Shown: positions 1-64,000 of the stretch, in pieces
Layout: each line of letters starts with the position of its first letter
Numbering within the stretch: the first letter of the stretch is position 1
Source of the DNA: Bryopsis sp. KO-2023
Lineage: Eukaryota > Chlorophyta > Ulvophyceae > Bryopsidales > Bryopsidaceae
Direction: 5' to 3'
DNA: 64,000 nt
Assembly: GCA_030272585.1 (NCBI GenBank)
Contig: BSYQ01000002.1
Location: 1,798,001 to 1,862,000, forward strand
The notes under the pieces: model-generated
Database searches by the model: none
Seen by the model: only the letters and a program-made list of their open reading frames with translations
What the model was told of the DNA's origin: nothing
Program-made: the position numbers and the translations under genes

Positions 1-3000
1 GGTGTCCTTAAGCTTCTGAAATGCATTTTTCTGCAATGGCCCCCATTTCCATTCTGCATCTTTTTTAGTCAATTCATGCAAAGGGGAAGCCAGCTGGGCA
101 AATCCTTGGATGAATTTTCTGTAATATGACATCATACCCAGGAAGCTTCTGACATCCCTTACTGACTTCAATTCTGGCCATTCCTTGACGACTTCCACTT
201 TCGATTCGACCGGTGCAATCCCTCCATTCTTGATCATGAATCCCAGGAATTCGACTTCATTGACGGCAATCTCACATTTCGACGACTTCGCATACATCGC
301 ATGCTGCCGCAATCTCCCGAGTACACTCCGCAGGTGTTCGATATGATCCTCTTGGTTTTTCGAGTAGATTATGATGTCGTCTAAATAACAAACTACAAAG
401 CAGTCTGTAAAGCCTTGGAGGACGACATTCATGGCGGCCATGAAATGTGCCGGCGCATTCGCGACCCCCATGGGCACGACATTCCACTCGAAAGATCCAT
501 ATCGCGTCTTGAACGCCGTTTTGCTGCGATCCTCCTCGCGCACCGGGAGCTGCCAGTAGCCATGTTTCAGGTCGATCTTCGAGAATACATGCATGCCTTG
601 AAATCTGTCCATCAGCTCGTCAGGGAGTGGCAGTGGGTATTTGTTTTTTATCGTCAGGTCGTTCAGCCACCGATAATCCACGCAGAAGCGCAGAGTTCCA
701 TCCTTTTTCGGCGCGAACAACACCGGCGCACCCCATGGCGATTCCGATGGTCTGATGAATGCATGTTCGGTGAGGTATTGAATCTGTCTCCGTATTTCCT
801 CCAGCTCGGCCGGCGACATTCGATAAATAGGCCGGTCGACCGGTTCTGCACCATCCTTGAGTTTGATTTCAAAATCCTTGATGTCTGCGCGTTTCGGCAT
901 GTCTTTTGGCAGGTCGTCAGGAAAGACGTCTGCATGTTGCATGAGCAGATCTTTCATTCTGGGATCCATGTCGTCTCTCAGTAGTTTTTCCATTGGATTG
1001 TCTGTTTTCGGTTTCGTTTCAGTTGTTTCCTCTTTTTCCGCCGGTTTCACAACGACCATTAATCCCTGGCCGGTTTTCTGTATTGCTTTTCGCATCGTCG
1101 TCATTGAACACACGGTCATTCCATGCGCCGCCAGTTCTTGACGATCAGCAAATTCCATCGGATTCGCTCTGTATTTGCGTGGCAGAACAAACTCTTCTTC
1201 CCCCCGAACGACTGTGATGACGCCTTTTTCGAAATCGATGGCAGGGTTTGCATCCACTAGCCATGGTAATCCCAGCAGGACATCATATCCAAGGTTTGGT
1301 AGGACATCCGCTTCGATTTGAAATGACAGGCGTCCTGATCGGAATTTCATGTTTGGAATTTTGCCTGTAGTTTGTCGAGTAGTGTTGTCTGCCATTCGCA
1401 ACTCCGATGTGTTGTTTTCTTGTACTTTCAGATTGACTCTTTTTGCAAATTCTGCAGAGACATAGTTGGCAGTGGATCCAGAGTCCACACATGCACCAAC
1501 TGTAGTTCCTTGAATTCTGACTTCGATCATGTACCCAGTAGCAAAGGTCTTCCCTGTGACTGGACATGACGAATGTTGATCGGGTACTTCCCTCGATCCC
1601 GATTCCACTGTAGGTGAGTTTCCCTCACTTTGATTTTCAGTGATTGTTTCATTTATCACGTTATCGTCGGCCCTTTTCTCAGAGTCCGACGCACCAGCGC
1701 TGGGTTTTGAATGCACATCAGGTTCTTCTTTTTTGTCCTCCGACGATTCTGATGATGCATTTGATTGTGCACTTTCCGTTGGTTCCTTTTCCAATATTTC
1801 CTCCTTGATTGTAACCTTTTTCGACTCCACTGCCCCTGAGGGCTCCCCATACTTCAATGTCTTACAGTAGGCCTGAGCTTTTTCTCTCAAAGGACATAAT
1901 TTCACTCCATGGCCTGTAGCCCCACATAGAAAGCATGTCATCGATGTATTGAACGATCGTCCCCGACCGTCGCCTCGACCACGGCCGCGACCCCTGCCAC
2001 GACCGCGCTCTGCTCCAATCGCTCCCAAAGTGTCCCCATTGTTCTGATTTTGATTTTGGTTTGAGTTGTCGTCATTTGCATTCCAGCCGAATCCACCACT
2101 GTTGTTTCTCCCCCGCCCATTAAAGTGTCGTCCACGACCTCGACCTCGCCAGCCGCCTCGATTTGAGTCTGATCCATGCAACGCGTGAATGCTATCCAAG
2201 CGATCAGCGAGCCGAACAGCATCTGCAAATGTAGATGTCTGGGCCAGGACAGTGGTGCGAATATGCGGCTTGAGTCCAAAGGTGAATGCACTGAAGATTT
2301 CCTCCTCCGTCATCCCTGGAATCCGAAATGCGATCGCCTGGAACCTCCTCTTGTAATCAGCAACACTGGATGTCTGGCTGCATGCACGCATTTCCACACG
2401 AGCCCGCTCTGATGTTGTGGCACTCTCAAAATTTTCCCGTAGCTCATGCACAAAGTCCTCCCACGATGCGAACGAAGAACGATGTCCCTGTGAAATGCGC
2501 AACTCCACCAGCGCCATCCATCTCGACGCCGCGCCTCCCAGATACGCAGGCAAGATCTTGACCCACTCCGCCTCTCTGACGTCGTGAGCGCGAAACCAGC
2601 GTGTCACACGGGTAACCCAATCTGTCACACTTAGGTTCCCCTCGCCGGTAAAACTTTTGGGCGGATCTAGACGCAGATTCCGCATGATGTTGCCGAACCC
2701 ACCAGAATTTCTGCCCCCCCGTCCACCATCATTGCCACCACCGCCACCATCGCCAGGTCCGTCGTCCCCACCAATGTCTCCTCCGCCTCCATCGCCTCCC
2801 CCGGATCGGCGCCCTTGACCATCACCCCGACGGCCGCTTCCACGCCCATCTGCAGGATCGTCATCAGGGTCGTCACCTCCTCCAGGGTCACGGCGTCCAA
2901 TGCTTCGGTATGACCCGAGACGTGTAAACGGATCTCTCGGTACAGATCCCGAGGAGAACAAATGTGATGGAGCAGGTGCCCCTTGGCCAGTGAGGTTGAC

Positions 3001-4110
3001 TGGCTGTGCAGGCGATGGTGCCTGTGGAGATGCAGATTGTGGAGCCCGATGTGAGGCTTGCTCAGCGTTGCCATCAGATGATCGTCTGCGTTCTGGTGCT
3101 GGTCTTGAACTGGTGCCTTGGTCTGTAGCTTGAGTTCGAACTGGAGGTGGAATTGTATTTGTTTGTGTTCCTCCAGCCATATGCACTTGCAGCTGTTGGT
3201 TAAATCCTTCTTCTGATAGCCCCAGTGTTGTCAAGATGTTGTTTTTTGTGAGCCTGGGGGTTTTTCCCAGAGCCCTGACTTGTGCATCAGTAACTCCCAA
3301 TAGATCCAAAATTCCCTCTTTGTTCAATGTAGATGGTCCAGTCAGTAATCGATCCTCCGGTATTCCCAGAGTATCCAAAATCGCATTCTTCGTCAGTCTT
3401 GGTGGGGGTGAAAGCCTTTCTTGTATGTATGATTCCCACTGCTCAAGGTCATCCCTCCTTGCATCGTACAGTCCATCAGTGGTTTCCCTGATTCCTTCCA
3501 GCCTCGTATTCATCCTCTCCCACTGTTCGCACTGGACATCATAATCCTCCAATTGCTTCCCTTCAATCTCTCCCAGACGACGTTGCAACACACGGTCTTC
3601 CTCCGTAGCCACTATCTCCCTCGACTTCACATGCTTGGTCAGGGACTCGATCATATGAGTCGTGTGCTTCTGGTTCGCCCTTATCGTCTTGGTCACCGAC
3701 TGAAAAGCGTTGTCCACGCGCTCGTCCAAATCCCGCCTGACGCGTCTCACAGCATCGTCCACCACTTTTGCGAGTAAATCTGTATTTGCGTGTGCTTTGT
3801 GGAGTTCTTGGTGGAGAGATTGGTTGAGCACGTTGATTCGATTCCCGACGTCACTCTGCACTTGGGCGACTTGTGCGACGGCATGATCCACTCGCGCGAC
3901 TCGTTGTTCGACGTCCACAGCCAAATTCTGTTGAATGTTTTGGACGTTCTGGACGAATATATTTCCTTGTCCAGCGTTCGGTTGACCCCCGTTTCCATTT
4001 GGCCCTTCGTCCCGGTTGTGTTGTGGGGGGACATACTCCACAATGTCCTCAATATCATCATCGACCTCGTGGATGCGAGGATCGTCGAGTACGCGCATGA
4101 GGTCGTCCAT
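1..4110 (-). CDS. gag-pol: Gag-Pol polyprotein of Ty3/gypsy element (N-terminal 1,370 codons visible)
   Basis: The chosen start is the ATG at 4110, the first in the frame after the primer site, giving MDDLMRVLDDPR. Residues 1-220 are charged and coiled-coil-like. Three repeats of an RLTKN-x-IL-x-TLG-type motif lie near residues 230-300, followed by a Pro/Gly/Asp-rich linker. The retrotransposon gag fold (LSVTDWVTRVTRWFRAHDV, FVHELRENF) follows, then an RGRGR-rich tail and a zinc knuckle, CFLCGATGHGVKLC, at about 1938-1897. The aspartic protease site CVDSGST is near 1490 and the RT catalytic box YLDDIIIYSK near 390-360. FLGF lies near 250, and the RT/RNase H connection (RSFLGMMSYYRKF) runs to the edge. 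Gag and Pol share one frame with no separate stop, as in several Ty3/gypsy lineages. The three checkpoints (knuckle, protease, RT) are all a multiple of three from the start. Confidence 0.93.
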   Translation of the reverse strand, partial: MDDLMRVLDDPRIHEVDDDIEDIVEYVPPQHNRDEGPNGNGGQPNAGQGNIFVQNVQNIQQNLAVDVEQRVARVDHAVAQVAQVQSDVGNRINVLNQSLHQELHKAHANTDLLAKVVDDAVRRVRRDLDERVDNAFQSVTKTIRANQKHTTHMIESLTKHVKSREIVATEEDRVLQRRLGEIEGKQLEDYDVQCEQWERMNTRLEGIRETTDGLYDARRDDLEQWESYIQERLSPPPRLTKNAILDTLGIPEDRLLTGPSTLNKEGILDLLGVTDAQVRALGKTPRLTKNNILTTLGLSEEGFNQQLQVHMAGGTQTNTIPPPVRTQATDQGTSSRPAPERRRSSDGNAEQASHRAPQSASPQAPSPAQPVNLTGQGAPAPSHLFSSGSVPRDPFTRLGSYRSIGRRDPGGGDDPDDDPADGRGSGRRGDGQGRRSGGGDGGGGDIGGDDGPGDGGGGGNDGGRGGRNSGGFGNIMRNLRLDPPKSFTGEGNLSVTDWVTRVTRWFRAHDVREAEWVKILPAYLGGAASRWMALVELRISQGHRSSFASWEDFVHELRENFESATTSERARVEMRACSQTSSVADYKRRFQAIAFRIPGMTEEEIFSAFTFGLKPHIRTTVLAQTSTFADAVRLADRLDSIHALHGSDSNRGGWRGRGRGRHFNGRGRNNSGGFGWNANDDNSNQNQNQNNGDTLGAIGAERGRGRGRGRGRGDGRGRSFNTSMTCFLCGATGHGVKLCPLREKAQAYCKTLKYGEPSGAVESKKVTIKEEILEKEPTESAQSNASSESSEDKKEEPDVHSKPSAGASDSEKRADDNVINETITENQSEGNSPTVESGSREVPDQHSSCPVTGKTFATGYMIEVRIQGTTVGACVDSGSTANYVSAEFAKRVNLKVQENNTSELRMADNTTRQTTGKIPNMKFRSGRLSFQIEADVLPNLGYDVLLGLPWLVDANPAIDFEKGVITVVRGEEEFVLPRKYRANPMEFADRQELAAHGMTVCSMTTMRKAIQKTGQGLMVVVKPAEKEETTETKPKTDNPMEKLLRDDMDPRMKDLLMQHADVFPDDLPKDMPKRADIKDFEIKLKDGAEPVDRPIYRMSPAELEEIRRQIQYLTEHAFIRPSESPWGAPVLFAPKKDGTLRFCVDYRWLNDLTIKNKYPLPLPDELMDRFQGMHVFSKIDLKHGYWQLPVREEDRSKTAFKTRYGSFEWNVVPMGVANAPAHFMAAMNVVLQGFTDCFVVCYLDDIIIYSKNQEDHIEHLRSVLGRLRQHAMYAKSSKCEIAVNEVEFLGFMIKNGGIAPVESKVEVVKEWPELKSVRDVRSFLGMMSYYRKFIQGFAQLASPLHELTKKDAEWKWGPLQKNAFQKLKDT

Positions 4111-4236
4111 GTTTGACCCGGTTCTTGGATTTCTGGCTCTTTTTCTTTTCTTTCCAGTCGAGAGGGTGGGGGTGTGCGTGGAGTAGCGACAACAGGGAAC
4201 GTCTCACGAATATGCCCGGCAGTGGAGCCAACCAAT

Positions 4237-4248
4237 GCTCCGAAACCA
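4237..4248 (-). promoter_or_regulatory. Primer-binding site, initiator-Met tRNA type
   Basis: On the minus strand, two bases after the LTR, the sequence reads TGGTTTCGGAGC. This differs at two positions from TGGTATCAGAGC, the initiator tRNA-Met site used by many plant LTR elements. The same 12 bases follow the LTR of the TRIM element at 29.6 kb, which supports both calls. Confidence 0.85.
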
Positions 4249-4250
4249 GT

Positions 4251-4402
4251 TGTTAAGGCCAAACCGGGATCCCACACCCGTTGGCACAATCAGCCGTGAT
4301 AACAATTTTACAACCCGTTCTTGTCCCTTAAGTCACCAACTCTAACCGTTCTGTCCGACATAACACCACTATGTCTGACCCTAACCCCAGTCGGTCATAT
4401 CA
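4251..4402 (-). repeat. 5' LTR of the Ty3/gypsy element (152 bp)
   Basis: The boundaries are TG...CA on either strand and are set by comparison with the second copy at 63810-63960, which is bounded by a 5 bp duplication. The LTR is short for a gypsy element. Relative to the second copy there are about seven substitutions and one single-base gap. Confidence 0.9.
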
Positions 4403-4646
4403 GTACGAGTGTATTTCCCAAATGCGTGAAGTTAGGAGAGCGAGGTATAGGGGGGGGATTGATACCGATATTAGGAATTGAGTGGGAGTGCTTGCCGTTT
4501 GGCATAGATTTTAGGTACAAAGCGCCACCGCCACTGTGCTCAGGACCTCCACGGGTATCATAGAAGATATCATGATTGTTGTTTTAATCGTTTCAATCGA
4601 ACTTTTTCTATTTTTGATTCGGCTTTTCATTCGTTTCGAATCAAAG
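4403..4646. other. Short unannotated spacer
   Basis: Between the gypsy LTR and the first solo LTR I see no ORF, repeat or RNA signature. Confidence 0.6.
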
Positions 4647-5067
4647 TGTTAGTCTTTTAACGCTATACGAGGTAGTTGGGATAGAGACGAGGGTGGCTGA
4701 CGCATGTGGGTTCACGAGTAAGACAGATTAGACCCAGAGTTTGGGGCATGCGTCAGCGTACTACACTTAGGGGTACTTAAGAGGCCCACTCGTTCATTTG
4801 ACATATAGTTACTTTGTAAGAACTTGGGATTCGTGGGATTGGTGTGTTCCCGCTTGTGTGTGTGTTTGTGTGTGTGTGTGTGTCTAAGTGTTTGCCTGAC
4901 GCAATCACTTATCCAACCAAGTGCTCTAGTAGCGTTCACAACCGCGCAAGCTAGAGAGTTGTCTAAACCAACAAACCCCACAAGTATACTTGCGTTAGCC
5001 AGCAAGTTATCACGAATCCAACCAACACAGCCGACCACTATTGCGTCACCCACAAGCTTCACTATCA
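4647..5067 (-). repeat. Solo LTR, second family (421 bp), copy 1
   Basis: The unit begins TGTTAGTC and ends CTATCA, and it is flanked on both sides by CAAAG (4642-4646 and 5068-5072), a perfect 5 bp target duplication. A reverse-orientation copy lies at 9393-9810. The two are roughly 90% or more identical, with differences concentrated in a (TG)n microsatellite near 4855-4885. No internal retroelement sequence remains, so each copy is best explained as LTR-LTR recombination. The strand given is relative to copy 2, since the true sense strand is unknown. An open frame translates from it on the minus strand (KLVGDAIVVGCVGWIRDNLL), but I treat this as incidental. Confidence 0.88.
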
Positions 5068-5516
5068 CAAAGTGCATATTGCAAGGCAAGATATAACTAG
5101 AGGTGTTCGTATGGCCTTGTCCCCCATCCAAGGAGTACCATTCTAAAGAGCAACAAGAGCAACAAGAGCAACATTCGAATAACAAAAACGAAGTTTACTA
5201 CAAGCGAAACGATCCAATTTGCCTAATGTTTGAAGCGTTCTTGTTATCAGTATTTATTCATTATTAGTATGTTCTTCTCCATTGAAAATGTGACGCGAGC
5301 TAGGCACGGAACAAAAAGATACGAAAGGGAATGTAAGTTTCACTTGTTTTATAGCGTGTTGCACACATGCCACTACCTGACAAACTTCCTATACAAAATT
5401 TTTTGTCAGAAATGCATATTTAGCCAAGTCGTCCATAAAGATGACCTGGCTATGTCGATCCTTAATCTTATTACAGAGAACGAAAATCAAACCTTCCGAG
5501 GAGTTCGCTGTTTGGT
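5068..5516. other. No gene seen; short ORFs only
   Basis: The stretch between solo LTR 1 and the LINE remnant includes three copies of an AGAGCAACA run near 5150-5175. The upstream continuation of the LINE probably lies here but is too decayed to assign. Confidence 0.4.
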
Positions 5517-6430
5517 ATGGTGCGCCCTATTTACAAAAACCGTGGACAACGTACGGATCCCATTCGATACCGTCCGATTATATCTGTACGGTGTGGTATA
5601 ATTGTTTGTTTATACGTCGATGGAGTGCGTTGCACCAGTGTTGGACCCTGTTTGTCATCCCACTCAGGCCGGTTTTCGGAGTGGTATGAAACAATGACTT
5701 GGATTTCGCTAGCGTGGGGTCTCATTTTCTTGGCGAAGCAGACTAGGAACTTGTTTTTGCCATCGATGGATTTGGCGAAAGCTTATGACAGTGTACACCA
5801 CAATCGTTTGTGGTTGCACTTGCGACGTATGGGTCTCCATGGCTTTTTGAACTTGTGAGGTATATGTATCAGAAATCCTCGGCAGTGATTTAAGTGACTA
5901 GCGAATACTCGCGCTCGTTTGAGATTCGACGTGGTGTGCAACAAACCACGATAACTTTTGTCTTTTATTGGAGCGACTAGACTTGGAGCGAGTTATTTTT
6001 GGCCTGGTGAGGATTGTCGCGATGATCTTTATAGACGACACTGTGGTGCCTTTGCATGATGAGGAAGGTGTACAAGCGATGGGCGGCTTGACGCTCCGGT
6101 TTGAGCGGGACTGGCATATCAAGACGAACCATGAGAAGATGGAGGTCGCGTACTTCGATTTCGTTTGGAGGACATGATGTGTCGTTGCAGCGCACGCTTG
6201 AGTATTTGGGCGTGTTGTTCTACAATGGGCCTGGGGACGTCAACGTGTTTCTAGAGCACATTTCAAAGGTGTTGTGTGCGGGCAACGTGGTTGTTGGGCG
6301 CTTGCGTGCGAGGTCGTTCAAGATCGGTTTGAGGGATCTCAAAGATGTAAGCGAGAGAAGCGTTCCAAAAACGTTGCAGCCCAGAAGAAATAGAGAGGAC
6401 GGTAGTGGTGATGCAGTGATTCTTTAGTGG
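5517..6430 (+). pseudogene. Decayed LINE reverse transcriptase
   Basis: Fragments in shifting forward frames match non-LTR RT motifs in the right order. GMVRPIYKNRGQRTDPIRY near 5517-5570 is the PIYKKKGD..DP.NYRPI box. Then come PSMDLAKAYDSVHHNRLW near 5760-5815 (the VDLxKAYDSV box), FEIRRGVQQ near 5920 (the RRGVxQGDP box, with the GDP lost), FIDDTVVPL near 6020-6050 (the FxDD catalytic box, here IDD) and LEYLGVLFYN near 6200 (the YLGV box). Several frameshifts and in-frame stops separate the boxes, so it is dead. The motif style is that of apurinic-endonuclease LINEs (Jockey, L1 or CR1 relatives), unlike the restriction-like-endonuclease LINE at 12.8 kb. No endonuclease domain is visible upstream. 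Confidence 0.8.
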
Positions 6431-7964
6431 TCTAGAGAGCTGCATGATTGCGAATGACTGCAGAAAGTAGCAAAGGGAAGAAACATCAGCTGCAGGAAGC
6501 GCTGCATAAGGTTAGAGTAAAACAACAACAGTTAGAACATCTTAGAAAGACTGAATATTTAGGAAAAGCAAGGACCTTGGATGCTGCAGGACGTGATGAG
6601 TGATTCTCTAAGAGTTGGTCAAACCCCACAAAAGTTCTAGGTCATACATCAATCGCAGTGTCGGCTCATGCAACAGGACATCAGAAAGCGTGAGAGGCGC
6701 AGCGCGAGGAGCGGCGGATTCTATTTTTCAGAGGTTTACAAGCTTTCAAGATGGCGTCTTTGCGTTTTGTATTCGCGCTTAGCTAGATCTTGGTTTTTCT
6801 GTGCGTGGTGCCTTCGAGTGTTGGAGGAGGAAATAGAGCTGGTGGTGGATTCAATGAGGGCGGAAACAGCGGCAAAAGTAACAAAGGCGGAAGTGGAAAT
6901 AGAGAGAAACGAAAAACAACACGAAGGCAGGAAGCGCCTTGAAAAGACATACCTAGAGTGAAAGGCGATGAAGAGGGAGAGCCCAAGCCGGACCCGGAAA
7001 GTGAACAACGAATCATTGACTTTGATACGAGGTGACGAGGTTAGTGTCTAGATGTTCCGTTGGTGAGTGGGTGGGTGGGTGGGTGTGTCACTGTAGAGTA
7101 GAAAGGGGTGAGTGTGTTGTGGATGGTACTTAAAGGGTTGTATTTTTGACATTGTGTAACGTTTGGGGCTGGGTTAGCTATTGTTTGTGTTCCCACGTTC
7201 TACCCTCCTTCACTTGGAGGAGGGCCCCTATCTACCCTTCCCCTATCAGACTTGCTGGGAGGAGGAGAGACCGACAAGGAAAGTGAAGACTTAATGGCCG
7301 AGGACTCACCACTTCTGGACGAGAACACTTCCTTTTCGGATACGGCCGACAAGGACGACCCGAAACACTTTGACGGGGAGGAAACACCACCGGAAATAAG
7401 GAAGGAGAGACTGAAGAAGAAAGGAAGAAAAGGAGGCACAAGATAAAGGCAAAGGTCCCGCAGAGCTGTCAAACGCACCTGGATCGTCGCCAGCACCGAT
7501 GCTCACGGGGGAGGAGGGCCCCAATATCTTATCAGAGACGGCAACGTTGATGCAACATCTCCAATAGTATGTGTGCAGCAAACGCAAAGCTCTGTCATCT
7601 AGTTGAGCGAAAGAGTGGAGAAGGGTGTTGTCAAAATCAACATCCAAGTGCAATCAAGGCCAGACACCCACTCACAAGCTAGTTAGACCCCCGCTAACTA
7701 GTGCGATACAAAACGACTGCAGAAGGTTACCAAAGTGGCCTAGGAGATGATAGCAGCCGAATACAAAAAGCCAAGGTTAAAGATCGACACCAACGAGAAA
7801 GGCGGGGGTATTAGTATGATTTACTCCGACAACGATTGAAAGACGTTACCGGGACCACGCGTTACCGCCTCACGGCAGATGATATTATCAACGCCAGTTC
7901 CATACCCACGAACGTTACGAATGAGGTTGCTTAGGAAAAGCTGGCCAAGGACAAGGCGGAAGAG
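6431..7964 (+). other. Remnants of a Lys/Glu-rich coding region
   Basis: Forward-strand fragments rich in K, E, D and G recur here. Examples are a 47-residue coiled-coil-like run at about 6817-6958, an acidic piece near 6960-7030 (GDEEGEPKPDPESEQ) and a 64-codon acidic-then-basic ORF at 7252-7446. They change frame often and none begins or ends convincingly. Together with the ORF at 7965 they look like one decayed gene for a disordered, charged protein, perhaps the first ORF of a retroelement. (GTGG)n lies at 7065-7085. Confidence 0.35.
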
Positions 7965-8666
7965 TTGAAGAAAAGGATGCCTAACAAGAAACGTACGTAC
8001 CATGAGGTTGGACTGGATTCAACGAGTGGAGATGAAAAACAGCCCTTCGAGACAAAGAAGACGTCCAAGAAAAAGAGTCTTCATGATCGCAGAAGAATAC
8101 GCCAACATTGTGATTCCCGGAAGCAGTCGGGAAGCAAAACTGCGAACGATACTCCTTCAAAGCCGCGAGAAAAGGAGCCGACACTGACACCACTCGCTAC
8201 CAACCCGGAGGAGTCAGAAACAAGAAAGGACAAGGAGGCTGGAAGTGGCAAGAACAAAGGGGTTTCATGTATGGTGTGTTTGTTTTTCTCTCCGGAAGGA
8301 GAAGGTCGACACATTTCCCCCACGTGTCCCCATGGCCATGCGGTGTGCGTAGCGTCGAGAAGACCTGGTTGGAAGTATTGCTTGCGTGTTGCCTTCGTGC
8401 TTCTTCTTATGTGCGCAGCTGGTGTGGAAAAGCGAGGCAGAAAGATAGTGCTAAGGGAGCCACTATCAAAAACGCATCTGGACAAAGTGCCAAAATCTCG
8501 TAAGACTACGACCGTGAGAGAATTACTTGATGGGAAATTCCCAGGTTGCGTTTGGGCAAAAATAAAAGTAGACGTCGGCATGCAACAGTGGCGCAAACAA
8601 ATCCAAGAAATGTTCAGAGACTACAAATTCGATTCTCCTCCATGTGATAATTTGAAAAATATTTGA
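7965..8666 (+). CDS. Hypothetical Lys/Arg-rich protein with Cys/His cluster (233 aa)
   Basis: I do not recognise this protein. Residues 1-95 are extremely basic and polar (KKTSKKKSLHDRRR), as in nucleic-acid-binding tails. Residues 100-135 hold a Cys/His cluster, SCMVC...CPHGHAVC, reminiscent of half a RING or zinc ribbon, but the last Cys pair is not clear. A short hydrophobic run (AFVLLLMCAAG) follows, then a basic segment. The last 50 residues (WRKQIQEMFRDYKF) look globular. Charged protein-like sequence continues upstream of the ATG in the same direction, so the real gene may be longer and already decayed. It sits between two solo LTRs, a setting that argues for a mobile-element or pseudogene origin rather than a host gene. 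Confidence 0.4.
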   Translation: MKKRMPNKKRTYHEVGLDSTSGDEKQPFETKKTSKKKSLHDRRRIRQHCDSRKQSGSKTANDTPSKPREKEPTLTPLATNPEESETRKDKEAGSGKNKGVSCMVCLFFSPEGEGRHISPTCPHGHAVCVASRRPGWKYCLRVAFVLLLMCAAGVEKRGRKIVLREPLSKTHLDKVPKSRKTTTVRELLDGKFPGCVWAKIKVDVGMQQWRKQIQEMFRDYKFDSPPCDNLKNI

Positions 8667-9392
8667 TCGATTCATCAATTGAAAGAGTTACTGTCTGGAA
8701 GTACGTACTTGTCTAGAAGAACAAAAATCGGTTCCAGACGGGTGAAATAGTCTTTCTAAAATAGAGTTGATCAAGGGAACACTAGTCCGTTTCTTGGAGT
8801 GGACTAATTGGGATCGACCTCCAGCTTTAAAACCTATTAGAATTCATCGTTACTTGGGTTCTTGATCTCAATAGAGGCGATGTTTACGACATTCCCTAGT
8901 GTATAAAAGACCTATATTTTTTCGTTTATGAGAACTTGGTTTAACCTTCTTCTCTTTGAACATAGAGCATAGAGGTTGCTTTGGGAGATGCATTGCTCGA
9001 CCATCGAGTAAATGGTGGCGGTTGAATGTTGGTTTCTTAGGAGGTTCGACTCCTCCGACTCCTACTCGCGGGGAGAATATATAATATTATTATTTACTAG
9101 TTGATAGATTTGGGGAAGGGGTCACCCGGTGTCCTATTAGTTATAATTCTCGATAGGTTGAGCAAGATTGAGATAGCTACTCAACGACAAATCGCGAGCG
9201 CCTCTGTTTCGTGAGTCATGATGATGTCAAGTTTTAAAGAGTTTGAGATTACATACTCGGCTGAAAAGTCGGGATAAATAAGCCTGACCAAGAGCGAGGT
9301 GGCCCTGAATATAGATAGACCAACTTCGACCACCAATGACCTTTCGTTTTTAAAAGTTTCTATAACAAATTTTCCGGTTTAGCATCTAAAAA
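8667..9392. other. Non-coding stretch
   Basis: No ORF of interest. A T-arm-like hairpin, GGAGG-TTCGACT-CCTCC, lies near 9038-9055 inside sequence that does not fold as a full tRNA. Confidence 0.4.
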
Positions 9393-9810
9393 TGATAGTG
9401 AAGCTTGTGGGTGACGCAATAGTGGTCGGCTGTGTTAGTTGGATTCGTGATAACTTGCTGGCTAACGCAAGTATACTTGTGGGGTTTGTTGGTTTAGACA
9501 ACTCTCTAGCTAGCGCGGTTGTGAACGCTGCTAGAGCACTTGGTTGGATAAGTGATTGCGTCAGGCAAACACTTAGACACACACACACAAACACACACAC
9601 AAGCGGGAACACACCAATCCCACGAATCCCGAGTTCTTACAACTAGAATGAATGTCAAAACAACGAGTGGGCCTCTTAAGTACCCCTAAGTGTAGTACGC
9701 TGACGCATGCCCCAAACTCTGGGTCTAATCTGTCTTACTCGTGAACCCACATGCGTCAGCCACCCTCGGCTCTACCCCAACTAACCTCGTAGCGCTCTAA
9801 AAGACTAACA
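9393..9810 (+). repeat. Solo LTR, second family (418 bp), copy 2
   Basis: The unit begins TGATAGTG and ends CTAACA, and it is flanked by AAAAA on both sides (9388-9392 and 9811-9815). It is the reverse complement of 4647-5067. With copy 1 and its different target duplication (CAAAG), this defines the LTR ends exactly. It also shows that the pair are two separate insertions, not the terminal inverted repeats of one large element. Confidence 0.87.
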
Positions 9811-12539
9811 AAAAAGAAAGATTTTCTCTCAAAAAAGAAATGAGAAAAGAGATGTACGACGGCCTTTTCTTCAAAAATTACTTCTCCCCTTTGTCTTTGT
9901 TTCAAAAGGGAAAAGAGTGAAGTTTCGGGCGGTTAAGACTGACTAAGGAGATGTATGTCGAGAAAATAGATGTGCGTACAATGAAAGTGGGGTGGTACAA
10001 GCCTCTGTCCACTGTCCAACTGGAAGCAAACTGTTTGTCCAGTGCTTAAAAGGTATTGACCGGAGTTGCCGCATCTTTTTAAGGTTCACCTCAGATCGGT
10101 TGAAACAGACCTTCCACTTCGAAAAATCTGAGTTTCTCACTTTTGAATAACGTATTCCGCTGATGGAGTTAAGAGCTCAAGTGAGAGACTCGAGCATTAT
10201 CGAGCCCAAAAGAGTTGAGATACATTTTACATACAGTTTTTATGCCACGTTGACGTTTTCATACAACAACAGACATGATTCTATGCAGTGAGAAGCTACC
10301 AAGGTCTCCACGCTAAATAGGTTGTCTTGCTTTCTCTGGGGTTAGAAGCGGTTTAATCGTTGTTGATTTTATGTCAGAAGGCCTTTCAATCTTGTTTCAT
10401 CGTTCTGAGTATAAGAAAAACTATCACAAGGGGAACCTTGAAAAGTGAAACCTCGAAAATGTTTATTTGTCCACACGACTCTACTGGCCTAGGATTAAGG
10501 ATGGAATGGGGTGAAGTTTTTGCGGGTTGACGAGTTCCACCTCCTACACTTCCATTCGAGATAAAACTCCTCCGAGTAAGCTTACGAGTTGATCAAGGAA
10601 GTAGCTCTCGAACAACAATCAGAAACGGCCAAAAGAAAGTCCATCAATATGTGAGAACAGCAAACAACGATACCATCAAAACCGTGTTTCGAAAAAGCAC
10701 TAAGAAAAAATATCGTGCAAGGGATGAGAAAAAGATTGCCGGTGGAGAGAAACGTTGTTGAGCAAAGATGAGTTGCTTCACGAGACTTCTTGAGGGGAGT
10801 TGTTAGCATGCGTTATCGAGCGAGAGCACCACCTGCTAGAAAATAGACGAATACCAACTTATGGGGAGACCATCCCCCACAGCGTGTAAGAAAGCGGATT
10901 TGTTTTTCCCTTGGGGCTAGTTGCGATTTATCATCCCGAAAAAGTACCCCGCATTAGTTTGAGAACTTGTTGCAGTATATATATATATATTAAAAAGAGT
11001 TGGGGATTGCTATTTTAGATACAATGCCGCACTCCTAATTGAAAGGGACTCAATATATATTTTTGGCTCGTGGTTAGGCAGCGAACAACTTTTCCAAGCG
11101 ATTTAGAATCGTCTTTCAATGGATATAGATCTGCTGGTTCTGGAGAGGTCTGAATCGAACCGTCCGAATACTCACCCCTTAAGATCTGTTGGGGGCCAAC
11201 CATGCTGGTAGGAAAGGGGTAACAGCACATCACAGCCGAGGCAACGTAGTTTAGGGGAACATAGAGAGAAGATAAAGAGAAGGATGATAGTCAAGTTTCC
11301 GATAGGAAAGATTTCTATCACTAATATTCTAAAAGAGACCTTGGAAGGGTGCAGTTCAACTTGTGTATATGTTTTCTTGGATACACCAAAGCAAGGTAAG
11401 AAAACATAAAAAAAAAGAAATACATAAGCATTTATGTTGATATAAAGCTAGAAAGACATAAAAGACGTGTCATGCAAATGTACGGGTAATGATCGAACTC
11501 GATCAGTAAAAGGTGACCGTATCTACTTAATCGATATTTTATGTACGAGATCATCTCTTATCAAATGGTTTGAGGTTCATGACTGAGAGCCTATCGGCGA
11601 AGTTGCGATCAATGATGACATGTGATACACAAGAGGTTGCTTACATCAATTGACCAAGTATTTTCCCTACTCACAATAAAAAAACGACCTTTTCGTGCGT
11701 TACTATGCGAATTTATTGGATTCCACATTAAAAAACACACCAAGCTGAAGTTTCTTGAGGACAAACAAACGCTGAAAAAGACAGGGGTAGACCTGTTGAT
11801 TTGCACCGTAGTGATACTTTGGAATAAACGAAGCAAAAATTTGGGAATGACATTTACTGCAAACCATAGACATAAGAAGCGAAAATACAGTGATATCAAT
11901 GAGTCGTATGGCCGTCGGGGCAATCTAGCCACTGTAACACCATTCATAACATATAAAGTATTTCTTGGAGACCTTGGAGGGAGCTCGTTTTTTTTCTGAC
12001 GCATAGTTGGTAGGACCCGCTTGAGGATGTTTCGCATCTGTTCGGAGCGCCCCCGAGTGTCGCCAATGTATATATGGTGTGTGGCAAAGCGACTTCCAAG
12101 GACACCATTCAACTTCAATTCCGGAACCGCCAGCATGGGCGTCATATATGTACCGGAGGGAGGAATCATTAGTTTATGAAGTGCTATTTGTGGGCCATAC
12201 CTCTTTAGGTTGCACTTCAGTTGGGATCCGTGGCAAGGTAATGACCACACACTTGGATCTGGATCGTGATACGAAAATGGAGCAATACTTGCAAGAGCAT
12301 GTACTTAGACCATTTTCCAATACGATATGGGATCAAGTGACGAACGGGAGTTGTCCATACCGCCAATTCCTGGTGAGAAGCCCGTCGCTGATCCTGATGG
12401 CAGCATTGACGAAATCGGGGGACGGATGGCCGGCCTTCGGGTCGAGCGACCGGAACCTGCTAAGCCAATTGAGGAGCCCCGGATGGAGAGGCTGAAGGCC
12501 TGGGGGTGGTTGATGGCCACATCCTGGGTGGTGGGTTTG
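9811..12539. other. No supported gene
   Basis: AT-rich sequence with an (AT)n run at 10977-10991. A 213-codon minus-strand frame (11609-12250) and a 125-codon plus-strand frame (11622-11999) overlap. Neither shows a domain, and the minus frame changes character halfway. The minus frame has a YIGDTRGRSEQ stretch that faintly resembles a GIY-YIG start, which I do not accept without a search. Confidence 0.35.
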
Positions 12540-12774
12540 ACTCCCACGGCGGGACTGTTTATGGTTGGCAATCCTTCGGGTAAAACAATCATCTCTCTTT
12601 GGCTCGTGCGCACCATGGAACATATATTCGCCAGTATGAGAGTAGTGGCAATGGTGGCCGTGGACAGGGGCTAACCACCCCTTGTAAAGCTCGGTAGAGT
12701 TATCCACGTAAAATTAGGTTCCTCCAAGACGACATGTACCGGCAAGGCCGGAATCAACCGAAAGTCGTGGCGGT

Positions 12775-14043
12775 TTGGCAGGAGTTAGGCGATACATGCC
12801 CCCAGGGGAGCCGTATGAACGCTCCAGCCAACCTATAACCCTGGCTCGTGGAGCCATGAATTGGAAACACAGGCGAAACCAAATTGATCTCGCCAAATGT
12901 GTTATGGAGATCCGGGGAAGATTTCCTGGAGAGAGGACTAAGTGGATCATGGTACTTGCTAAATGGATTAACACTCATTCATTTGCAGCCAACACTTCAG
13001 TCAACGCTCTTCAAAAAGCCTATGCTGGCTTAACGGAGGCCGCAGTTTTGGAGGCAGAGAAGGAACTGCTGGAGGAGTCCATCGAAAGGAGGGTCACTGG
13101 AAGCTTAAGGGGTGGTGACCAAAGGATATCGAGTACAACCCCACTCTCAACGGAACAAAGGGATGATGAACCGACTGCTGAAGTCATAGCTCAGACGCTA
13201 GCTCCGGACACACCACAAGACGGTCTACCAATGGAAATGGAGATGGACGTTCCGGAGGCGGACCTCGACTTGGTTGACTCAGAAATTTATGGTGATGCGA
13301 CAAGGGTGATCCAAGCTGGGATTGATGGTGAAATTGCAAAAAAGTGCTTTCAGAAAAATCAAGCACTATCAACCCGGTTTTGGATTGTTCTGGGCGAGAT
13401 TCTCGAGAATGAAGGAGATTTTGCGTGCCGACCCCGTTTTGTCAAGTTCAAGCTCAGAAATGTGGATAAGGATGTAGTGGAGATCGTAAAGGACCTGGTG
13501 GAGTCCTCTTTATTGAGGATTCAGAATTTGTCCCTATGGAAAATTAACTGTGTAGCATACGCAGCTACATATGTATGTGCTAAGGAAGTCAAGAGCCGGC
13601 AAATAGACGTACATAAGTCAAGATTGGCGAGATGTGATGCCAAGTTGGCTCAGTTAAGAAGGATCTGTAGCTGGCTTGCTACCGAGCAAGATCGGCAGGA
13701 CAAAAAGGGAAAGATAACACCAGGACTTCAACGGATCCGATACGAACTCCGGAAACGCATTGGCCGACTGAGTAAAAGAAATATAAAAGCCAATTTGACA
13801 ATCTATGCTCAGAAGGTCAAGGGGGCGAACTTGCGACGGAACCAGGCACGAGATCAAGCAAGAGAAAGTCTCGAGAATGCGCTTTTCGCGGATGACCAGA
13901 GAAAGTTTTATGAGTACATCAAGCATCGAGGGAAACCACGGATCTACAAAAATGCTCCAACAGTTGGCATGGACTCGGTTGAAGAATATTGGTCAAGTAT
14001 TTCCGAAAATCACACGACTTCAATCGGAGAGCTAGCTGGGTAA
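12775..14043 (+). CDS. N-terminal half of RLE-LINE polyprotein (422 codons, upstream frame)
   Basis: Residues 20-90 (NWKHRRNQIDLAKCVMEI...NTSVNALQKAYAGL) match the W-rich helical segment that precedes RT in NeSL/Hero-type elements. An acidic linker (residues 120-175) follows, then the conserved pre-RT region with INCVAYAATYVCAKEV near residue 265 and RIRYELRKRIGRLSKR near residue 325. It ends VEEYWSSISENHTTS, the segment that normally leads straight into RT. The RT continues in another frame, with 55 nt of overlap (13989-14043). Related elements have one continuous ORF, so a single frameshift here is likely. Programmed frameshifting is the alternative, but I see no classical slippery heptamer in the overlap. 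Confidence 0.75.
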   Translation: MAGVRRYMPPGEPYERSSQPITLARGAMNWKHRRNQIDLAKCVMEIRGRFPGERTKWIMVLAKWINTHSFAANTSVNALQKAYAGLTEAAVLEAEKELLEESIERRVTGSLRGGDQRISSTTPLSTEQRDDEPTAEVIAQTLAPDTPQDGLPMEMEMDVPEADLDLVDSEIYGDATRVIQAGIDGEIAKKCFQKNQALSTRFWIVLGEILENEGDFACRPRFVKFKLRNVDKDVVEIVKDLVESSLLRIQNLSLWKINCVAYAATYVCAKEVKSRQIDVHKSRLARCDAKLAQLRRICSWLATEQDRQDKKGKITPGLQRIRYELRKRIGRLSKRNIKANLTIYAQKVKGANLRRNQARDQARESLENALFADDQRKFYEYIKHRGKPRIYKNAPTVGMDSVEEYWSSISENHTTSIGELAG

Positions 14044-16523
14044 ATCCATGGGGATCGTACATTGACACGGTAATGGAGGAAGTGTCGGAGATGGATGAGC
14101 AGGCGGAGGCGGTAACGCTTGGGGAAATAGATAGTTCGATCCGAGGAAAAGGTGGATTACGGGCTCCAGGTTGGGATGGTATCCCATACTGGACATACAG
14201 GAATTTCCCGGCTCTCAAAGAAAGCTTATGTCACAGCTTTTCAAGACTAATGAATGAGAGTGCGGGAATTCCTGAATGGTTAGTCCAAGGGCGAACTATT
14301 CTAATCCCCAAGCCGGGGAAAAGTCTTGACTCACCGGAACACCTGCGACCCATTACATTATTGAATACTATGTACAAGATATTCACAGGGGTCGTAGGTG
14401 GAAGGTTAAACCGGTGGGTCAAACCGGTCACCCAAGACCTAGTAGAGCAACATGGAGGAGCCAGTAAGGGCAGGTTGCACCTTGGTTGTCAAGGAACCCT
14501 TCTGGTGGATTCCGCAATCTCTGGTGATGCTCAACGTAATAGAAAAACGTTGAGGTCGGCCTGGGTCGATTTAGCGAAAGCTTTCGACTCAGTGTCGCAC
14601 GAAGGTTTAGTGCGACTGATCCAGAGAATGCGAATCCCCATGTTGCTAAAGGATATAATAGAAAGACTAGTGTCTTCTAGGGTGACCAAATTTGAGTTGA
14701 GAGTGGGGAAGGAAAGGAGTACATCGAGGTCCATCACCCTAAAGCGAGGGATCTTCCAAGGAGATACGCTAAGTCCACTACTATTCTGCCTTGCAATGGC
14801 CCCCACAACAGTTATGTTAAGAAAAGAAGATCAGTGGGAGTGGGGTCTTGCAAGAGAGAGACTGCCTGTCTATGCCTTTAATCATCAAATGTTCATTGAT
14901 GACTTAAAAATGTATGGCAAGTCAGAGCAGCATCTCGGGCAGTTAATAGTAGTGGCAAGGAGGAGTTGTGAGGAGATGGGCCTTCAGTTCAGCATTGGGA
15001 AATGCGCTGAATCTGCGGTCATCAGAGGAAAACAGCCCACCGGGATGTCGACAGGCGTCGTTTTTGCCATGCTTAGCCCAGGAGATACATACAAGTATCT
15101 GGGAATAACCCAAGGACACGTCAATAGCCCTACAGAGTTTAAAAGAAAATTAAAAAGTGAGTATTACAAAAGAGTCCACCTTGTGTGGTCGTCAGGTTTG
15201 TCGGCCAAAAACAAGGTGGTAGCTCACAACTCTTGGGCTGTTGGCGTGTTCAAATATGCATTTGGGGTTCTGGCATGGACAAAAACGGAGCTGGAAATTG
15301 TCGACCGTCGCACGAGGCATATCTTACAATCATGGGATTGTCACAAGCGACTAGGGAATATGGATCGACTCTACATGTCAAGGGATAAAGGAGGAAGGGG
15401 CCTGGTGGCCTTGTATGAGGAATACATGTTAAGAGTCATCCATATCGCTTGTAAGATATGCCTCACCCAGAATCCAATTCTGCGGGTGGTTGGAGCCCAT
15501 GACCGCATCCCGCAAAATCCACAGTTGGGGGAACGCTATCGGAGGAAACGTGTGATTCTTGGGCGGGCGGAGGAAATGGGTCAAGATGCTGGAATCCAAA
15601 TTGGATTCCCACCGCAGGGCGGCATGGAGGCGAATGGAGAAGTTATAAATGAAGTGAAGAAAATTGCCGCCCTGTTACGTGACATCAAGAGAAGTCTTCA
15701 AGAAAGGAGAGTGTCATGTTTACTTGATAAACATGACATGGGAAAATATATGAGGACGTTGAAGGAAAGATCTCTTGATGTTAGTAAAACTTTCGGGTGG
15801 TTGAGTAGCAGCACGCTGCGCAGCCGTTTCGAAAGTTTGGTGTTTGTAGCCCAAGAAGAGCGCCTACCCACGAATTATGTACTACATCACGTTATGAAGA
15901 AAGCGGACCATCCATTGTTTTGCCGCACATGCAAAAATCAGTCGGAAACAGTGAATCATATTCTTGCCGGCTGTTTTGAGTGTTATGGGCTCAATTCTTA
16001 TTTGAGACGTCATAATCAAATTTTAAAGTGGATCTATGCCACACTAAGAAAGGGAATGGGTATGGACCAGATTATGCAAAGCCCGAACACTATCAAAACG
16101 CCCGCATTGTGCGAATACGATGGATATCAACTGTGGTGGGATTTTAAATGGACTGCGGTGACAGCCAGTGCGACAAAACCGGATATGGTGATCGTGGACA
16201 AGAGGGGGTCCAAGCTTACAATAGTTGAAGCTACATGCTGCTCCGAGTACCATATGACAGATCGTTACAGAGAGAAAGAAGAGAAATATCGCCACCTCGA
16301 AGGAGATTTAAGGAAAATCTATGGAGGGTATGAGGTGGCGATAGTACCAGTTGTCATAGGCGTGCTCGGAGGCATAGGCGAAGGGAGAGTAAGCTTGGAC
16401 CACTCCCTCTCACGAATCCCATTTTGTGGCGAACAAAGGGAGAGCCTGCGAAAGGCCATACAGAAGAGCGTGCTGCTGAAGTCCATCCGTCTACTAATGT
16501 TCCATCTCAGCCAACCTTCCTGA
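13989..16523 (+). CDS. LINE reverse transcriptase with CCHC knuckle and restriction-like endonuclease
   Basis: 844 codons. The first ATG is probably not a real start, because the homologous protein begins upstream. RT boxes in order are PGWDGIPYWTYRNF (14168), a GRTILIPKPGKS box (14290), LRPITLLNTMYKIF (14345), VDLAKAFDSVSH (14565), KRGIFQGDTLSPLLF (14742), FIDDLKMYGK with the catalytic DD (14892-14921) and YKYLGITQGH (15093). The thumb and linker follow, then a knuckle C-x2-C-x10-H-x3-C (CRTC...NHILAGC, 15921-15974). The endonuclease PD of KPDMVIVDK is at 16179-16184, VEAT near 16225, EKEEKYRHL near 16275 and VVIGVLGG near 16350. Such enzymes nick the target and prime reverse transcription from it, often at a fixed site. 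All catalytic landmarks are present, so this half may still be functional. Confidence 0.93.
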   Translation: MVKYFRKSHDFNRRASWVNPWGSYIDTVMEEVSEMDEQAEAVTLGEIDSSIRGKGGLRAPGWDGIPYWTYRNFPALKESLCHSFSRLMNESAGIPEWLVQGRTILIPKPGKSLDSPEHLRPITLLNTMYKIFTGVVGGRLNRWVKPVTQDLVEQHGGASKGRLHLGCQGTLLVDSAISGDAQRNRKTLRSAWVDLAKAFDSVSHEGLVRLIQRMRIPMLLKDIIERLVSSRVTKFELRVGKERSTSRSITLKRGIFQGDTLSPLLFCLAMAPTTVMLRKEDQWEWGLARERLPVYAFNHQMFIDDLKMYGKSEQHLGQLIVVARRSCEEMGLQFSIGKCAESAVIRGKQPTGMSTGVVFAMLSPGDTYKYLGITQGHVNSPTEFKRKLKSEYYKRVHLVWSSGLSAKNKVVAHNSWAVGVFKYAFGVLAWTKTELEIVDRRTRHILQSWDCHKRLGNMDRLYMSRDKGGRGLVALYEEYMLRVIHIACKICLTQNPILRVVGAHDRIPQNPQLGERYRRKRVILGRAEEMGQDAGIQIGFPPQGGMEANGEVINEVKKIAALLRDIKRSLQERRVSCLLDKHDMGKYMRTLKERSLDVSKTFGWLSSSTLRSRFESLVFVAQEERLPTNYVLHHVMKKADHPLFCRTCKNQSETVNHILAGCFECYGLNSYLRRHNQILKWIYATLRKGMGMDQIMQSPNTIKTPALCEYDGYQLWWDFKWTAVTASATKPDMVIVDKRGSKLTIVEATCCSEYHMTDRYREKEEKYRHLEGDLRKIYGGYEVAIVPVVIGVLGGIGEGRVSLDHSLSRIPFCGEQRESLRKAIQKSVLLKSIRLLMFHLSQPS

Positions 16524-16537
16524 CAAAAACAAGGAGT

Positions 16538-16614
16538 CTCCTGAGGGCCAGGATACCGGATATATTTATATTCAGGTTTTCATTATGAGAGAGCGGATCC
16601 TGGTCTCTCAGGAG
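16538..16614 (+). other. Hairpin just downstream of the RLE-LINE stop
   Basis: CTCCTGAGGGCCAGGAT (16538-16554) can pair with 16597-16614 (ATCCTGGTCTCTCAGGAG), giving a stem of about 17 bp with a 42 nt loop and one bulge. It begins 15 bases after the RT stop. R2-type proteins recognise structured 3' UTR RNA, so this is a plausible recognition element. That role is inference. Confidence 0.55.
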
Positions 16615-16989
16615 AGAGCATAAAAAGGAAGGAAGGAGAAGGAAGTTGGTGAGTGGATACAAAGGCGGATGGAGGCGGCAAATGGATAGAGCTGAAGAAA
16701 GTCGAAGACAGAAGAGCAAGTACCAGGGACCGATAAGAAAGGAAGGAGAAAGAAAGATACGGGGCTGGACTCTTGATATACGGTTTCCTAATTGCTAACA
16801 AGCGAAGAAATGGACATTTTGCGAGTTCTACAGCTATTATTGCGAAGTGAATATACCTCCATCATTGAGGTAGTATTCGTATATCTTGAGTTCAACTACC
16901 TCGGATAAGAGTCATATACCAAGAAGGGATCTACAAAGGAAGAAGTCAAGATAGAGACTAGGAGTAAAAGGAAGGAACGGGAAGGCAAA

Positions 16990-17841
16990 ATGCGCGCCGC
17001 CGCCGCAGCGAAGCTGGAAAAAGAAAAAGTGGAAAAGGAGAGGATCGAGCGTGCGGAAAGAGCTGCAGGCCGAAGGAAGAAAGAGACGGCGTCCCCTACA
17101 CCGGAGAACATCATGACAACAATAAGAGAGGGATTTGAAGGAACTCGCAGGGATATCAGGGATCTTAAGGAAGCTCATACTGTCAGGCTGGATGCCATTG
17201 ACAAGAAAATAGATGATATTCATGCGCAGTTTCAAAAAGAATTAGTAGAAGTTCGCGGTGAAATAAGTGAGTTAAGGGGACAAACAGATTTGGGGATTTC
17301 CAGGCTAGATGAAAATGTAGAACAGATGAGGGGAGATCTCATGAATTTAGAATCTCAAATTTTTGCTAAAACCCTCATAGTGGTTAATGTTACAAGGCAG
17401 GTCCAGGTGGAACCGTTCCTTCTCGATCTTGTGACGCAGGTGCTTCCCGGAGAACGTATAATGTTCGTTAAAGTCGAAAGACTTGGGAATACTACCTCGC
17501 TCAGGGCCGAGTTAAAAAACGAAGCCCAAAAAGTGAAATTGCTTCGGGCTAAGGGGAGGCTCCGTGAGCTTCAAAAGGACAAGGAGGGTAGGCAGCCTTC
17601 CTGGAGCCAATGGTTGAGCAAGCGCCAGAGGGACCGCTTATCAGACTCTCGATCCTTGAAGGACGCCCTGGATAGGCTCCCGGATCCACCCAAAACGCGG
17701 TTCCGTGACGGGTATATACTCGAAGCGGAGTTTTTGGGTCGGTGGTCCTTGGTGACAGAGAGGGTGGTCATCGAAATGCGTCATGTTCAATCAGGGGGGT
17801 CTGTCGAAAACATCCCACGGGATGCGGAGATGGAGGGATGA
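16990..17841 (+). CDS. LINE ORF1p-like RNA-binding protein (coiled coil + RRM)
   Basis: 283 codons. The frame is open upstream to a TAA at 16906, but the first ATG is 16990. Residues 1-35 are Ala/Lys/Glu helix (KLEKEKVEKERIERAERAAG). Residues 40-125 form a long heptad-rich coiled coil (VRGEISELRGQTDLGISRL). Residues 126-195 fit an ORF1p RRM: TLIVVNVTRQ as strand 1, FVKVERLGN as the ribonucleoprotein-like centre, then RAELKNEAQKVKLLRAKGRL. The C-terminal 80 residues are basic, then acidic. Proteins of this design coat LINE RNA as trimers. It lies 466 bp downstream of the RLE-LINE RT on the same strand, the reverse of the usual ORF1-ORF2 order, with no second RT after it. It is either a 3' ORF of the same element or a stray ORF1. 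Confidence 0.7.
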   Translation: MRAAAAAKLEKEKVEKERIERAERAAGRRKKETASPTPENIMTTIREGFEGTRRDIRDLKEAHTVRLDAIDKKIDDIHAQFQKELVEVRGEISELRGQTDLGISRLDENVEQMRGDLMNLESQIFAKTLIVVNVTRQVQVEPFLLDLVTQVLPGERIMFVKVERLGNTTSLRAELKNEAQKVKLLRAKGRLRELQKDKEGRQPSWSQWLSKRQRDRLSDSRSLKDALDRLPDPPKTRFRDGYILEAEFLGRWSLVTERVVIEMRHVQSGGSVENIPRDAEMEG

Positions 17842-18240
17842 GCTGCAAGTAGCCTAACTCGTCTTGTCCTGGAGGGCTCACGGAGTCTCTCTGGATCCCG
17901 TTGCAAGGAAGCTGGGGACCTGCCTTGGATAGTTTAGTCATATAAGCCGATAAGAGAAGAGGAGGGGGGGTGGACAAAGGGAGAGGGGAAAAAGAAGGGG
18001 GGGAGGTGGTATCGGGGAGGGAGTGGACAAAAGGGGGGGGGGGATTACGGGACTAAGAAGAAAAGACTTCTTGTACTTCTTAGGTTCCTAATTGGATATG
18101 AGTTAAATTGTAGATTTTCTTTTCTCCTTTTCTTTCAAAAAGAGGATTAATAACACTTTGTTTGGCAAAAAGAAGAAGAAAAAGTTACAAAAAAGTAAAA
18201 AAAGAAAAAAAAGATCAATAGATCATTTGGTTTCTAGGGA
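17842..18240 (+). other. G-rich then A-rich tail after the ORF1p-like gene
   Basis: Runs of G (18029-18042) are followed by a small inverted repeat, CTAAGAAG/CTTCTTAG (18052-18086), a pyrimidine-rich piece and an A/G-rich stretch (18168-18215) resembling a degenerate LINE 3' tail. Confidence 0.4.
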
Positions 18241-21200
18241 ATAAGAACACGGGCTTAGGGTTTCTAACGATCAATATGGCACAGGACCTCGGGTTTAGGC
18301 CTGTCATATTGGCGTCACGCCAGTCTGGGACGTTGCAAGGTACCCCGGGTGCCCTTTTCATTAGGAAAATGCCCTAGTACAGGGAGGATTGGGAGGAAGG
18401 GGGGAACTATCTTGTACTCAGACCAGACTGTAAAAAACTCCCTGTCGGGGATCTTAGAAGAGTCCCGGTCGGTATACGTTGGAGACCCCCGGGCTAGTCC
18501 ATGCTTAGCCGTTTCTCCTAGATTCACAACCTCAATTTGAACCGTGGCATGAGCCTTCAGGAGGTAGACTAAGATAACTTTACAGGCTCACCTGTGTTTG
18601 GAAGCTTTGATTGGACCTTAATGTTTTTGTGGCTGGCCGACGACCATAACACTTAAAAGGTTGACGATCAAGATAGGAGGACCTAAGAAAGTAACGAGAA
18701 GCTTGACGAATCTACGAAGTAGATTTCCATCAATAGGAAAAAACATGTTATTGACACATGCAAAGGTGAGCGATACCTTCAAGATGAGGGAAGAAGTGTT
18801 TTTAGAAGCTAAGAAACGCTCCGCTAATCTTGTTCTTCTTCTTAGTTATTCTCTTAATGGTGTGCATAACTTTCTAGATTTGTGAGTCAGGGAAGGTAAG
18901 CGGGTGCCTCCCAATCCCATAAAAAAAAGATTCCGATTTCATTCATAATAAGCCAGATAGTGGTCGGTCTGACCTCAATGATGCTTCCGTTGATGATATC
19001 ACATCCTATCCTCGTTTTGATCAACTTTGCATTAAAGGTATCCGTTTCCCCAATCATCAATTGGATAAGTTTGGGTGGTCTCTTTGGAGGTTATGCTTTC
19101 TTGGGTTAGGTTCCCTGAAGCGTTTGGGGACGAGCTAAAGAGTGTCCCACCTCTTGGTTCCCTACTTTGGCAAAGAAGGGAAATATTTCTCATTCTCAAC
19201 CATTTTACGCCACACTAACATCTTTAATGTGTTCGATCTGTGGTATTCGCTCACAAATGCGATAACCACCGAGAGAGCAGATTTTTGTATGCGACACTTT
19301 AGAGCGGTGCATACTTTTGTCGTTAGCAACGTCCAAAGGTTTGATTGCAGCTTGTCGACCAACAGGAACGATCGGTTGTACCTGGGTTCGACTCCCAAAC
19401 GTTCCATTTTCCATTTGGGACCTTGAAAGCGCGGTCGCCAACAAAGTCGTCGGCGACGGGGGAAATGAGAATAGACAAAACCCCGCAGAGAGTGTGCGGG
19501 GCTTTTTCGACCCTGAACACCCAATTGCTGCTCGACCCCCCATTGTTCTCCAAAGAAGTTGACTTAGTCCCAAACCACCGGTGCGTCCCGAGGATTATGC
19601 AAACCCACTTGCATTTGTCGGCACTGTTGATTGAAATGAAAGGAAGATGGTGGTGGCAGAGTGTAAGGGCCTGAGATCAGATATGGACGAGATAGTTATA
19701 GCCCGCATGTTTTGCTTTATCGGTCAAACCAATCTCGACCGCAATACTCTAACCACCAATGAATTGAGTCGACTTGAGAATGTGTGCGTTGCAATTGTAT
19801 CCAAAAATATCCCTATTCAACATTATTACTCATCCAAAAACTTGAAGGGTTTCTAAACCATAAATTGAAACGAAGCATTTGATCATGTGGTGTGTTGGGG
19901 AAACAATGGAAGAGTGAAACTTCGTATTTGGAAAATAGAGTCAAGGCGTGTACATAGTGGAGCCACATGCAATGTTGTTTCGTCGTCATCTCTCAAACGA
20001 TAGGGGTTGGGGTTGCCACCGGTGAGTGAGGAGCTATAGTTAACAGGGTTTAACGGTTCATAATTCCTCAATGAGGAAAACAAACATCGAGTTTTCGATA
20101 AGATTTGAAGGAAGAGCTACTTGCATCATGCTAAGGACTTAAAAACGAATGCACATCTCCCTATTATTCCTCATCTCGAAAAAACCAAGGATATATATAT
20201 AAGGAGGGCAACTATTTCAAGAGAGCTAATGTGACGGCGGATGTAACAGCAAAATGTCCCTGCTATACTCGAGTGGGGTCTCTCAAGCCAATCGGTTTGA
20301 CAAGAGCCAACTATTGGAGAAGCTGTTGGGAAACGGGATGGATTTTGTTAAGGAGCTCGTAATCGGCTTTAAAGTCTAGATCGTATATAAATACTTTTAA
20401 GTAAACACCAAGTCTAGCGGATGCCTAATACATTACCGATAAGAAACAATACCTGTTAAGTGTCGCCTGACTCAACTTCCAGATTATTCAACAAAACCGT
20501 TGCTTTGATGCCCTCAAGCGTAAAAGAGGCGATCAGAATTGAGGAGCGAATCAAACCCAAAAGCTTGTTAAATTAAGTTTACCATATGCATGTTACGGTT
20601 GTCAAAGTTTCGTAAGAAGTCGAGGATGAAGCCAATCGCTACGATGATAATCGACGTTGCATCCCAGAAATAATCCGGATATTGACACGCAACGTACAGA
20701 AGGACAAATTATGACGAAAGCTTGCAAATTAGTTTCCGAAGACACAACCTTTCAAAGACGCCCCTCCTTTCTCAATGTTACAACCACAATTATTCTACAA
20801 CCGCTTGCACCGCTTTACTATAGATGCCACACACGCCGACACCGACTCCGATTTCGAGATCATTTTTTTAGAAACTCGACAACATTGAGGACGTTTCGTT
20901 GGTATACCACATGCATAAAAAAGTTATGAACGATATGCTTCCCTCTTCTTTAAATTTTATATGTTTTTCATGAGTTCCATAGTTCTCTAGTTTTAATCTT
21001 TGATGATTTCTATATTTTCCATAATTTGGGCTTTTAACATTTTGTCGGGGTACTGTAGCGGACTAGCGCCGCCGGGAGTGTTGACCGAAGAAGAAGGGCC
21101 GCTCTATTTGTCGGAAGTGTCTGCCTTTCACAAGCATCTCTGCACTTCTACGGAAAAAAACCCACGCGTTCATCCAAAGGTTGCAGAAAAAGGCGACTCA

Positions 21201-24200
21201 AGAGGGAAGTTATTCGGTTTGAAAGAACTAGTCCCTCAAGAATCTTTTTCAAGGATCATGGTTCACATATCACAGCTATCTCAACATAGCACGTTGACAC
21301 AACCCAGCTAGCTCGATCAACATCAATAACATAGGACAGACGAGATTCCTTGACTAAAAGACGTTTCGCCGGGCTGGATGATTTTCTGAGTAGACAAGCC
21401 CCTATATCCTTGCGAAAGGAAAAATGCAACCCTTTAGTAGTTGAAAGATATGTAAAAACTTGGTTCTACTGTCAAGTTCCTGAAAATGTTGCGAACGACT
21501 TTCACGCCTCACTCATTATAAGTCATGGACGATTTTGAGTTCCTTTGATCGACTCTCCCTTATGATAATCGTTTGCGGGTCTATTGACAAGAACCTCATA
21601 TCACTAACCATAAAAAAAGATTTCTTAGATCCTAGTGTGTATATAATAGAGGTGCTGAAACGTCTTTAACTTATCACATGGCTCAACAGAGTTAAATAGT
21701 TAGAACACGGAAGCGCGAAAAGGGATTCTATGGTGCATGCGCTAGATTTACGGAGGCTAAATGAGACGAATTTGCCGAGTTGAAAATCACACGTCACGGA
21801 AAAAAGTGTTGGACAAAAACGTTGATGGTGCGGGAACAAATGAACGGGATCACTTTAGTAGTCTTAAGAGCACAAGAAGAATAACACTCATCAAGAATGA
21901 TCTTCTATAATGTAATATATATATATTTAAATACATATATATATATATATATATATATAATAATTTCCATTGATAGTGGTCATCTGCAATTGTCGCTCCG
22001 AAAAAGTATTGTGTGGAGATAGAAAAATGCCTGGGCCAAGCTGTACGCGTTTGTGTTCATGTCTTCATATATATAGTCTCGGGACCCACCTCACCAAACA
22101 TTATTGGATGGAACCCTTGTCGGTCCCAAACGTTACATAACAATCAAAGAGATTGCAACAAACAATAAACTAGCGAAATATATGAAGGCGAAGAAGTACA
22201 CTCTTGTGATTGCAGCCGCAAAGCATTATTCATAGAAACGTGCCGACTTCCCACCATTTTCATGGACCACTTTCGTGTATCACTTGATGCTTGGGGACCT
22301 CTGATAGAAACGTCGGGTCTTGTTATGTTCTCCAAGTTTCATTTCTTGTTACTGCGTTGTTGAGGGATGTGGTCTTTGGGTATATAGTATACCCTTGATA
22401 CAAAAGAGTTGATACACAAAATATAAAGTTGTAATTAGGCAGGATAACTTGTTTTTTAGACGTTGGTGCCCACAAGAGTGGGGAAAGGCGCACCAGATTT
22501 TCGGAAACATTTAAAACACTTTCTATACTTCATATGACGCTGTACGACCGGGCTGAAGAAACTTGGAGAAAACGGCAGATTGAGAATCGCAGGCGACACG
22601 TGGGTTGCAATCAAGCATCGGTGGTCGCTTCGGGGCATGGAAATTTAGAGAAAAAACGCATGATGAATAGACTCCGACAACAGATGGCTTGATTTCCGGT
22701 TTAAAGAAGGTTAGAGGGGACGCGCGTTCCGACAATCCTCGGCGACACTTGGCCCGAGTTAAAAAGCAACTTACATATTTACATCACATAACCTTCTTTT
22801 CTTTTAATCTTGCAAAAGCGTTAAATGAAGTACGTGCCGCGTCCAGGTTATGCTTTAGATGAGAAGTTTTGATGACGAAACAAGAGCGGGGCAGTATGAC
22901 GAGTTTCGACGCGCAAAGCCTCACGCTCTTTCCCATAGCACGTGAAACTGGCACTATGACTAAGATAAAGACACTTTTGTGAGGTATTTTTATTGTCTTG
23001 TTTACCTCGGCGGTCATAACGTACCAGGGAGTGCAAGTGAAGAAAATTCCAAGTAAGGAAAAGCTATAGAAGTGGTTTGAAAAAGAATTGAGCACCTCGG
23101 ATATAACGTTGCGAGTTGTTTGCCATGATACGAACGTCTATGTGCTATACTCCGAACTCGCCGAGAGCAAGAAGAAAGATACATATCGCACAATAACGTA
23201 CACCACGCCACTACATGACACGACTTGCTGCTACCAGCCGCACATACAAGCGCCACTTCCGCAATGGATCAATGTGTCCTTGGTGTGGACGACCAGCCCC
23301 TGTAACACAACCTGAGGTTAGATGAATTAGGGGGGAGAAGCTAAGAAATGTCATCGGATATAATATTATCAATATTGTTTCGGGAAATATTCGACTGTTG
23401 ATATGCAAGGAGCTATTTTTCCAAGAACTTGTTTTGTGTTTCGTCCGAAATGAGCTATGATCCTATAGAAACATGAGCCAAAGGTTTGTGAATGGAATTA
23501 TCGCATAGATCGTAATTAATCCGACTTTTATAGATCATCAATAAACGCGGAACGCCACGCTATAGCCTATAGGTTCAGGGAAGAGATGAAAAAGCGGCCA
23601 TAATTATAGAGGAGGCTATTTATCTTTATTTAGCAAAAAAGGATCCACGAAATCCACCTCTTTGCTTGGGCCGCACTCACCATGTGGGTATCAAGTGTGC
23701 GTTGTTAATGCATATTCTCTGTTTCTGTTTCAGAAACTGTTTTCGAAAGAAAAAAGATGACGGTGTTCGTTTGACAAGGGAAAAACGCCGATAGGACACA
23801 ATTCTCGGAGGGTGTGTTGTTGAGAGGAGTTCAAATCGAACAAAGTCGAACAAAATGGGTTTTTTTCTAGCATGAGGACTAAATGTTAAAAAAGATGAGG
23901 GTCGAGGTCATCACGCATAACAGAACATCATGCGAGTAGTAGAGGTAACCCAGTCTATGAGAAACGTTGATGATTCGCCCAAAAGGGGGGCTGATCAAAA
24001 TTACGAAATTAGGATCTTTTCGAAGAAATTCAAGATATGTTTCACAATTTATTTGGTTTCGAAGAGTCTTTCGAAAAACTCTTGAAAGACAAGTTGTCAT
24101 ACTTCAGAAGAAAGAAAAGAAAAAATTTACTTTTGATCGAACCAATGCATCGTGCAAAGAAGAAAAATATATTTTAATCTTTTTTATTTTTCTTAAAGAA

Positions 24201-24939
24201 AAAACTGTTTCCAGTCGCATACTTTGATGTTGGATTGTGAAGCTAGTTCAACTATGTATTCTCATTAGTTTTTTTTAAGGATTCCTTCAAAAGTATTTCA
24301 CATTAAACCTATGTTTTTGAGACAAACCAGAGAGGAGGCCCGCTACGACACGTTCCCGAGGTGTGAAAAGTAGCTGGTTTGTTATTAGGATAAGAAACCC
24401 ATATACATATATATATACATATCTCCGATTTTAACGGATTGGGTGATATAAACACAAGAAGCGACCTAATGGCGTCCTTGTCTAAGGCCCGGTGTGTAGG
24501 AGCGGTGGGGAGGCTGGGTGGGTGGGTCATCGCTGGAAACCCAAGGAGGGATCGTCATAGGGGTCGGGAGAATAAGAGGTTGGCTTTTTTCTGGAAAAAA
24601 GGGATGAGATTTCTTAGGAATAATGTTGTGGAGGTTCCACCGCACGTAATCTATATTGTCGCATATGAACGTGTGCATGCCCTGCTGCTTGGCTTTGTTG
24701 CGATGGTTGCGGCCATAACAGACTCGCTCCCTCAAAGCGATCATATATGTTTCATCCAAAGATGAACATTACACACTACAAAACCACTGATGTAAACTAA
24801 CTGAATGAGAGAAGACGCCAGAACGCTCGCTAGTAACGTGCACACTGGGTTCGATACGAGTTGAAAGAGTTGTGTTGAACAGATCTTGGCGATTCTGTTA
24901 GCACTCGGTAGTCCAAGATGCTTACTGAGCGACACATGC
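18241..24939. other. 6.7 kb with no supported gene
   Basis: Only short, unsupported frames. A hairpin AATATG..ACAGG / CCTGT-CATATT lies near 18271-18309. A T-arm-like GGTTCGACTCC occurs at 19385-19395. A perfect 7 bp stem, CCCCGCA-GAGAGTG-TGCGGGG, followed by CTTTTT, lies at 19481-19506 and looks like an intrinsic terminator, but nothing bacterial surrounds it. (AT)n runs occur at 21914-21960 and 24400-24422. Most of the stretch looks like long-decayed repeats. Confidence 0.4.
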
Positions 24940-25657
24940 ATCAGGGGGTGCCTTTCCTGTGGACCTGGAGGTGTGAAATGTCCTGGAGGCTGTTGAACAA
25001 GATGCTGACCACTGCCCCAGTGGTGACCACTCTTAGGAGGGAGGGGGAGGTGTTCTTGTGTACTGACTGGAGTCAGTGTGCAATAGCTAGACTGCTAGGT
25101 TAGATTTAGGATGGGCAGGAGAAGGTCATAGCCTATTACTCTAAGAACAATGAGATTGAGGCCAAGTATGCCCCCTCCCAAGGGGAGGCCATGGCAGTGA
25201 TCAAAACCATACGAAGGTTGAGATACTACCTGACAGGGAGGGAGTTCATTGTGTTTTCTGACTGTGGGGCTTTGACCTGGTTGATGAAGAGAGAGGAGGC
25301 AGTTTTATAAGATCCTGTAGTCCAGGAACTGCCAGTCCTGACCTAAAACAAAGAGTTACATAAGTTGCATGAATTAAGGAAAAGGATGGAGGAAAGAGTT
25401 AAGGAAACCATAGGCACAGCTCAGCATCGTCAGCAGAGGAATTATAGTGATAAACTTCAGAAGGAAAAGAGAATGGAAGCTCTAAAAATAGGAGATTCAG
25501 TTCTGGTAAGACTTAAGACTTCTAAGAAGTTAGTGGTGAAAGCACAGTCTGGATTTCGTGTCGATGAGGTAGACAGAACAAGAGTTCGGGTTAGAGTATC
25601 CAAGGGTACTCGACAGAGTCGGTGGGTAGCACTCGAGGACATAGCCATGCCCGAGTA
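24940..25657 (+). mobile_element. Ty3/gypsy pol relic (RNase H and integrase C-terminus)
   Basis: The first part translates to the RT/RNase H junction of a gypsy element (LLNKMLTTAPVVTTLRREGE, then FLCTDWSQ, then a YAPSQGEAMAVIKTIRRLRY segment and FSDCGALTWLM). The second part, from about 25365, matches the end of integrase: the basic helix with QQRNYSDK, GDSVLVRL, then a beta-rich tail. The middle of integrase is missing. It is a broken fossil with a handful of breaks. It is on the opposite strand from, and not clearly the same family as, the element at 1-4402. No LTRs were found around it. Confidence 0.85.
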
Positions 25658-25768
25658 GAGTCAAAGAGCGAAAACAGTACTTTGGCGAAGTTTCACGTCC
25701 AACCTGGGACATAGCTATCCTGTCACTTTAGGTGGCGACTGAAGCTGACGATATGGAGGACTCGCGAG

Positions 25769-26430
25769 CAGACCTGGGCCCGACCGGACCGGCAGCGAAA
25801 AACCGGTCCGGTCCGGTCCAACCTGTCCATGGACCGGCTGACCTGTCCGGTCCTGTCCGGTCCAGCGAAAAAACGCCGGTCCTTGCAAGACCGGACAGGT
25901 TGTGACCGGTCCTGTCCTGTCCCTGTCCGGTCCAATCAACCTCGGAAATCTGCAGAAATCTGGACCGGATTTCTGACAGATTTTCCGGTTTTAGACAGGT
26001 CACACTAAGATTTCGCCTTTATTAGACAAGCGGTGTGACCTGTCTAAAACCGGAACGACCCTGTCTTGACAGGGTTATTCTCCTGTTTTAGACCGGCTCC
26101 AGGTCGGTCTGGACAGGTGGGTCGCCTGTCCAGACCGACTTGGCACCTGTCTAGAACAGGTCACACAGGGCGTCACACCGGTCTAAAATAGGTCACACGA
26201 GTATAACCGTACTAGACAGGCGACAACCTGTCTGGAAAGGTCAAATCCGGTCTAGAAAGGTCAAATCCGATATAGAAAAGGTGGCCTTTACTAGACCGGA
26301 TTTGACCTTTCTTGGACCGGATTTGACCTTTCCAGACCGGATTTGACCTGTCTAAGAGAGGTCAAATCCGGTCCAGAAAGTGGTTGCCGGTCCGGTCCGG
26401 TCCGGTCCAACGGGTCGGCGCCCAGGTCTG
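25769..26430. mobile_element. hAT-type MITE (662 bp) with 8 bp target duplication
   Basis: The ends are CAGACCTGGGC on the left and its exact complement on the right. Perfect 8 bp duplications, CTCGCGAG, lie at 25761-25768 and 26431-26438. A CAG-starting short inverted repeat plus an 8 bp duplication is the hAT signature. The interior has no transposase. It is packed with ACCGGTCC/GGTCCGGT near both ends and GGTCAAATCCGGTC in both orientations at 26235-26380, typical subterminal transposase-binding repeats. The element is mobilised in trans if at all. Confidence 0.93.
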
Positions 26431-26525
26431 CTCGCGAGAAGTCACAGCATTTTTCTAAAGTGGCTTTGCGAATGAGGAAGATAAGTGGGGGATTTATATC
26501 GAGAGACGGAACGTCCGCAAACGAC

Positions 26526-27098
26526 ATGGCAGAGTCGATGACAGAGCAACAACTGAGTGAATGTCTGGCGGTCGAATTGTTGCAACTTCGGTCCGATTTA
26601 GAGAAAAGGACTGCGAAAGTAATTGAACGACTTAAACGAGCCTTCGGCAGCGAGACTGCCACTGAACGAACTGCACGAGACTTGCTCAGGCGACACAAGA
26701 TCGACCTAATGAGCAACTTGGAGAGCATGGACCGAATAGATATCTTTCGCAAACGATTGCGAATTATGAAAGGGAAAGAAGAGATTCCGGAGGAGCGATT
26801 ACAAGAAGTAATTCACGAAAGGTCTAGAACTCTTGGATGGCGACTTCAGATTGCCCATCGCAAGCGCCGGTTGGAGATTGCGGAGGATATGAAATATCAA
26901 GAAAGCAAAAGTGCGAAAGTGGAGCATTCGCAAGGAACAAATGAAAGCGAAGGGTTTGAAGTTACAGACAGCGAAAATGAGGGTGACATATACCACCGGA
27001 GGCACTTGAGTGTATTCCAACATTTAGTCCGGCATTTGACGCCTACAAACGTCTTCTCGGAGTCGATGTTGGAACCGAGTTACGGTTGTCGAGGCTAA
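26526..27098 (+). CDS. Hypothetical charged, helical protein (190 aa from this ATG)
   Basis: The reading frame is open from inside the hAT MITE, but the first sensible ATG after the MITE is 26526 (MAESMTEQQLSECLAVELL). The protein is almost wholly helical and rich in Arg, Glu, Lys and Leu (LRSDLEKRTAKVIERLKRAF, ERTARDLLRRHKIDLM). An acidic stretch (TDSENEGD) near residue 150 precedes a neutral tail. I recognise no domain. It follows a gypsy integrase remnant by 0.9 kb, so a retroelement origin is possible, as is a small host gene interrupted upstream by the MITE. Codon-level support is only the length of the open frame. Confidence 0.35.
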   Translation: MAESMTEQQLSECLAVELLQLRSDLEKRTAKVIERLKRAFGSETATERTARDLLRRHKIDLMSNLESMDRIDIFRKRLRIMKGKEEIPEERLQEVIHERSRTLGWRLQIAHRKRRLEIAEDMKYQESKSAKVEHSQGTNESEGFEVTDSENEGDIYHRRHLSVFQHLVRHLTPTNVFSESMLEPSYGCRG

Positions 27099-27788
27099 TC
27101 TAATAAAATATTTGCTATTTGGATGGTTATGTTATGCCTCGGGATTCAAGTAGTCAAAGGAAAGTGATTATCATTACTACACATTTGATCGGACAAAACA
27201 ATTTTACGGATGGGCATTTTGATTAAGGTGTTGATGAGCAAACGGAATCGCATCGCATTCTGATTGATCTTTGACCGAGCTCCCCAAGATATTGAATGAA
27301 AAGATACTAGACATGCCACAATTGGTGGGATTTATCTGCGAGGTAGAGGCAAAGTTAGATCAGCTCACGGATGAGAGCGAAGTCTTGAAGCACTTTCTTG
27401 GTCCCATCGATTTGGCACCATGCGGGAGGCCGCTAAACTTCTTATAGAGCTATTAGACATGAATACCTATGATGAATGATCGGGAAATAAGAAGACGAAC
27501 CAGGCTTTTCTCTTGACGTTCATTTGCAGCTCTAAGTGATCATGAAAACACACATAAGTTGTGTCTATTTGTATGTCCATCTTACCGTTGACTAGGACTA
27601 GAAGATTGGAAGTGGACTCCACTCAGTGAAGGTCCCTTTAGGTGTTTTTCGATTAGTCTCTTCATCGCGGAATGCATCAAAAAATGAAGTATCGGACGTG
27701 GGCCGAGTAGATAGAAAAAGTCCAAGGAGTATCGAGTTGATATTAGGTCAATGGTACCTCCTCCGGAAGTTTCACTTAGCATCAAGTG
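27099..27788. other. Spacer without a supported gene
   Basis: Short frames only, nothing repeated. It ends at the target duplication of the next element. Confidence 0.45.
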
Positions 27789-28071
27789 GTATATAACAGA
27801 GTTGTGCGCAAGTCGGATTTTCGACAACGACAACGGTACGGCAACGGCAATTAACGACGCCGTTGTTGCCGTGAAAACTGTTACCGTACCGTTGTCGCAC
27901 AACGGTTTAACGGCCGTTGTTGACCGTTAATAACGGTGACCAACGGCCACCGTTAACGGCGTTTCGATTAGTAAATTAGAATGAGTGAACTCCTTTCCCA
28001 TTCTCTCCTCGTTCGTTTCGCTCGTGTGAAAGGTAATAAAACTCTGCCAAGAACCAATTAAACAAAAGAGG

Positions 28072-28879
28072 AAGCTTTTTCCGAGCACGACGTACTTTGT
28101 CGCGCTCAAAACGAGTGAGAAACGAGGGAGAAAAGCCAGTTTTAGTTTTTTTCACAGAAACTGGCTTTTCTCCCTTGTTTCTCATTGTTTCTTATTCGTT
28201 TCGAGCGCGACAAAGTGCGTTATGCTCGAAAAAGTCTTGGTTTTATCGTCGTCGTGATCTCCAGGTCGAAAACAACTTTTCAACAGGAACGACCCGTGGT
28301 GTGGGAAAAGATCTGTGTTAGATCTATTTTTAGGTTAGTAAAGTTCCGTTGTGGGTTCCGCTTTCAGTGCCGCCGAAGTTCCGCCAAAAAGCGGAACTTA
28401 CAAGGGTCCTTTCAAGGTAAAGTGAGCGGAACAAGTCGAGTTCCGCTCTTCCCAATACTGCCTTTTAAGTTTCTATTTTAGGGGAATTTAATTTTTTTAA
28501 TCGGATTGGGAAGAGCGGAACTCGACTTGTTCCGCTCACTTTACCTTAAAAGGACCCTTGTAAGTTCCGCCAAAAAGCGGAACTTCGACGGCACTGAAAG
28601 CGGAACCCACAACGGAACTTTACTAACCTAAAAATAGATCTAACACAGATCTTTTCCCACACCACGGGTCGTTTCTGTTGAAAAGTTGTTTTCGACCTGG
28701 AGATCACGTCGACGATAAAACCAAGACTTTTTCGAGCACGACGCACTTTGTCGCGCTCGAAACGAGTGAGAAACGAGGGAGAAAAACCAGTTTTTGTGAA
28801 AAAAACTAAAACTGGCTTTTCTCCCTCGTTTCTCATTCGTTTTGAGCGCGACAAAGTACGTCGTGCTCGGAAAAAGCTT
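28072..28879. repeat. Near-perfect 0.8 kb hairpin inside the hAT-type element
   Basis: The arm 28072-28456 is the reverse complement of 28505-28879, around a 48 bp spacer. Agreement is high over about 380 bp, with a few mismatches and small gaps. Each arm holds a further hairpin (near 28115-28215 and 28750-28850) in which an AGTGAGAAACGAGGGAGAAA-type sequence meets its own complement, so the DNA is palindromic at two scales. A transcript would fold into long double-stranded RNA. Confidence 0.93.
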
Positions 28880-29162
28880 ACCTTTGCTTTGAACACTTTT
28901 TTACAACATTTTACGACCCTCTTCACACACCAAACGAACGAGGACAGCTTGAGAGGGATTAAAACTATTTACTTATAGTAATTACGACCGTTGTAATCGA
29001 TGCTAACGGCGAGCGCCGTTGCAACGGCTTTCTGACCGTTAACGGCGTTTTAACGGCCATCAACGGTGGCGGAGAGTTCGTGACGGGAACGGTACGGCAA
29101 CGGCCCGTTCCCGTTAACGGCGCCGTTATTAACGGAGCCGTTGCAACGACGCACAACTCTGG

Positions 29163-29233
29163 TGATACATGATACGGGACGTTGGTGGACCGGCCCGCCC
29201 CCTTTGCGGGCTGTGCCGCTTTATCCCGTATCA
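29163..29233 (-). repeat. TRIM 3' LTR (71 bp)
   Basis: Identical to 29629-29699 over all 71 bases. The LTR itself has complementary ends (TGATACGGGA/TCCCGTATCA) and a GC-rich middle, so it can form a hairpin. Confidence 0.93.
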
Positions 29234-29613
29234 TCTCGTCCCCCCTCGGGCCAGTGGTCGCCCTCGACCACCTTCTCCTTGTGCCCGTTACTCCATTCTC
29301 CTTGACCCCTCTGCGATTACCGGGTTACCGTTCTCTCGCGGGTCTATTCGGGGGTTCTCCAGGATCTTTCTTGTGATCCTCTGATCCTTCGTTCTTATCC
29401 CTTTGATCCGTCTAGTCTCTTGAGCTTATGGTCTTTTGCCTTGCTCTGCGGCGGCGATCACTGTGATGATCTCAGCCCCCTCCCCTCCTTCGCAGTGATC
29501 CTCATGCTCTTTCACCTCTCGTTACTACCACTCTCGGGTCAGAGGCGCCAACTCACTCTCAACTTCCATGGCCTCGCTAGGACTCGAACTTGTGACCTTC
29601 GGATCGCAAGTTC

Positions 29614-29626
29614 GGCTCCGAAACCA
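29614..29626 (-). promoter_or_regulatory. TRIM primer-binding site
   Basis: The minus strand reads TGGTTTCGGAGCC two bases after the LTR, sharing its first 12 bases with the gypsy primer site at 4237-4248. Downstream (about 29575-29600) the leader carries AGTTCGAGTCC, one base from the tRNA/Pol III B box. It may be tRNA-derived. Confidence 0.85.
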
Positions 29627-29628
29627 AA

Positions 29629-29699
29629 TGATACATGATACGGGACGTTGGTGGACCGGCCCGCCCCCTTTGCGGGCTGTGCCGCTTTATCCCGTATCA
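29629..29699 (-). repeat. TRIM 5' LTR (71 bp)
   Basis: The 5' LTR on the minus strand, followed by the primer site. It is identical to 29163-29233. Confidence 0.93.
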
Positions 29700-29711
29700 T
29701 CTGGTATATAA

Positions 29712-32700
29712 TGTTCATGCAAGCTTTCTTGTGAGACGTGTGGGCATACTATCACAAGTATAATAGATTTTTACGTCGTCGGGCTTTTCAAACACACGTA
29801 TCGGATAAGATGATCCTTCGAACTGAAACTCGTTTTACTGCCTTGGTACCATTTCCTTCACCTTCATAATAGTGTCAAGAAAATCTGCGATAAAGTTAAG
29901 TCTATCCACCAAACGTTTTCGTTTCGTGAGGGTTTGTGCAATGGTGTTCCCTAGCGACCAACAATTTTCTTTTTTCTTTAATAATCTATTAGAAAACAAC
30001 GTTTACCAACTTCGAAGCAAGAAAGATCTTATCGTATCTCGTTTTGATAAGGGATTTCTTTTATTTGGCCACTTTTAGCAAAACCTCAATCAATAAATTT
30101 TTTTTGGTGTAATGTAAGCGTGAGTAAGGCACCGATAGGATGCCACGATCTTTAAAACTAATGCCAAACCAAGATACGGCTCGTTCACCCAGTCCTTCTT
30201 GGGGTAACATGGCGGAAGTGTTCTCGGCACGTGGGCTAACGTAGTCTTCTGATGTTACAATCATAGCTTGAAAGTGTTGTGCCACCACCAAAACACTTTG
30301 AACAGGCTTGCAACATTAGAGTCGCTCCAACCTACTATCTTGTAGCGATAAGTGGGGGGAAAACGAATAAGTAAAAGAAACAACGTTTGATGACGTTTAA
30401 GCTCGTTGATTGATTTAACTATTGCTAGTTTAGAGCAAGGGAAGATTCACAATCAATAGCAATTTTCACTGAATAATTACAGATGCAAGATTTAATGTAT
30501 GGACGTATTTTTCTTTGGATCACCATATGGTGTTACATAATAAGTTCCTCACTACAGTATTTAAACATGGTTTCAGAGCCAAAGTAGCAATCCACGGGTT
30601 GGTGCACCAAGTTCAATTGAAAAATAAGCGCTAAAGATGCACTTGTTATTCAAACTCGATCGAAGAAAAAAACAATCAAAGACGTTTTACTTGATTTTTT
30701 TTCCGGCTAGCTCTGGTAAAATAAATAAGATTTACAACCCCTTTTTTTTCAGCCCGGGGAGAAAATATTCAATCACAGCGGCTTTTCCTTTTTCTTTTCC
30801 TTCCCCCCGAAAAAAAAATGGATAAGAACCCTTTTGTTTTTCAGCCCTGATCTTTGAGGTGAATGTGTGTTGTGTGCTATGTGCGCGATAGTCGCCCTGT
30901 TATCTCAACGGACGTTTACTCAGTTGCCGCCCACATATGCAAAAGTCGACATTCAAGTCAACGTCAAAGTATCTAGATACTATTACAAAAAAAGTACTAT
31001 TGTATTGCGCAATCAAGTCCCGAATTTAGAACGTTTAAAAACAATCGCAGATATATCAATATGGTATGGATTTTTTTAGCCTTGATTAAAACAATACTTT
31101 CGTCCCGAAAAGAAACGTTTCGGTTATCACCAAGGAAATATCACAAAGGGCGAAAAAAAAACAAACCATATATGAGAACAGTGTCTCTCATTGCTTGTGC
31201 ACCATTCACAAATAAGCGATTGTCCTCGCAATCATTCGGAAATGTCGAATTATTTGCCAATATTAGGGCAAGATGTGGCCCATTCATGTGGATTTATGCT
31301 GTTTGGACGGGGGCGGTAGAGGTAATGGTAGTGAGCACAGTGTTTGTGTTTCATCATTTGGGGGGGGGGGGGGGGTTCAAGTTGTGATACAAGCTTGGTA
31401 GGGGGTGGGTGGGCTCTTGGATGTGTATTCCAGGTGGCTCTTCAGCTAGCGACTGTGGCTCCTAGAGAACGTTAAATTATCAAAAAATATCAAGAAGGAT
31501 ATGAACAAGAAGTAGATATAGCGCATTGATAACCCTCTCAACCTGTTGTCAACCCTCTCAACCACTCCCACAAAAACAATGAGAGATTGTTGGTCTGCTC
31601 TTCGTGTTAAATCTGCATGAAATAATGCTCACAATTGCGTCAGCGGCACATTCATAGCTTTGACTTCTTGGTTAACTTTTTTTCTTGTAGATTTCGTATC
31701 GATTTTCTCGGATCTTCAATAAGAGGCGTCAAAAGTTTCGGTTAATAATATATACATACAGAACATAGACAGACGGTTGTCAATACATATGATCCTTCTA
31801 AACAAACAATTATTTCTTTCACCTTGTTAAAAGCAAGAGTTATAATCCGAGCTTCACCTTCAAAAAAAAGGGCTTGGAATATGACTATCGTGTCTACGAT
31901 TTGCCAATCATTCTGGATTGTGTTTTGTTATCAAGCCCTCGATTCTAGGATACTTGGTTAATACACTTAATTACTTAAACAATCCAACAATTTTGCATTT
32001 CACTTTATTGGCGTTTCTTTGTTTTGGACTATGTTCATTATCGCAAAGATTACTTTATATGGGAAGCGGTCTATAGGATGCAAGGAACCCTTCCAATATA
32101 TTCCAATTTCTACTATGGGACGAAGCAGAAATGTTGTGGACTACCTTTCTCAAAATATCTTGGTCGTGCGAAAGAAAGGGAATTTTGCTTCTCAATATTG
32201 TTGGTTGTCCCCGATTTGTTTGTATCGTAATGTGAACATTTTCAACTCGAATGATACAATAACCGCATGGTTTGTCTTATATAACGCGCAAATTTAGCAT
32301 CGCACTTGAAACCTGATCGTATCAACAAATGCTGGTTGTTTTTTCCTATGAAATCGTGATTTGCAACGATGCCTTGATGAAAATAGTTAAGGAATTCAAC
32401 TTGGAAAAAAAAAAAAGGTTTGGCTACTTTAAAGCATTTTGCTAACAACTCACGAGGTTTACGTTATTCCACCGATAAAAAGCAATTACAAAGGTTTGAC
32501 GGTTTAGTGTGTCAAGTTAGGGGAAAAGCAAAAGTGGATTTTTATTTGAGCTCTACTTGTGAGAAGTTAGTGTTTTCGTAGTGGAGCAATACTCTCACCG
32601 TTGAACGACGCCAAAACCTATTCGAAAGCGCAAATCATACTTAAAAAGAAAAGCTAAAAGGTCTTCGCTTGGTTCGATTTAAACGGAGACGATACGTTGG

Positions 32701-34203
32701 CAGGGGCGAGGAAATTCAGAGCGACTCCGGGAGTACAGAGAAGTTATCACAAAACGAAATGTTGAATATGTTGTGCGAACGATCGTGGACGCACGATTAG
32801 TAACGAATAATTATTGTAACTCGGACGATAAAGTAATCAATTTCTTTTACTTGTTTCTTACAAACTGGAAAAAAAGAACCGTAAAACAAGGTTTTAGAAG
32901 GATCTCCACGCAACCCCCATGTTGAGGTTTTGTTTTGGCTATATCACCGGAATATTGATGTCGAAAAGTTGAACTTGGCTCGCCTGTCCAGCAAAACACC
33001 ACTTTGAGATATTGGGGTCGTCTCACAAAAAGTGGTCCAATGAATATCTCATTTGATTCTTCTCGAGGGGCTTTATGAATGCGCAAAGTCGGAAAAAAAG
33101 TTTGACAACCCGCCAACTTTGCTTATGTACAAGAGGCACTCGCTTTCATCCCTTGCGCAACAGTCTGATCTAAGTCTAATCTAAAACTTGGATAGAAGAT
33201 TGTGGCGTATGTTCCACAACAGGTAGATATGATAACTACTTCACACAACGCTAATTTTCCGGAGCTAGCAACTTCACACTACACGAAGCCGATCACCAGC
33301 CTTTCGTAGACATCACAAGTCTTGTTTCTCTTTATCATCTGCCCGAAAAATAAAAATATACTATTAATACATTGTGGGCTCTGGGGGTGTAGGGGATTCA
33401 TGTTATGCTTGTACCATTAAACATTATTATAGTGGAAGTGCAATGAACTCGACTACTATCAACCATCTCTGTGACGCTTTAGGCTCCTATACTCACAGAG
33501 GTTCTTCTATGTCGACATCATCGTCAAGCAAAAACCTCGCCCGTATTCTTTTATGAAAATTTCTTCTCAATAAGTAATCAAGGAAAGTCGTAGCAAGCCG
33601 AATATTGCTCACTTGCTACTTTTGGATAAGATGGCCATGTGCAGGGCAATACCCAAATCGATGTATATATATATAATTTTCTCAACATACGTAGAAAGCC
33701 GGCAAAAATATAAACGGTGAGATAAGTTTGTTGGGTGAGTCGACGAAGAAAAAAATCCATACAATCGTTGTGTAACTTTCTGAGCGATACAAGATTCACC
33801 GCATCGTGATCATCTTCCAGCTTCTTGCCTAGGTCCTCAATCGACGCAATAGCAGAGGACTAAAGAGTGGACCCGAGATCTTGTGTTTCATTGATATGTT
33901 AAATCATTACGTTAGAATGTTTCCATGTCTCGATCCATACCACTATATACTAGAATATATATCGATATATATATTTTCGATTTTTTGCGTTACGAAGACA
34001 CGGTATAAGGGTCCAAGATCGAGGGCCAGCAAATGACAATTGGATGGAATCCACTCGAATCTTATGTAAAAAACCAACATAGAAGCTTCGCCCTCAACCT
34101 GGCGAGACTCTTCTTTTACACCGGCTCCATTGTGGTTCGATATAGACATATATATATATATCGGTGTTTTTTTCGTTTAAAAAAAACACCGGATGATGGA
34201 TGC
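29712..34203. other. 4.5 kb with no supported gene
   Basis: AT-rich, with short frames only. A run of 15 G lies near 31361-31375. A short hairpin GGTGTTTTTTT/AAAAAAACACC lies at 34163-34190. (AT)n runs occur around 33660, 33955 and 34150. Confidence 0.45.
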
Positions 34204-34206
34204 TAA

Positions 34207-34460
34207 GAGCATCCCCACCGCGGAACTCATCCTCATCTCAACTCGCGCACGTGCGAGCGAATCGCGACTATCGTTACGAATTTACGTGATTTCGAGCTGA
34301 GGAAATGAGGCCGGCCTAATTTCGAGTTACCGAAATGAGGTCGGCCTCACTTTCTCAGCTCGAAAATCACGTAACTTCGCTACGAATTCGTAACGATAGT
34401 CGCGATTCGCTCGCACGTGGGCGAGTTGAGATGAGGATGAGTTCCGCGGTGGGGATGCTC
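34207..34460. mobile_element. PIF/Harbinger-type foldback MITE (254 bp)
   Basis: Flanked by TAA at 34204-34206 and 34461-34463, the 3 bp TWA duplication of PIF/Harbinger insertions. The ends are GAGCATCCCCACCGCGG and its complement, close to the GAGCATCTCC ends of many plant Tourist-like MITEs. The arms are almost perfectly complementary for about 120 bp to a small loop near 34330. No coding capacity. Confidence 0.9.
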
Positions 34461-34463
34461 TAA

Positions 34464-36277
34464 GTGGACAAGATATGAAGCAACGCTCGTACATTGTTCC
34501 ATAGCTAGCCCAACCTATCCACCAAACCTTCCTCATTTATAAGAATGAGTTGTTCCACTAAGTGTAGCTCCTCCTCTCGAAAACCTCTAGAGGGCGAGTG
34601 TTATGGCCACCCACCGGAACGTTATACTCGCAAACCTTGGGTTGAGTGGCTTAGAGAGTTTAACCGATACGAAACTGAAATAGACACCACGGATAGTTTC
34701 TTTCGAAGAACTAAAGCACCACATGCCACCTTGTTTTACAAAGCAACGGCTTATTCATCTTATCGAACTTGTGAATCGCTCAATTGCGTTTGTTTTAGTA
34801 GATATTGGTAACAAAGGGTGGAGTCTCGATTGGAATGTTCTTGCAAATTATAGCACGTTTGGAAATTATTATGTCCCGGTACATGTACTCATCTTCTCCC
34901 CTCCTCAATACGTTCTCCTTTGCTTGAAAATAACATGATAACACAAGTTCGTAATAATCATATCGTGTAAAAGTGAGCGAGTGAAAGTCCTTTTCAACAT
35001 AGGTGAAAATGAGTTTTTCTACACCTTTTTCTCCACCCTAAGAAGAGGTCACATACCTCAATACAGGAAGAGGTTCGTTTCACATGGAGAAAATGAGGTC
35101 ATACTCTATGGAATTTCAGGTTGAGGGGAACCCTCCCCAACCAACCAGTTGCAAGTGTCATGATACGTACACTTGCAACGTCTTAGGTAACAAGCGAAAA
35201 TGATTGATTAAAACCAATGATATCGGTCTACAAACTTTTAATTGTCGACTTTCGCGATACGTCTCAAGTCCTAATTTGACAATGCCTTGAATCGTATGTT
35301 AATTATTGTACATGTCCATAATTTGATCTCTTTTTTCAATGGGTAAATTAGTCTGAAGGGCGTAGTCTTGGGGAATCATTTCCCTTTTCGCTTTTTATGA
35401 TGACAATAGAATGTCCAGGATAACTTCTATAAGGGGCCACGGTGCTTGGCCCCATATCAGGGGAGAAGTGACGACTTGGAAGTACTACAATATTTCTCAC
35501 GAACGGTACTAGACAAAAGTGCCCAAGTTGGGGTATATCTTTTGCGCAAGTTTTGAGTGGTGTTTTATCCCTTCTATAGCCGAGGTGAATAACTTGCTAG
35601 AGGGATCTATTGTGCGAGTGGAAGCTGCGCAAGTTGGGCGTGAGACTTTTCTCAAGTGTTCAAGAGGGATGCGACAAGTTATATCATGACACATCGATAA
35701 GGTACACCACCATATTAACTCGGTCACACTTGGGCTAGGACGTATTTATTGTTTGAGATTCACAGCAGGTCAGATATATGGTCTTTATTAAGCGATGCAC
35801 CATAAATAGCATTCAATTTTGGTTAAGACTTGGCGTCATGGGTTTGCATTAAGCCACACAGAAGGATGCGAAGAGAACAAGAGTTAACATCCCACACTTT
35901 TCGGCAAGGTTCGTTTTATCACAAGTATATTACTTGTCTCAGGAGCCTACATCCCGACAATATCGGAATTCTTTACGTTCATGCAACTCCTATATCTCAG
36001 TTGCATAGGAGACAACTACCGATGCAACTGTAGTTGCATCGGTTGCTGAATACCGATGGCCGTGACTACGAGGGTGCAGGTCGGGAGGTTCAGGAGCCGA
36101 CTTCTTTAGCATAGCCGATCAAGTTTGCCAGAAGGCGGAGATCAGGCTGTTCACATAACTTTGGTATAGGCTATTCAATGTATATATATAGAAGCCTATA
36201 ACATAATTATGTGAACGGGTTGGATTTCCTCGACCTTGTGGCCTTGTGTAAAAATACTTACCACTCTATTCCATATC
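34464..36277. other. No supported gene; one perfect small palindrome
   Basis: ACCGATGCAACT-GT-AGTTGCATCGGT at 36016-36041 is a perfect 12 bp-arm palindrome. Otherwise only short frames. Confidence 0.45.
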
Positions 36278-36279
36278 TA

Positions 36280-36438
36280 CCGTATTTTCTCTAATAGAAA
36301 CCCCAGGTTACTATTGTTTCAATGTATATATATATATTGGGGTCACTATTGGAGACGGGTCTTGTATTCTTTGAAACCCCCCCGCGCACGCGCCTTACGT
36401 CACTATTGGAGAGTGGGTCACTATTAGAGAAAATACGG
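36280..36438. mobile_element. TA-flanked MITE (159 bp), mariner/Stowaway or pogo-like
   Basis: The inverted ends CCGTATTTTCTCTAATAG (18 bp, perfect) are flanked by TA at 36278-36279 and 36439-36440. The motif CACTATTGGAGA recurs inside. Size and TA target fit Tc1/mariner-derived MITEs. The exact family cannot be chosen by eye. Confidence 0.82.
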
Positions 36439-36440
36439 TA

Positions 36441-39400
36441 TATCTATGCAATCTTGTGGGCCACAAGATTAAGGCCACTCGCAATCTTATTGTACCTCTT
36501 ATTCGCTCAAAGGGGTTTTGTCCGATCCACCACGGCTTGCACCTTATCCAGGTTCTTTTCCAGGGTGAGTGCAACGCTTGTCTTGGTATCGTTGGGCATC
36601 TCTTGTAGCGGCTCTACATTGTCTCGGGATGGGACTGCCTAATTCACAAATAGAGGTTTTAATCAAAAATTGAATTATGACTATAAATAAGGCTATACAA
36701 GAAGATTCATATTTCGAAAATAAAAAAACGTACGGTAACTCAGAAATCAACAAATTCACTGATTGTAGTGCCAAATCAGATCAGATCACATCGATCAGAT
36801 CAGATCTGGTCACTGTAACATCTCTGGCCTGCTTTTTGCCGACTTCCATCAGCCCTATCCCCACAACAGTGGCCAAACAAAAAAAAAAAGCGAACATATT
36901 GCAAGGAGTGGAGCGTTTTTTTTTTCCCCGGCACTTTTTCAACGGAGGTTCTACATAGTTAGGGAATTAGGGTCGACTGAATTTTTATTTTTTTTTGTCG
37001 GCATACATGTGTTTTTCTCTACATTTTTTCTATTTATAGAAAGATTGATTGCCGCGTACCTCTTGGCTTCAGCTGTTTGTGTTCGGAGCTGTTTGACCAG
37101 ATACTCAATTTCGTTTTTCTGCAAAGAAAAAATATTTCAACTGAGAATGATGAAAATACAGAAAGGGAGGGGGAAGGGGGTGTTGTTCGATCGACTGAAA
37201 TGAAAAAAAAGGTATATTTTTGTGTTAAAATCTTCCTGTAGTTTTAAGAAGCAGCGAACTGAAAAGAAAATTTGATTCGAGAATAAAATACCTGCATCAG
37301 TCATCTTGAGGGGGAAAACAAAAAAGAATTGAAATTCAGTACCTGAAGTAAACACACTGAAAATAAAGAAAATATAATAATAATAATCCAGGAGAAAAAA
37401 AAAACAATACTCAAAAAGAAAAAAAAAAACAGAAAAAAAAAAAACAGAAACCTACCCACTGAAAATTTCAGGAGAAAAAACAAAAAAAAACAAAAAAAAA
37501 CAAAAAAAACAGCGGGGGTGAGAGGAGAAAAACCAATAAAAATTGAAGAAGTTTTACTAAAAATTCAGTGGTAAAAACAATATCCAACTAAAATTAATAT
37601 TATTGTGCTGGGGTTTTTCTTTTCTTTTTCTTTCTTTTCCCTTCTGCAGTTAGCTGGAGAAGGAAAAAATAAAAATAAGAAAAACAAGGTTTTTTTTTTT
37701 TTTTTTTTAATCATTACTCTTCCTCCTTTCTTTCTTCAGATTTTTTTTTTTCAAAAATTCTTCAGGCCTGAGAAATGAGAAAAAGCAAAAAAAAGAAAAT
37801 GTCAGTTTTGTTTTCGAGTCAGATGTGAATAAGAGGGAAAAAGAATCTCAGAGAAAAAGAAAAAAAGAAAAAGAAAACCCTAGATAAACAGAGAAAAAGA
37901 AAATAAATTCAATAAATTAAACAAATAAATAAAAGTGAAAACAGAGAGGGAAAAGAGAAAGCAAAAATGAAGAAATATTTGTTAAAAAAAATAGATATAT
38001 ATATATATATATGTATATAGATCCCTGTTCTGTTGTTTTGTTTTTTTTTTTTTTTTTTTTTGTATTGTTTGTATTTTTTTTTTTTAAAGCGCCTCCCCCT
38101 GGGCGTTCCGTCCCCATCACAAGACGACGCGGAAAGAAAAAAAAATAGGTCTCTCTCTTTTCCGTATTTATATATATATATATATATACATACAAACAAT
38201 TTCCCCACCGACAGTAAATCTTTTTCCGTCCTCCTCTTTCTCTGTTTTTCGCTTCGTCATCCCCTGTCAGGAAAAAAAAAAAAAAAAACGAACGTGCGCT
38301 CGGAAAAATAAAGCGAAAAAAAACAACAACATAGACTGGCTCACGAATCTCAATTTCTTTCACGCGTTTTTTTTTCTCTTTTTGTTTTTTCCTGCAGGAT
38401 CGAAAAAACAGCAGACGGCTGAAAACAGAATATATATTAAAAAAACGCTTACCGTTTTTTTTTTTCCTGCAGGGTCGAAAAACAGCAGGGGGCTGAAAAC
38501 ACAATGTATAAAAAAAAAACGCTTACCGTTTTTTTTCCCTCAGTCTCTTTTTTTTTTCACTCAGCCCCTAGCGCACGCACACCATAAGAAACCCTGACAA
38601 AAAAAAAAATTGAAAAAAAAAATCGACCCAACCCTAATGCTGTGGAGGTGGCAAGAAAAAAAAAAATCACCAATGCGAGTCGATGTGGTTGACGGGGGAT
38701 GACTGCTAAAAAAAAAGTGTGACCGGGTCAGACCGGAGGAAGGTGCCAGTTTTTGAGGGGTAAAACCGGGTTCGTTGTTGGGGAGAGTCGCTGTTGCTGT
38801 TTGGTGGAAGATTTTTTGCTGTCGGCCTCCTCGCTTTCTTTCACTATTTCTTTTCTGTTTTTTTTCGCTTGTTTGCAGATCCCTTCCGCACAGCTCACCC
38901 CCGAGCGAAAGTTTTTTTTTTGAATTCCCGAGCAGCGAAGCTTCTTGTTTTTTGTTTTTTGTTTTTTTTTTTCTGTTGCTCGTCAGTCCGACACAGGAAG
39001 TAGAATAAGGGAGGAAAAAACGAAACAGATAAAGGTATGCAAGCGCGCTGCGTTTTTATCCTCGTCGATATACATATATATATATATTTATATATATATA
39101 TATATCAGAAAGCTTCACACTCATACTTTTTCCTGATCTCTGTTTTGCAGTCATCCTCCTTTTCTTTATTTTTTTTTCCAGTATCTGAACACAACCATCC
39201 CCCGACACTGTTTTCTTTTATGTTTGTTTTTTTTGTGTCGTTTTCGCAACAGATCTTTCTATGGAGATCTCTTCTGTTTAAAAAAATAAAAATAAAAATA
39301 GAGCAGGGCTTCTCCAGTTTTTTTCTATGGTCTTTGTTTGTTTTTTTTTGCTTTTTGATTTTGTTTTGTTTTTCAGTTTTTCCCCACCCCCTTCCAAAGA

Positions 39401-41330
39401 AAATAGATTAAGTTACATATCGATAAAATTAAAAACAACACAGCACCACCTAAACGTTGCTTTGAGGATTAAAAAAGAAAAAAAAAATTCAAATGGATAC
39501 ATCTGGGCTGAAAACCATCCTCGATACACTTAGAAAAAAATAAAAAATTATTTCTTTTAAGTTGAGAAAAAAAAAGAAAAAATCATGCTGTTTGGTGTAA
39601 GTTGTTTTTGCTGTCGGCCCCTCGCTTTCTTTTACTTTTTTTTTTTTCTTTTTTTGTTAATCTTTCTTTCTTTCTTGGGGCAGGATCTTTTTAGTTTTTT
39701 TTTATTTTTTTTTATAGATAACCTTGCAGGTCACACTTAATTAACCTCACCTCACTTTTTTTTTACCTTTTCGCTCGTTTTATGAAGCTGTTTGTTTTTT
39801 TTTGACAGTGTCGATTTTTTATTTTTTATTTCTTCTTGGGGAGGAAAAAAAAATTCTCATGGACTGTTGTAGTTTTGTTTTCAAAATATCTAATAAGGGG
39901 AAAAAAAAGTGAGGTGACAGTTTGTTTTTTTCTGTTTTTTTTTTGAATTTCTTGTTTTTGTATTTTTGTTTTCTCATAGATTCCGGAAGAGGAGGTGTCT
40001 TGGTGAAGGTACAGGGATCTTGGATCGAAAAATAAAAATTTCCAATCAGTTAAGTAGTCCAATTTATTTCAAATTTTATCTCTCTTTGAAACAGCGGTGG
40101 AGCTGTAACACTGTTTTAAGTTTATTTATATTCAGTTTTTTTTAATACACTTTGCAGGGAGATCCTCTCATTGCAAGAAACAGGGCTTCTTTTCAGTTTC
40201 CTTTTCTTTTTCATTGTTTTTTTTTCAGTAGTTTTTGGACAGCAACCCCCCCTTTCCCACTCACGGCACCTCACATTTTTTTTTCCAAAAAAAAACCAGA
40301 ACAGAACAACACCTGGATTTGTCTTAAATCTTTTTTTTGGCCATATTTACCGTCAAAAAAAAACCATCCTCTTTTTTCAGGGGGCCCGAGGAACTTTTCG
40401 ACCTTTCGTTTTTTGACAGGATAAAATAAAACAGAAAAGCTCGAAGACTTCCACTTATTTCACACACGCTTTTTTTTCTCTTCAAAAAACTTTTTCGAGT
40501 TTTTCGTGGAAGTGGCGATTTCTTCTTCTTTTTGTTTTTGGGAAAAAGAATGAGCAGGGACGTTAAGAAGGGAAAAAAAAATTAAATTTATACATATCGA
40601 GGTTAAAAATGTTTCCTTTTGGGCTTTTTTTGAACGTTTTTTTTTCCCTCACAGATTGCAGAGAAGGAAAAAGCTTCTGCGCATTTTCGTAAAGGTACAG
40701 GGATCTTCGTTCTTTATTTAATGTTTAAACTGTATTTCTTTGTTGTTTTTTTTTCGTTCCAAAATTTTTTGTATTGTATTACATTATATTAAATATATGA
40801 TATAGATATATTTGAATGTATATTAGATTCAAATTCTTGTTAGTTCCTGATATTTTCATGTTGTTTGTTTTTTTCTGTTTTTTTTTGGCATTGCAGAAGG
40901 AGGTATCTTTGCTTTGTTTCGTTTTGTTTATAAGAAAAAAATATCCTTTTTACATATTTTTGTTTTTACTTCTGATTTTTTTTTTTGTGGTTCTTCAGGG
41001 GCAAGATTCAGGAGGAGAATCTGCTTCACAAAAAAAGGTTTATTTCAGCTATGTTTTTATAGTTGTTTTTTTCCCTCGACAAAGAAAAACTGGGTCTTTT
41101 TTTTTCATTATTATTATTATCGTTTATTGTTTTCCCCTTCCAATTCACCCTGATGAATCTTTTTTTTTTTCTCGTTGATTAAAAAAATCCTCCGGGAAAA
41201 GTAGTGGTGGTTTTTATGGAAGTGGTGGTGTTGGTTTTCGTGTAAAAACGTTTTTTTCCATTGTAAAAATTGCTGGTTGATTTTTTGTTTTCCTGTTTCC
41301 TGTTCAAGACAATTTATAAGAAAAACCTCT
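36441..41330. other. Homopolymer-rich tract, mainly T-rich on plus strand; candidate micro-exons
   Basis: Composition changes sharply near 36.9-37.4 kb to dense A or T runs of 8-20 bases. Small (AGATC)n lies at 36775-36810. Two copies of an 80 bp unit ending ACGCTTACCG and containing CCTGCAGGRTCGAAAAA lie at 38390-38530. Possible micro-exons, each after a polypyrimidine-AG, are at about 39978-40006 (then GTACAG), 40651-40688 (then GTACAG) and 41000-41035, whose frame reads GQDSGGESASQKK. No gene can be assembled with confidence. Confidence 0.4.
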
Positions 41331-44300
41331 TTTCTTTATCTTTTTCTTTTTTGATTTTCTGGGGGTGGGAAAAGAGTGAGAGAGACAGAGAGAGAAGTTA
41401 AGGTCAGTCAGAGGGGCTGTAGGAAGTAAAAGAGTGAGAGGGAGTTGAGGTCAGTCAGGGGAAGGGGAGCTGTAGGGAGAAAAAGAGTGAGACATTATGG
41501 AGTGATGTATTATTGGTTTGAAAACAGAGTTTGCAGAAATTGAGTTGCAGGATTTTCTACATGTACTGTGAAACAGAAATATGGAAAATTCACAAAAACA
41601 GTGGAAAAAAAAAGTTTTCTGTAGAAAAGTTGGGGAGAAAAAAAACTAAACTAAATAGGAATTGTGGAAAAACTAACCCTTTATAAATTGTCCAAAAAAA
41701 AAGTAAAAAACTGGCAGAAAGTGAGGAAAGAGTGATATTCATAGGGCATGACAGACTTTGGAAAAAAAAAAAGAGTGAGGAAAGAGTGACATGGAGAGCT
41801 CATTGGTATTGAAAAAAGAGGGGAAAAAAGAAGGGAAAAAAAAGAGTGCTGTTTTGGGAAAGGTGTCGAGGATTCTTATTGAGTAGCAGGGAAAATTGAA
41901 GTTTTTAAAATCGAATATTGAAAAAAAAAGTGAAAGAAGCATATACAGATATATATATATATATATGTACCAGGAAGAAAAAAGAAGCTGTTGAAATATG
42001 AGAAATGGTCATCTGAGTGACTAATTTAAGGATGGGTTTTTGTTGACAGACATAGAGAAACAAATCTGACTTTTGAAAAAAAAAGGTTTAGAAAGGGTCT
42101 GAGTGTGTAATACAGCAGACTAAATGAAAGAAGGAAACAAGGATTGCAAAAAATAAAAAATAAAAAAAAAGAGAAAGAAGGGGAAAATATATATATGTAT
42201 TTATATTTTATCGGGTTTTTTCTGACGGTTCCAAGATGGGGTCACAGAGAGTCGTAAAAAAATGAAGTTGGAAAACAGAACTCGGGGAGAAAATATATAT
42301 ACGACTTGATAAAAACGAGAAAAAAAAGCAAAAAAAAAAGGCGAAAAATGACAGACAGATAGTGCAGACAGTGCAGTCAGACAGACAGACAGGAAGGAAG
42401 CCACACAGGGCAGCACTGTCTGTCTGACAAGAGTGAGGTGGGCTGCTGATGATTTTGGTGCCCAAGAATGCAGACTTAAAAAAAAAAGAAAGCTGAAAAA
42501 AAGCTAACCAATAATTTTCGTACGTTGGTTGTTACACCGAGACAGATTTAAGAAAAAAAAAAACACAGAAAAAAAATATATATATATTATATGGAAAAAA
42601 GCATTGCTTGTTACTGGTATTTACCTTTTCTCGTGAACCACCTTGAGAAGAAAAAAAAAGTTCATTTTTGTTTTTATAAATCAAGGTGGGTGCTGATTTC
42701 TTCAGTGGTGGGTGCGTTGCACAATATAGGGAGGTCTATACATTAAAAAAAATATTAGTTTTTGAGTTAGGTTTAAATGCAAAAAAAACTTTTGGCGAAA
42801 AACCCCTTCCATATGTCGCTTATTTATTTGCATGAAGTTTTTCGACCTCCTTGATTAAATGGAGGTTTGACCGAGCTAGTTTTCATTTTTTCGTCGAGGA
42901 AATTAAAAAAAAAACAGAAAACTGTATTTAAGAGATTTGGAAAGAAAGAAAAAGATTTTGACTTTTTTTAACACTGAAAAAAATGTGGAAACGGATTGAC
43001 CCTGAAGGAGTTTTTTGTTGAAATGTTTTGAAAAAAAAGAGTGAGGAAGGGAAAAGAAAGAGTGAAAGATGACAACGATAGGTTTGTTGCATATTAGATC
43101 AGATCAGATTAGATAGATCAGATCAAATCAGATACGATCAGGGAGGAGTGAGTTAGTGAGGGAAACAGAATGAGATAAAGAAAGGAATTTAATTTTGTCA
43201 AGGTTTTTTTTCTTTTTTTGGAAAGAAAAGTAGTTGAGGTTTGAAAAAAAAAAAAACAGCTGCAAGAAACATCTACATTGAGAAAAAAAAACACGACTCG
43301 ACATATATGGTATATTTGTATCTGTTTGCCTTGATGGAAACTGGCTCTTTTTATTTGTTTTACTTTTTTTTGTTTCTCATTGGTAGTCTTTTTTTTTTTC
43401 CTTTTAAAAGAATTGGCTTTAATTTTTTCTTTTGGGGGGAGGGAATGAAGATAATCCTCAGAGAAAGAGAAGCAAAAAAAATTGAGATGTTGTTTTTGGG
43501 GTGGGTTTTTGAAGAAATTTTATTTCATTGTGAACAAGCTTTTTAATTTTTTTTAATCCCTGAAGGTTACAAAACAAACGCTGAGAAAAAAAAAAAATCC
43601 TTTTCTCCCCTTTTTTTCTTTTTGCTGTTCATCTCTCTAGTTTATTTTCTTTTTTCTTTTTTTTTGGGGGGGGGGTTCACAAGTGCAAAAGTCTGGAGGG
43701 GGAAACTTGGAAAAAAAAAAAACAGAGTGGGAGACCTTGAGTCAGTCATAGGGGTGTCTGTCGAAGAAACAAAAGAGTGAGAAAGACGTCACTTCTTTGT
43801 GGTGTTATGCATTGGTTGAATATTTTGGGAAGTTCAGAAACTTTGGAAAAAACATATTTTGTGAAGCAGAAATATAGTGAATTGCAGGAGGAAAAAAAAA
43901 AGTGGAATAAAAAAAAGCTTCAGAAAAGGAGTGTTATATACGAATTGAGGAAACTATGTGTCCAGAATTTTAGGGGGGGGGAAACAAGAGGGTCATGTGG
44001 AAAAAATAGGGGGAAAAAATTGTTGACAGAGAAAGAGTACCTGTGTGTGAAAGGGGGTATAGAGACTGACTGGCTGATTTTGACAGATGGACAGTCAGTC
44101 AGACAGTCAGACAGTCAGTCAGAAAATGGGTGATATGGACTGTGAGGGATTTTCTTGTCTTTTTCTTCTGGACTAGATTAAATGATTTTTTTTTCTTAAA
44201 ACATGCTTGCATCTCACACTTTTTAACCTCACTAGTTTTTTCTTTCAAATTTTTTTTTGGAAAGAATGTTTTTAATTTTTTTTTCTCAGGTGCAGATAGC

Positions 44301-46974
44301 TTTTGTCATCCTTCGAGAAAGAGGGAGGTCGCTTTTTTTAATTATTTCTTATTTCAGGTTTACTGCAATTTCAGTTTTTCTTTTGCTGAGAAAAAGAAAA
44401 AATCGAAAAAGATAAAAATCTGACTAAAAACTGTTGGTTTTTTTTCCTTTCAGTAACAAAAAAAAAAAAGAAAAAAAAGGAGCAGCGAGAATATATATTT
44501 TTGTTTCTATTCTTTTCGTGTTTTTTTTTTTTTTCTGCAAAGATTGGTTACATAAGATCACATTGTTTAGGGTGCAGGTATCGAGATTTTTTTTTTTTCA
44601 ACTTTTCGGTCGTTGAAAAAGAAACTCCTCTTCGAATGACTTAATTTTTTTTTTCTTAACTTTTCAATCTGGAGAAGGGTGAAAATTAGTAACGGGATAT
44701 TTATGTATGATTTTGTCTTTTGTATTTATGAAAAAAAAATGTATGTTTGATTTTCAGCTCGTGTATATGCGTTATGGAGGTTGATTGCCTCTTTTTTTTT
44801 TTCACCGAATGGTGATTTTTGGTAGTTTTTTTTACTTGTTTTTTTTGGCTTTTCAATTTATTTTTTTCCAATATCTTTAGTGATCAGAGAGATGTTAGAA
44901 AAAAGAATTGGGAACTCGAATCAAAGAAAAATGTATTTTTAAATTTAATTTTTTGACTCTTTTTTCTTCTCTAGATTGATAGGCAATTGCTTTTTTTCTT
45001 GTTTTTTAATTCTTTTTTTTCTTCTTTTTTGGCAAGAATTCGCCGGGTCGGTCGAGATTCGACGAAACTGGTATAAGGGAATGATGACTAAAAAAAGAAC
45101 AGCTATTTCTGACTGTCAGTGAAAGGAGGGGTGCCCTGCAAGCAAAATCAGACGGGAAAAAATATATCTATTTTTAGATTCAGGCATGGGTGCTTTGCAG
45201 CCTTCGGAAGGGGAAAAAAAAACTTAAATCTGGAAAAAGAGTTTCAGGAATATATTTCAGATTGATGCTGTAGAATTCATTTTTGAAGGATTTAAAAAAA
45301 AAAGAGTGAGAGAGGAAAAAGGAAGGAGGAGAAAGAGTGACACTATAGTAGTTTGAGAGAAACAAAAGAGTGACGCTGAGGGTCGGAAGTTTTGGATGCT
45401 GCTGGAAAAAAAAATTATCACAGTCTCGTTTCAGCAAATGAAAGGGAAAGTTTTCCCGAGAGGAAAATTCTGGTCGATTTTTTATTGCAACGTCGATAAA
45501 TTCACCGGAAATTTATCTCTGCAGGATTTTTTCACCATATGGAATGGAGTGTGGAGTCTAAAATTTGGAAAATATCACAGTGCAGCCCTTCTCTCTAATT
45601 TTTTCGATGGATGGGGTAGTGCAAATTTATTTTTATTTTTTTTATATGGGTTTTTACAAGTGCAAAAGTCTGGAGGGGGGGAACTTGAAAACAAAAAAAA
45701 AACAGAGTGGGAGATCTTGGGTCAGTCAGAGGGGTTTCTCTAGAAGAAACAATAGAGTGAGAAAGATATCACTCTTTTGTGGTGTATGTCATGCATTGGT
45801 TGAATAAAAAGGGAAAGTTCAGAAACTTTGGGAAAACATATTTTGTGTAGCAGAAATATAGTGAATTGCAGGAGAGAAAACAAAAGGGAAAAAAAACTTT
45901 CCGAAAAGGAGTGCAAAACTCAATTTGAGGAAACTATGTGTCCAGAATTTGAGGGGAAAAAAAACAACAGGGTCATGGAGAAAAAATATGAAAAAAAAAT
46001 TGTTGACAGAGAAAAAGCATCTGTGCGTAAAATGAGAGACTGACTGACTGACTGGCTGATTTAGTCAGACAGACAGACAGAACAGTCAGATAGTCAGTCG
46101 TCAGACAGACAGTCAGACATGGACTCTGAGGAATTTTTCCCTCTTTTTCATTCTGGACTTGGATAAAAGGAAAAATAGAAGAAGAAAAAAAAAAACATGT
46201 TTGCACCTCACACTTTTTTGCCTCACTAGTTTTTCCTCTATAAAAAAGTTTTTTTTTTTTGGAAAGATCGTTTTTTTCTTTTCAAGGTTCTGATAGTTTT
46301 TGTCGTTGTTCTTTCTCTGAACATTTAAAAAAAAAAGGCTAAAAATGGGACATCATTTTTTTTCAATTATTTCTTAATTTGGGGGCTGGAGAATAGGCTT
46401 ACTGTTGAATCAGCTTTTGTTTTCATGGAGCAAAAGAAGAAATCTGGTTAAAAACTGTTGGTTTTTTTCCTTACATTAACCAAGAAAAAGAAAAAAAAAA
46501 GCAACGGAAATATTTTTTTTTCAACTCTTCTCGTTTTTTTTTGTTTGTTTGTTTTTTGTTCTGAGGAGATTGTTTAGGGCGCAGGAATCAGGATTTTTTT
46601 TTTCAGCTTTTTGGGTCGTTGAAAAAAAACTCCTCTTCGATTGACTTTGTTAAATATATATATATTTTTTTTTACTTTTCAAACTGGAGAAGGGTGAAAG
46701 TTAGTAACATGATGTTTATGTATATATATATACTTTTTATTTTATTTTTATTTTTTTATTGTAAAAAAAATTGTTTTTTTGATTTTCAGCTTATGTGTCT
46801 GTGTTACGGAGATTGATTGCTTTTTTTTTCTAAATTTTGATTTTTGGTAGTCTTTTTTTTAGGGAGAGGTTTTGGCTTTTCGACTTTTTTTTGTTTTCCA
46901 ATATCTTTATTTAAGATATCAGATAGATGTTGGAAAAAGGAATTTATCAACGTTACGAAGAAAATTTTTGTTTT

Positions 46975-47224
46975 TAGATTAAGACATGAGTGCCCTGGAG
47001 CAACATTAGAAGGAGGGGGAAAAAGAATATGTAAAAAAAAAAAAAAGGGGGAAAAAAGAAATATATTTTCAGATTAAGGCATGGCTGCTCTGGAGCAACA
47101 TTGGAAGGGAAAAAAAAATCTATTTATATATATGATTTTTTTACATATTTTTTAGATTGAGACATAGGTGCTCTGGAGCAACATTGGAAGGGGGGGAAAA
47201 AGAAATCTATTTTTAGACTATTTA

Positions 47225-47255
<31 letters not shown>

Positions 47256-47300
47256 ATTATTTTTTTTTGGATTGAGACATTGGTGCTCTGGAAGAAAGAT
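46975..47300. repeat. Short tandem units (about 70-110 bp) with GCTCTGGAGCAACATTGGAAG
   Basis: Four degenerate copies start TTAGATTRAGACATNGGTGC near 46975, 47073, 47155 and 47270. Each ends in a GGGGAAAAA run. A related copy lies at 45176. Confidence 0.7.
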
Positions 47301-47984
47301 CAGAAAGGGGAAAAAAATTCAAATCTGGAAAAAGGTTTTAGGAATATATTTCAGATTGATGTTGCAGAATGTACATTTTTGAAGGATAGAGAAAAAGAGT
47401 GACACTGAGTGGCGGTTCGCTATATTTCCACAGTTTTTATGCTGTTAATTGAAGTTAGTTTAGTAAAAAGAGTGACACTTGAGGTAGTTTTTTGGGGGAA
47501 AGAGTGACACTAGTAGTTTGGAAAAAAAGAGTGACGCAGAGGGTCGAAATTTTGGATGTTGCTGGAAAAGTTTTTATCACAGTCTAGTTTCAGAATCTCT
47601 AAACGGGAAGTTTTCCCGAGAGGGAAATTCTGGGCGATTTTTTATTGCGATGTCGATATATTCACCGGATATTTTTTTCTGCAGGATTTATTCACCATAT
47701 GGAGTGGAGTGTGGAGTTTAAAATGTGGAAAATACCACAATGCAGCCCTTCTATCTGATTTTTTCGATGGATGGGGAGGTGCTTTTTTTTAAACCTAAAT
47801 TTCTTAGTTACATGGAATATAGGCAGCTGGGGTTTGGAGATTTTTTCTGGAGTGTGGATGGGTGCCACCAATTAGTCATCACCAAATTAAATGGAGTGGA
47901 ACTTTCAAAAGGAAAGTGGAAAGGAAGACAGGTGAGTGGAATTTAGGGGGGGTGGGGGGCTCAGTTTTGTTTTTCTATCTTTTT

Positions 47985-48140
47985 TATTCCTACTCTCAGT
48001 TTTTCCATCAAGGTTGACGGAAATCGCTCTTTTTTTTCTTTATATTCGACTCTCATTTTTCCATCCAGATTGATGTGCATCCCTTTTTTTCGTGCTTTTT
48101 GACTCTCAGTTTTTTAATCCAGATTGATGGGTATTTTTTT
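47985..48140. repeat. Three copies of a 65 bp T-rich unit
   Basis: The unit contains ACTCTCAGTTTTTCCATC and AGATTGATGG. Copies start near 47991, 48049 and 48100. Confidence 0.65.
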
Positions 48141-48448
48141 TGTTTTTGCGTTGGTTTTTTTGCCAAACAGAATGGTTTTTTGGCAAGCCTAAACCTGTCT
48201 TTTTCTTGTTGTTTCTTGTTTTTTACTTTTTTTTTTTAAGTATCGGTCGGGTTGTCGAGATTCAACGAAACTGCTATAAGGGAATGATGACTAAACAAAA
48301 AAAAACAGCTACTTCGGACTGTCAGTGAAGAGCCTCCATGTCTGACCCAGCAACCAGCGCATTGCTATTTTTTTTTCTTAATGGGGAATTGCATCTCAGC
48401 ATCCGAATTGAGGTTTTCTTACTGTATCGGCTGTGTGGTGTTTTCCAG

Positions 48449-48552
48449 CAGCGGTGCAGCAGCTTCCTACCAGTCTGACTAAGCTTCCTACCAGTCTGAC
48501 TAAGGAGAGGGTGAAGCATGTCCAAGTGGATTTTCCTTTGGAGGTCGAATGA
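48449..48552 (+). other. Candidate terminal exon with in-frame 21 bp duplication
   Basis: After TTTTCCAG the plus strand reads LPTSLTK twice in tandem (48463-48483 and 48484-48504), then ERVKHVQVDFPLEVE and TGA at 48550. The duplication keeps the frame. It is short, and no partner exon is proven. Confidence 0.3.
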
Positions 48553-48959
48553 CTCATTAGCAGCATCCAAACCTAGGGGGGGCAAAAAAGCATTTCCAAA
48601 AAATATGCTGACAGGTGCAAGGCTAGGATAAATGGTAAAAGGGGTGCAATTATGGGGAAGCTGGAGGGAAGCTGGAGAGAAGCTTCCCTTCGGCAACCGG
48701 TAAGCGCTTTTCGTAATCGGATACGTTGTTCTTTTTGATCGATTCAATTTCCATGGTTCTTTTCCTGAAAACTTTTTCTTGCATTCTTTGAGGGGCAATT
48801 TCTTTAGAGGCTTGTTGGAGTATTGAGTCAGAGATCCCCCCGCTCTTTAAAATGTTGAGTTTATAAAAAGAGAAGTAAAAAAATAAACAATGGTGGGGAT
48901 TTTGTACGATTTGACTTTTGTTTTTGTGATAAGATGGAATGAAAAAAATTAATAAATAT

Positions 48960-49360
48960 AAACCTCCAAACCACTGAAGTCGATAGTATTTAAAAAAAAT
49001 CAAGATTGCACCCCACACTCATTATTGAACCTCACTGTTCTGTATGACTGTCTGACTGTCTGACTGTCTGACTGTCTGACTGTCTGACTGTCTGACTGTC
49101 TGACTGTCTGACTGGCTGACTGGCTGACTGGCTGACTGGCTGACTGGCTGGCTGGCTGACTGGCTGACTGGCTGGCTGACTGGCTGACTGGCTGACTGTC
49201 TTTCTGACTGACTGACTGTCTGTCTGACTGTCTGACTGACTGACTGTCTGACTGACTGTCTGACTGACTGACTGTCTGACTGACTGTCTGACTGACTGTC
49301 TGACTGACTGTCTGACTTTCTGGCTGAATGGCTGAATGGCTGTGTCATCCCCCCCCAAGA
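48960..49360. repeat. Tetranucleotide array (TGAC/TGTC/TGGC)n, about 300 bp
   Basis: From 49036 to about 49335 nearly all tetramers are TGAC, TGTC or TGGC, grouped in blocks (first TGACTGTC, then TGACTGGC, then mixed). Related CAGA/GTCA arrays occur at 42355-42425, 44090-44125, 46040-46120, 52265-52395 and 54870-55000. Open frames of Ser/Gln repeats across it are a by-product of the repeat. Confidence 0.9.
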
Positions 49361-50391
49361 TAAACTTGATTCTTTTCATAAAAGTAATTAAAACAATTTT
49401 TTTGCATCGTTTATTTTTATGATATCTGAAAGAAAGGGGAAGGGTTTTTTTTTTCTCTTTTTTAACTGATTCTGTTTTCCCTCATAGGTTCCGGAAGGGG
49501 AAAAAGCTGCAGAGATCTTCGGTGTCATTTTTTTTTTTCTTATTTTAAACCTTTTTTTTTTTATTTTTATTTTTTACATTTTTACTTTCGTATCTACCCG
49601 AAGATTGACACTCTTCTGGGTATCTTTACTTTCTTTTTTTTTTGGTTTTTTTTTCATGCTTAGGATTGTTTGTTTGTTTTTTTTCCTTTTCAGGAGCAAG
49701 CCCCCCAAAAAAAAGAAGCTGTTGGAAAAAAAAAATCGCTCTCAATGCAGCCTTCATTCCCTTTTCCGGAAGGGAAAAAAACTGAAAAAAAAAAAAAGAA
49801 AAATTAACCTGACAGAAAAAAAAATATTTCTATTGGCGGCGACTCGGAATGAAAAACAAAATAGACACGAGAAAGCAGGAATCAGACTTTTTTTTCTTTG
49901 TTTTCTCCTCTTCTCTTTCTTTTCTGTTTTCAATTTTTTATATATTTTTTTTTCCGGGAACATTGATTGAATATGATTTTATCGTTTATGCAGAAGGGAT
50001 AAAATAAACCACCTTTTTTTTCTTCACCTTTCGGTTATGCGTCAAAAAAGAAACCCCTCTTAATATCAAGCTCAGTGATTAATTTTTGACTTTTTTTTTA
50101 TTTTCATGGTTTTCTTAAGTATTGTAGAAGCATCAGCTAGATATGGACATTGAGATGATTTTACGGGGTTTTTTGTTTTTTTTTCCTGAGTCAGCCTTTT
50201 ACACATTTCTGTGAATGACCTGCACCAGGCCAAAAAAAAAAAGAAAGAAAGATTTGGCCGTGTGAAATAATTTTTCAACTGAGTGTATCGATGTGTTCAT
50301 TGTGTTTTTATGCATACATATCCACATTCTTTTTTTTGGTTTGTTTTTTTACAGACTGCAGAGCTTCCTGAGTTGTTGGGACCCTGGAGAT

Positions 50392-51418
50392 CCCCCCCCC
50401 CCCCAAAAAAAAAGAAAAGAAAAAAAATAAAAAGGGAAAAAAACTGACTTTAAGAGGATCCCATATTTCCCCGAAGCTCCGTAGCAAAGGTGGGAAGCCG
50501 ACCATCGGGTGCATGCTTCGGGAAAGTACTGATTTGTTCAGGGAATATACTGGAAAAAAGCCAGTGCACATTGTTTTTTTTTTGTGTTTTATTTTTTATC
50601 TCGGATGAACTGATACTACAAGCTTTTATCACAGCCGTCTTGTAGTAAGTGAAAAAAAAAATTGGCTCCGACCTTTGACGTCTCCGGAACATTGTTTACT
50701 GCCTTTTTTTCTGGATTTCGTCTAGATTTTCGAAATATGGCGGAGAAGTGGGTGCAGTTCCGGGAGCAATAGAAAAGAGTTTTTTTTAACTTTTATCCCA
50801 AAACGCGAAATTTATGCTAAATTTACCATAGAAATCGCAGAATTTCCTGAGAATAGAAAATTGCTTGTGTTTTTTTGTTGTTTTTTTTTGGAGAATGTCC
50901 AGAAACAGATCCCGTCGAACAGCTCCTGACTGCACTCGGGAAATTTTGCCTTGTGTGCGGCAAAAAAAAACAGTTGAAACATGTACAGATGCTCAGCTGT
51001 TTAATTTGTTTTCCGGGTTTTTTGTTTTCCGGTGTTTTTTTTTTGGAGGGGGGGGGGCAGGAAGAAGCATTCTTCGGATTCCAAGCACATATATCAAAAA
51101 TGCACAATTGACCCTTTTTTTTCACCTTGTTTTTTTTTTTTACAGTCCGAGATGAATGCTTTGACCGCTCCATTCATAGTGGGGCTGGACATTGACATCA
51201 GCATGCATGTGTGTGTGTATATACATGAATGAATGAATGAATGTTTAATTTACATTAGGCAATATATATATACATATATATGCTGTTCTCAAGCATGGGG
51301 TGGTGAAGGAGGAGCTTCGACTCTCAACGTCAAAGCGACGGGGGGACTAGTCGCAGTTTTTTGGGGGAAATACGATCTGGACAAGGTACATTATTCATCC
51401 TTCCCCCCCCAAAAAAAA
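50392..51418 (+). other. Candidate exon cluster of an unidentified plus-strand gene
   Basis: Several plus-strand pieces follow good acceptors. 50726 onward reads FSKYGGEVGAVPGAIE after TCGTCTAG. About 50891-50990 reads ETDPVEQLLTALGKFCLVCG. 51146 onward reads SEMNALTAPFIVGLDI after T12-ACAG. 51294-51385 reads TGGLVAVFWGKYDLDK and ends at GTACAT. The peptides look like protein, but no family was recognised, and joining phases were not established. Confidence 0.35.
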
Positions 51419-52510
51419 TAAAGGAAAAATAAAAAATAATGCGACTGTGATTGAATTGAACTAGAGTTATCTTGAAAGGGCGAGCAGTGCCCGTTTCTTC
51501 ACGCAAATGTAAGCGTAAAAAAAAAATTAAGAATCAAAAACTGACTCAGAAGTAAAATTACCGGTTCATCCTAATGGGTCTATCTCCATCTCTCTACCCC
51601 AATATATATATATGTATATATATATATTTGGCCATTTCAGATTTTCTCGCTCCTGTTTTTATTTTATTTTCTTGTATTTTTTTCTGACCTCTTGTCGCTA
51701 CCTAATTCTTTTGCATTTTTTTGTATTTTTTGTATTTTTTTTTCTGAAATCAGCGGCTGATGGAGAGAGTATCTTCTGTCGAACAAACAAAGTCCATTGC
51801 GAAACAAAAAAAAAAAAAAAAAAGTTGTAATTTTTTTTTGTTTTTCATGAACTATTTAGGCTGTGGCGATTGGTACCTACCACAGCTCTGATGCTTGAAA
51901 TATGTTTTCTGTGGAAAGTATTGAGGATCAGGTATTGAGAAAAAAATTATTTACATGTATTCGTATGAGTAATTTTAATTTTCAATTTTTTTTGTTCTCT
52001 AGCTACATGTATTTGTATGTGGCTAGAAAAAAAAAGCTGTTTCTTTTAAGGGAGAAGAAAAAAGGGATGATGACTAATCCAAAAAAAGTGGATTTATTGA
52101 CAGACACAAAAAAAAACGAGCATCGGGTGTTTTGAAACAAAGAGTTGAAAACTAAAAATAAAAGGGTTCAGGCCAGTGGTTTCTCAGTGAAAAAAAAAAA
52201 AGGAAAAAATGCATATGAGAAAAATGAAAATTGAAAAAAAGTTAGATGGATGAAGAGGGAAGATCTATGGGTGAAAAGATATCAACAGACAGATCAGTCA
52301 GATAGACAGAAAGATCAGGGAGACAGATTAGACAGATCAGTCAGACAGACAGAAAGATCAGTCAGACAGATTAGACAGATCAGTCAGCCAGCCAGACTGG
52401 CGCAGCACCATAACAAAATGAGTAATGTTAGTTTCGCAATAATTCCGTCTCCGGGATTTTTTCAGCATTATTGTAGAGGCAGAAAAAGCTTTTAACGATG
52501 CTGCTTTCAG

Positions 52511-52848
52511 GGCTGCCAGAATCTCAACCTCGGCCGGAGTGTGATATCAACCCCCGTCAGGCGTGGAAGTCGACCTCAGCTTGGCCCTGTCAAAACCAGA
52601 AAGGAGCAGAAAGGAGTTCAGCAAGTGAAACTTTCCATCCAGAAAGAAATTCTGAAAACGGAGGCGGAGCTGAAATCTATAGAGGAAGAAAGGTCCAGCT
52701 TGGAAACCAAAAAAAAAAACAAAAAACAAAAACCTAAACCCTAAACCCTAAACCAAAACCAAAACCTTTAGAGGAGCAGGATATGAAGGCTGCCCTTGTG
52801 GCAGCCCAGCAAAAATTGACCGAAATGCAGATGATCAAAAAAACAGGG
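52511..52848 (+). CDS. Coiled-coil exon of an unidentified gene, interrupted by telomere-type repeats
   Basis: The acceptor GCTGCTTTCAG precedes 52511 and the donor GTGAGT starts at 52849. The first part translates as SVISTPVRRGSRPQLGPVKT, a Ser/Thr-Pro-Val-Arg-Arg stretch like those in some spindle or chromatin proteins. A helix follows (IQKEILKTEAELKSIEEERS) up to an A-rich tract at 52708. After the telomere-type tract (52733-52754), a second helix reads EEQDMKAALVAAQQKLTEMQ in a frame one base off. I infer a coiled-coil protein whose exon acquired an A/C-rich insertion. Alternatively the tract lies in a small intron ending at TTTAG (52771), but I found no donor that restores the frame. No other exons were joined. 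Confidence 0.5.
52733..52754 (+). repeat. Interstitial telomere-type repeat, (CCCTAAA)3
   Basis: Three tandem CCCTAAA units (TTTAGGG on the other strand, the plant/algal telomere repeat), followed by degenerate ACCAAA copies to 52768. They lie within the coiled-coil exon region. Confidence 0.9.
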
Positions 52849-53161
52849 GTGAGTGACGAGGATTTTTTTTTTTCTTCCTTCCCAAAGTAAAGTACTTGAG
52901 CTTCGTGTTTAAAAAAAAAATAATCGTGTTTAAAAAAAAAAAAAAAACAAATCTTGAGCGATAAAGTGAAAATAGTGCTCAAATTCGTTATTATATCTGT
53001 TTTTTATTTCTTAATTTCCATCAAGGGTTGATGGGTTTTTTCGGTTGCCTGTTCAGCTGTTTCTATAGTTTCGATATATTTTTGACACGAAGGGATAACT
53101 TTGTCGGTGCTGCTGTGTGCAGGGAGGTCGAGGCAAATCTAGTCAGGTTGGTTTGAACCCT

Positions 53162-53341
53162 CTGAATATGGCACAAGATTCAATAAACCAGGTGATATTT
53201 TTAGGGGTTTTGTTCAAAGAGTGAGGTAACCCATCCTCCTGGCAGACTGGGCTGAATATGGCACAAGATTCAATAAACCAGATGATATTTTTAGGTGTTT
53301 TGTTCAAAGAGTGAGGTAACTCAGCCTCCTGGCAGACTGGG
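53162..53341. repeat. Two tandem copies of a 90 bp unit
   Basis: 53162-53251 and 53252-53341 are nearly identical. Both start CTGAATATGGCACAAGATTC and end GGCAGACTGGG. Confidence 0.9.
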
Positions 53342-55922
53342 CATTTCTTGCTAGTTGTCTGTTGGTAATGAACCGCTCCTCGTAGTTCCAAAAAAAAAAG
53401 TCAGGGGGGGAGGGGTTCGTATCGATAAAAATTATGGTTGTCTTTATGAGTGGGAGATGGATGGGTGGCTGAAAAAAAAAGAAAAAAGAAAAGAGGAAAT
53501 GGAAAAAAGCATCTGTGGGAGTTTTTTTTGTTTTTTTTTGTTTTTTCGAAAGGAGCAAGGGGGAAAACAGATGTTGAGATCATTTTTTTATTATTATTAT
53601 TATTATTCAAGAGTTGAAAAAAAAAGATGATGAATAAATAATAATTTAGTTTGGTATATTTTTAAATATATATTAGTTGAGTTTTTCATTGGGTGCATTT
53701 GACAAGGGAGGGGTTTTCAGATTTGAATGCAAAAACCCAATTCCATATCACTCATTTCCAGAGAGTTTTCAGACTGACTGGGGATTTTTTTGGTCGGAAT
53801 GGAATGAGCAGTTGACCAAATTGAAAGGAGCAGTTTAAAAAAAAGGCAACCCTGTCTTTTTTTGTTTTGGGAAGAAAAACAGGTGAAGTCTGAAAATAAA
53901 CACCTGCATGAAATACCTGGATTAAAAAAGAAAACAGAGTTTGGGTTGAAAAGAGTGAGTGGCTGTGGGTCAGTCACAGAGACAGTAGGTGAAAAAAGAG
54001 AGAGGGGGAGAGGGAGATACTGTGGGTCAGTCACAGAGACAGTGGGTGGAAAAAAGAGTGAGGCCTTTTTTTGGTTGGAAGGCAGAATTAGTGAAATCAC
54101 GAAGTATGTTGACATAAAAAATATAGAGACTTCAGTTTGTTTGGCGAAAAAAATATATGTATATTTGCTGCAAAAAAGGAGTGGCTAAAAAATAGAAATA
54201 GAGAAAATCTGTTTATCGATAAGAGAAAAAAAAAAAAAAAAAAAAACATTGAAAAGGAATCAAGAGAATTCAAGAATTGGGATAATATGTTATGATATTT
54301 GTATAATCTGTGAATTCACAGATTGCGAGGAAGGGGTAAAGAAAAAAAAATTGTGAAAAAAAAGACATACAAAACAGAGAGAGAGAAGAAGGGAAGAAGA
54401 AAAAAAAACTTTTTATGAAATTTTAAGAAACTATCGCTTTCCTTTCTCTCCCTCCCCCCCCTTATAAAAAAAAGTTAAATAAATAAATAAAGTAAAATAT
54501 AAATATAAATATAAAAAAAGAGAGAGAAAAGAAGAGAGCGGTTTGAGAAAATTTTCGAGGATTCTTATTGATCAGCAGACACACAAAAAAAAGAAGAATG
54601 CAGCGCCAGAATTTAAAAGGGCTGTCGAAAAGTAAAAAACGATCATCGGAGTGATGACTAATCGAAGGGTAGATTTTTTCATGGACGTAGAAGAATTGGA
54701 AAAAAATATATAGTCAGAAAATGGGAAGGGAAATATGCACAAATAATTAAAAAAGTGAAATGGAAATGAATGTATGGACGGGGAAGCGAGAGGATCTGTG
54801 GGGGGAAAGAAATCGGCAAGCAGACAGCCAATCACTTCATATATATATATATATGAGTCTGTAGAGTCTGACAGACCAGTCAGACCAGACAGACCTGAGC
54901 AGACCAGACAGACCAGACCAGAGAAAAGGAAAATGAGTGATGTTTCTGAAGTCAAAATCTAGAACAGAAGACAGACAGACAGACAGACAGACAGAGAGAG
55001 AGAGAGAGAGAGGTTGTGACAGATTGGTTTTTATTATCTAAGGGTAGAAACATAGTCCATTGAATAATTTGACATGTGTGGAAAGGGCTAATTCAGTTGG
55101 GAAGTTGCTGTGCAGTTTATACCGTTAACACTCTTGGTTGTGGTATTTGAAGGGGCTTTGGTTGGAACAGGGGTCGTACTTTTTTACTGTAAAGAATGTG
55201 AGTTCAACACATGCTACTTCAATTGAATGAGTTTTCCTAATATTCTATTTTGAAGTCCCCGGTGCATCGAGGAATCCAGATGAATTTTGCAAGGAAGGAT
55301 TAGGTTTTAAACGAGGTTTTGCAGTTTTGTCCATAATCTTTTCCAGATTCATCCAGGTTGAAAAGCGCAGAAAAACGAAAAAGATGAGAGTATATATATG
55401 AACGTATTTTTACAATCTGACTTCTCAGGGCTAGGCAGGGTTCCATCGATAGTCCCATGACACTGCCAAACCCCACTCCCCCTGCTCCACACCAGAATGT
55501 GGTGTTGGTGCATCCCCCCCCAAAAAAAACACACACACGCACACACTAAAAGTGTGCATTCAATGAAACCTCTGAGATGTAGTAGATTCTGTCACTGTAT
55601 TTTTTTATGGACAATGTATGTCTCAAAAAGAGAATGGTGGCAAACTGCAAGACCTACATCTGCCTGGATGTGTCTCCCCATTTTTTCATTTTCCTGTAAA
55701 CCACCCACCCTCCGTTGTGGGGATCGTAACAGGGAAGCTTTGATTGTTCAGTGGGTTAATATTCCACAGGGCAAACAGGGGGTTAGATGTGGATCAGAAA
55801 CTGACATCTTTGAAAGGAAGGTTCAACAGATGCACAATGGGCTGGTCGACAAGCTTCTATCATCGATTGATTGATCGATTGCAGACAGATTCATTTTCAG
55901 TTTTGTTCCTTTTTGCTGGCAG
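53342..55922. other. Homopolymer-rich, no supported gene
   Basis: Two copies of GGGTCAGTCACAGAGACAGT occur at 53967 and 54024. (GACA)n followed by (GA)n lies at 54969-55012. C8A8 lies at 55514-55529. From about 55050 the sequence becomes less repetitive. Confidence 0.45.
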
Positions 55923-56391
55923 GTCAGTGGTAATGATGAGGAAAACAGAGCTCCACCCCCCCCCCCCCCCCCTATTTGGACATGGAATGATTGTGGATGC
56001 CAGTTTTACCAACCTCTCGCAGTCACATGATAACTCACCTCCCAAAATAGCCAAAAAAAAATCTTCAAAAGGGAGGATTTTGCACTTCCAGTTCGACCTC
56101 TTTTTATCCCCGGTTCCATGCCGTCAACCCCATCTTAACTGTTTCTTGAGAAAAGCCGTTGCAACTGTTTTAATTGTAACGCCTTGTGAGGCGGTTACAG
56201 TTCACAAAATAAAATCAAAATCATTTTCCACGCTGTTTTTTTGGAAAACCCCAACCACCTTTGTCGAAAGCTATGGTGACATCGGTCATCAGTTTGCCTT
56301 TCCACTCCTCGGCATTTTGACCATGTGCTGGAGCCACATCCACATCCCAAGGGGAGAAAAAATGCATGTAATGCATGTGATGCATGCTTGA
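55923..56391 (+). CDS. Possible long exon of an unidentified protein
   Basis: An acceptor, CTTTTTGCTGGCAG, precedes 55923. The frame reads VSGNDEENRA, a proline run coded by poly-C, LFGHGMIVDASFTNL, a lysine-rich patch, then hydrophobic beta-like segments (VATVLIVTPCEAVTVHKIK, HQFAFPLLGILTMCWSHIH) up to a stop near 56389. The stop lies inside a GATGCATG minisatellite, so the natural exon probably ends earlier. I do not recognise the family. The poly-C run of about 18 is prone to slippage and sequencing error, which would shift the frame. Confidence 0.3.
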
Positions 56392-56437
56392 TGCATGTGA
56401 TGCATGCTTGATGCATGTGTTGCATGCTTGATGAAGG
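56365..56437. repeat. GATGCATG minisatellite, 20 bp period
   Basis: Units of GATGCATGTGATGCATGCTT with small changes, about three and a half copies. Related in motif to the array at 59883-60073. Confidence 0.8.
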
Positions 56438-56647
56438 AATGAAAATGCAGCGAGAGCACAAAGAGAATCACCTTCGTTGCCACGAGATAATCGAATGGTG
56501 CATTAATCAAAGCTTGCACCGGCCCTGCCTGTCCAGAAATATGAAGAAAGACAAAAAAAACTGTGATCAGTGGTGTAGCCTCCCTTTGATTCTCAGTGCT
56601 GGCAACGTTCTCAACTCTAACGCTCGCAATACTGGGGCCTGGGACTT

Positions 56648-57172
56648 GAAGGAATCAGGAATCAGTTTACACTTGAGTAGGCCGCTATGGCTGTACACCT
56701 GGGGCCTGTTTCAAGTCTCAATCAATGCGCACGATTATCCTCAAGGGATAACCTGAAGGGAACACCACTGCGTCGATCAGCACCTTGATCGATCCAGGCA
56801 ATTTTTTTTCCCTGTGTTGAAATTTCAACCACGAGAATTGTGGGAAGGGGGTTGGAGTAAACGAATGCGAAAGAGAGTGAACCATTGTACTGAACAACTT
56901 TTAACACATTACATTGACGACTTTTGACGCCAAAGGAACTGGCATTGACAACACCTGTTTAAATATCGGAGGTGAACACTGTTACGTAACGGTATACCGA
57001 TAAGCTACTCAGCCTCCACTCATTTGAAGCAGATCCATGTTTCTTCAATTTTGGCCAATTGGCATCCGTGATATCCTTGTGCATGAACAGCTCATTGATT
57101 GAGACTTGAAACAGGCCCCATGTGTACAGCCAGAGCGACCTACTCAAATGTAAACCGATTCCAGATTCCAGA
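56648..57172. repeat. Inverted pair of 85 bp segments that both translate to LWLYTWGLFQVSIN
   Basis: 56648-56730 (plus) and about 57085-57172 (minus) are about 85% identical in opposite orientation. Both read (S)R.LWLYTWGLFQVSIN in their own sense strand, and most differences do not alter that peptide. This is either an inverted exon duplication or a repeat with fortuitous coding look. Confidence 0.65.
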
Positions 57173-58107
57173 TATCCTGGTGCAGGGGTTTTCTTTCTTC
57201 ACTGGATTTTTCCACAAAGGACATTCGCTCTAGGGCAAAAATCTCTTTACGAATGTCTGGACCAGTTGGTCATACCCGATTCGATTATTACATAATCTAT
57301 CTGCAAGACTGTCCTGTGACACAAACACAGTGAAACAGTGAAGTGAGTGGAATGAAAAATGCCGGTCTGAACCGGCGGGAAACGATGCATCAGCGATCAA
57401 GATTTGGGCGTAAGAATCTGACTGCATGTAAGAACGGTCGACTCGCACTCGTCATGTTGTGGGCATCCCAAGGGATGAACCCCCTGTGATTGGCAAATAA
57501 TGCAACGAGAGAACTAGATTGCCCTGTGTCCGTTCATCCTTGTGCCTGATATATTGCTTTCGTGGCATCATGGGGGCTGACGGCCTCTTTTTGCCACATT
57601 GAAGTTATCTATATATATATATTGTTGGTTTTTTCTGTCGGTCTGATGGACCCCCCATCGCCTCAACAGGGCCAAGATGCAATGCAGTGGTCAAACAATC
57701 AACAATTGCACCACCTGTGATCTGGTGGATTCGTTTCAGGCTATGAATGAACACTTGCTGCCACACCCCTCCAACAAATAAATAACTAAAGGCGGTCATC
57801 CCACCCCCCTTTTCCTCCTACTATGCCAGAAACCCATAAATATTGAGAGAAAAAAACACCACCACCCTTTCAACCATAAGGCAGTGTGGCAGAGCGTTAA
57901 ATTCGATGCACTGCCCCCCAAAGTCGGTCAGACTGTGAACACACTAGCTTTCTCAACCCCCCCCCCCCAAAACAAAAAAAAACAAAACAAAAAGAAAACA
58001 ACCCCCTCCACTTCCTGCGACTTGATCATTCTGCACACCATACAAGGTGGCCTAGATTATAGGGAAGGAAAAAAAAAAACGACATGCCATTTCACAGACA
58101 AGAAGAA

Positions 58108-58310
58108 CTCCCAACACCACTAGCAAAAAACTCCATTCCTGGAATCTTTCAAGGAGTATATGTTGCCATGTCAGACATAGAGATATACCAGAAGGCTACC
58201 TGCACCTCCCAACACCACTAGCAAAAAACTCCATTCCTGCAATCTTTCAAGGAGTATATGTTGCCATGTCAGACATAGAGATATACCACCACCAGCAGGC
58301 TACCTGCACC
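58108..58310. repeat. 98 bp tandem duplication beyond the WD40 gene
   Basis: CTCCCAACACCACTAGC starts at 58108 and again at 58206. The copies differ at one base plus a short CCACCA insertion in the second. This would be 3' flank or 3' UTR of the minus-strand gene that ends at 58355. Confidence 0.9.
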
Positions 58311-58354
58311 TACCATTCGCTTCCCAAATACCCCTGCGATCACACTCTCCCTCT

Positions 58355-59259
58355 CTAATCAACAACAACATGCTTCGAGAAATCCCAAACCCTGAATTTG
58401 CCATTGCCGTCCAACACCACCAGCTCCTCATCGGTACACCAAACGTAGTTTGCTTTGACTTGGACTGGGAAACGCAGCGTTTTCCCCGTTTCAGCATCCC
58501 AAATCCAGGCCCCCCGTTCGCTCAACGCATCATCGATGGACACCGAAGAACCCCCCGAGTGATCCGCGAAACAAGCCGCCGCCACCGCGAAACCGTTGAA
58601 CGCGATGGAGGCGGCGCTGAACTTCTCGTTGTCGAACACCCGGAGGCAAGCACCGCTGTTCAAATCCCAGAACCGCACGGTGTGGTCTGACGCCCCGCTC
58701 ACCACCTCATCCCTGTGTGCATCCACGGAGTCCACCCGGTTGGTATGCCCCCTCAACACATGCATGCACTTCCGCGAGGTGGCGCTCCATACCCGTAGAG
58801 TGGTGTCCTCCCCTCCACTCACCAGGATTGCCCCATCCCGGGCTGCACACACACACCGAACGATGTGCTGATGCCCGGTCAACTCACCTTCGCACTCCCA
58901 GCTCCCCCCTTCTCCCCTCCTTCCCCATATCTTGACCGTGTCGTCCCCCCCCGCGGTGACGACCCCCTCCCCATGTTCGATCGCACTCAAAATCTGGCTG
59001 CCGTGGGCTGCATCGACGCAGAAGCTCCGCCGGCCTTCTACGAGGTCGAACCCGCACATCCTCCCATCCCAGTAGCCGACGATCAGCAACTCCCCGGCGA
59101 AACACATCGCAGAGGGTTGACCCCAGTCATCGTCGTCCTTCTCGGTTTCGAGCAGCCGCTGTTTCGTTTTCAAGTCAAAAATTTGGGCCGAGTCGAAATC
59201 CTTGATTGCAACGAGGTTTCCGCGTTTGGCGGCAGTCACGGGGTACAGGGTGGTATCCA
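58355..59259 (-). CDS. WD40-repeat domain exon (seven-bladed propeller)
   Basis: The last exon of a minus-strand gene, with the stop at 58355-58357. The acceptor T8-GTTTCACAG sits just before 59259, so the in-frame Met upstream is intronic. About 300 codons hold seven blades: NLVAIKDFDSAQIFDLKT, LLIVGYWDGRMCGFDL, GVVTAGGDDTVKIW, ILVSGGEDTTLRVW, EVVSGASDHTVRFWD, a degenerate blade ending RGAWIWDAETGK, and ELVVLDGNGKFRVWD. GH dipeptides (TGHQH, RGHTNRVDSV) precede blades 4 and 5. Seven blades make a closed propeller that binds partner or substrate peptides. The upstream exon resembles the end of an F-box, so an F-box/WD substrate receptor of an SCF ubiquitin ligase is the best guess. Its GC content is well above its surroundings. 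Confidence 0.92.
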
Positions 59260-59620
59260 CTGTGAAACAAAAAAAACAGCCAACGAGTGAAAAAAACATT
59301 CACAGCCAACAGAGGATGCCACCCCCCCCCACCCCCCCAAACACACCCCCACAGGGTGCTGGTGAAAAGAATGCTGGAAAAATGCCGGAAAGAAGCTGAA
59401 AGGTAGAGGGAAAAAAAAAAGGAGTACCAAATAAGGATTGAAAACAAAACAAACCAAATTCCACATTGCTGTCATCATGCTCCACAGCTTTCTGTTGTCT
59501 ATGTGATTCAGTTTGCTGCAAATTCACATTCCCCCCCCAAGAAAAAAACCCTCCATGAAACCCTCCTGAGAAAAAAACAACCCTCCATGAAAACGGATGT
59601 GTTTATTGCACCCGGCATAC

Positions 59621-59733
59621 CTGAACCTGTCAATGGAACGTTCCACTCCGTCCAAGCTTGGCGGAGCTGGATTTTTCTTGTTATGGCGGGGGAGCGGGCT
59701 GCATCCCTCCAGCTGGAAGCAACGCAAGCACAC
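59621..59733 (-). CDS. Exon encoding the end of an F-box-like segment, upstream of the WD40 exon
   Basis: The acceptor GGCATTCCACAG precedes 59733 and the donor GTATGC follows 59621. The exon is 113 bp and reads CACVASSWRDAARSPAITRK, with the R/C-x-C-V-x-x-x-W-R pattern of the F-box second half. It ends on one base of a codon, which the WD40 exon completes (TCA G|TG GAT), giving LTGS-VDTTLYPV in one frame. The intron of 361 bp contains C-rich and A-rich runs. The phase match to both neighbours is the main support. Confidence 0.7.
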
Positions 59734-59882
59734 CTGTGGAATGCCAACCAACCGAAAAATGAAAAAAAAAAAACAAAAAAAAAACTCTGTTGATGGAATG
59801 CAAGGTCAGGATGAGGGGGAGGGGGGTCACTTAACAACAGATCATGTCCTGCTGGAATGCAAGATCAGGATCATGCATGCAT

Positions 59883-60073
59883 GTACATGAACATCATGCA
59901 TGCACATGAACATCATGCATGTACATGAACATCATGCATGCACATGAACATCATGCATGCACATGAACATCATACATGCACATGAACATCATGCATGTAC
60001 ATCAACATCATGCATGCACATCAACATCATGCATGCACATCAACATCATGCATGCACATTAACATCATGCATG
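59883..60073. repeat. 19 bp minisatellite, about ten copies
   Basis: The unit is ACATGAACATCATGCATGY, very regular, with C/T change in GCATGY and ATGAAC/ATCAAC variants grouped by position. It lies within the presumed first visible intron of the WD40 gene. Confidence 0.92.
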
Positions 60074-60179
60074 TGAACGCTGCATCCTATATATTACAGC
60101 TACATAGTAAAAAAAAAAAAACTGTTGCATTGGAAGTACAATTTTTTTTAGATTTTTTTTTTTTTTTTGGGGGGGGGGA

Positions 60180-61826
60180 GGAGTAGGGATCGATCAAGAA
60201 AGAAAAATGCATGAAGTTTTTTTGACCGTGGAAAAGTAAAAACAATAATTACAAAAAAAAATAATAACAGCTGTTTTTTTACCATGTAAATATATTTGTA
60301 AATAATCAAGATTGAAGGAGTTTGTGGTGTACTTGTGCATGTAATTTTAATTTTAATTTCTTTGGTGTTTATGTGTACAAATCTAAAAATTTCAATTAAT
60401 ATAAAGAATTGATATTAATACTATTATTTTTTAAAGAAATACTTTATTTTCTGCACCTAGCAATTGCTCGGAGGTTTATCCTTTCAAAAACGGCTGTTAT
60501 GAAACTCAATGGTAGATGCCATGCTCTGTTTTCCTGCACCCCAAAAAATGAAAAAAAAAGAAAGACAGTAAACATTTAAAAAAACAGCTTTTTGGAAAAT
60601 GTTCAATGAATGCAGGTTATTTTTTTGCTGAACAAAAGAAAAGATAGCTGAAAAAAAAAAGTTTCCGTGTGTATCAGATTTATATATATATGAAAATAAA
60701 TAAATAAGCAATTTATACAAAAAACAACCACTAAAAAGCAGAGAAAAATCCCCCAAAATCCCCTAAAAAAAAATCAATTAAAAACACCCTGCAGTGGTTT
60801 TCTTACACCCATGTTTGAAAAAAAAAAAAAAAGCACTATGTTTTTCAGATTTACGTATGCATGTAAATCTAAATTGAAAAAAAACAAAACTGTTCTCCGG
60901 TTATCAGACTTGTAAAATATTCGAAGGAAGAAATCATGAATTAAAAAATATATATATTAAACTCTTCCTCACTCTTTTTTCTCACTCTTTTTTTTCTCAC
61001 ACCTGTGTTTTTTTTTCTTTCGGCAACCGAGCGACATTATCCATTTTTCTATTGCTTATCGAAAAACGCCCGAGGGATATCTGTATTTAAAGAAAAAAGG
61101 CAAAAATATAAACATAAATATATTTAAAAAAAACCCATCAATCATAAGATAAAAAGAAAAACAATATGAATATATGTACTTTCCCCAAAAAAAAATTGAA
61201 AAAAAACACAAAAAACAATGGAATTATATACAGGAAAAAAAGTCTCGTTTCTTTTTCAGATCATACTGTGCCTTTTTTTATTATTCCAAAAACTGTGAGT
61301 TTTTTTCCTGCACCCCCCTCCCCTCCCTATTTTTTTCCCTCCATTTTTTATTTTTTTTTTCAATTTCTTTTTTCAAACATCTCCTTCCAGCACTTGTTGA
61401 GATGCCGAAAAAAACACGGAAAAAGAAGAAAAAGAAAAACAGAAACAAAAAACAGAAAAAAACAAAAAAACTGGAAAATAAAAGTCTCCATCCCACACCA
61501 TCTGAAAAAAAAATATATATATATATATATGTATATACATATCTCAAAAAAATTGAACAAAACGCATCAATAAACCAAATTCAGATGTTGAAAAAGGGGG
61601 GAAAGAAACAAGATGCTGATTTTTTGGCCATAACCCTTTCTTCCCCCACGACCCCCCTCCTTCTTCCTTTTCTGTTGAACCAACCAAACCCCCCCCCCCC
61701 AGAAAAAAAATAATAATAATAACCAGGGCTAAAACAAATGAAAAAAAAAAAACTGGTTTAAAAGAAAGAAAAGAATGAAAAACACTGTTCCAAAAAAAAA
61801 TAACCCCCCCCCCTCCTTCCCCCGCC
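60180..61826. other. Homopolymer-rich stretch, presumed intron
   Basis: A and T runs, (AT)n at 61511-61530, poly-C near 61689-61700 and 61803-61812. No exon recognised. It lies between two phase-compatible exon candidates on the minus strand. Confidence 0.4.
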
Positions 61827-61832
61827 ACTCAC

Positions 61833-61940
61833 CGGAATACAGACGTCAGTTTTAAGATTTCCTCTTTTTGGTCAATGCTTGGATGGGCCTTCCACGAACG
61901 CTGGTCGTATAGGTTACGATTCAACGACAATTTTCTCCCT
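61833..61940 (-). CDS. Candidate upstream exon of the F-box-like/WD40 gene
   Basis: It ends at a consensus donor, GTGAGT (61832-61827), and begins after CTGTTTGGAG. It reads NLYDQRSWKAHPSIDQKEEI, then LKLTSVF, and leaves two bases (CG) that pair in phase with the single leading base of the exon at 59733, giving LTSVF-R-CACVASSW. EEILKLTSVFRCACVASSW is compatible with a short F-box (E-I-L...R-C-V-x-W). The intron would be 2.1 kb and includes the 19 bp minisatellite. The donor is strong and the phase fits. The acceptor is weak. Confidence 0.42.
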
Positions 61941-63804
61941 CTCCAAACAGACGCACGCAAATGATCACGTTTTCATGTGTGTTTGCACGCCGTCGCTCGA
62001 CCTCGTCCCTAACACACATGGGGACGTTCTTTTCCTGCTGGTCGTTTTTCTAACCAAACTCTGGCGGAGCGCTGGCTGGGGCGCAAGGGCGCCACAGCTT
62101 CGCGCCAGCGAACGATGAGTCATATCCCTCCCAAAAATAATATAAAGTAAAAATAGTCGAATCACGGTGTAACGTCACGATGTTGCTCCCATCACGGCCG
62201 TAACGCAGTAGCGCAGTAACGTAGTAACGCAGTGAACCACCTATGCAGAATCCGATTTCAGGAAACTTGCTTCCCAGAGGGGAAAGGGGGGGGGAAGAAC
62301 CTTGGCGGAATTCCGCCAACCAACTTCGAGGTTGGTTGTTTTTTGGGCTGGGTTGGAGGGAGGGTTACTGAGAGGGTCGGGGCAAGCACTGGAAAAAATG
62401 TGGTGTTCTACACAACAATGGAATGACCATAGGCGTAGTTTTTTTTTTGGGGGGGGGGGGGGGATCCTGCCCACCCCAGAAGAAGTTTTGCCAACCCCCC
62501 TCCCCCTCCCAAGATTCTTTCGCACCCAAATAAAAACAAGAAAGACTCTGCATTGCAAGTTGCTCTGTCTTGTTTTTCTAGTAACGCCTTTTCCCCCTGG
62601 TTCTACAAACGCCGGCGGCGGCGCTGCTGAGTCAAAATTCAGGGAAATGTGCCACAATACGGACTATCTCTTGCGACAAACACCCGCCCACAAAGATAGA
62701 AACAACGAAAAGCAATCAAAGAAAATGTTACTAGACACAATGCCAGGCTATACCCCCTGGCCTATCCCGGGTATATAGAGAAAACCCCTTAGCCATGCTC
62801 CTCAGGCAACATGGAATCATCGATCGATTGATTGACTGATAAAGAAAAACCCTCAGCCAGGAAGGTTTACATCGCTTTAATCAATGGATTGCAATCCATC
62901 CAATGAACTGAGAGCAAATCGTCTCTGAAAAAAAAATAAAAATCGTCTCTTTGATGTTTGTTTGTTTGTTTGTCTCTGAAAACCAACAGATGTGGTATTT
63001 CTGTTGTTCCATCATTCATTTATTTTGAGATCATGTATATATAAATCGTCATATTTGCGCACCAGTTTTCAACTTTTCAAGTTGAAAGTTTTCAAGTTGA
63101 AAAACCACGAGCAGGACGCCGACAAAATATGGGTAACTCACTCACAGCATTATTCATCCTGCTCGGTTAACCGTTGTGCATGGAATCAGGAATGGGGTTT
63201 GCTTTATCAGCGCTCCAGAGGAGCTTGACATCCCTGTTTCCTTCAAGGCGATAAAATGACGCCACCAGCCTACTGATCAGTAACACTAACAGTGTTTTGA
63301 GTGGTTGCAGGTTCCAGCAACACGGAGGTAAATAGCTTCCTTCTTGTTTCAGGGTTGAATCGATCTGTAACACTGCATCTCAGCAAAATATTGGATAAGC
63401 CCCTTTTTGGGGGTCTAGAAACTGGAGGTTGCTGGTCGTTGGGTGGTGGAATTAAATAAAAATTGCCAAGGAAGGTTCTGTTGTTTTCTGATGTGTTGAA
63501 ACCGGTCGGTCGAAAGGTTAATGAGTTGGGTATTGAACAAACAATTGAGATCAGAAGACGAGTATGTGATGCAATAATTAATTGCACCTCTTTAGAACTT
63601 TCCAAAACAAAAAACAAAAAAACAACACCACAATTAGCCCATAACAACCCGCACTGAGGATTCAGGGCAGCCAATTTGCTGGCGGCAGAAGAGACCACCT
63701 TTCCTCCATGATGCTGGAATGTACCACACTCGAAAGCCGAAAATCGTTGAAAACTGAGAACTCAGCAACAGATTTTTAAACTAGGGAGTGCATCCTTTAC
63801 TACA
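61941..63804. other. No supported gene
   Basis: Contains AGTAACGC-type short repeats (62200-62232), T10G15 (62439-62463), and TTTTCAAGTTGAAA-type small palindromes near 63065-63105. A 142-codon minus frame (63270-63698) and a 64-codon plus frame (63463-63657) overlap. Neither has a recognisable domain. Confidence 0.4.
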
Positions 63805-63809
63805 CAATG

Positions 63810-63960
63810 TGTTAAGACCCAAACGGGATCCCACACCCGTTGGCACAATCATCCGTGATAATAATTTTACAACCCGTTCTTGTTCCTTAAGTCACCAACT
63901 CTAACCATTCTGTCCGACATAACACCACTATGTCTGACCTAACCCCAGTCGGTCATATCA
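63810..63960 (-). repeat. Solo LTR of the 1-4402 gypsy family (151 bp)
   Basis: Same orientation on the plus strand as 4251-4402. Flanked by perfect 5 bp duplications CAATG (63805-63809 and 63961-63965), with no primer site or gag adjoining, so it is a solo LTR left by recombination. About seven substitutions and one gap separate it from the LTR at 4.3 kb. Confidence 0.93.
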
Positions 63961-64000
63961 CAATGGACCCGATTGCTATTGCCAATACGTTGGAGCGCAT

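Follow-up and report, generated by a model that had tools for sequence, protein, structure and literature searches.

The kinds of element described here are known ones: TRIMs and hAT elements of the non-autonomous type have been documented, as have nested insertions, and a nested insertion is in itself ordinary. Gao et al. (2016; PMC4717578) already reported TRIMs from Chlamydomonas reinhardtii and Volvox carteri. The motors of TRIMs are seldom known, and in the portion of that survey on which we draw, candidates for an autonomous partner are given for 11 of 289 TRIM subfamilies, four of them encoding all domains. In the Triticeae, complexes with three LTRs and flanking duplications are presented as template-switch products in the part of Sabot and Schulman (2007; PMC1950507) considered here. 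Among the titles listed in literature searches, none concerned the nuclear transposons of Bryopsis.

In this study, we analyzed a window of 64,000 nucleotides (C2:1798001-1862000) from the 91,088,769-base, 28-contig assembly of Bryopsis sp. KO-2023, a siphonous ulvophycean green alga. The window holds a TRIM that lies across the right end of a hAT-like element. The layering of this nested pair is as clear as in a textbook, but it is of a common sort. Its wider value lies in the TRIM, whose likely link to a Ty3 family that we call GypA is the point worth following.

A TRIM across the end of a hAT-like element

The features of the locus are collected in Table 1. The sequence-only reading had proposed an 8-bp hAT duplication on either side of the pair, and GTATATAA was indeed read at both sites. 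Direct reading also agrees that TCTGG takes in the final 4 bp of the hAT element plus the base that opens its duplication. Moreover, the same ends and exact duplications recur in independent TRIM and hAT copies, which upholds the boundaries assigned to both elements. With boundaries set by the element ends, the probability that the 8-bp and the 5-bp duplications both agree by chance is 4^-13, about 1.5e-8. The two elements had been taken for non-autonomous, and this is supported, as no open reading frame overlapping them exceeds 126 aa. The longest frame inside the TRIM has 89 aa and enters from the hAT element.

Table 1. Features of the nested locus, in window coordinates
Feature	Position	Strand	Evidence
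hAT target-site duplication, left 8-bp copy GTATATAA	27789..27796		direct reading; direct-repeat scan
hAT-like non-autonomous foldback element, 1365 bp	27797..29161	+	12-bp terminal inverted repeats; TRIM-less copies with their own 8-bp duplications
hAT left terminal inverted repeat CAGAGTTGTGCG	27797..27808	+	genome-wide exact matches
hAT left subterminal region, AACGG/CCGTT-rich	27797..27966	+	motif count against shuffles
Internal foldback, left arm (two inverted-repeat blocks)	28072..28456	+	95-96% complementary to 28505-28879
Internal foldback, right arm	28505..28879	+	repeat scan
hAT right subterminal region, AACGG/CCGTT-rich	28957..29161	+	motif count against shuffles
hAT right terminal inverted repeat CGCACAACTCTG	29150..29161	-	direct reading; repeat scan
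TRIM target-site duplication, left 5-bp copy TCTGG	29158..29162		direct reading; copy comparison
TRIM, 537 bp, minus as sense strand	29163..29699	-	order of primer-binding site and polypurine tract; GypA junctions
TRIM 3' LTR, 71 bp	29163..29233	-	71/71 bases identical to 5' LTR
Putative polypurine tract GAGGGGGGACGAGA	29234..29247	-	direct reading; compared with the G-run preceding the GypA 3' LTR
Putative primer-binding site TGGTTTCGGAGC	29615..29626	-	common with GypA; site of TRIM/GypA junctions
TRIM 5' LTR, 71 bp	29629..29699	-	identity to 29163-29233; hairpin fold
TRIM duplication, right copy TCTGG	29700..29704		direct reading; copy comparison
hAT duplication, right copy GTATATAA, displaced by the TRIM	29704..29711		direct reading; repeat scan

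The 8-bp copies surround both elements, while the 5-bp copies surround only the TRIM and cut the hAT end. Therefore, the hAT element came first. This is the simplest order that yields both duplications, and it is the one that had been claimed from the letters. We hold it very probable that two separate insertions took place, hAT and then TRIM, the latter as a cDNA inserted at the hAT right end with borrowed reverse transcriptase and integrase. Specifically, a hAT transposase acting in trans would have brought the non-autonomous foldback element of 1365 bp to this site and duplicated GTATATAA. Later, the reverse transcriptase of an autonomous LTR retrotransposon would have produced the 537-bp TRIM cDNA, and the borrowed integrase would have inserted it where the right end of the hAT element meets the hAT duplication, duplicating TCTGG.

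A similarity search with the window, in which 40 of 203 candidates were scored, gave 53 matches. Each match stops at the boundary of its own element, whether hAT or TRIM. Among the candidates scored, identity to the window is 97-99% for TRIM copies and 86-95% for full or near-full hAT copies; this fits an older hAT element without being proof of it, and recovery by similarity to the window favours intact copies. It had also been suggested to look for hAT copies lacking the TRIM and for sites lacking both elements. The former exist, as detailed below, but the latter did not turn up: in a genome search, the joined flanks match just the two halves of the window, so this one assembly holds no paralogous empty site.

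Elsewhere in the window, an 846-aa open frame at 13983-16523 carries an RVT_1 reverse transcriptase domain and a sub-threshold zf-RVT match, as in a LINE-like element. On the minus strand, 58358-59299 encodes a WD40 protein that is 100% identical to BSKO_02547 over 96% of its length.

The TRIM family and its probable link to GypA

The younger element has the features of a TRIM, namely short direct terminal repeats (71 bp), a length of 537 bp overall, a 5-bp duplication, a putative polypurine tract and no coding capacity. In minus-strand sense, its LTR (TGATACGGG...TGTATCA) begins with TG and ends with CA, and the 71 bases fold into one hairpin (-33.2 kcal/mol). The 5' LTR is followed by the spacer TT, so that the putative primer-binding site TGGTTTCGGAGC starts 2 bases inward, and a G-run precedes the second LTR. 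Judging from this order and from the GypA junctions described below, the minus strand appears to be the sense strand.

We compared the window's TRIM with 33 other near-full copies. An exact 5-bp duplication is present in 28 of these 34, the exceptions being L015, L025, L035, L039, L040 and L045. At L015 and L035 another TRIM adjoins on the left with its interior end, L025 has only a 4-bp duplication, and L040 has an extra adjoining LTR. LTR pairs were scored in 32 of the 34 copies: 26 pairs are identical, four differ at one base, one at five and one at seven. Genome-wide, there are 45 canonical TRIM LTR-interior junctions (up to 2 mismatches; reversed control 0). Regarding tRNA-derived sequences, ARAGORN called 0 genes in the TRIM LTR, and Rfam gave two sub-threshold matches there, neither of them to tRNA or 5S. 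The interior contains one B-box-like word, AGTTCGAGTCC. A pattern search for a tRNA gene corresponding to the primer-binding site gave 25 loci, and none of the three that were fetched was a tRNA by ARAGORN.

In the LTR search, 40 of 117 candidates were scored. At C6:4632617-4632687, a TRIM LTR 100% identical to that of the window is followed by gag and pol frames. We rejected the view that this locus is simply an autonomous element bearing a TRIM LTR. The other copies of that interior that were fetched all bear a different LTR, of 419 bp, and C6 is therefore a chimera; it is also interrupted by another GypA copy. GypA encodes gag, protease, reverse transcriptase, RNase H and integrase domains of the Ty3 type. 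Its interior is abundant, as 39 of the 40 candidates scored, from a total of 211, match at 99%. Upstream of the GypA leader, an LTR different from that of the TRIM was found in 17 of 17 stretches (16 further copies plus one array unit, at 16 loci). The copy at C14:2533302-2543395 measures 10,094 bp and has identical 419-bp LTRs and the 5-bp duplication TGCTG. Canonical GypA LTR-leader junctions number 193 (up to 2 mismatches; reversed control 0). In addition, five GypA leader matches at C9:264436-306702 follow one another at intervals of exactly 10,264 bases, a spacing that would suit a tandem array of the element. The window itself contains GypA LTR tails at 5067 (plus) and 9393 (minus), with no exact LTR start nearby.

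The TRIM and GypA have in common a 13-nt primer-binding region, TTGGTTTCGGAGC, and the LTR tail TATCA. BLAST of the TRIM against the GypA leader and 419-bp LTR returned one 19-bp match at the LTR end and primer-binding site and two chance 8-mers. The two families are also physically joined. A GypA LTR leads into a TRIM interior at C1:9110073-9110105 and C12:1177640-1177672, and a TRIM LTR leads into a GypA interior at C6:4632679-4632712 and C12:1187317-1187350 (up to 2 mismatches genome-wide; reversed control 0 for each type). These are four composite junctions at three loci, against 45 canonical TRIM and 193 canonical GypA junctions. In three of the four, the switch point falls within the common 13 nt. 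At C1 it falls at TATCA, the spacer being the TT of the TRIM, and the 3' interior end of GypA precedes the GypA LTR.

At the C12 locus, the composite extends over about 1177196-1187412. Its two junctions are on one strand and 9.68 kb apart, close to the 9,675 bp that separate one LTR end from the other in the C14 copy of GypA. The outer ends are TRIM LTR ends of one variant, with CGAAC flanking both sides. Judged from its outer ends and its two junctions, C12 appears to be arranged as LTR(TRIM)-GypA interior-LTR(GypA)-TRIM interior-LTR(TRIM).

Because the primer-binding region and the LTR tail are common to both families and the composites are joined there, we regard GypA as the likely motor of the TRIM. 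We go no further than likely because the 12-mer of the primer-binding site is also present in other repeats and the three loci fetched in search of a primer gave no tRNA gene. A more specific reading has about an even chance of being right. According to it, the TRIM would be a hyper-minimal parasite of GypA that has kept in common with it only the 13-nt region, TATCA and the G-run polypurine tract, and the rare composites would be strand-transfer products formed at the primer-binding site in mixed particles and integrated with 5-bp duplications. The apparent structure of C12 fits a template-switch product with partners from unrelated families. However, the same structure would result if a GypA circle with one LTR recombined with a resident TRIM at the primer-binding site, and the chimeras could also have arisen by exchange between copies already integrated instead of within a single particle. 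Both routes need TRIM and GypA DNA or cDNA to meet; only the template switch implies a common particle.

It is also possible, though we find it considerably less probable, that another Ty3 or other LTR family moves the TRIM and that the composites are recombinants formed after insertion through the common primer-binding site. The unrelated LTRs of the TRIM and GypA would suit such a history, as would the wider occurrence of the 12-mer and the tandem TRIM arrangements at L015, L035 and L040. Against it, the 5-bp duplication and the same-variant outer TRIM LTR ends of C12 are what one integration predicts, and the common stretch, 13 nt plus TATCA, is short for homologous recombination. GypA remains, in our view, the better candidate. 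One 91-Mb algal assembly contains this young TRIM, the abundant and likewise young Ty3 family, and physical hybrids of the two at their common primer-binding region, which makes a specific TRIM partner testable in an organism grown in culture.

Placement of the TRIM and relatives of the hAT-like element

Why the TRIM sits on the exact end of the hAT element can be approached from both families. Around the 28 TRIM copies with exact duplications there is a weak target preference, with A at -3 in 18/28 and T at +7 in 15/28, to which the window site conforms. The position looks like chance under such a weak integrase preference. One could instead suppose that chromatin, structure or sequence steers TRIMs to transposon ends, and both this preference and the TRIM copy L025, which sits 3 bp from a GypA LTR terminus, can be cited in its favour. 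We consider steering improbable, as the preference is weak and found in ordinary flanks as well, and a hAT-end position occurs in just 1/34 TRIM copies. As for L025 itself, the TRIM at L025:250-860 has the 4-bp duplication TCTC, and it is the right copy that lies 3 bp from the LTR terminus.

A TRIM-like segment at every hAT end, which the sequence-only reading had named as the sign of one composite element, is not what the copies display. Among 104 hAT-type terminal 11-mers (loci examined plus the window, the loci partly overlapping), one is followed by a TRIM, and among the 34 TRIM copies, one has the hAT terminal 8-mer within 40 bp; both are the window's own. That the two segments moved as a single unit, as their abutting and the outer 8-bp duplication around both might suggest, is thus rejected as extremely improbable, since their adjacency is confined to the window among the copies examined and the TRIM bears its own 5-bp duplication. 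We therefore retain two separate insertions. The reverse nesting was observed at L086, where a 465-bp element with CAGAGATAGGACTT ends and the duplication CCCGTTAC lies within a TRIM.

The terminal inverted repeats of the hAT element match at 12 of 12 positions and begin with CAG. The end 12-mer has 117 forward and 119 reverse exact matches in the genome (reversed control 1 and 1). AACGG/CCGTT occurs 12 times in the left 170 bp, 16 times in the right 205 bp and twice in the intervening 990 bp; in 2000 shuffles, the left and right means were 0.33 and 0.43, with a maximum of 4 each. Because subterminal repeats of this sort bind transposase in hAT elements, we read these motifs as putative transposase binding sites.

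Exact 8-bp duplications flank 18 elements with CAGAGTTG ends, the window's included (L081 and L082 being parts of a single duplicated segment). The test failed at L093 and L094 (1/8 each), L099 (1/8, the end being probably misplaced), L100 (7/8) and twice at L101 (2/8 and 5/8). Copies without the TRIM include L009 (95%, duplication ATCCTGAT) and L010 (94%, duplication GTACTCAC), and an independent copy of 1388 bp at L096:5140-6527 has the duplication CACAGAAC. This last copy is surrounded by an element of a third end type (CAGTCATGGGCTGA/...CCCATGACTG; L096:4777-6575) with the 8-bp duplication TTTGCCAT, forming another nested pair.

Many of the end 12-mer matches belong to a 36-bp near-perfect palindrome of the terminal repeat, CAGAGTTGTGCGCCGTTGCAACGGCGCACAACTCTG; allowing up to 3 mismatches, it has 89 sites in the genome, of which 31 are exact (reversed control 0). 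We discarded the idea that these palindromes are ultra-small transposons. Wherever a fetched locus had clear ends, the palindrome proved to be the right end of a hAT-type element of 176-242 bp that carries these terminal repeats and an 8-bp duplication, for example L091:7718-7949, L096:7932-8163 and L097:8260-8435. The 465-bp elements, at L086:430-894 and L101:6360-6824, form a second hAT-type family with CAGAGATAGGACTT/AAGTCCTATCTCTG ends, 8-bp duplications and a tRNA-like B-box word in the interior.

The expected transposase source would be a hAT family with CAGAGTTGTGC ends. No transposase sharing the window's hAT ends was found among the PF05699 matches checked on C1 and C2. At least 150 matches to this hAT dimerization domain were scored genome-wide, many in long open frames. 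Of the 32 on C1 and C2, two have an exact end 12-mer less than 10 kb away (at 1.7 and 7.0 kb), and five are situated on a portion of C2 to which the end list does not extend. Position-by-position comparison of the transposase loci L049-L067 gave no usable element ends. L090 was rejected as an autonomous hAT: this hAT-ended element (L090:286-7091, duplication TCGTGGAG) contains a Ty3 frame of 1701 aa on the minus strand, chromovirus-like by reading.

Comparison with described systems

The older element resembles non-autonomous hAT elements and hAT MITEs in its 8-bp duplication, short CAGAG... inverted repeats, subterminal repeats and lack of a transposase. It differs from them in its large internal foldback and in having short relatives with a 36-bp palindrome as right end.

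The TRIM, for its part, resembles those of Gao et al. (PMC4717578) as a short noncoding LTR element with a putative primer-binding site, a putative polypurine tract and 5-bp duplications, and its 71-bp LTR falls inside the 30-500 bp search range given there. However, the partners described in the portion of that survey considered share LTRs and internal sequence with their TRIM, whereas here just the primer-binding region and the LTR tail are common. The 5-bp duplications are also a likeness to Helenus/TRIMp3 (Kojima, 2024; PMC10886601), TRIMs of fungi and plants in the part of that paper used. Those families are defined by a tRNA-like sequence in the LTR, and none was found in this LTR.

The autonomous and non-autonomous LTR families of wheat, in the account on which we draw, have little in common beyond an identical primer-binding site and LTR terminus, as is the case here. 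That account does not use the name TRIM for the non-autonomous partners in wheat, and their common LTR end is the 5' terminus (9 bases) instead of the 3' tail TATCA. The composites joined at the primer-binding site are a further difference from the wheat families. Finally, C12 appears to resemble the complexes of Sabot and Schulman (PMC1950507) in its three LTRs, two interiors, like outer LTRs and 5-bp duplications, the middle of C12 being deduced from its ends and junctions. The cases covered by the relevant part of that paper join members of a single family (Angela, Squiq, Opie), whereas in C12 a TRIM is joined, at the primer-binding site, to a Ty3 element whose LTRs are unrelated to those of the TRIM.
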